Of a stretch of DNA of 32,754 nt, positions 1-32,754 are shown piece by piece. Made by a program: the position numbers and the translations under genes. The stretch is from PS1 clade bacterium. Lineage in GTDB: Bacteria; Pseudomonadota; Alphaproteobacteria; RS24. How positions within the stretch are numbered: position 1 is the first letter of the stretch; the number at the start of each line of letters is the position of its first letter. The notes below the pieces were generated by a model. It searched no databases, had not been told where the DNA came from, and was given only the letters and a program-made list of their open reading frames with translations. Location: the NCBI GenBank assembly GCA_003331985.1, contig QOQK01000009.1, forward strand, positions 1-32,754, read 5' to 3'.

Positions 1-1
1 C

Positions 2-1252
2 CTCGCGGCGGGTGGTGATTTTGATAAGTGCATCGAGAATATTGATATTGGTGGACCGGCGATGATCCGGGCGGCAGCCAAGAACCATGGTGATGTTGCG
101 GTGATTGTGGATAATCAAGACTTCACGGCAGTCCTTGAAGCGCTTGACAAACATGAGGGAAAATTACCGGGCAGTTTACGCAAAAGTTTAGCGCAAAAGG
201 CGTATGCAAGAACGGCAGCTTATGATGCCGCGATTTCCAACTGGTTTGCTGACCAACTCGACATATCAACAGAGCCGGATTATCGCAGTCTTGGCGGGCG
301 TTTGAAGCAATCACTAAGATATGGTGAGAACCCGCACCAGAATGCCGGTTTTTATGTTGGCGGGCCGGAACGTTTTGGCGTTGCCACAGCGGATCAAATT
401 CAAGGGAAAGAACTTTCTTTCAACAATATTAACGACACCAATGCAGCTTTTGAACTTGTTGCTGAAATGGATGCCGACATGCCGGCCTGTGCGATTATCA
501 AACACGCTAACCCTTGCGGTGTTGCTACAGCAGCGACCATGTCAGACGCTTTTTCTCACGCTCTTAAATGCGATCCTGTCAGCGCCTTTGGCGGGATTAT
601 CGCGCTTAATAAACCACTTGATGCAGAAACCGCAGCGGCTGCGACCAAAATTTTTACGGAAGTTATTATTGCTCCCTATGCAGATGAAGACGCGCGCGCG
701 ATTATTGGGGAAAAGAAAAATCTGCGCCTCTTGCTCACCGGTGGCATGCCAGACCCAGCCGAAGCAGGGTTGGATGTAAGAACCGTCAGCGGTGGCTTAC
801 TTGTACAGAATAGAGATAATGGCCGTATTAGCCGAGAAATGCTTCAGGTTGTGACGAAGCGCCAGCCAGATGACAGAGAGCTAGAGGATATGCTGTTCGC
901 TTTCCGAGTTGCCAAGCATGTTAAATCAAATGCAATTATTTATGCTAAAAACGGCGCAACAGTTGGCATTGGCGCCGGGCAGATGAGCCGGATTGACAGC
1001 GCGCGTATCGCCGCCAGCAAGTCCGAAGATGCCGCTAAAGCAGCAGAAGAAACTGAAACCCTAACAAAAGGATCGGTTGTCGCTTCAGATGCATTCTTCC
1101 CTTTTGCGGATGGGCTAATCAGCGCCGCGCAAGCTGGCGTAACCGCCGTCATTCAACCGGGCGGTTCAATTCGTGATGATGAAGTGATTGCCGCTGCGGA
1201 TGAGGCAGGGCTAGCTATGGTGGTCACAGGAATGCGCCACTTCAAGCATTAA
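2..1252 (+). CDS. purH: Bifunctional AICAR transformylase/IMP cyclohydrolase, 5'-truncated
   Basis: This is the last part of the enzyme that formylates AICAR using 10-formyl-THF and closes the ring to IMP, the final two steps of purine synthesis in the cytoplasm. The reading frame is open from base 2, so the gene begins outside the window; 416 residues are visible where the family has roughly 510-540. The first visible residues contain [17 protein letters not shown], a hallmark of the end of the IMP cyclohydrolase domain. The transformylase domain fills the rest and carries IKHANPCG, whose Lys-His pair is the known catalytic pair, and ends in VTGMRHFKH, typical for PurH. The ATG at position 62 is internal (the Met of GGPAM) and not a start. 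The next gene is convergent, only 14 bp away. Confidence 0.96.
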
Positions 1253-1266
1253 GCTTTAAAGTTTAA

Positions 1267-1722
1267 TCACCCAAATAGGCGCGTGACGGTCTCTGCCACG
1301 CAGGCTGGTTTTTCTTCGCCTTCAATTTCAATTGTCGCTTTGACAACCAATTGAATGCCACCACCCGCTTCTTCTACAGATACAACTTCGGATATACCCC
1401 GCACGCGAGATCCAACCTTCACCGGATTGATAAAACGCACTTTGTTGCAACCATAATTAATGCCCATGGCGACTTTAGTAATCGAGTAGGTCTCTTTCAT
1501 CAGCATTGGCAACAGCGAAAGAGTAAGAAAACCATGTGCGATGGTAGTCCCGAACGGGCTTTGTTCCGCCATTTCCTTATTAATGTGAATCCATTGATGG
1601 TCGCCAGTCGCATCGGCGAACATGTTGACCCTATCTTGGTCGATTTCCATCCATTCTGAAGTCCCGAGTGTTTGCCCCTCGGTACCCAGCATATCCATTG
1701 GTGTTTCAAAAACTGCAGCCAT
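1267..1722 (-). CDS. MaoC-type (R)-enoyl-CoA hydratase family protein
   Basis: The 151-residue product has the hot-dog fold of the MaoC/(R)-specific hydratase family, which adds water to trans-2-enoyl-CoA. The hydratase-2 signature is visible as ADATGDHQWIH at about residues 36-46, with the catalytic Asp and His five residues apart, followed by PFGTTIAHGFLTLSLLP, which lines the acyl pocket in relatives. I chose the ATG at 1722 because GAGG lies six bases upstream and the resulting length fits single-domain members; a longer frame begins at 1767 or 1752 with poorer ribosome-binding context. It stands alone between purH and the divergent cysD, so context gives no substrate. Similar proteins are annotated as NodN-like or dehydratase. 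The family is clear, the substrate unknown. Confidence 0.88.
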   Translation of the reverse strand: MAAVFETPMDMLGTEGQTLGTSEWMEIDQDRVNMFADATGDHQWIHINKEMAEQSPFGTTIAHGFLTLSLLPMLMKETYSITKVAMGINYGCNKVRFINPVKVGSRVRGISEVVSVEEAGGGIQLVVKATIEIEGEEKPACVAETVTRLFG

Positions 1723-1833
1723 GTATCCCTCACTGAATTTATCAGTCGACATGATTATCCAACCCATTCTGAATTACAAGCCAAATCCGAGCGATAAGAG
1801 GGAGAAAACAGGGAAAGGGGGATAGGTTATTTT

Positions 1834-1855
1834 TATTCGTACATATGTACGAATA
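1834..1855. promoter_or_regulatory. Perfect 22-bp palindrome upstream of cysD, candidate TetR operator
   Basis: The half-site TATTCGTACAT is followed by its exact reverse complement, giving a perfect 22-bp palindrome centred between 1844 and 1845. It lies 57 bp before the preferred cysD start. The hexamer TATGAT at 1854-1859 overlaps its right edge and could be a -10 element, so a bound repressor would block the promoter. The operon ends with a TetR-family gene (4731-5360), which by inference is the binding protein. The match of site and regulator is not proven. Confidence 0.6.
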
Positions 1856-1859
1856 TGAT
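1854..1859 (+). promoter_or_regulatory. Possible -10 element for cysD
   Basis: TATGAT matches the sigma-70 -10 consensus at five of six positions. The -35 region 17 bp upstream is the AT-rich 1831-1836 and is a poor match to TTGACA. If used, transcription would begin near 1866 and leave a leader of about 45 bases. Confidence 0.3.
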
Positions 1860-1864
1860 TGTAA

Positions 1865-1884
1865 TTTGCAATGCACCATGCAAA
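1865..1884. repeat. Short inverted repeat in the cysD leader
   Basis: TTTGCA at 1865-1870 and TGCAAA at 1879-1884 are inverted copies separated by eight bases. The repeat lies between the large palindrome and the cysD start. It could be a second protein-binding site or a weak leader hairpin; arms of six bases can also occur by chance. Confidence 0.3.
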
Positions 1885-1912
1885 CTTACCATCTTCAAAT
1901 GAAAGATTTATT

Positions 1913-2830
1913 ATGTCCGCAACCGCACAAATTCATCTGACACATCTTCAGAGACTAGAGGCAGAGGCCATTCACATTATGCGTGAAGTTGTTTCTGAAG
2001 CACAAAATCCCGTTATGCTTTATTCTGTAGGCAAGGACAGCGCTGTGATGCTTCACCTCGCCATGAAAGCCTTTTATCCCTCAAAACCACCTTTTCCGCT
2101 TCTCCATGTAGATACGGGCTGGAAGTTTAAGGAAATGATTTCATTTCGGGATGATTTGGTCGCTAAACTGGGACTTGAGTTGCTTACCCACACAAATCCG
2201 GAGGGATTGGCCGATGGTGTTGGACCATTTACCCATGGGTCAGCTGTCCATACAGATATTATGAAAACACAGGGTCTGAAACAGGCGCTTGATAAATATC
2301 AATTTGACGCCGCCTTCGGAGGCGCACGCAGAGATGAAGAAAAAAGTCGCGCCAAAGAGCGGATTTTCTCCTTTAGATCAGCCCAACACCAATGGGATCC
2401 AAAAAACCAGCGCCCGGAATTGTGGTCAATTTATAATGTTCAAAAGCATGAAGGTGAGTCAATTCGCGTCTTTCCACTATCTAACTGGACCGAGCTGGAT
2501 ATCTGGCAATACATACATCTTGAGCAAATCCCGATTGTCCCGCTGTATTTTGCCGCCGAACGTCCTGTGGTCGAGCGCGATGGCACACTCATTATGGTTG
2601 ATGATGACCGCATGCCGCTTAAAGACGATGAACAGCCAATACTAAAAAATGTGCGCTTTAGAACATTGGGGTGTTACCCGTTAACGGGCGCGGTGGAAAG
2701 CACCGCCGATACATTACAAGCCATTATTCAGGAGATGCTCCTCACCCGTACCTCAGAGCGCCAAGGCCGCGTCATTGACCATGACCAATCCGCGTCAATG
2801 GAGAAGAAAAAACAAGAGGGGTATTTCTAA
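1913..2830 (+). CDS. cysD: Sulfate adenylyltransferase subunit 2
   Basis: CysD is the catalytic ATP-pyrophosphatase subunit of ATP sulfurylase; with CysN it makes adenosine phosphosulfate from ATP and sulfate in assimilatory sulfate activation. The PP-loop is visible as [14 protein letters not shown] near residues 37-50, together with [21 protein letters not shown], written in family form, and [10 protein letters not shown] further on. The 305-residue length from the ATG at 1913 matches the family (about 300), and the N-terminus [21 protein letters not shown] aligns with known CysD starts; an upstream ATG at 1871 would add 14 unlikely residues. The stop overlaps the cysNC start by one base (TAATG), implying translational coupling. 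The palindrome at 1834-1855 probably controls the operon. Confidence 0.97.
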
Positions 2831-4731
2831 TGCACCAGTCCGATTTAATCTCAAGCGATATCGACGCCTATTTGAAGGCGCATGAAAATAAATCTCTTTT
2901 ACGTTTCATAACTTGCGGCTCCGTTGATGATGGCAAATCAACGCTCATCGGACGATTGCTCTATGAGTCAAAAATGATTTTTGAGGACCAACTCACTGCA
3001 CTTGAGCAAGACTCGAAGAAAGTTGGCACACAGGGTGAGAATATTGACTTCGCTCTTTTGGTCGACGGCTTGGCAGCGGAACGTGAACAAGGCATCACGA
3101 TTGATGTTGCTTATCGTTTTTTTGCCACAGAACACCGAAAGTTTATCGTCGCCGATACCCCCGGTCATGAGCAATATACGCGCAATATGGCAACCGGCGC
3201 ATCGACGGCAGATTTGGCTGTGCTCTTGATAGATGCCCGCCAAGGGGTGCTGACCCAAACGAAACGCCATGCCTTTATCGCCTCACAGCTGGGTGTCCGG
3301 CATATTGTCTTAGCAGTGAATAAGATGGATTTGGTTGATTACAGTGAAAAGGTTTTTAACGAGATTGTGGACGACTTCAAAACCTTTGCCGATCAACTCG
3401 ATATCCCTAATCTTCACGCCATTCCCGTCTCGGCTTTGGCTGGAGATAATGTTGTCGATGGCAGTCGGTACATGCCCTGGTATGAGGGGCCAAGCTTGCT
3501 TGGTTATCTTGAAGGTGTAGATGTCGAAGCCGAGGAAACCAGCCTACCGTTCCGTATGCCCGTGCAATGGGTCAACCGACCAGATTTAGATTTTAGAGGT
3601 TATGCAGGACGCGTTGCCGGCGGCATTGTCCGTCCCGGGGATGATGTACGTGTTTTGCCATCCGGCAAACAAAGCAAAATCGCCCGTATCGTCACTATGG
3701 ATAGTGATTTGGATGAAGGCGTATCCGGACAATCTGTGACACTGACCCTTACCGATGAGATTGATATTTCTCGTGGTGATGTGATTGCAACCTCCGAGAC
3801 CCCGCCCGAAATTTCCGATCAGTTTGATACCACCATCATCTGGCTGTCAGAAGAGCCGATGCTACCCGGGCGTTCGTACAGAATGAAAACAAGCTCCAGG
3901 CTCGTTTCAGCAACCGTCAACGCACCCAAACATAAAACAGATGTAAATACGCTGCAAAAATTACCGGCGAAGACATTGCAACTTAATGAGATTGGGAATT
4001 GTACACTTGCCGTGGATCGCCCGATTGCATTTGACAGCTATAATGAAAATCGCCAAACCGGAAGCTTTATTCTGATTGACCGGATGACCAATAATACTGT
4101 CGGCATGGGTATGATTAATTTCCCGCTAAGACGAGCGGCCAATATTCATTGGCAGAATCTTGATATCAACAAAGCGGCCAATGCCGAACAGAAAGGTCAA
4201 AGCCCTGCTGTTTTATGGTTTACGGGCTTGTCAGGATCCGGCAAATCCACGATTGCGAATGAAGTCCAAAGGCGCCTTTTCGCCTCCGGACGGCATAGTT
4301 TTATTTTGGATGGTGATAATGTCCGTCATGGCCTTAACCGCGATCTGGGTTTTACTGATGCAGACCGAGTGGAAAATATCCGCCGTGTTGCCGAAGTTTC
4401 AAAACTTATGGTGGATGCAGGGTTAATTACGCTTGTTTCATTTATTTCTCCTTTCCGAGCTGAAAGAGACCTCGCACGCAACCTTATGGAAGAGGGCGAG
4501 TTCATTGAAATTTTTGTGAATACCCCCTTATCAGTTGCTGAAAGCAGAGACCCTAAAGGGCTTTATAAAAAAGCACGCGCCGGAAATTTGAGAAACTTTA
4601 CCGGTATCGATAGCCCCTATGAAGCGCCTGAAAACCCTGAAATTGAAATTAATACGGATGATATGAGTTTAGAAGATGCTGCAGAACGCGTGATTAACGG
4701 GTTAATCGAGCGGGGCATTATCGAAGCGTAA
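2830..4731 (+). CDS. cysNC: Fused sulfate adenylyltransferase subunit 1 / adenylylsulfate kinase
   Basis: This 633-residue protein joins the regulatory GTPase subunit of ATP sulfurylase to APS kinase, so one polypeptide helps make APS and phosphorylates it to PAPS. The GTPase part has GSVDDGKS at residues 30-37, [17 protein letters not shown] (G3) and NKMD (G4), followed by EF-Tu-like barrels. The APS kinase part begins near residue 460 with P-loop GLSGSGKS at 466-473, then [25 protein letters not shown] and [13 protein letters not shown], all canonical. CysN-CysC fusions (sometimes called NodQ) are common in Alphaproteobacteria. The gene overlaps cysD upstream and tetR downstream by one base each, so the three genes form one operon. 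Confidence 0.97.
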
Positions 4732-5360
4732 TGGCAGTTAAGGCATCAGATAAAGCTGACGATAGATCTACCAAAAACCACCTCCGTCGTATCGGGTCTG
4801 CAGGTTTAATTAATGTGGCGTATGATTTTATATCTATGCATGGACTAGACAGGCTAACATTCCGACATATTGCCAATCAGGCTAATTGTTCGCTCGGCAC
4901 GCTGACCTATCATTTCAGTTCCAGAGACGACCTAATCAGCGCTGTATTGAGCGATAAAATCTTACCGGCCATGCAACAAGGCGCCTTGCTCCCTCATCAC
5001 TCGGATCCCGCAATTGCCTTTTTTGAGGCCATCAAAAATGGCCTGCCCTATAATGAAACTACAAAAGATTACTGGCGTGTGCGGCTTGAATTAATGGGGT
5101 TTGCTGCTCAAAACCCGATTTTCAGAACCCGCTTCAGACACGCTGAGTCAGCACGTATCATATATTTAGAAAAGCTTTTTTCGCGTCTGAAAAGCCTTGG
5201 AAAAATGTCAAAGGACACAGATGTATCAAAACGCGCCACACAGACGATACAGTTTGAAACCGGGGCAGCGCTTGCCATGTTAACCGCAAAAGATATTGAC
5301 CGCGTTGCCACAGGAGATGCGTTTATGGACTGGTTAAAATCAATTCTTGATTTAGACTAG
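4731..5360 (+). CDS. TetR-family regulator, last gene of the cysD-cysNC operon
   Basis: The 209-residue protein has an N-terminal TetR helix-turn-helix: GLDRLTFRHIANQANCSLGTLTYHFSSRDDLISAVL at about residues 40-75 contains the usual T-x2-I-A-x2-A recognition pattern and the GTLTYHF turn. The remaining two thirds are helical and are the likely ligand-sensing and dimer domain; its ligand cannot be read. Its ATG overlaps the cysNC stop (TAATG), so it is co-translated with sulfate-activation genes. A perfect palindrome lies in front of cysD, which suggests autoregulation of the whole operon. Known sulfur regulators such as CysB and Cbl are LysR-type, so a TetR member here is less usual. The family assignment is firm; the role in sulfur control is inference. 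Confidence 0.88.
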   Translation: MAVKASDKADDRSTKNHLRRIGSAGLINVAYDFISMHGLDRLTFRHIANQANCSLGTLTYHFSSRDDLISAVLSDKILPAMQQGALLPHHSDPAIAFFEAIKNGLPYNETTKDYWRVRLELMGFAAQNPIFRTRFRHAESARIIYLEKLFSRLKSLGKMSKDTDVSKRATQTIQFETGAALAMLTAKDIDRVATGDAFMDWLKSILDLD

Positions 5361-5437
5361 GCCAATCATATTTCTGTTACAATGCCTCACTAGGATGTTC
5401 CTGTATTTGATAAATACCAGTTAAAAAGTTAGACAAA

Positions 5438-6307
5438 ATGCTAGATAAAAATTCGCAAGACCCCAATGAAACGCCAAGCGTAGCCCGTCCCATACCTGCC
5501 GTAACCGATAAAACTGAACGCGAGAAATGGCGGCGTCTTCCCTTTGACGGCCCCCGTAATTTCCGTGATATGGGCGGCTATATCAATCAGGACGGCAAGG
5601 CCGTCAAATGGGGTGTCATTTACAGAGCTGACCGGCTGTCTGCCTTGACCGACACAGATATGGATTATTTTAAAAGACTTAATATTCGTAAGATTATCGA
5701 CTTTCGTTCAGATCATGAGAGAAAAGAAGCCCCTAGCCGCACGGATACGCTGGAAGATACCCAGACCTTATGGATGGAAGTTTTTGAGGGCGGCGCTTTT
5801 GTTGAAGATATGTGGCGCAGTCTTTTCAGTGGTGATTTATCAGACGCCAGCCATCTGCATGATATGATGAAAACCGCCAATCGCCGCTTCGTCAGTCACC
5901 ATAATAATGTTTTTGCCAATTTCTTTAAGCTACTGCTTGAAGATGAGAATATTCCCCTGCTGTTTCACTGTATGGGCGGTAAAGACCGCACAGGTTTTGC
6001 CGCAGCGATGATTTTATCTGCTCTTAAGGTGCCGGAAGACACTATTATGAAAGATTATTTGCTAACGAATACACTCACAGCAGCCTCCACAGAAATTCGC
6101 AAGAAGAACCTCAAGGAGCGTCTTGAGCGAGACATCGCGGATGATTTGTTGGATGCGGTTATGAAAGTTCAGGCAGATTATCTGAATGCAGGTTTCGAAA
6201 CCATTCAAGAAGAGTATGGTTCTGTCGAAAGTTTCCTCAAGGAAGGCCTCGAACTTGGTCCCGCTGAATTGGAAGAGTTGCAAAAGCGCTACCTCACGGC
6301 AGATTAA
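5438..6307 (+). CDS. Tyrosine-phosphatase-like protein (IphP/MptpB type)
   Basis: The 289-residue protein carries the cysteine-phosphatase signature HCMGGKDRTG, with nucleophile Cys178 and Arg184 in the C-x5-R loop. The KDR form of the loop is typical of the bacterial IphP/LipA/MptpB group, some of which also act on phosphoinositides. Further family features are RNFRDMGGY near residue 40, GVIYRADRLSALTDTD, and the IDFRS element near residue 90. No signal peptide or membrane segment is seen, so it is probably cytoplasmic. It begins 77 bp after tetR with no clear ribosome-binding site. Its stop overlaps the stop of the convergent ferredoxin gene within a shared TTAA. The substrate is unknown. 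Confidence 0.88.
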   Translation: MLDKNSQDPNETPSVARPIPAVTDKTEREKWRRLPFDGPRNFRDMGGYINQDGKAVKWGVIYRADRLSALTDTDMDYFKRLNIRKIIDFRSDHERKEAPSRTDTLEDTQTLWMEVFEGGAFVEDMWRSLFSGDLSDASHLHDMMKTANRRFVSHHNNVFANFFKLLLEDENIPLLFHCMGGKDRTGFAAAMILSALKVPEDTIMKDYLLTNTLTAASTEIRKKNLKERLERDIADDLLDAVMKVQADYLNAGFETIQEEYGSVESFLKEGLELGPAELEELQKRYLTAD

Positions 6308-6621
6308 GCGCCCATATCAACATAAATTTCTTCATTTTCAATTTTGACCGGAAAAACCCGTATCGGTTTTTTTGTCAGGGCACCAATCGGTGAACCGTCT
6401 TTTAAATCAAACCTCTGCCCATGAAGCGGACAGAATATGAAACACCCACGAATACGCCCGCCTTCAAGTGGCTGGAGTTGATGTGTGCACATATTTTCAA
6501 CTGCGTAAATATCATCCACAGTTTTGCAAATCAGAACCGAAACACCATTTAAATCAAAGGCTCGGTTTTCATTTTCTGCGAGGGTATCAACCCCAGTTGC
6601 CAAGACAAAATTATCAGACAC
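6304..6621 (-). CDS. Rieske [2Fe-2S] ferredoxin
   Basis: A 105-residue small Rieske protein of the type that passes electrons to ring-hydroxylating oxygenases. Cluster ligands are visible as C45-x-H47 (CTH) and C64-x2-H67 (CPLHG). The start codon is GTG at 6621, supported by AGGAG six bases upstream. It is the last gene of a leftward run after the CoA-transferase and acyl-CoA dehydrogenase genes, 20 bp downstream of the latter. By context it could feed the Rieske oxygenase encoded at 9162 or the second one at 28102, but no ferredoxin reductase is encoded in the window. An alternative is the small subunit of a NirD-like reductase, less likely given its sequence and neighbours. Confidence 0.9.
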   Translation of the reverse strand: MSDNFVLATGVDTLAENENRAFDLNGVSVLICKTVDDIYAVENMCTHQLQPLEGGRIRGCFIFCPLHGQRFDLKDGSPIGALTKKPIRVFPVKIENEEIYVDMGA

Positions 6622-6641
6622 TTTAAACTCCTGCTGAAAAC

Positions 6642-7805
6642 TTACTGAGCACGTTGATTGAATCGTCGACCCACCATTGCGGAGGCTATATTCACCTTCT
6701 GAATATCAATAGCACCTCCAGCAATTCCCCAGCCCCATGAGTCACGCATCCGACGTTCCATATTAAAATCCTTCGAATATCCATAAGCTCCCATCATCTG
6801 GACAGCGTTAGATGTTACTTCGCGGGCAATTTCATTGGCAAAACATTTTGCTACTGAGGAGTCGAGAATACTCGGTAGATTATCTTCAGCATTTGAAGCA
6901 GCACGATGTATCAACAGGCGTGCCGCTTCTACACGCATCTGCATTTCCGCCAGCCTAATCTGTACAGCCTGAAAATCGACAATTGGTTTACCGAATTGTT
7001 TGCGGTCCTGCACATAGGTCATCACCTCTTCAAGCGCACCAGATGCCTGACCCAGTGCCATAGTGGCATTGCCGCAACGCTCAAGATCAAATGCTTCCAT
7101 CAGTTTTTTAAACCCACCTGCCGGAACAATAATATTTTCCAACGGTACTTCAGCGTCATCCAGGAAAATGTCACAGGATGGAACACCGCGGAAGCCCATA
7201 AGACTTTCCTGCTGACCGAAAGATATGCCCGGCGCATCTTTTTCGACAAAAACGGCACCAATGCCTTTGGCACCCGGATCATCGGACAAACGGCAATATA
7301 CAACATAGCCATCCGCATGACCGCCGCCGGAACACCATCTTTTTAACCCGTTCAAAATCACCTTGTCATTTGTTACGCGGCCTTTGGTTTTCAAATCAGT
7401 CAAAGCCGAGCCAGCATCCGGCTCGGACATAGCAACCGCAACAATCATATCGCCAGAACAGACTTCAGGAATGACCCTTTTCTTCAGGCTCTCTTCGGCA
7501 AAATGCTCAATCGCTTTAACCGGCCCGACACACGACTCGAAAACAGGAAATGCAATGGCTGATGATATTTTGGCAAATTCTTCAAGCACAATCAGCGCGT
7601 CGATATTACCGAGACCAAGCCCGCCATATTCTTCAGGCACATTAATGCCCAAAAAGCCCATCTCGCCATATTTGCGGATGAGTTCATGGGTCGGGGGTGA
7701 AGCTTCTGTCTCACAAATTTGTGCAGCTTCGGGTAATTCGGATTTTGCGAAATCTCTGGCGGTTTGTTGAAATGCCTGCTGATCATCGGTTAATTTGAAA
7801 TCCAT
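6642..7805 (-). CDS. Acyl-CoA dehydrogenase
   Basis: This 387-residue flavoenzyme belongs to the family that introduces an alpha-beta double bond into acyl-CoAs. The family layout is complete: an N-terminal helical domain, the MSEPDAGSALTDLKT FAD-binding strand, DRKQFGKPI, and the C-terminal MMGAYGYSKDFNMERRMRD. The usual medium-chain catalytic Glu, in the YEGT position near the C-terminus, is replaced in IAGGA. Instead Glu242 in AFDLER sits where isovaleryl-CoA and long-chain dehydrogenases keep their base. A branched or bulky substrate is therefore plausible. The ATG at 7805 has GGGAG upstream. It lies 16 bp after the CoA-transferase gene and 20 bp before the ferredoxin gene, in one operon. 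Confidence 0.94.
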   Translation of the reverse strand: MDFKLTDDQQAFQQTARDFAKSELPEAAQICETEASPPTHELIRKYGEMGFLGINVPEEYGGLGLGNIDALIVLEEFAKISSAIAFPVFESCVGPVKAIEHFAEESLKKRVIPEVCSGDMIVAVAMSEPDAGSALTDLKTKGRVTNDKVILNGLKRWCSGGGHADGYVVYCRLSDDPGAKGIGAVFVEKDAPGISFGQQESLMGFRGVPSCDIFLDDAEVPLENIIVPAGGFKKLMEAFDLERCGNATMALGQASGALEEVMTYVQDRKQFGKPIVDFQAVQIRLAEMQMRVEAARLLIHRAASNAEDNLPSILDSSVAKCFANEIAREVTSNAVQMMGAYGYSKDFNMERRMRDSWGWGIAGGAIDIQKVNIASAMVGRRFNQRAQ

Positions 7806-7821
7806 GATATCTCCCTATCGG

Positions 7822-9024
7822 CTAGATAATGCCTTGTGCTTCGAGTTCTTCAATTTGAGCCTCGGACAACCCAAGCTCACTTAAAATTTCTGCATTATGC
7901 CCCCCAATTTCCGGTGGCGCGGTTGGCGCATTGGGAGTTAATGATGAAAATTGTGCCGGCAGACCCAGAACAGGGGCAAATGTACCCTCCATTCCATTGA
8001 CAGCAACAGATGTAAAATAAGACATGGCATCGACCTGCGGATTGTCAAGAGCTTGCTGTAGCGACAAAACAGGCCCACTGGGCACACCCTTTTCCTGCAG
8101 CATTGATAATGCCTCCGATGTTGTTCGCTGTGCACACCACGTAGCCATGATGTCGCATAAAACATCATTATGGTCGCCACGGTGCTGATCAGACTGAAAC
8201 CGATCATCTTCTACAAGCTCGGATTTACCGACAGTCTCTGCCCATCGTTTGAACAAATTATTACCCACTGTATGCACCAGAATATGCCCGTCCGATGTTG
8301 CAAAAACATCTGAGGGTGCAGAGGTCTGCACACGATTACCTGTTCCGACACGGTTAATTCCAGTAACACCCTGTTCAATGAGATGCGCATTCATCACAGC
8401 CAGCGCCGTATTTAACAAAGATGTCTGAACATGCTGGCCTTGGCCGGTCTTTTCACGTTCCATCAGGGCAGCCATGGTTGCAAAGGCAGACATCAATGCT
8501 GTCGCATAATCGACATAAGGTGCGCCAGCCTTGGCAGGATTTCCGGGGGTTCCGGTGAGGTACATCGCGCCAGACATCGCCTGGCCGATACCATCAAAGC
8601 CGCCCTTTGTGCTGTCTGGACCTATATCACCAAACCCGGTCTGGGTCACTAGAATCACCTCAGGATGGCTTTGATAGAGTGTTTCCCAGTCCAAACCGAG
8701 GCGTTTAAGTGCCGCCGGTGGCAAATTGGCGACCACAATGTCTGCCGTAGCAACTAATTTGCCTAGAATCTCACGCCCACTTTCGTCAGATAAGTTGAGT
8801 GAAAGTGATTTTTTGCCCCATCCAGTTTGGTATATCAAACCGCCCTCTCCAGGCTGCCCGCTATCATCAAATGAAAGGGGCGAAATAAATCTATCCTCAC
8901 CACCATCAGGGCGCTCAACCCGAATAACATCCGCCCCAAGCGCACCTAGAAGTGTTGCGCAATAAGGTCCTGCGACATAACGGCCAATATCGACAATTCT
9001 TATATTTTCTAGAGGTTTAGACAT
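7822..9024 (-). CDS. CaiB/BaiF family (class III) CoA-transferase
   Basis: The protein moves CoA between carboxylic acids through an aspartyl-CoA intermediate. The N-terminus LENIRIVDIGRYVAGPYCATLLGALGADVIRVE, abbreviated here as the AGP and GADVIRVE blocks, is the family hallmark, and Asp172 in PYVDYATA aligns with the catalytic Asp of formyl-CoA transferase. From the ATG at 9024 it has 400 residues, the usual length. A longer frame reaches 9228 but would overlap the divergent oxygenase gene and adds sequence unlike the family, so I reject it. It heads the leftward operon with acyl-CoA dehydrogenase and ferredoxin, so its job is probably to activate the acid that the dehydrogenase then oxidises. 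The acid itself is not identified. Confidence 0.93.
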   Translation of the reverse strand: MSKPLENIRIVDIGRYVAGPYCATLLGALGADVIRVERPDGGEDRFISPLSFDDSGQPGEGGLIYQTGWGKKSLSLNLSDESGREILGKLVATADIVVANLPPAALKRLGLDWETLYQSHPEVILVTQTGFGDIGPDSTKGGFDGIGQAMSGAMYLTGTPGNPAKAGAPYVDYATALMSAFATMAALMEREKTGQGQHVQTSLLNTALAVMNAHLIEQGVTGINRVGTGNRVQTSAPSDVFATSDGHILVHTVGNNLFKRWAETVGKSELVEDDRFQSDQHRGDHNDVLCDIMATWCAQRTTSEALSMLQEKGVPSGPVLSLQQALDNPQVDAMSYFTSVAVNGMEGTFAPVLGLPAQFSSLTPNAPTAPPEIGGHNAEILSELGLSEAQIEELEAQGII

Positions 9025-9090
9025 ATATTCAAACTTACAGTGAGTTGGTGCTTTTGTAATAACTCTTTCCATAAAAGTGAACTGGTATGA

Positions 9091-9119
9091 TTGAGAGTTA
9101 TATACAATTTCTTTATATG
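9091..9119 (+). promoter_or_regulatory. Possible sigma-70 promoter for the 9162 oxygenase operon
   Basis: TTGAGA at 9091-9096 and TATATG at 9114-9119 are separated by 17 bp, matching the -35 and -10 consensus at five and four of six positions. They lie in the 137-bp divergent gap between the CoA-transferase and the oxygenase. Nothing else clear was seen in the gap besides near-copies of ACACTGAGTT at its two ends. Confidence 0.4.
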
Positions 9120-9161
9120 TATGGATACCTACACTGAGTTTTTTCATATTTAGGATATCAA

Positions 9162-10397
9162 ATGGACGCTGCACGCATTGAATCTTTAGAAAAAGGTATG
9201 GCATACGAGCAGTCCCGTGAAGGGCCACCCCCGGGATTTCCTAAATTGCCGCCAATACCTGCAAAAAGGTACACAGATCAGGCTTTTTTTGAGCTTGAAA
9301 TAGAACACCTTTGGAAAAAAAGCTGGCTCTATGCTTGCCATATGGATGAATTGCTTGAACCGGGCAGTTTTTATCTCTGGGAGCGCATCGGATCGCCGAT
9401 TTTTATCGTGCGCGGAAGAGATGATAAATTACGCGGTTTCTATAATACCTGCCGTCATCGTGGTGCCCCGGTTGTGCGAGAGCAAACTGGCCGTCGTAAT
9501 CTTTTTGTATGCACCTATCATGGCTGGTCGTATGACGATAAAGGACATCTAATTAATATGCGTGACCCGCGCGACTTCCCGGATTTTGACAAGTCCTGTC
9601 ACAGTCTGGTTGAGGTCGCTGTTGAAGTTTTCGGCAAAATGGTTTTCGTCAATCTTGATAAAGAGGCAAAGCCACTGATGGATTATCTCCATCCCGTGCC
9701 AAGAGATATGGCGCAGTTCCAGAGTGAAAATATGCGTCTCGTCCGTAAAACAACATTGGATATTAAGTGCAATGTTAAAATCCTATTGGATGCATTTCAG
9801 GAAACATATCACCTAAAGTCTATTCACCAAAAAACAGTTGATAGATTTCTTGATCATCTGGGCACTCATATTGAACTTTGGCCTAATGGTCATTCGCGCA
9901 TGGTTACCCCACATCGGGATCCTGATTGGGTTGATCCGGGCGTAGAAGGTTTACCCGAAGTCGAGACTGTCGGCGAAGTCGGGCGTATAAATAATTTCTC
10001 TTATAATATTTATCCCAATATTGTCTGCCCGCCTTATGCCAGTGGCAACTCGTTAATTATCTTCTGGCCGAAAACAATTAACACAATGGAAATTGAAGTC
10101 ATCTGGGTTGCACCGGATTGGGGGGATGGGCCTTTATCAGATGTCTGGGATACCCGCCTTGGGAATTTTGATAAAATTCTGGAAGAAGACACTCAATTTG
10201 CTGAACAAATTCAAATCTCAGTTGAGTCTGACGGCTTTCAAGGTACGCCACTTTCTTATCAAGAAAGACGCATCTATCACTGGCATGAACATCTTGATAG
10301 ACTTATAGGCGAAGAAAATCTCCCGGAAGGTACGCGTATTGAGCCTCTAATGGAGCCATATATTATGGATCCTTACGCCTCCGAAGCCGGGGAATAA
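9162..10397 (+). CDS. Rieske non-heme iron oxygenase, alpha subunit
   Basis: The 411-residue oxygenase has an N-terminal Rieske domain with C97-x-H99 (CRHRG) and C117-x2-H120 (CTYHGW), and a C-terminal mononuclear-iron domain with DAFQETYHLKSIH, where H217 and H222 are iron ligands. The residue that bridges the two centres is Glu214 rather than the Asp of naphthalene dioxygenase; this is known from the CntA carnitine-oxygenase subgroup. AGGA six bases upstream supports the ATG at 9162. It opens a rightward operon with an HMGCS-like/DUF35 fusion, a thiolase and an SDR, and is divergent from a CoA-transferase operon that ends in a Rieske ferredoxin. No beta subunit or reductase gene is nearby. 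Substrate unknown. Confidence 0.93.
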   Translation: MDAARIESLEKGMAYEQSREGPPPGFPKLPPIPAKRYTDQAFFELEIEHLWKKSWLYACHMDELLEPGSFYLWERIGSPIFIVRGRDDKLRGFYNTCRHRGAPVVREQTGRRNLFVCTYHGWSYDDKGHLINMRDPRDFPDFDKSCHSLVEVAVEVFGKMVFVNLDKEAKPLMDYLHPVPRDMAQFQSENMRLVRKTTLDIKCNVKILLDAFQETYHLKSIHQKTVDRFLDHLGTHIELWPNGHSRMVTPHRDPDWVDPGVEGLPEVETVGEVGRINNFSYNIYPNIVCPPYASGNSLIIFWPKTINTMEIEVIWVAPDWGDGPLSDVWDTRLGNFDKILEEDTQFAEQIQISVESDGFQGTPLSYQERRIYHWHEHLDRLIGEENLPEGTRIEPLMEPYIMDPYASEAGE

Positions 10398-10407
10398 AGG
10401 ATATCCG

Positions 10408-11856
10408 ATGGGACAGTTCGGGCTTACGGCATATGGCAGCTATTTGCCATTTCAATCAATTTCGCGTCAGGCTATTTTTGACCAGATTGGTTGGATTCAA
10501 GGTGGCCTAAAGGCTTATGCTAAAGGTAAAAGAAGTTATGCCGATTGGGATGAAGATGCCGTAACGCTTGCCGTTGCTGCCGCCCGCCAGTTGCTGAACA
10601 CTACCGATGCCGCCCAAGTTCAAAATCTCAGTTTTGCTTCGACCACAGCCCCGTTTCTTGATCGTTCTAATGCAGGCATTGTGGCGGCTGCACTTGATTT
10701 AGCTGACCGCACGCATTGCCATGATTCATCAGGCAGTCAACGGGCAGCCCTCGCTCCACTTGTGGCGGCCTGCCATAATCAAGGCGATGGTTTGCTGATT
10801 GCTGCCGGAGAGAAAAAGCCTGTTCAACCGGCAAATGTAATGGAGATGCTCGCCGGTGATGCTGGCGCCGCCGTGCTGACAGGGTCTGAAAATGTAATCG
10901 CAGAGTTGATTGCCGCCCAATCCGTTTGCTCAGATTTTGTGGATCATTACCGTACAGCAGAAAGTGGTACGGATTATGTTCTGGAAGAGCGCTGGGTTCG
11001 TGAGGAGGGGCTTGCAAAAATTGCAGCGCCACTCATTGCGTCACTTTTGGCAGACAATAATATGAGCGTTGAGGATATTGACCACTTTATTCTTCCTGTC
11101 GCTTATCCTTCCCATGCGCGCGCTATTGCGCGGACATGCGGCATCAAAGAAGATGCTGTTGCGGATGCCCTGTTTACAGATTGTGGTTTCTCTGGTGTCG
11201 CACATCCTTTACTTATGCTGAATGATTGCCTTGATCGCGCAGCGCCAAACAGCCTAATTTTATTGACAGGTTTTGGTCAGGGAATGGATGCCATTCTTCT
11301 TAAAACGACTGAACATATAAGCAGTTATAAGGCCTCAATCTCGGTGCAGGACTTTATGACCAATCTACGGGTTGAAGATAATTATCCGCGCTTCCTCGCT
11401 TCTAACGGGCAATTTCACCCGGATTGGGGGATGCGCGCTGAACGTGATAATCGAACCGCGCAAACTGTTGCTTTTGACAAAAGCCGCGATATTTACGGTC
11501 TTGTCGGCGGATTTTGCACCTCATGTCAGACACCTCAATTCCCCAAAGCCAGACGATGCGTGAACCCCGAATGTAATGCGCTTGATACCCAGCAGGATTA
11601 TCGTTTTGCCGATATACCTGCCACCGTGAAATCTTTTACGGAAGACTGGATGGCCTTTAACAGAAACCCGCCACTGATTTACGGGAACATCTCCTTTGAA
11701 GGCGGCGGCAATATGTTCATTGAAATGACAGGATTTTCGCCCGGGGACATTGCCATAGGGGACAAAGTCGAGATGGATTTCCGTATCAAGGATATTGACG
11801 ATAAACGTGGCTTCCATAGATATTTTTGGAAAGCTGCCGCTAAGAGAAAAATGTGA
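10408..11856 (+). CDS. HMG-CoA-synthase-like protein fused to DUF35 zinc-ribbon/OB domain
   Basis: Residues 1 to about 330 follow the archaeal-type HMG-CoA synthase/KAS III fold (for example LLTGFGQGMDAILL near the end of that domain). Residues about 365-480 are a DUF35 unit with zinc ribbon CTSCQTPQFPKARRCVNPEC, followed by an OB fold. In archaea separate HMGCS, DUF35 and thiolase proteins form a complex that channels acetoacetyl-CoA. Here two are fused and the thiolase gene follows after 15 bp. The active site looks lost: where the nucleophilic Cys is expected there is HCHDSSGS (Cys104 displaced, Asp106 in line), and the catalytic His position is Pro230 in FILPVAYP. A scaffolding or acyl-CoA-binding role with the thiolase is a fair inference. 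Confidence 0.82.
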   Translation: MGQFGLTAYGSYLPFQSISRQAIFDQIGWIQGGLKAYAKGKRSYADWDEDAVTLAVAAARQLLNTTDAAQVQNLSFASTTAPFLDRSNAGIVAAALDLADRTHCHDSSGSQRAALAPLVAACHNQGDGLLIAAGEKKPVQPANVMEMLAGDAGAAVLTGSENVIAELIAAQSVCSDFVDHYRTAESGTDYVLEERWVREEGLAKIAAPLIASLLADNNMSVEDIDHFILPVAYPSHARAIARTCGIKEDAVADALFTDCGFSGVAHPLLMLNDCLDRAAPNSLILLTGFGQGMDAILLKTTEHISSYKASISVQDFMTNLRVEDNYPRFLASNGQFHPDWGMRAERDNRTAQTVAFDKSRDIYGLVGGFCTSCQTPQFPKARRCVNPECNALDTQQDYRFADIPATVKSFTEDWMAFNRNPPLIYGNISFEGGGNMFIEMTGFSPGDIAIGDKVEMDFRIKDIDDKRGFHRYFWKAAAKRKM

Positions 11857-11871
11857 GGCGAGAGGGCTAAC

Positions 11872-13071
11872 ATGGCTGAAGGCATAAAAGATAAAGTTGC
11901 TATTATCGGCATGGGCTGTAGCAAATTCGGCGAACGATGGGATGCACGCCCCGAAGATCTCATTACTGAAGCCTTTGAAGAAGCGCTGGTGGATGCCAAG
12001 ATTGAAAAAGAAAGCATAGACGCAGCTTGGTTTGGGGTTTTTTATGACGAGCAAAATGTCGGCAAATCTGCTTATCCGCTGTCACAATATTTGCGCTTGC
12101 CTAACATTCCCGTTACCCGCGTGGAAAACCTTTGCGCGACCGGAACTGAGTCCCTGCGCGGCGCAGTATACGCTGTAGCCGCTGGCGCATGTGATATCGC
12201 GCTTGCTGTCGGATGTGAGAAATTAAAAGATACAGGATTTGCCGGCCTTCCCGAAAGAACAAAAGGCACATTTGAAGACCTTTATCAGCCTGGCTTCACG
12301 CCGCCAGGCGCTTTTGCACAACTCGGCGCTGCCTATGCGCATAAATACGGGTTGGACATGGCAGACCTTAAAAAGGCAATGGCGCATGTTTCATGGAAAA
12401 GCCACGAAAACGGATTTTTGAACCCGAAGGCGCATCTCCGCAAAAAGCTGAGCATTGAACAAATTCTGAATGCTCCACCGGTTGCTTATCCGCTCGGTGT
12501 GTTTGACTGTTGTGGCGTTTCTGATGGTGCATCATGCGCGATTGTCGCCCGCCCGGAAATTGCCAAAGATCTTGTCGGTGAAAATTTTGTTACTGTGAAG
12601 TCCATGCAACTATCACCCTCTAATGGTGTTGAAATGGGACATCAATCATGGGACGGCGCCGGAACAATCACGACGCGCAAAGCCTCAGAGCGCGCTTATG
12701 CCGAGGCCGGCATCAGTGATCCACGCACGGATATTAGCATGACCGAAGTCCATGATTGCTTCTCTATTACCGAGCTAGTGTTGATGGAGGATCTGTGGCT
12801 TTCAGATGATGGCATGGCCCCTAAAGATATTCTTGATGGCAGATTTGACGCTGACGGCGACATTCCCTGCCAGATTGATGGAGGTCTGAAATGTTTCGGT
12901 CACCCTGTCGGCGCATCGGGCTTGCGGATGACCTATGAAATTTATCTGCAACTACTGGGCCGCGCCAATGACCGCCAACTTAAAGATCCCAAATTCGGGC
13001 TGGCGCATAATCTCGGTGGTATTCCAAACAGAAATGTTGCAGCAGTCTCAATTTTTGGGATGAACGAATAG
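11872..13071 (+). CDS. SCP2/SCP-x-type thiolase
   Basis: The 399-residue protein belongs to the thiolase-like group related to the thiolase half of sterol carrier protein X and archaeal acetyl-CoA acetyltransferases. The nucleophilic Cys88 is visible in ENLCATGTESL, then EVHDCFSITEL, and GGLKCFGHPVGASG with Cys341 and His344. Members cleave or form beta-ketoacyl-CoA, and some act with DUF35 partners on steroid or branched side chains. It follows the HMGCS-DUF35 fusion by 15 bp and precedes an SDR by nine, so all belong to the oxygenase operon. The catalytic set here is intact, in contrast to its neighbour. Physiological direction is probably degradative given the dehydrogenase and CoA-transferase next door, but this is inference. 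Confidence 0.92.
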   Translation: MAEGIKDKVAIIGMGCSKFGERWDARPEDLITEAFEEALVDAKIEKESIDAAWFGVFYDEQNVGKSAYPLSQYLRLPNIPVTRVENLCATGTESLRGAVYAVAAGACDIALAVGCEKLKDTGFAGLPERTKGTFEDLYQPGFTPPGAFAQLGAAYAHKYGLDMADLKKAMAHVSWKSHENGFLNPKAHLRKKLSIEQILNAPPVAYPLGVFDCCGVSDGASCAIVARPEIAKDLVGENFVTVKSMQLSPSNGVEMGHQSWDGAGTITTRKASERAYAEAGISDPRTDISMTEVHDCFSITELVLMEDLWLSDDGMAPKDILDGRFDADGDIPCQIDGGLKCFGHPVGASGLRMTYEIYLQLLGRANDRQLKDPKFGLAHNLGGIPNRNVAAVSIFGMNE

Positions 13072-13080
13072 GATAGTTAT

Positions 13081-13956
13081 ATGTCAGACGAAAACCAGCC
13101 CCTTCAGTCTTCTGAATATGGAGGCATGTCTATTGAAGAACTCGCGACTGCCTCAACCGTATATCGTGAAGATTTGCTTGACGGGCAGACCATTGTCATT
13201 TCCGGCGCGGGTACAGGTATGGGACGCGCCATGGCTTTTCTTGCTGCGCGACTGGGGGCCAAGGTAGTGATTTGCGGTCGTCGCGAGGAGAAGCTCAAAG
13301 AAGTCAAAGACGGCATCAAGCAACATGTCGGGCGCGATATTGAATATGCCTTAGTGAACATCCGTGATCCTGAAAATGTTGAAAGTTTCATTACTGATAT
13401 TTTTAACCGCCACGGCACCATTCACGCCCTGATTAACAGCGCCGGCGGGCAGTTTTCCCAGGCTGCGATTGATTTCTCGCGCAAGGGTTGGCTTGCCGTG
13501 GTTGATACCAATCTGAACGGCACATGGTGGATGATGCAAGAAGCCGCCAAAAAATGGCGTGATACCCGACAAGAAGGTAATATCATTAATATCGCAGCCT
13601 ATGTGGAACGTGGCATGCCGCAATCGGCGCATAGCTGTGCGGCGCGGGCGGGTGTGATTTATCTTTCGAAAACTGTTTCTACCGAATGGGCCGAACATAA
13701 TATCCGTGTGAATTGTATCGCCCCCGGCGCGATTGAAACCGAAGGCGTGACGCAATATCCGCCAGAAGCTTTACAGGAATTTCACAGGGCCAACCCAATG
13801 AAACGCCTCGGTGATGTCTGGGATGTGGCGGAGACAACAATTTATCTCGTCGCCCCCTCCTCAAAATTCGTTACCGGTGAAGTTATCACAGTTGATGGCG
13901 GTATGGCGCAACATGGCTGGGTCTGGCCCATGGGCAAGCCGGAATACTTCAAATAA
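13081..13956 (+). CDS. SDR oxidoreductase, 2,4-dienoyl-CoA-reductase-like, altered active site
   Basis: The 291-residue Rossmann protein has nucleotide motif SGAGTGMGRA near residue 41 and CGRREEK after strand two, the latter favouring NADP(H). NSAGG replaces the usual NNAG. Downstream, NIRVNCIAPGAIETEG resembles peroxisomal-type 2,4-dienoyl-CoA reductases. The usual Tyr-x3-Lys is replaced: the aligned segment is HSCAARAG, giving His and Arg. The dienoyl-CoA reductases also have His at the Tyr position but keep Lys. About 35 extra residues precede the Rossmann core. It is the last gene of the oxygenase operon, nine bp after the thiolase, and could reduce an unsaturated acyl-CoA. Activity is uncertain because of the Lys-to-Arg change. 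Confidence 0.86.
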   Translation: MSDENQPLQSSEYGGMSIEELATASTVYREDLLDGQTIVISGAGTGMGRAMAFLAARLGAKVVICGRREEKLKEVKDGIKQHVGRDIEYALVNIRDPENVESFITDIFNRHGTIHALINSAGGQFSQAAIDFSRKGWLAVVDTNLNGTWWMMQEAAKKWRDTRQEGNIINIAAYVERGMPQSAHSCAARAGVIYLSKTVSTEWAEHNIRVNCIAPGAIETEGVTQYPPEALQEFHRANPMKRLGDVWDVAETTIYLVAPSSKFVTGEVITVDGGMAQHGWVWPMGKPEYFK

Positions 13957-13982
13957 TCTCGACTCTTAGAATTTGACGCCTG

Positions 13983-14735
13983 CTAGAATTTTACAATAGC
14001 GCCGCCATCGACATTCAAACCGAGGCCGGAAATAAATTGGCTCTCTTTTTGCGCCAAAAATACAGCCGCATGCGCAACATCTTCCGGTTGACCAAGTCGC
14101 CCGACAGGAGCTTTCTCAATCCAGTAATTACGGAAATCATCATCCTCAAAATAGGGGGCTGACAATGCTGTCACCACTGCGCCCGGCTGGAGATAATTCA
14201 CTGTGATGCCATATTGACCAAGATCAACAGCCATAGATTTCGTCATACCGGCAACTGCGTGTTTTGATGTGCCGTAAACGAAAAGTCCAGGCCCGCCCAT
14301 ATCAGACATTATGGAACCGAGATTAATAATTCTTCCCGTATCTGATTTTTTGAGTTCTGGCAAAGCAGCGTGGGAAATTTTAAACATAGAGGTTACATTT
14401 ACTGCCATTGTACGCTCCCAGATGTCATCTCCATCATCTTCAACTGTATTAGGTATAGAAATACCTGCATTGTTTACGAGAACATCAAACCCGCCCATTG
14501 ATTTTATTGCACTTGAGATGATGACCTCTGGGGCATTTTGGTCGGTTATATCAATTTCTATAGGAGTTATGCTGGGATTTTCATTATAAGAATTTAAAAT
14601 TTTACTTTCTGGAATGTCCACAATCAAAACTTCAGCACCTTCTTTAACAAAGGCCTGAACAATTGCTTCACCGATTCCTGAAGCGCCGCCTGTTACAATT
14701 GCCCGTCTTCCCTCTAACAAATATTTACTAGCCAT
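13983..14735 (-). CDS. SDR dehydrogenase (classical, NAD-type)
   Basis: The 250-residue protein has TGGASGIGEA near residue 14, an acidic residue after strand two (IVDIPE) that favours NAD(H), NNAG, and an intact active site with Ser in NLGSI and YGTSK. GLNVDGGAIVKF ends it in typical fashion. I chose ATG 14735 because GGAGAGG lies three bases upstream; a TTG-initiated version four residues longer starts at 14747. It is convergent with the previous SDR, with a 26-bp gap, and divergent from a periplasmic PQQ dehydrogenase. It oxidises or reduces an alcohol/ketone of unknown nature. Base use from here rightwards becomes more AT-rich. Confidence 0.92.
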   Translation of the reverse strand: MASKYLLEGRRAIVTGGASGIGEAIVQAFVKEGAEVLIVDIPESKILNSYNENPSITPIEIDITDQNAPEVIISSAIKSMGGFDVLVNNAGISIPNTVEDDGDDIWERTMAVNVTSMFKISHAALPELKKSDTGRIINLGSIMSDMGGPGLFVYGTSKHAVAGMTKSMAVDLGQYGITVNYLQPGAVVTALSAPYFEDDDFRNYWIEKAPVGRLGQPEDVAHAAVFLAQKESQFISGLGLNVDGGAIVKF

Positions 14736-14802
14736 AATCCTCTCCAAACGATTAATATAGATATCCAGATTAATTTTTTTTGGATAAAGTTGGAAGCAGA
14801 TT

Positions 14803-16878
14803 ATGTTAAGACCGATATGTTATGTGTTACTATTCGTAATATTCTCTTCTTTATCCTCAATTCCGATATATGCCTTTCCAAACTCATTTGGGAGTGATCG
14901 CAACCCTAAAACATCTGATAAACAAAAAATTAATCAGTTAGCAACCAAAATAACTACCTCCAAATCTATTTCACATTGGCCTCATGTTGGTGGAACAGCC
15001 CAAGGTGGTCACTATATAAGCGACTCACAAATTAATTTGAATAATATTAAAACGCTGGATGTCGCATGGACACATCGTTCTGGTGATTTCAGACAGGGGG
15101 ACAATTTTATTGATGGGATTTCTGGGGAAAAACCCTTACAGACTGGGTTTCAAGCTACCCCAATCCATTATAATAATGCCCTTTTTTACTGCACTCCATA
15201 CAATCGGGTTATTTCCCTTAACCCTGAAAATGGTAAAGTCATTTGGGCCTATGACCCTCAGGTTGATCTCTCAAAGTTTGGTGTCCCAAGATGTAGGGGT
15301 GTAAGTTCCTGGACGAATCCAGCACTTAATGAAGAGGCAAAATGCAAATATATGATTTTTGCTCCAACTATGGACGCAAGAATTATTGCTTTAGATGCCA
15401 CGTCTGGAGAAAAATGTAATAACTTTGCAGATAATGGTGAAATAATCCTCACTGATGGTCTTGGTGATTACAACCCCTCTGACTACTCCCTTACAACTCC
15501 TCCATTAATAACAAGTACCCTATTGGTAACAGGTAGCGCAGTTGCTGATAATATTTCTACTGATGTCCCCAGCGGGGTTGTAAGAGCCTATGATCTTCAA
15601 ACCGGACTATTAGCATGGGCCTGGGATACCATCCCCCCAAATTCAAAACCAATTTTGAATAGTGAATCCAAAGAAGCTTACCAAAGAGGTACAACAAATG
15701 TCTGGTCTTTTATTTCCGCAGATGATGAACTGGGACTAGTTTATGTTCCTACAGGCAACACATCGCCAGATTATTATGGTGGGCATAGAAATGGTTCCGA
15801 TTACTATTCAAGTTCTATAGTTGCGCTTTCACAAATAACAGGGGAAGTAAAATGGCACTTTAGGGCAGTTAATCATGATATTTGGGACTTTGACATACCA
15901 TCCCAACCAACACTTTATGACTTTATGTTTAATGGTAAAATTGTTCGTGCTTTAGCTCAAACAACAAAAATGGGACATATTTTTTTACTAAACCGTGAAA
16001 CCGGTGAACCTATTTTCCCTGTTGAAGACAAGCCAGTTCCTCAAGGGGCAATCTTTGGAGATTACACCGCACCCACCCAGCCCTTCCCAACCAAGCCTAA
16101 AAGCTTAATGAACCTAGATTTTAATGAGGATGATATTTGGGGTCTTACTCCCTTTGACAGAGGCGCCTGCCGGAAAAAGTTCAAAGAATTGAAATATGAA
16201 GGTATTTACACACCTTCTTCTGAGGAGGGATCTATTCATTTCCCAGGTTCATTCGGAGGACATAATTGGGGAGGCCCCGCACTCGATCCGGTAAATAAAA
16301 AGTTAATTGTCAACACATTACACATGGCGAGTATTGTTAAATTAATTCCAAGAGAAAAATGCGGCCAAGCTGAAGTTGATAGGCAGAAAAAAAGGCTAGA
16401 CAGAAGGTTCTCGTTTATAGAGCCATCAAAAGGCACTCCCTTCTGCAACCAGAGATGGCTAGGGTTCTTTTCACCACTGGCAATTCCCTGCACACCCCCG
16501 CCATGGGGGACGCTAGCATCTATTGATCTAATTAGTGGAGATGTTGACTGGCAAGTCCCGCTAGGTACAACTAGAGACCTAGCACCTTTTCCAGTATGGT
16601 TTATCAAAGGAGTTCCCAACATTGGCGGGCCACTTGTTACAGATACAGGTCTGATTTTCATTGCGGCAACAACAGATTTTTATATCAGAGGTTTTGATCT
16701 CAATAGCGGAGATGTAGTCTGGAAACATAGACTCCCTACAGCCGCTCATGCCTCGCCAATGAGTTATATATCCCAAAATAATGAACAGTATATTGTTGTC
16801 GCTGCAGGCGGCTCTCCAGTCTTAGCTACCCCGCCAGGTGATTATGTGATTGCCTATAAAATTAGCAAAGACAAATGA
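14803..16878 (+). CDS. PQQ-dependent dehydrogenase, periplasmic, GDH/quinate type
   Basis: The 691-residue quinoprotein has an N-terminal signal peptide (hydrophobic 5-24, cut near AFP) and then an eight-bladed propeller as in membrane glucose and quinate dehydrogenases, but lacks their five N-terminal membrane helices. Family marks include HWPHVGGTAQGGHY near residue 58, RCRGVSSW, GNTSPDYYGG, HDIWDFDIPSQPTL and GGHNWGGPA. No CxxCH haem site is present, so electrons must pass to another carrier. GGAAG lies seven bases before the ATG. Its last four bases overlap the start of the P450 gene (ATGA), which couples their translation. Substrate could be a sugar, cyclitol, or other alcohol; sequence alone does not decide. 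Confidence 0.92.
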   Translation: MLRPICYVLLFVIFSSLSSIPIYAFPNSFGSDRNPKTSDKQKINQLATKITTSKSISHWPHVGGTAQGGHYISDSQINLNNIKTLDVAWTHRSGDFRQGDNFIDGISGEKPLQTGFQATPIHYNNALFYCTPYNRVISLNPENGKVIWAYDPQVDLSKFGVPRCRGVSSWTNPALNEEAKCKYMIFAPTMDARIIALDATSGEKCNNFADNGEIILTDGLGDYNPSDYSLTTPPLITSTLLVTGSAVADNISTDVPSGVVRAYDLQTGLLAWAWDTIPPNSKPILNSESKEAYQRGTTNVWSFISADDELGLVYVPTGNTSPDYYGGHRNGSDYYSSSIVALSQITGEVKWHFRAVNHDIWDFDIPSQPTLYDFMFNGKIVRALAQTTKMGHIFLLNRETGEPIFPVEDKPVPQGAIFGDYTAPTQPFPTKPKSLMNLDFNEDDIWGLTPFDRGACRKKFKELKYEGIYTPSSEEGSIHFPGSFGGHNWGGPALDPVNKKLIVNTLHMASIVKLIPREKCGQAEVDRQKKRLDRRFSFIEPSKGTPFCNQRWLGFFSPLAIPCTPPPWGTLASIDLISGDVDWQVPLGTTRDLAPFPVWFIKGVPNIGGPLVTDTGLIFIAATTDFYIRGFDLNSGDVVWKHRLPTAAHASPMSYISQNNEQYIVVAAGGSPVLATPPGDYVIAYKISKDK

Positions 16879-18113
16879 CAAATTATCAAAATCTAATGGA
16901 TCCTCAGGTTCAATCTTGTCCATATAGTTTATACAAACGTTTGCGGGCCAAAAATCCAATTTATAAGATGCCTGAAACAGGTTTCTACCTAATTACGAGC
17001 TTTGAGCTTTGCAATGAAGTGATGCGTCAACCAGACCTTTTTTCAAGTGGTGTGAGCCCTATGGCTCTCCAGCCAGAAGGGGTGCCAAAAGAGGTTATAG
17101 AGGTATATGAAAAAAACGGCTGGCTTCCTAAGGCCTCTTGCTCCACCTCTGATCCACCAAGACATACCTGGGTAAGGAAATTACTCACCGAGCTATTTAC
17201 AGTCGCTAAGGTAAAAGAAATGACCCCGTTTATTGAGCAAACAGCGACAAACCTTATAGATGATTTTAGTAGCAATGGAATGTGTGAATTTGTTAAAGAA
17301 TTTGCCCACCCTCTCCCAATGCTGGTAATTGCTAATCAGATAGGCGTGAAATCTCAAGACATCCATAAATTCAAAGAGTGGTCAGATGCAATTGTTGAAC
17401 CTTTTAGCATGATGATTACTCATGAAAGGGAAATTGAGTGCGCCAATTTAGTTGTAGAAATGCAAAAATACTTTAGTGAGTTAATATATCAGAGAAAAGC
17501 AAACCCTATTAATGATCTTCTATCAATCATTGCCAATGCAAAAGACAATAAAAACGAAGATTTAAAAATGGATGAAATGCTCTCAATCATCACAATTGAT
17601 CTACTTGCATCGGGGAACGAAACAACAACTGCCGCCATATCATCAGGTTTACTAATGTTAATAGATAGCCCTGAAACATTTTACATATTAAAATCTAATC
17701 CCCACCTCATTCCTAATTTCGTTGAGGAGATATTACGACTTGAGTCCCCTGCACAGGGAATGTTCAGAGAAGTACGTAAAAATACTTGTTTGGACGGGGT
17801 GGACCTTAAAGCTGGCGATATACTCAGTCTAAGGTTTGGATCAGCAAACAGAGATGAAAAAAAGTTTAGCCATCCTGAAGATATTATACTGGACAGAAAA
17901 CCAGCTGGTGGTCATCTAGGATTTGGTGTAGGGAGACACCATTGCATTGGAGCCTCTCTAGCTAGACAAGAATTAATTAGTAGTTTTAAAGTCTTAATAA
18001 AAAAGTTTAGCGATTTTGAGCTCATCGAAATTGACAAACCTATTAAGTATACCCCAAGCTTCTTTGGCAGGAATCCAGAAAAAATTAATATAAAATTTAA
18101 TTTTTCTGATTAA
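16875..18113 (+). CDS. Cytochrome P450
   Basis: This soluble bacterial P450 of 412 residues has the I-helix oxygen-activation motif LLASGNETTT, the K-helix ExxR (EILR), and the haem loop FGVGRHHCIG with Cys357 as axial ligand. SDPPRHTWVRKLL early on is typical of class I bacterial P450s that use a ferredoxin. It would hydroxylate or demethylate a hydrophobic substrate in the cytoplasm. The ATG overlaps the PQQ dehydrogenase stop by four bases. No ferredoxin or reductase gene accompanies it; the Rieske ferredoxin at 6304 is not a normal P450 partner. Base use is strongly AT-rich. The CYP family and substrate cannot be assigned from the sequence by eye. Confidence 0.95.
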   Translation: MTNYQNLMDPQVQSCPYSLYKRLRAKNPIYKMPETGFYLITSFELCNEVMRQPDLFSSGVSPMALQPEGVPKEVIEVYEKNGWLPKASCSTSDPPRHTWVRKLLTELFTVAKVKEMTPFIEQTATNLIDDFSSNGMCEFVKEFAHPLPMLVIANQIGVKSQDIHKFKEWSDAIVEPFSMMITHEREIECANLVVEMQKYFSELIYQRKANPINDLLSIIANAKDNKNEDLKMDEMLSIITIDLLASGNETTTAAISSGLLMLIDSPETFYILKSNPHLIPNFVEEILRLESPAQGMFREVRKNTCLDGVDLKAGDILSLRFGSANRDEKKFSHPEDIILDRKPAGGHLGFGVGRHHCIGASLARQELISSFKVLIKKFSDFELIEIDKPIKYTPSFFGRNPEKINIKFNFSD

Positions 18114-18128
18114 TTTAAAAATTAATCA
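18107..18128. terminator. AT-rich inverted repeat between convergent genes, possible bidirectional terminator
   Basis: TGATTAATTT at 18107-18116 and its exact reverse complement at 18119-18128 are separated by two bases and span both convergent stop codons (P450 and lipoyl gene). Runs of T and A flank the stem on both sides. The stem has only two G-C pairs and the loop is too small without opening two pairs, so termination would be weak. Confidence 0.35.
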
Positions 18129-18427
18129 AATGTTGGGGGTACAAACTTAGAGATAAAATTTTCTATTTCTACTTCATCAACATCTTCATCAGACATAAGG
18201 CCAATCAAATGACCAACTGGGAGTTCTTCTCCCTCATTGGCTATAACTTTAATAAGCTTGCCATCTGAAGTCGCTTCAAAACAATTAGTAATTTTGTCTG
18301 TTTCGATTTCCACAATTTCATCACCATTATTAATGGTTTCGCCTACATTAACCAACCAATTGCCAATAGTGCCCTTTTTCATTTCAATGCCCCATTTTGG
18401 GATAGTGATAGCTTTAATTTTACTCAT
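18122..18427 (-). CDS. Free-standing lipoyl-domain protein (E2-like, no catalytic domain)
   Basis: The 101-residue protein is a single lipoyl/biotinyl domain: PKWGIEMKKGTIGNWLVNVGE, summarised as the PKWG and GTI blocks, then EIETDKITN with Lys45 as the attachment site. The PKWG and DKIT forms resemble E2 components of acetoin-type dehydrogenase complexes. A real E2 would continue with a subunit-binding and an acyltransferase or hydrolase domain; here about 20 acidic residues follow and the frame ends, with the P450 gene on the other strand leaving no space for more. It is last in the leftward run with E1 alpha and beta, separated from them by a PQQ-cytochrome gene. It probably serves as the swinging arm for that E1 pair. 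Confidence 0.88.
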   Translation of the reverse strand: MSKIKAITIPKWGIEMKKGTIGNWLVNVGETINNGDEIVEIETDKITNCFEATSDGKLIKVIANEGEELPVGHLIGLMSDEDVDEVEIENFISKFVPPTFD

Positions 18428-18468
18428 AAATTTTTTTCCTTAATCAGAATGAATTTTAATTGATTAAA

Positions 18469-20325
18469 TCAGTCAACGGAAAAGTTTAAGAGAACATTGC
18501 CTGCCATCCTGGAACCGTATAGATATCCTGAGTTTACAAGCACGTGCCCTTTGTAAAGAACTGGGCCGTCTGACTCAATGGAGCCTCCATATGCGTGATG
18601 ACCTGAAATAGAGTTAAAAGACTGGTTGGTATTGTATTGCCATAGAATATTTCCATCCATAGCATTATAAGCTTTAATAATACCGTCAAATCCACCAGCA
18701 AATACTAGACCGTCTGTTGCGGAAACAGCAGCCGATAAACCTGGATCACAAGCTGGTTTGTCCTCCTGCTTACATTGATTGTGGGCTTTTTTGTACCAAA
18801 TCTTCTCCCCTGAAAAGGCATTAATTGCGTATAGGCCGGGCCTTCGGTCTTCATCTTTAAATCTACCAATAAAATTTGTATCAGCATTTGGTGCAAAAAT
18901 TTTCGAACCATCAGCTGCCATCCCCCAATGTACACCTCCGGCATAACCCCCAACCCCAATTTTTGTCTGCCAAATAATTTTACCACTATTATCTGGGCTT
19001 AACCCATGCACCACACCATTTTTCTGACCGACAACAATCACATCTCCCTTCTTTTCATCCTCAATGAGAATTACAGAAGCTCCAATATCCATATCTGGGC
19101 CATCCTCTTCAGGGCAGTTGAAATTGGAACCAATAAAACAGCTCATGTTCCAAGCATCCCCAGCAAGAAGCTGCTTGTGCCATACCATCTTTCCATCTGA
19201 GAGACTGAATGCTAATACTGCATCACTTGTTGGAGCTGCTGGTGAAGTGTAGGACTCCCCAGTGCCTACATAAAGAAGCTGCCGTTTGACATCAATGGTA
19301 GGAGAATTCCATACAGGTACACCAGAGGGCGCAAGTATAGGAACATCAAGCGGGTTTCTTTTTCCAGTATCTTTCGGAGCTTCTAGTATAGAGTACGTCT
19401 TCCATTTTAAACTTCCGTCCTTAGCGTGAAAGGCTGCTACCCCGCCTCTAAATGAACAGCATTCATAGCTCGGATCTGCAGCAGAGGCCCATTCATTAGA
19501 GGACATGGGAACATACAAGACGTCATTATAGAATTTTGGCGAACCTGTAATAATCGTATCTTTATGATCATTCAGATTAGTTTTCCAAATCTCCTCCCCA
19601 GTCAGACCGTTAAGTGCGTACACTGCGCCGTTAAAATCACCAAAATAAATTGTCAGACCATCATTTTGTGAATTTGGGGATTGTACTATGCTTATAGCGC
19701 TTCTTACCTCGGCCTGAGCCTGATAGGACCAGAAAGTGCAACCTGTATCCAAATCAATAGCATATATTTCGCCATGTTGGGATCCAACATAGATTACACC
19801 GTCATGAACAACTGGCTGAGATCTGGCTCTTGTTGCGCCAGGATAGGCAAACGCCCATTTAAGCTTCAGACCTGAAACATTTCCAATATTTAAACCAGAT
19901 AATTCTGAGGAAACTTTTCTTGTGTTGCGGTAATTAAACCCCCAGCTTTTTATGGTTTTTTGTTCACTATTTACTTTGCCGAGTTTTACAGGTTTCTGGC
20001 AACGTTTTATTTCATAATTTTCAGTTTCTCCCTTTTCTGTTCCTGATAGATAATTCGCAATCCTAGTTTTTTCTTCGAGGAGCAAATGGGCAGATTGCTG
20101 TTTCATTACCCCGTCGGTCATAGACGTCAAAAGGGACTGTGGAGAGGAAAAGTTGAAAGATATAACATGCGGGGCTTTTGGAACGCTACCGTCATGACAC
20201 GAGGCGCAGTTTTCCTTGAAAAGCACTTCACCCGTCTTTACTTCCTGAGCTCTCAAGGATCCTGGATAAAATATAACCAAAAATAAAATTATAAGAGTTG
20301 ATATTTGATGAACGATTTTTTTCAT
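18469..20325 (-). CDS. PQQ dehydrogenase with N-terminal cytochrome c (polyvinyl-alcohol-dehydrogenase-like)
   Basis: From the ATG at 20325 the 618-residue protein has a signal peptide (residues 1-26, ending LRA), a short cytochrome c domain with haem site CASCH at 40-44, and a PQQ beta-propeller with repeated AxDxxTGxxxW-like blades (for example YAIDLDTGCTFW, YALNGLTGEEIWK). A vicinal Cys pair in YECCSFRGG resembles the disulfide ring known from quinoprotein alcohol dehydrogenases. This layout is that of polyvinyl alcohol dehydrogenase, a periplasmic enzyme oxidising secondary alcohols to ketones and passing electrons to its own haem. A TTG at 20355 overlapping the E1 beta stop would add ten residues before the signal peptide. 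The gene lies between E1 beta and the lipoyl gene. Confidence 0.9.
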   Translation of the reverse strand: MKKIVHQISTLIILFLVIFYPGSLRAQEVKTGEVLFKENCASCHDGSVPKAPHVISFNFSSPQSLLTSMTDGVMKQQSAHLLLEEKTRIANYLSGTEKGETENYEIKRCQKPVKLGKVNSEQKTIKSWGFNYRNTRKVSSELSGLNIGNVSGLKLKWAFAYPGATRARSQPVVHDGVIYVGSQHGEIYAIDLDTGCTFWSYQAQAEVRSAISIVQSPNSQNDGLTIYFGDFNGAVYALNGLTGEEIWKTNLNDHKDTIITGSPKFYNDVLYVPMSSNEWASAADPSYECCSFRGGVAAFHAKDGSLKWKTYSILEAPKDTGKRNPLDVPILAPSGVPVWNSPTIDVKRQLLYVGTGESYTSPAAPTSDAVLAFSLSDGKMVWHKQLLAGDAWNMSCFIGSNFNCPEEDGPDMDIGASVILIEDEKKGDVIVVGQKNGVVHGLSPDNSGKIIWQTKIGVGGYAGGVHWGMAADGSKIFAPNADTNFIGRFKDEDRRPGLYAINAFSGEKIWYKKAHNQCKQEDKPACDPGLSAAVSATDGLVFAGGFDGIIKAYNAMDGNILWQYNTNQSFNSISGHHAYGGSIESDGPVLYKGHVLVNSGYLYGSRMAGNVLLNFSVD

Positions 20326-20351
20326 AACAAGATATAAATTAATAGTTAAAA

Positions 20352-21335
20352 TCAATAATTTGACAATTCACGCGCAAGATCTTCTATCTGCGATACCGAT
20401 GGCACATAGAATGCCTCAAGCGTCGGGCTTGCGGGAACGGGAGTATGTGGTGAGGTAATTTTTCGTATGGGCGCTTTCAGAGCATAAAAAGCTTTCTCAG
20501 CAACTACACTTGAAACTTCCGAGGCCATGCTACAATAAGGATTAGCCTCATCAACTATCAATAGCTTTCCAGTTTTTTTAACACTTTCAATTATAGACTT
20601 GTCATCCAATGGAGAAAGCGTTCGTGGGTCAATCACCTCAACTGAAATACCTTCAGAGCTTAGTTTTTTAGCAGCTTGTTCAGCAAATAGTACCATGCGG
20701 GAAAAAGCTACTATCGTTACGTCATTTCCTTCACAAACTTTACGGGCTTCTCCAAAAGGAATTACAAATTCCTCATCAGGAACCTCTGCTAACTCGTCGT
20801 AAATAGCTTTATGCTCACAAAAAACAACAGGGTCATCATCTCTTATAGCCTGCGTCAGTAACCCTTTAGCATCATAAGCATTGCTCGGAGCCACAACTTT
20901 TATACCAGGAATGGAAACAAGCAGGGGATACAAAATCTGTGAATGCTGAGGACCTGTTCCAGCCCCGGCCCCAATCATGGTTCTGATTGTTACCGGTGTT
21001 ATTACGTTGCCCCCAAACATATACCTGAATTTGGCGATTTGGTTCATAAGCTGATCGAGACACACACCAAGAAAATCAATAAACATCAATTCCGCCACTG
21101 GCCTCAAGCCAGTAAGGGCCGCACCGCCAGCAGCGCCTATAATAGCTGACTCAGTAATTGGGGTATCTATAACGCGCTCTGAACCAAATTTGTCGGATAA
21201 ACCCAAAGTAACACCATAAACACCACCGGAGTGTTTGCTTGCCACATCTTCACCAATAACAATAACGCTTTGGTCTCTTGCCATTTCTTGATGAAGGGTC
21301 TTGTTAATTGCTTCTCTAATAGAAATTTCAGCCAT
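20352..21335 (-). CDS. TPP-dependent 2-oxo acid/acetoin dehydrogenase E1, beta subunit
   Basis: The 327-residue protein matches the E1 beta family that pairs with an alpha subunit to decarboxylate a 2-oxo acid or cleave acetoin using thiamine diphosphate. Marks are VIGEDVASKHSGGVYG at about residue 27, DTPITESAIIGAAGGAALTGLRPVAE-type sequence (given here in part as DTPITE and GLRPVAE), and HSQILYPLL with the conserved His. The ATG at 21335 is one base after the E1 alpha stop and has AAGGGA upstream; a longer frame from 21383 overlaps E1 alpha and is rejected. Its TGA meets the PQQ-cytochrome gene leader. The substrate class (acetoin-like versus branched-chain) is not settled by eye. Confidence 0.93.
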   Translation of the reverse strand: MAEISIREAINKTLHQEMARDQSVIVIGEDVASKHSGGVYGVTLGLSDKFGSERVIDTPITESAIIGAAGGAALTGLRPVAELMFIDFLGVCLDQLMNQIAKFRYMFGGNVITPVTIRTMIGAGAGTGPQHSQILYPLLVSIPGIKVVAPSNAYDAKGLLTQAIRDDDPVVFCEHKAIYDELAEVPDEEFVIPFGEARKVCEGNDVTIVAFSRMVLFAEQAAKKLSSEGISVEVIDPRTLSPLDDKSIIESVKKTGKLLIVDEANPYCSMASEVSSVVAEKAFYALKAPIRKITSPHTPVPASPTLEAFYVPSVSQIEDLARELSNY

Positions 21336-21336
21336 A

Positions 21337-22302
21337 TTAATGTCCCTTATAATCCACGTAAACGTCAGTGAAAAGCTGCTCATATGATGGCTCTGTTGCA
21401 GAATAGGCTTTTTCCAAACCAGTTTCTATAAGTTCAGAAATTTCATTATCCATGTTTTCAATTTCATTTTTGGATAAACCTTCAGATCTAGGGTCTTGTA
21501 AAAATATTTTAATCGGGTCAGACATCGCCCGTGAGGATTTAACCTCATCTCTTTCACGGTAATGTTGAGCATCACCTTCAAAATGTCCGTAATATCTTGG
21601 TACTATAGCCTCAATAGCAGTCGGTCCGCCTCCGTTTCTACCCCTTTCCACGGCAGATTTAGCAGCATCGTATACTGCAAAAAAGTCGCTACCATCTATA
21701 CAAACAGAAGGCATGCCAAATGCCCCTGCACGTTCTGCAATTCTTCCATCGGGCTTGGGATTTTTTGTAAATTCAGCGTAATAATTATTTTCATACATGA
21801 AAATCATCGGTAAATTAAGCACAACTGCCAAGTTCAAAGCCTCAGCTACCGTTCCCTGATCAGATGCCCCATCACCAATAAAAGCTACCGACACACATCC
21901 ATTTTTGAGTGTTTTGGCTGTCAAAGCTGCACCGGCAGCTATGGGGGGACCAGCCCCAACAATAGCATTTGCACCGAGCATACCCTTGCTCATATCAGCA
22001 ATATGCATGGAGCCACCCTTACCCCTACAAATCCCCTCATCTTTGCAACACAACTCAAGCAACATATCTTCAACCGTACAACCCTTGGCGATGCAGTGAC
22101 CGTGCCCTCTATGTGTACTGGCGATATAGTCTTGATCAGTTAGGTTCATACACATCGCGACTGCAATGGCCTCCTGAGCTCTGTACATATGAATAAAGCC
22201 AGGCAATTTTCCCTGTTGATATTCCGCACGTATGCGCTCTTCAAATTCTCTGATGAGCTTCATATCCCGATACGCTTTATACAACTCAGAATTTTCAAGC
22301 AT
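21337..22302 (-). CDS. TPP-dependent 2-oxo acid/acetoin dehydrogenase E1, alpha subunit
   Basis: The 321-residue subunit holds the thiamine diphosphate motif: G143-D-G145 in FIGDGASDQG through N172-N173 in YENNYYA, the standard GDG-x(~26)-NN spacing. THRGHGHCIAKG and GKGGSMHIAD are typical of the E1 alpha group that includes AcoA and PdhA; the short length without N-terminal extension is closer to AcoA. AGGAG five bases ahead supports ATG 22302; a GTG two codons upstream is in frame but lies against the ribosome site. It follows the M24 gene by eight bases and precedes E1 beta by one, so the three are one operon. Confidence 0.94.
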   Translation of the reverse strand: MLENSELYKAYRDMKLIREFEERIRAEYQQGKLPGFIHMYRAQEAIAVAMCMNLTDQDYIASTHRGHGHCIAKGCTVEDMLLELCCKDEGICRGKGGSMHIADMSKGMLGANAIVGAGPPIAAGAALTAKTLKNGCVSVAFIGDGASDQGTVAEALNLAVVLNLPMIFMYENNYYAEFTKNPKPDGRIAERAGAFGMPSVCIDGSDFFAVYDAAKSAVERGRNGGGPTAIEAIVPRYYGHFEGDAQHYRERDEVKSSRAMSDPIKIFLQDPRSEGLSKNEIENMDNEISELIETGLEKAYSATEPSYEQLFTDVYVDYKGH

Positions 22303-22310
22303 ATTCACTC

Positions 22311-23570
22311 CTATTGAACCTCAATTAAATCTAAAGGGTATTGGTAAATTGAAGAACTGTTATTTTTGCTAATGACAAAAACATTTTCCATATGGGACGG
22401 GCCAAGCTTGCTGCCAAAATATAAGCAGTCAAAACTAAGAATCATATTTTCCTTAATTTCAAATCCCTCGAGAGCAGAGTCTAAACCAGTAGAGGGGAAT
22501 ATCTTTGGGCTCTCGAGTGGAACATGGCCAATTGAATGAACGATCATCAAGAGTTTTTCAGGAGCATCCAGTGAGCAAGAAATCTCTTCTTTGGCCTGAG
22601 CGCAAATTTCAGATGAATTGTTCCCCGGTTTAAGTTTATTGACCACATCCAAAAAACATTTTTTTACAATTTCATGTTGCTCGATATATTCCTTAGGGGG
22701 GGGGCCTATATAAGCGGTCCTATTAATATCCAACCAAATATTTTTGTACCGTCCCTGAGTTTCCAGAATAGCAATTTGACCCTCCTGAAAAGGGCTATCA
22801 AAATGTGTACGAAACAGATCTGGCCGGAAAGCCAAATCATAGCTCCCACCAAAAAGCATCGGGCTTGTTGGCAGGGGGTCAATCCCTTCGTCAATCATAA
22901 AATGCGCTACTGATTTTTCAATATTACACCACTTAGCTCCTACCCCGAGCTGCTTAACTGTGTGAGCCATTACCCTGTCGGCTTTCTTTCCACTTTCGCG
23001 AAACAAGTCAATTTCTTCAGGTGTTTTGACTGATCGTGCCTCAATTACGAGCTCAAACCCATCTTCAAAATTAAAATCAATTTTTTGTGACAACCTGTAG
23101 GCAATTCTCATGTCGTCAAAAAGAATGGGCTTCTGCGAGCTATAAGTATCAATAACCTGCTCAAGAGACAAAACTAAATTATTTTGACACTCGCCGATAA
23201 TATCGGTTGAAATTTCTTTTAGGCGCGAAGAAATATCTTCACTTAACTGCATATAAGCATCATGAGCTCTGGCAGTCTGACAAAAATTCAGCAAATCAAA
23301 TGTGGAAATCTTATCATAATGTATAGGATGACCTTCTCTTTCAGACACTATAATGCCAATAAGACTTGCCTCAGGAATACACAAAACAATTGGTTTAGTT
23401 GAGTCCGCAGGTACGAAAACTGCAGACATGGGCTCCGGCAATTGCCATCCATCCATTACATTATTATACCCTGAAGTATAAAACACATTGTCTGAATTGG
23501 ACAAAACAATGCCTCCCAATTCATTCTGGTTTAATAAGCTCCTAAGTCTTTCAATTTTACGATTTTTCAT
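22311..23570 (-). CDS. M24 (creatinase/prolidase-fold) hydrolase with variant metal site
   Basis: The 419-residue protein has an N-terminal creatinase domain and a C-terminal pita-bread domain. The expected five metal ligands Asp, Asp, His, Glu, Glu align with Glu270 (ILETQG), Asp281 (LDINRT), His345 (HSIGH), Asp381 (SFDC) and Glu395 (HMENV), so two are exchanged between Asp and Glu. The second His of the family's H-G-x-G-x3-H pattern is Leu. Members of the fold include aminopeptidases, creatinase, ectoine hydrolase and the DMSP lyase DddP, so the reaction cannot be read directly. ATG 23570 is preceded in frame by TTG 23573. It starts just 24 bases after the terminator following the receptor gene and heads the E1 operon. 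Confidence 0.86.
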   Translation of the reverse strand: MKNRKIERLRSLLNQNELGGIVLSNSDNVFYTSGYNNVMDGWQLPEPMSAVFVPADSTKPIVLCIPEASLIGIIVSEREGHPIHYDKISTFDLLNFCQTARAHDAYMQLSEDISSRLKEISTDIIGECQNNLVLSLEQVIDTYSSQKPILFDDMRIAYRLSQKIDFNFEDGFELVIEARSVKTPEEIDLFRESGKKADRVMAHTVKQLGVGAKWCNIEKSVAHFMIDEGIDPLPTSPMLFGGSYDLAFRPDLFRTHFDSPFQEGQIAILETQGRYKNIWLDINRTAYIGPPPKEYIEQHEIVKKCFLDVVNKLKPGNNSSEICAQAKEEISCSLDAPEKLLMIVHSIGHVPLESPKIFPSTGLDSALEGFEIKENMILSFDCLYFGSKLGPSHMENVFVISKNNSSSIYQYPLDLIEVQ

Positions 23571-23594
23571 CAATTGCCTGATAAATTTAAAGTC

Positions 23595-23622
23595 AAAAAA
23601 AGCCGGGCGTTAACCCGGCTTT
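23595..23622 (-). terminator. Rho-independent terminator after the TonB receptor gene
   Basis: Read on the minus strand, AAAGCCGGG, a six-base loop and CCCGGCTTT form a nine-bp stem (23599-23607 with 23614-23622), followed by seven T residues. This is a textbook terminator 19 bp after the receptor stop. The next gene begins only 24 bases further on, so it may act as an attenuator within a longer transcript. Confidence 0.88.
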
Positions 23623-23640
23623 CTAATGAGTGTAATTAAC

Positions 23641-26178
23641 TTAGAAGTTAAATGACGCACGGACTCCCAAGGATCTTGGTTCTCCGAATGTTGCAAAATT
23701 CCACAACGTACCAACTGGGTTAGATGAAATCTGATAAATTTCATTTGTTAAGTTTTTACCCCAAAGTGTAAGTGAAACACTGTCATTTGGCTCAAACATA
23801 ATAAATGCATCTATTAATGTTCTATCCTCAGCCTGGGTATTGGCTTTTTGCTGAATTATAAAGTTACCATCAGCGTCAAGCCCCTGAGCGTTGGCTGGGA
23901 AAGGACTAATTTCCATCTCGTCTCTGTAATGAAGGCTCGCACTATAAGTAATAGTAGCAGTGTCATAATCCTGGAAATAGGCTGCAGTTAAGCCGTAGGT
24001 TACTTCCGGTGAAAACGGCACATCAAGGCCTGACAAGTCAGGATTAACATTGACACCAGGTGTTGCTGCACCAGTAACAAAAGTGCCTCGGTTGATTAAT
24101 GGAGCAAATGAGTCATACTCGTGATCTAATAATCCGAGAAAGCCATCAAAACGGAGGTTCTCAGAAGCCAAATAAGTAGCCTCAAGCTCTAAACCGCGGG
24201 CAGTTGACTCGCCTTCATTCACAGAAATTGTTTCCTGGAAATTAGCACCACCTACAAGTTTGTTAATCACTGTATCACGCTGCAAGTTCTCATATTCAGT
24301 TTGAAAGATTGCACCATTAAGACGAAGACGACCATCCATTAAGTCACTTTTAAAACCTAATTCAATATTTACGTTTTCCTCATCATCATATGGTGAGCAA
24401 TACTGAATAGATCCGCATGTCTCAGAGAAACCACCAGAAATAAATCCAGTTGCATAACTTGCGTAAAGCATCACATCGTCATTTAGTTGATAATCAGCTA
24501 CTACCCTGAATGTATCCGCCTCAAAATCCTTGGAGTCTTTATAAACAAAAGCATATGCAGCCTCGGGTAAAGGATTTCCGTGTGGGCTACTGTAAGTTGT
24601 TGTATTTACGGTAGCAAAACCACCAATAGTAGAGGCCGCTCCAACTGCACCATACTGGTAACGCTCAAAAGTTTTTTCGTCCTCAGTATGTCTAATACCT
24701 AGGGTTAACTTCAACTTATCTGAAACATCATAGCTCCCATCAATATATATTGCTTGGCTTTCACGATTTTGGACAGACGCTTGCACTTCCGCTACATCAT
24801 AAAAGTCTGTTCCCAGACCAAAAAGCGACAGGAAACCAAGGCCACCAAAGACAACAAACTCTACATCTTCTTCGTAGTAGGCTATACCACTCACAAAATT
24901 AAGGGGGCCATCAAAATTGGAGGTCAGTCTAAACTCTTGCTGGAACTGATCACGGAGAGTGTTACGGGAAGCATCATAGAGACTGTTGTATGCCTCACCA
25001 GTATAAGTGCTAGCAAGAATTTCCTCGTGATTTCTCTCACCTGTAATGGATTTTAATGTGTACTTATCAAATGTAAGTGTTTGAGTTAAATAAAAACCCT
25101 CAGACTCAATTTGGTGTCCACGATCATTACAACCCCAAATGTGACACCAATTAGATTGACCTGTAACTAGAGGGTTTGCATTCCCAATTCCTGGAAAACC
25201 AAGTAATCCGAATGTGTATCCTTCACCAGTAGGCGTAAGGTTGGCAGCAGCAACAGTTTCACTAGTATCGTCAATGTTTTCATATGTGAAATCCAGGCGA
25301 TAATTATCTGTTGGTTCAAAACGTACCTTAAACTTTGTTGCTAATACATCGGTACCACCAATTTTATCTCCATTACCTTGAACATAGAAATCACCATTTG
25401 CATCTTGGGTCATGGCCGCGCCGTTTGCCGGATTAAAAACGCCACCATTCGTGGTTAGGTCAGCACCTCCTGGAACGAAAGTTCCTACAGGCCCACTTCT
25501 TTTACTGTTGGTATAAAAACCATCAGAATAATCTGATAATACTGCAATTCTAATAGCTAAGTTGTCGGTTATCGCCAGATTGACGGCAGCATTAATTTTT
25601 TCGATAGAGCCGTCATTACTATCATGGTAACCGAGAGTAACATCTAAATCGGCAAAAGTTTCACCTAACTGAGGCTTCTTCGTAGTTATGTTAATAGCAC
25701 CACCAGTAGTATTCTTACCAAATAGAGTTCCCTGTGGACCCCTAAACATCTCTATCTGTTCAATATCAAACATAGCTACTGACTGAGCCATTGTATGATT
25801 GAATGCAAAGTCATCAACTACAACACCGACTGAAGCATCTTTAGTAACTAGAATTGAGTCAAAACCAGTACCTCTCATACCACCGGCGATTGCTCTAAAA
25901 CCAGTCTGCGATGTTAGGGTTACATTAGGAGCTAACTGACCTAATGCAAACACATCATTCTTAAATGTGTTTTCTAATTGTTTATCGGTAACTGTAGATA
26001 CAGATATAGCTAGGTCTTGCTGAGAAACATCCCTCTTTGTACCTGTGACAATTATTTCCTCGATATCAAACTTACCTTCATCAGCTTCCTGAGCAAATAC
26101 ATTGCTAGAATAGATAGATGACGCAAATAAAGCTGAAATAGTCAGCAGCTTCAATTGATGCAAATCTCTGATTTTCAT
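23641..26178 (-). CDS. TonB-dependent outer-membrane receptor
   Basis: The 845-residue protein has a signal peptide ending FAQ near residue 29-30, a TonB-box-like EEIIVTGTKR directly after, a plug domain with MFRGPQGTLFGKNTTGGAINI-type sequence (GPQGTLFGKNTTGG visible), and a long beta barrel ending in the C-terminal aromatic SFNF needed for outer-membrane assembly. It imports a bulky or scarce substrate using TonB energy. AGGGGAG lies just before the ATG. The gene is flanked by catabolic enzymes and not by siderophore genes, so an organic carbon substrate is more likely than iron, by inference. Length and plug are like those of sphingomonad and marine alphaproteobacterial receptors with unassigned ligands. 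A strong terminator follows. Confidence 0.95.
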   Translation of the reverse strand: MKIRDLHQLKLLTISALFASSIYSSNVFAQEADEGKFDIEEIIVTGTKRDVSQQDLAISVSTVTDKQLENTFKNDVFALGQLAPNVTLTSQTGFRAIAGGMRGTGFDSILVTKDASVGVVVDDFAFNHTMAQSVAMFDIEQIEMFRGPQGTLFGKNTTGGAINITTKKPQLGETFADLDVTLGYHDSNDGSIEKINAAVNLAITDNLAIRIAVLSDYSDGFYTNSKRSGPVGTFVPGGADLTTNGGVFNPANGAAMTQDANGDFYVQGNGDKIGGTDVLATKFKVRFEPTDNYRLDFTYENIDDTSETVAAANLTPTGEGYTFGLLGFPGIGNANPLVTGQSNWCHIWGCNDRGHQIESEGFYLTQTLTFDKYTLKSITGERNHEEILASTYTGEAYNSLYDASRNTLRDQFQQEFRLTSNFDGPLNFVSGIAYYEEDVEFVVFGGLGFLSLFGLGTDFYDVAEVQASVQNRESQAIYIDGSYDVSDKLKLTLGIRHTEDEKTFERYQYGAVGAASTIGGFATVNTTTYSSPHGNPLPEAAYAFVYKDSKDFEADTFRVVADYQLNDDVMLYASYATGFISGGFSETCGSIQYCSPYDDEENVNIELGFKSDLMDGRLRLNGAIFQTEYENLQRDTVINKLVGGANFQETISVNEGESTARGLELEATYLASENLRFDGFLGLLDHEYDSFAPLINRGTFVTGAATPGVNVNPDLSGLDVPFSPEVTYGLTAAYFQDYDTATITYSASLHYRDEMEISPFPANAQGLDADGNFIIQQKANTQAEDRTLIDAFIMFEPNDSVSLTLWGKNLTNEIYQISSNPVGTLWNFATFGEPRSLGVRASFNF

Positions 26179-26327
26179 ATCACTCCCCTTAAAAATATAT
26201 TTAGATAAGTTATTTGTTTAAAAATAAGAAAATACTATCCAAAACTTGAGGTATAGACCCTTAAGAGTTAATATATGCATATGTGGCGAAAAAGACACAC
26301 TCAGGCAAGCCTAGAAAGGAATTATCA

Positions 26328-26618
26328 ATGACACACACATTTATTGCTCGAATGAAAGTTTTTCCTGAAATGGAGGACAAATTTATTGAAACCTGTGAAC
26401 AAATGGAGCTTGCAGTCAAAAATCATGAGCCCAACTGTCTACTCTATAAATTCTATCGCCTAAAAGAACCACACAGCTTTATAGTAATTGAAAGTTTTGT
26501 GAGTGAAGCTGATGATTTGGCACATCAGGAAACTGAACATTTCAAAGAAATTGCTGCTGCTATGATTCCATGTTTAGATGGTGGCTATGAAAGAGAATAT
26601 CTCGATCCTCTGAAGTAA
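26328..26618 (+). CDS. ABM-domain protein (antibiotic biosynthesis monooxygenase fold), copy 1
   Basis: The 96-residue product has the dimeric ferredoxin-like ABM fold: an FIARMKVFPEMEDKFIE start, a strand LLYKFYRLKEP, FIVIESFVSEADDLAHQETEHF, and a C-terminal strand. Members include quinone-forming monooxygenases without cofactor, haem-degrading enzymes and many proteins of unknown role. AAGGA seven bases ahead supports ATG 26328; a GTG at 26283 in frame is less likely. It starts a rightward run with a second ABM gene and a SnoaL-like gene, divergent from the TonB receptor. The two ABM genes are clearly different in sequence, so they may form a heteromer or act on successive intermediates. 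Function is not assigned. Confidence 0.82.
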   Translation: MTHTFIARMKVFPEMEDKFIETCEQMELAVKNHEPNCLLYKFYRLKEPHSFIVIESFVSEADDLAHQETEHFKEIAAAMIPCLDGGYEREYLDPLK

Positions 26619-26633
26619 AATTGGAGCCCAAAA

Positions 26634-26951
26634 ATGACAGCATTTATTGCCAAGTTAGTTGTTAAACCTGAGATGAGAGAACAATTTGAAAAAGCTCAAA
26701 ATGAACTCAGAGAACTTACCTATCTTAAAGAACCGGAAACACCCGTATACGAACTTTTGAAATCAAGAGATAACCCTGAGGTCTATTTCTGTGTGGCAAC
26801 TTTCAATGATGAAGCCGCATTTAATTATCATATGTCCACAGACTTTCATGACAGACTAGTGCCTGAAATAGTGGAATGTCTTGCTGATGAAATGACCTTA
26901 GACTTTTTCGATTATATAGGTCCAGCGAAAATGCCAAGAGGTGAAGATTAG
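26634..26951 (+). CDS. ABM-domain protein, copy 2
   Basis: A second small protein of 105 residues with the same fold as its upstream neighbour: FIAKLVVKPEMREQFEKAQNE, a middle strand with YELLKSRDNPEVYFCVATFND, HMSTDFHDRLVPEI and a C-terminal tail. GGAG lies seven bases before the ATG, 15 bp after the first ABM stop. The His in the YHMSTDFH segment aligns with QETEHF of copy 1 and with a commonly conserved position in the family. It overlaps or abuts the SnoaL-like gene, so the three are one transcript. No reaction can be assigned. Confidence 0.82.
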   Translation: MTAFIAKLVVKPEMREQFEKAQNELRELTYLKEPETPVYELLKSRDNPEVYFCVATFNDEAAFNYHMSTDFHDRLVPEIVECLADEMTLDFFDYIGPAKMPRGED

Positions 26952-26955
26952 TTTA

Positions 26956-27549
26956 ATGGAAAATATTGATCCTAAAGATATTCAGGAACTTATTGACCGC
27001 ACCCGCATCTATGATGTCCTAACACGCTATTGTAGAGCATTAGACAGGTGTGATGTTGATTTGATGAGGTCTGTTTATTGGGATGATGCCCGAGATGATC
27101 ACGGCGTATTCAATGGCGGAGCACAAGAATTTGCAAAATTTATTATCCGTGAAATTCAACAATGGTTTGAAGTAACTATGCACGCAATTATGAATGTCCA
27201 CATGGAGATTGATGACAAGACAGCTTGTACGGAAAGTTATCTTTTTGCCTATCATAAAGTAAGGGGTGACCGTAATAAGGTCGAAGAAATTTTTGGTTCT
27301 AAGTACCTATCGCAATTTGACTGGTCGAAAGTAGACGGTATCCCACATGTGTTCTATTACGGCGGTAGATATGTTGATCGATTAGAAAAAAGGGAAAGTG
27401 AGTGGAAAATATCTCACCGTCAAGTAGTTATGGACTGGAATCATAACGAGATATCATCTGGCATTTTTGATGAAGGTATGTTTAAAACCCTGACCCTAAG
27501 GGGAACTCGTGGCCACATGGATCCAGTATTCAAAAATATTATTGGCTAG
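26956..27549 (+). CDS. SnoaL-like (NTF2 fold) protein, LinA/BaiE type
   Basis: The 197-residue protein has the SnoaL_4 cone fold seen in the dehydrochlorinase LinA, the bile-acid dehydratase BaiE and scytalone dehydratase relatives. The acid-base pair of LinA (Asp25, His73) aligns with Asp30 in RALDRC and His76 in VTMHAI, and WDDARD after the first helix is a family mark. Such enzymes remove water or HX from a ring by proton abstraction. The ATG at 26956 is four bases after the ABM stop; a GTG at 26941 gives five more residues and overlaps that gene. Its stop overlaps the convergent VOC gene stop within CTAG. An elimination or isomerisation step is plausible, the substrate unknown. Confidence 0.85.
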   Translation: MENIDPKDIQELIDRTRIYDVLTRYCRALDRCDVDLMRSVYWDDARDDHGVFNGGAQEFAKFIIREIQQWFEVTMHAIMNVHMEIDDKTACTESYLFAYHKVRGDRNKVEEIFGSKYLSQFDWSKVDGIPHVFYYGGRYVDRLEKRESEWKISHRQVVMDWNHNEISSGIFDEGMFKTLTLRGTRGHMDPVFKNIIG

Positions 27550-28085
27550 AGATCAGCTGCAGACCTGATTGGTTTTGACCCATCCCAATCTACACAGCCT
27601 TTTTTAATTGCCTCAAAAAAGGTCCTTATTTGACTAGTATCCTCAAGCAACTCCACCATGCATGATATATCCGAGCGTGTGTCAACATAACAAAAATTAG
27701 TTGTTCCAAAAACACCTTCAAAAGCTAGTTCATAGCCCTGAGACTTATATCTCTCAACTTCTTGCAAATAATCATCACAAACAACAGCAATATGATGAAA
27801 TCCTTCCTGACCTCTTGCAAACATATCTCGATAACAGGATGGATTTTCACAATGCTGTTCAACTAGCTCAATCTGTACATCACCAGCCATAGAAATTGCA
27901 GTTGAAAAGTCAACTTCGTTTGCCAATCCACGATATTTAGGGTCATTAATTTTATTGTTCTCCATGAGAAAAAAAGGGCCTACTCCAAAAGTGTTAGTCC
28001 ATTTTTCTGCGGCTGACTTAAGGCTATTGACTACAAATGCTGCTTGAACAACCTTATGGTTCATTGAAGTGGGAAATGGCAACAT
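27546..28085 (-). CDS. VOC-superfamily (glyoxalase-like) protein
   Basis: The 179-residue product has two beta-alpha-beta3 VOC units: NHKVVQAAFVVNSLKSAAEKW opens the first, with VQIELVEQH closing it, and EGFHHIAVVCDDYLQEVERY opens the second, with CMVELLED closing it. Ligand positions appear to be His (NHKVVQ, His10 region), Glu in IELVEQH, His in FHHIAV and Glu in VELLE, the arrangement of methylmalonyl-CoA epimerase-like members. GGAG five bases ahead supports ATG 28085; a TTG at 28097 is in frame. It follows the Rieske oxygenase by 16 bp as the last gene of a four-gene leftward operon. It might isomerise or cleave the oxygenase product. Reaction not assigned. Confidence 0.85.
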   Translation of the reverse strand: MLPFPTSMNHKVVQAAFVVNSLKSAAEKWTNTFGVGPFFLMENNKINDPKYRGLANEVDFSTAISMAGDVQIELVEQHCENPSCYRDMFARGQEGFHHIAVVCDDYLQEVERYKSQGYELAFEGVFGTTNFCYVDTRSDISCMVELLEDTSQIRTFFEAIKKGCVDWDGSKPIRSAADL

Positions 28086-28101
28086 AATTTTCTCCAAAAA
28101 G

Positions 28102-29421
28102 TTATTTTTCTAGGTAATCCTCAAGAGTTTTATGGAAGTGGCGTACACGAAGTTCTTGATCGCCAATCCATAAACCTTTATACCCCGCGCTGTTCATTCC
28201 CTTTTGGACATGAGGAAGATTATATGCATCTTGATTTATCACTAACCCCAAAGAAACATCACCATATTTATATGTTTTATGCTTTGGACGAATATGTTCT
28301 TCTTGATCGAACTCATTGTCAGGAAGTTCATACATATAATAATCAAAAAACATTTTATTTGGATCTTCGGGATGCGGACGCTGGCGAAACATCATCATAT
28401 CGTCAGCATGGACATTCATCGTGATATTTGGAAAAATCATATAATGGTAATCATCCGTAAGCTGATCATCGTTCAATTCTGAATAATCTTTTCCTTGTTC
28501 TGGACCATTTTCTCTTTTAAATTTCTGAACATCCTTACGAATATCATAGACAGAGCCCTCATATGCGGCTGGGTCCATTCCAGCGCCCTTCATAACAACT
28601 TTTATAGGTGCAGGAATTTCGCCAGGAGCTATTACACGTGGGCTGAGCACGCTGAAGGCAATTAGGTACCTGTTATGTTTTTCATAGCAGTCAATTTGAA
28701 TGTCCTTGTCATCCAGATAATAAAGTAGCTGAGGGTGGATACCTTGTACGTGGTAACTTTCATTAAAAGCATCAACAGAAGCTTTCCAATTACAATCCCA
28801 TTCCACTGTCAAAGTTTTAGTTAGCACCATTCTTTCAAAATGATATGGATTAAGATGCTCAGGTATAATTCCGAGATAATCTTTTAATGGTTCAACATCA
28901 GGATTGAGACTGAACCAGACAAAGGAACCCCAAGTGTCACAAGGCAGGGATGCCAGCCCAGAACAATCCGGGGCCCCTTGTGGGAAAGTCTCTAGATCTG
29001 GAATGTCAACAAATCCCCCATCCAAACCATATTCCCAGTCATGATATTTACATTTGAAAGATTGGGCTGCCTCCTGTGGCTGCTCAAAACTGTGCACCAA
29101 TTTGTTGCCGCGATGTTGGCAAACATTATAAAAAGCCCTTATGGACATATCTTTCTGACGAACCAACAAAATGGACTCAACGCCAATTTCAGTTACATAG
29201 TGATCACCTGGTTCTGGGAGGTCTTCTTCTCTGCAAGCTAACAGCCAGACTTTAGTCCAAAGCTTATCCCATTCCTGGTGCATGTAATCACTGGAGGTAT
29301 ATCTTTCTTTAGGGATAATTTGCGTACCCATCTTGGGCTTGGGAGCAGCTTTTACAGGGGTGCCATTTGGCCCCTGTTTTTTTGAAGTACGCTCAATTTT
29401 CTGATTACGCTTGATTTTCAT
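28102..29421 (-). CDS. Rieske non-heme iron oxygenase, alpha subunit (second)
   Basis: The 439-residue oxygenase has the Rieske ligands C101-x-H103 (CQHRG) and C124-x2-H127, the latter in CKYHDW where most members have CPYHGW. The catalytic domain shows DAFNESYHVQGIH with two iron-ligand His and a bridging Glu, the same subgroup pattern as the oxygenase at 9162. A basic Lys/Pro-rich stretch of about 35 residues precedes the Rieske domain. The Asp in NQDAYNLPHVQKG is the likely third iron ligand. The ATG lies two bases after the SDR stop with no good ribosome site, suggesting translational coupling. No reductase or ferredoxin gene is adjacent. Substrate unknown. Confidence 0.93.
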   Translation of the reverse strand: MKIKRNQKIERTSKKQGPNGTPVKAAPKPKMGTQIIPKERYTSSDYMHQEWDKLWTKVWLLACREEDLPEPGDHYVTEIGVESILLVRQKDMSIRAFYNVCQHRGNKLVHSFEQPQEAAQSFKCKYHDWEYGLDGGFVDIPDLETFPQGAPDCSGLASLPCDTWGSFVWFSLNPDVEPLKDYLGIIPEHLNPYHFERMVLTKTLTVEWDCNWKASVDAFNESYHVQGIHPQLLYYLDDKDIQIDCYEKHNRYLIAFSVLSPRVIAPGEIPAPIKVVMKGAGMDPAAYEGSVYDIRKDVQKFKRENGPEQGKDYSELNDDQLTDDYHYMIFPNITMNVHADDMMMFRQRPHPEDPNKMFFDYYMYELPDNEFDQEEHIRPKHKTYKYGDVSLGLVINQDAYNLPHVQKGMNSAGYKGLWIGDQELRVRHFHKTLEDYLEK

Positions 29422-29423
29422 AA

Positions 29424-30185
29424 TTAAAACTGAACCCTTTTTGTATAGCCACCATCTACAACCAAATTAACACCTGTAACCCAGCTGGAAGCATCACTGG
29501 ACAAAAACACAACACAGTTAGCAACTTCCTCTGGTGTACCCATACGTTTTAGTGCATGTGTTTTTTCTGTTATCTCAAAAAATTTCTGATTAGAAGTTTT
29601 TATCATTTCCCAGGCCCCCCCTTCAAAATGGATAGGTCCCGGTGACACTGAATTAACACGTATGTTGTCCTTGCCATGAGCTTGGGATAGCTGTTTTGAA
29701 TAGGTAATAAGTGAAGCCTTAAGGGCATTATATGGCTGAGGTTCCATAAAAGTTTCAATGGCAGCTGTAGTGCAGATCATTGTGATAGCACCTCCCTTTT
29801 CTTCCATATGCGGGAGAACTGCTTCAACACCTCTGACAGTTCCCAGAACATCTACCTCAAAATTATTCCACCAATTTCTTTCACTGTCATTTCCCCCTCC
29901 TGCAGAAACATTAGGGATAAATATGTCTACGCCGCCAAGCTGCTCAACCATATTCTCTACCCAGCTTTCATAACTTTCTTTATCTTTGATGTTACATGGC
30001 GCCCCAATAATTCTTCCGTCAGCTGTAAGGGAAATCTCTTTAACAGCCTTGTTAACGCTTTCAGGCGTCCTTGAACAAATAGCAACATTTGCTCCTTCAT
30101 CAGCAAATAAATTTGCAATTCTCCTGCCTATGCCAGCAGTTGAACCTGTAATTAGAACATTTTTATTTCTAAGGCCTAAATCCAT
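29424..30185 (-). CDS. SDR oxidoreductase (NADP-type)
   Basis: The 253-residue SDR has TGSTAGIGRR near residue 14 and an Arg after strand two (ICSRTPES), favouring NADP(H). The NNAG motif is altered to NVSAG, and the active site has Thr in ICTTAA at the Ser position with an intact Tyr and Lys in PYNALKAS. GAGGAA seven bases before the ATG supports the start. It lies 37 bp after another SDR and two bases before the Rieske oxygenase, as the second of a four-gene operon. A dihydrodiol or hydroxy-ketone dehydrogenase role beside the oxygenase is inference. Confidence 0.9.
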   Translation of the reverse strand: MDLGLRNKNVLITGSTAGIGRRIANLFADEGANVAICSRTPESVNKAVKEISLTADGRIIGAPCNIKDKESYESWVENMVEQLGGVDIFIPNVSAGGGNDSERNWWNNFEVDVLGTVRGVEAVLPHMEEKGGAITMICTTAAIETFMEPQPYNALKASLITYSKQLSQAHGKDNIRVNSVSPGPIHFEGGAWEMIKTSNQKFFEITEKTHALKRMGTPEEVANCVVFLSSDASSWVTGVNLVVDGGYTKRVQF

Positions 30186-30222
30186 TAGTTATTCCTCTGA
30201 GTGATTTTGTTGAAAATTTGGT

Positions 30223-30999
30223 TTATTGTACAATATCAGCTGGTCGGGCCACCAGTCCATTATCTACTAAAAATTCAGCACCGGTTAAAAATCTTGCATC
30301 ATCAGAGGCAAGAAATACCACCATCCGCGCGACATCCTCCGGCCGACCTAATGAGTCAGAAGGCAAAACGCCATTTAGAGGAATTTCGATAGGCGATTCG
30401 TCCCCTCGGCCCTGAACATTTTGAACCATTGGAGTTTCAATGCCACCTGCATGAATAGAATTACATCTTATTGGTAATCCCGTCATCTGACAATGAATGG
30501 CCATAGATTTAGTCATTGATCTAACAGCACCCTTTGCAGCTGAATAAGAAAAGAATGGGGGGTACCCTAAATGAGTTGCTGTAGAACACATATTAATTAT
30601 AGACCCATTGCTGCTTTTTTTAAGCAAGGGTAAAGCTATTTGCATACCCAAGAAAACACCTTCATTCATTATAGAATTTGTTTTACGAAAATCCTCAAGA
30701 GTACAATTTTCTGGGTCAGCCACAATTACAATACCTGCATTATTAACAAGTATATCTAAGCCGCCGAAAAATTCTTCAACCTTCTTGATGGCTAACTTCC
30801 AGTCCTCAGGATTTGAAACATCGAGCTTAATAGATCTAGCATTTTCTCCAATAGCTTCAGCTTCCTTCCTAACGCGATCTTCATCGATATCAGTTAAGAG
30901 AACTCGAGCCCCTTCCTCTGCAAGCATCTTTGCATCTGCAAGCCCTAGACCCATTGCTGCGCCGGTAACAAGAGCTATTTTACCCTCAAGTTTTTTCAT
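30223..30999 (-). CDS. SDR oxidoreductase (NAD-type)
   Basis: The 258-residue SDR has TGAAMGLGLA near residue 13, an acidic residue after strand two (LLTDIDED) favouring NAD(H), an intact NNAG and YSAAKGA active site with Ser in MCSTA. HAGGIETPMV follows the site where PG is usual. The sequence resembles hydroxysteroid or cyclic-alcohol dehydrogenases in general terms, but no substrate can be named. GGAGAAA lies before the ATG at 30999. It heads the leftward operon SDR-SDR-oxygenase-VOC and is divergent from the cupin operon, with 109 bp between starts. Confidence 0.92.
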   Translation of the reverse strand: MKKLEGKIALVTGAAMGLGLADAKMLAEEGARVLLTDIDEDRVRKEAEAIGENARSIKLDVSNPEDWKLAIKKVEEFFGGLDILVNNAGIVIVADPENCTLEDFRKTNSIMNEGVFLGMQIALPLLKKSSNGSIINMCSTATHLGYPPFFSYSAAKGAVRSMTKSMAIHCQMTGLPIRCNSIHAGGIETPMVQNVQGRGDESPIEIPLNGVLPSDSLGRPEDVARMVVFLASDDARFLTGAEFLVDNGLVARPADIVQ

Positions 31000-31080
31000 T
31001 ACATTTCTCCGATAATTCTGTCGTTTAAATTAATACATAATAGAGTTTACAGACAAACTAGTATTTCAGATAAATTTACC

Positions 31081-31086
31081 TATAAT
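31081..31086 (+). promoter_or_regulatory. Possible -10 element for the cupin operon
   Basis: TATAAT matches the -10 consensus exactly and lies 23-28 bases before the cupin start, but no good -35 hexamer is found 16-18 bp upstream. The rest of the 109-bp divergent gap is AT-rich and holds a GTTT/AAAC inverted repeat at 31045-31058 that is too short to be convincing. Confidence 0.35.
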
Positions 31087-31108
31087 TTTTCCAAATAGGG
31101 GGTTGATG

Positions 31109-31543
31109 ATGGAAAATTTCGAGGTGAGTGATGCGGGGGATATCCTGGTTGACACCAAACAACTTGACTGGCTTGATGTCGGAGGAGGGACTTATTTTAA
31201 AATCCTAAGAGCCTGTGTCAAAACCGGTGAGTGGGCCCTCTATGTCAAAATGGACCCAGGTGCAAAGTTTCAGCCACACAGGCATCAGGGAAGTGGTCAG
31301 TTTTTCATCACTAAAGGTGAGCTCATATATGATGTTGGTAAGGCTGATATGGGAACATATGGATTTGAACCAATTTTTGCTGAACATTTTGAAGCTGGCT
31401 GTAATGAAGAAACAGAAATGCTCTTTATCGGCAATGGAGCCGTAACATATTTCAAAGATGATAAATCGGTAGACTATGTTTTTGACGCTGAAACTCTAAT
31501 TAACTTACAAAAAGGTACAGCTAAACTCGATATAGGTGTTTAA
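31109..31543 (+). CDS. Cupin of the ChrR / acetylacetone-dioxygenase (Dke1) type
   Basis: The 144-residue protein is a single cupin domain. FQPHRHQGSGQFFITKGELIYDVG, in short the HRH and KGEL blocks, gives metal-binding His57 and His59, and His93 in FAEHFEAG is the likely third ligand, the three-His arrangement of Dke1-type diketone dioxygenases and the ChrR cupin. Dke1 cleaves a C-C bond of beta-diketones using Fe(II) and oxygen. ATG 31109 follows GGGGG by six bases; ATG 31106 is also possible, and TTG 31103 begins the open frame. It starts a rightward operon with a GST-like gene eight bases on. Diketone cleavage is a hypothesis supported by the PVA-dehydrogenase-like gene at 18469. Confidence 0.8.
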   Translation: MENFEVSDAGDILVDTKQLDWLDVGGGTYFKILRACVKTGEWALYVKMDPGAKFQPHRHQGSGQFFITKGELIYDVGKADMGTYGFEPIFAEHFEAGCNEETEMLFIGNGAVTYFKDDKSVDYVFDAETLINLQKGTAKLDIGV

Positions 31544-31551
31544 GAAAGGCA

Positions 31552-32475
31552 TTGGTTTTGCAGAATATTGTTTTATTTCATCACGATCCATCACCTTATG
31601 GTGAGAGAATAAGAAAATGCTTCGGACTGCAAAATATACCCTGGAAATCATGTCTTGTACCTATGGTAATGCCTCGCCCTGCCATGACAATTCTATCGGG
31701 TGGTTACCGAAAAATTCCTGTTATGCAATATGGAGCGGATATATATTGTGATACAAGATTAATTTCCCAAAAAATAAATAACCTTTTTAATGACTTAAAA
31801 TTATTTAGCCACGGGACCCTTCAAAACTCTGCATTGCAGAGTCAGTCTGACCAAATATTTAGATCAGGCGCCATTTTATCTTTAATTGAAAACAAGGAAT
31901 ACATACCGCCAGAAGTGGTGGAAGATAGAATGTCATTTTTCACTTTTATAAACCAAAAGACAGCCGAAAAAGAACTCAACCACCATCAAAGCCAGTTCAA
32001 AAAATACGCTATGGATATTGATGAACTGCTTAGAGAAAACGACTTTATTCTTGGATTACAACCTAACTGGGCGGATATTTGCTGCTATGCTAATATTTTT
32101 ATGGCCAAAGGAAATATTCCCAGCTCATTTGAATGGATGAAAAAACTTAAAAATATTGATTCCTGGTACCAAAATCTTATGTCCTATGGCGAAGGCATTA
32201 GAGAGGAAATTTCCTCACAGGAAGCCCTTGAAATTGCCAAAACATCAACGCCTGATTTATCCAATATAAACCATCAAAATAGTGACGATGAAAATATGCC
32301 TCAACCAGGAGACAATGTAAAAGTTACGCCTGACGATTACGGGCAAATATCTGTTCAGGGTGAACTAATTTGTGTAAATTTAGATGAGATTGTAGTGACC
32401 AATGAGACTAAGGAAGCGGGGGCCATCGCCATCCATTTTCCAAGATTAGGTTTTATTGTGGAGAAAATAATATGA
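31552..32475 (+). CDS. Glutathione-S-transferase-like protein with C-terminal extension
   Basis: The 307-residue product begins with a thioredoxin-like GST domain: HHDPSPYGERIRKCFGL places Ser/Tyr near the glutathione site, followed by GGYRKIPVMQYGADIYCDTRLI with the conserved cis-Pro and the Glu/Asp-Thr element. A helical GST C-terminal domain follows to about residue 230. The last 60 residues after a Ser/Asn/Asp-rich linker form an extra small beta-rich segment with DNVKVTPDDYG. No ATG is available before the GST core, so initiation must be at TTG 31552 or TTG 31558, with AAAGG just upstream. It lies between the cupin gene and an NTF2-like gene, overlapping the latter by four bases. Confidence 0.82.
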   Translation: MVLQNIVLFHHDPSPYGERIRKCFGLQNIPWKSCLVPMVMPRPAMTILSGGYRKIPVMQYGADIYCDTRLISQKINNLFNDLKLFSHGTLQNSALQSQSDQIFRSGAILSLIENKEYIPPEVVEDRMSFFTFINQKTAEKELNHHQSQFKKYAMDIDELLRENDFILGLQPNWADICCYANIFMAKGNIPSSFEWMKKLKNIDSWYQNLMSYGEGIREEISSQEALEIAKTSTPDLSNINHQNSDDENMPQPGDNVKVTPDDYGQISVQGELICVNLDEIVVTNETKEAGAIAIHFPRLGFIVEKII

Positions 32476-32754
32476 ATAATAAGTTAGATAACCACCAAGG
32501 TATTAATTTGGCGAAGTCTGAAACGGCAGTTATTGAAAGCCTCTATCAAGATTGGATTACAGCTGTTGAAACCGGAAATACGGACCTGTATCTTAGCGTC
32601 CTAAGTGAGAATATTGAACTCATCCCGACCGATGCACCTGCTCTAAGAACGAATAAAGATTATGGAGATTTTCTCAAAACCGTTTTTGTAGATGATAGTT
32701 TTAAAATAAACCAGATTGGGGATAGGGAAATCATTATTAGTGGAAATCTAGCTT
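32472..32754 (+). CDS. NTF2/SnoaL-like protein, 3'-truncated by the window edge
   Basis: The ATG overlaps the preceding stop (ATGA) and the frame is open for 94 codons to the end of the window. The visible part, with ESLYQDWITAVETGNTDLYLSVLSENIELIPTDAP summarised as a helix plus SENIELIPTDAP, matches the start of SnoaL-2/DUF4440 ketosteroid-isomerase-like proteins. These are isomerases, dehydratases or ligand-binding proteins. The end of the gene lies outside the window. Third member of the cupin-GST operon. Confidence 0.72.
   Translation, partial: MNNKLDNHQGINLAKSETAVIESLYQDWITAVETGNTDLYLSVLSENIELIPTDAPALRTNKDYGDFLKTVFVDDSFKINQIGDREIIISGNLA

Follow-up and report, generated by a model that had tools for sequence, protein, structure and literature searches.

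An HMG-CoA synthase-like/DUF35 fusion that lacks catalytic residues, a probable non-catalytic partner of an SCP2-type thiolase in bacterial catabolic gene clusters

Introduction

PhlABC is a dodecamer in which one cavity is lined by all three subunits and only the residues of PhlC act (PMC6392133). PhlA, the subunit that resembles HMG-CoA synthase (HMGCS), lacks the catalytic Cys and Glu, yet it lines the cavity common to PhlB and PhlC (PMC6392133), and activity requires the whole operon, the subunits being inactive when made separately (PMC6013524). PhlA was once proposed to be a chain-length regulator, and fusions of DUF35 to members of the thiolase superfamily were remarked on in 2010 (PMC2954200). 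A dead HMGCS-like subunit in a complex with a thiolase and a DUF35 protein is already known, as PhlA and MucA illustrate.

DUF35 also occurs fused to a MaoC domain, in which form it docks an SCP2-type steroid aldolase (PMC11321319, PMC12329534); the aldolases of this type replace the thiolase motif with YDHF or YDCY (PMC12329534). IpfDE yields propionyl-CoA and isobutylcatechol from ibuprofen in a pathway that includes a ring dioxygenase (PMC9195938, PMC11347016). Here we describe a gene pair of a PS1 clade bacterium in which an HMGCS-like domain and a DUF35 domain form one chain, encoded next to an SCP2-type thiolase.

Results

A first-pass annotation of the window (the whole 32,754-nucleotide stretch analysed here) had read the protein as an HMGCS fold fused to a DUF35 zinc ribbon and OB fold (Table 1), and the open reading frames, the NCBIfam HMGCS model PRK04262 and the matches of a family profile all agree with this. 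PRK04262 covers residues 4-314 (E=5e-35), with a score of 121 bits that lies far under the curated cut-off of 244. The DUF35 part scores 21 bits with PF01796, under the cut-off of 27.1, and because the OB domain is sub-threshold, Pfam by itself reports just ACP_syn_III_C for the fusion. When a family profile was built from 68 relatives, its C-terminal part matched the archaeal DUF35 protein 6esq_E (E=8.8e-13) and PhlB (E=1.1e-9), and its HMGCS-like part matched PhlA, the archaeal HMGCS and MucA. The HMGCS thiolase-superfamily fold is present in the AF2 model (pLDDT 91.3, pTM 0.93), with a TM of 0.87 to 6esq_I, and the top Foldseek matches of the model are PhlA (5m3k_A, 9skh), 6esq_I and MucA (9vbo). 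The zinc ribbon ligands are Cys370, Cys373, Cys384 and Cys389, and the complete Cys4 ribbon is found in 57 of 72 fusion relatives. Three or all four of these cysteines are missing in the other 15 fusions, which include those of loci L054, L098, L099 and L100; the four fusions with no zinc cysteine at all are encoded in MaoC/CoA ester lyase/BKACE clusters.

Table 1. Position and basis of the features of the fusion-thiolase locus, with the unfused counterpart of locus L103 (its own coordinates)
Feature	Coordinates	Strand	Basis
Rieske-type ferredoxin	6304..6621	-	PF00355; conserved in genus and Eilatimonas
Acyl-CoA dehydrogenase	6642..7805	-	Pfam; conserved in genus and Eilatimonas
Class III CoA-transferase, divergent	7822..9228	-	PF02515 E=1e-103; conserved neighbour
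Rieske oxygenase alpha subunit, directly 5' of fusion	9162..10397	+	Pfam Rieske and Ring_hydroxyl_A; same place in Eilatimonas, Niveispirillum
HMGCS-like/DUF35 fusion	10408..11856	+	482 aa ORF; PRK04262 and ACP_syn_III_C matches; AF2; Foldseek
HMGCS-like domain, residues 1 to ~310, without catalytic triad	10408..11337	+	6esq_I alignment
Gln111 codon, catalytic Cys equivalent	10738..10740	+	alignment
Pro230 codon, catalytic His equivalent	11095..11097	+	alignment
DUF35 domain, residues ~355-480, zinc ribbon and OB fold	11470..11847	+	profile matches 6esq_E, PhlB
SCP2-type thiolase, 399 aa, intact catalytic residues	11872..13071	+	NF004810; best solved relative 6esq_A
SDR oxidoreductase, directly 3' of thiolase	13081..13956	+	Pfam; conserved neighbour
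L103 unfused trio	9087-9503, 9500-10510, 10514-11686	-	

The archaeal (Mt) HMGCS (6ESQ, chain 6esq_I) served as the reference for the catalytic positions, which are Glu82, Cys114, His238 and Asn270 in that enzyme. When 73 relatives were aligned with 6esq_I, PhlA and 9vbo, the corresponding residues of the fusion proved to be Thr79, Gln111, Pro230 and Phe261, and a pairwise HMMER alignment with 6esq_I gave the identical register at the Cys position. The first-pass annotation was exact in assigning Pro230 to the catalytic His and correct that the nucleophile Cys is missing, and the true equivalent of this Cys is Gln111 in GSQRA, not the SSG close by. A reading of CHDSSG, which would put a Cys or Asp near the site, was rejected because the GSQRAG / FACKAG register of the aligned family excludes it.

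Most family members have T, then Q or L, then P, and then D or E at the four positions. The Cys position is Gln in 50 of 72 members and Cys in none; Leu, Arg, Met, Pro and Gly are among the other residues there, with the same thiolase kept, and 65 of 72 members have Pro at the His position. The catalytic Cys or Glu occurs in 0 of ~89 distinct relatives, and among 93 distinct rows, references included, 6esq alone has the catalytic E or C. An intact Cys-His-Asn triad had been named in the first-pass annotation as evidence against its reading; an alternative alignment that brings back the Cys or His was sought, and none was found. As judged from the alignment, the loss of the triad is neither chance nor sequencing error because it is family-wide. 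The first-pass annotation had offered an acyl-CoA carrier as one possible role; the variability of the nucleophile position argues against covalent carriage there. Several residues of the HMGCS half are near-invariant (Thr79, Pro82, Asp106, Glu193, Arg195 and His266) and Asp85 and Arg86 are likewise strongly conserved; the near-invariant residues point to a possible function beyond scaffolding.

The adjacent thiolase is intact, as had been claimed: Cys88, the His294 and Cys296 of HDCF, and His344 (the His of GHP) are invariant in 76 of 76 thiolases. The protein scores 648 bits with NF004810 against a cut-off of 403, and its best solved match is the archaeal acetoacetyl-CoA thiolase 6esq_A (E=1.3e-56), the match to PhlC being much weaker. 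The fusion and thiolase reading frames lie on the same strand and in the same frame, with a gap of 15 nt. In each pairwise comparison the thiolases shared more identity than the HMGCS halves (mean 0.68 vs 0.47), the HMGCS half evolving much faster, as expected if the thiolase holds catalysis. The pairwise identity matrices of the two proteins correlate, with a rho of 0.82 between DUF35 and thiolase. The two proteins were also co-folded as a single chain, with the TGA read as Trp purely as a modelling device that implies no read-through; this model had a pTM of 0.69, and the thiolase was poorly modelled in it (many blocks with pLDDT 40-80).

Among 386 alphaproteobacterial genomes, the fusion was found in 69, or ~18% (73 with matches, less four in which the protein is unfused). 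With a threshold of E<=1e-80 the thiolase was found in exactly the same 69, with no discordant genome. The Fisher p of this co-occurrence, ~4e-78, is indicative only, the genomes being related and not independent. Of 72 fusion loci, 71 have the thiolase gene 3' of the fusion gene and in the same orientation, at a distance of <=150 nt in 65 and of 1.2-1.8 kb in six, and the lone unlinked locus (G366) has its thiolase on a separate contig. Joint inheritance of an operon also yields both co-occurrence and mirrored divergence. Pairs are carried on plasmids in Sphingobium, Variovorax, Rhodococcus and others. Four genomes of one family (G065, G189, G278, G351) have a second pair, located on another contig or replicon than the first. 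The view of the pair as a bacterial catabolic relative of the archaeal complex, with a dead HMGCS as thiolase partner, is upheld by the co-occurrence (69/69), the linkage and the genetic contexts; the pair is not peculiar to one bacterium, the fusion family being large and patchy in distribution.

In the four genomes with an unfused protein (loci L103-L106, from another alphaproteobacterial family), three separate genes occur in the order thiolase, dead HMGCS-like protein (~336 aa) and DUF35 protein (~140 aa; ~138 aa in L103), adjoining genes for an enoyl-CoA hydratase and a 3-hydroxyacyl-CoA dehydrogenase. The unfused HMGCS-like proteins already lack the triad, and the trio appears to correspond to the fusion-thiolase pair, with the two domains of the fusion on separate chains. 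The reading frames of the trio overlap in L105, where the exact gene limits are unsure. In the haloarchaeon Haladaptatus (L122, 4823-7410), a thiolase gene precedes one for an HMGCS-DUF35 fusion that bears the annotation HMG-CoA synthase; this fusion also lacks the active-site Cys and Glu and adjoins phenylacetate-type and UbiD genes.

Within the clade of the window, genomes of the genus, of Eilatimonas and of Niveispirillum share the gene order CoA-transferase, Rieske alpha subunit, fusion, thiolase and SDR. The class III CoA-transferase probably activates the substrate with CoA. Its mechanical ORF start overlaps the start of the divergent Rieske ORF (9162), and the true start is probably a later Met ahead of SKPLENIR. 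Further along the window, between 14803 and 31000, lie more catabolic genes, namely those for a PQQ dehydrogenase-like protein, a P450, a second PQQ-repeat protein and an E1 alpha/beta dehydrogenase, together with an M24 peptidase, a TonB receptor, two ABM monooxygenases, SnoaL-like and glyoxalase-like proteins, a second Rieske oxygenase and two SDRs; part of this set recurs in Niveispirillum and in Sphingobium RAC03.

The suggested link to Rieske genes holds for the clade of the window and for clusters of Variovorax, Rhodococcus and M. avium, but it is not universal, a recognised Rieske gene being present in 18 of 73 fusion loci. In Rhodococcus and M. avium the pair is found with Rieske alpha-beta, enoyl-CoA hydratases and a CoA ligase, and Variovorax has a similar gene set with a CoA-transferase and HADH. 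Rieske alpha/beta, a CoA ligase or CoA-transferase, enoyl-CoA hydratases and the pair recur together in L124, L127, L053 and L049, loci of Rhodococcus, M. avium and Variovorax plasmids, and would make up a pathway. The Sphingopyxis pair is accompanied by MaoC, CoA ester lyase, acyl-CoA dehydrogenase and BKACE genes, and the pair on plasmid p3 of Novosphingobium sp. ES2-1 (L052) adjoins an indolepyruvate ferredoxin oxidoreductase and acyl-CoA dehydrogenases. The L052 pair is divergent, and the same cluster contains a separate lipid-transfer-protein/OB-fold pair and a P450; the cluster presumably resembles estrogen-degradation clusters. These varied catabolic neighbourhoods mark the pair as a portable module of aerobic CoA-ester catabolism.

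Discussion

We propose, with a probability of about 0.74, that the fusion unites the equivalents of PhlA and PhlB in one non-catalytic partner subunit of a complex in which the thiolase carries out the chemistry. This reading is based on the absence of the triad, the intact thiolase, the co-occurrence of the two proteins, their operon linkage and the fold. We infer a physical fusion-thiolase complex, the walling of its pocket, the thiolytic direction and the class of substrate. The DUF35 half would dock on the thiolase, and the assembly would probably be of an (AB)-C type, comparable with PhlABC and the archaeal thiolase/DUF35/HMGCS complex except that one chain unites A and B. The HMGCS-like half keeps its thiolase-superfamily fold without the nucleophile, the general acid/base and the catalytic Asn and, by analogy with PhlABC and the steroid enzymes, would wall the shared pocket or serve to bind the substrate, helping to hold the CoA ester. 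The reaction would be thiolytic retro-Claisen cleavage of a bulky beta-ketoacyl-CoA at Cys88/His294/Cys296/His344, which is the default reading because the motif is of the thiolase type and not of the aldolase type. For substrate and direction, the neighbouring genes are our sole guide: in the pathway of the window, the CoA-transferase would activate an acid, the Rieske oxygenase, acyl-CoA dehydrogenase and SDR would functionalise it, and the complex would cleave the product. One could also envision that the pair is no ordinary beta-ketothiolase and works instead as a CoA-dependent acylase, a catabolic counterpart of PhlABC able to remove acyl-CoA units from ring carbons oxygenated by the Rieske enzyme in a retro-Friedel-Crafts or retro-Claisen reaction, the dead half having evolved to bind the bulky ring part; we regard this extension as speculative and rather doubtful.

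An alternative is that the HMGCS half has acquired a new active site, as a KSQ-like or chain-length-factor-like decarboxylase or gate with Gln for Cys, so that the pair would contain two different catalytic centres. Ketosynthase decarboxylases with a Cys-to-Gln change exist, the Cys position is most often occupied by Gln, and Thr79, Pro82, Asp85, Arg86, Asp106 and His266 are strongly conserved. The chain-length regulation once proposed for PhlA (PMC2954200) also fits such a role. We think that this is unlikely, however, because the same thiolase accompanies several other residues at the Gln111 position, because the His that KSQ enzymes require is mostly Pro, and because the HMGCS half diverges much faster than the thiolase. 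Quite unlikely, too, is a retro-aldolase or aryl deacylase of the kind represented by Ltp2-ChsH2, Sal-Shy and IpfD-IpfE. Aldolases do occur among DUF35-bound SCP2-type enzymes (PMC12329534), IpfDE is a precedent in a ring-dioxygenase pathway (PMC9195938, PMC11347016) and Rieske genes adjoin the pair in the window, but the aldolases carry YDHF or YDCY and, in Sal, Gly takes the place of the nucleophile, whereas Cys88 and HDCF are invariant here. IpfE was considered as a direct homologue of the fusion and set aside in favour of analogy only, since it is described as an IgrD-resembling OB-fold protein with the HMGCS part unmentioned (PMC11347016).

With PhlA and MucA as the closest relatives of known structure for the HMGCS half, the pair might be thought to be a biosynthetic C-acyltransferase, like PhlABC or MucABC, that acts on a small molecule. 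The odds of this are slim: the fusion family separates from the Phl/Muc rows with an SH-aLRT of 98%, and its HMGCS-like half does not clade with PhlA/MucA, in what was a quick tree search with long branches; the neighbours are oxygenases, CoA-transferase, acyl-CoA dehydrogenase and enoyl-CoA hydratases, not PKS or NRPS; and the thiolase is nearest to the archaeal acetoacetyl-CoA thiolase, with PhlC much weaker. That the fusion is a working HMG-CoA synthase (EC 2.3.3.10) of the mevalonate pathway or an HMG shunt is scarcely credible, despite family models that carry this name, because all four catalytic positions are altered family-wide and the scores are far under the curated cut-offs. HMG-CoA reductase was sought in five genomes of the genus (G000-G004) and none was found, whereas DXR is present, and this argues against any mevalonate or isoprenoid role. 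An active mevalonate HMGCS, which the sequence makes very unlikely, was rejected on the triad loss, the reductase absence and the presence of DXR.

In the literature searched we found no description of the A-B fusion as a family, of its strict association with a single type of thiolase or of its catabolic context, but only the remark of 2010 on DUF35 fusions (PMC2954200). The pair marks a probable enzyme complex that annotation conceals under names such as 'OB-fold domain-containing protein' and '3-oxoacyl-ACP synthase III C-terminal domain protein', and it flags a predicted C-C cleavage step in many catabolic clusters. As a two-gene system, it also makes testable the role of the non-catalytic HMGCS-like subunit in complexes of the PhlABC type.

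The idea of a dead HMGCS-like part stands in that the triad is lost, but it has a precedent in the closest solved relatives, PhlA and MucA (PMC6392133). Like the window pair, PhlABC (5m3k, 9skh) has a dead HMGCS-like subunit (in PhlA the Cys is replaced by Gly115 and the Glu by Cys83), a DUF35 subunit and an SCP2-like thiolase with an active Cys88, and all of its parts are required. It differs in being encoded by three separate genes, where A and B are fused in the window protein; in being CoA-independent and biosynthetic, where the window genes lie in CoA-ester catabolic clusters; and in the residues of the dead site, which are Gln/Thr/Pro in the window protein. MucABC (9vbo, 9vbt) likewise has an HMGCS-like subunit in which the catalytic Cys and Glu are missing, but it consists of separate chains and carries out C-acetylation of a natural product. 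The archaeal acetoacetyl-CoA thiolase/DUF35/HMGCS complex (6esq, 6et9) shares the same three folds; unlike the fusion, its HMGCS is catalytic, its chains are separate and it belongs to the mevalonate pathway. The benzoylsuccinyl-CoA thiolase BbsAB (7pxp) is, like the window pair, a catabolic SCP2-type thiolase with a DUF35 partner, but it has no HMGCS-like part. In the steroid aldolases Ltp2-ChsH2 and Sal-Shy (6ok1, 9myr), a DUF35 domain fused to an enzyme-fold domain docks an SCP2-type enzyme, and the domain fused to DUF35 in ChsH2 is also non-catalytic; there, however, the fused partner is a MaoC domain, and the docked enzyme has an altered motif and acts as an aldolase.
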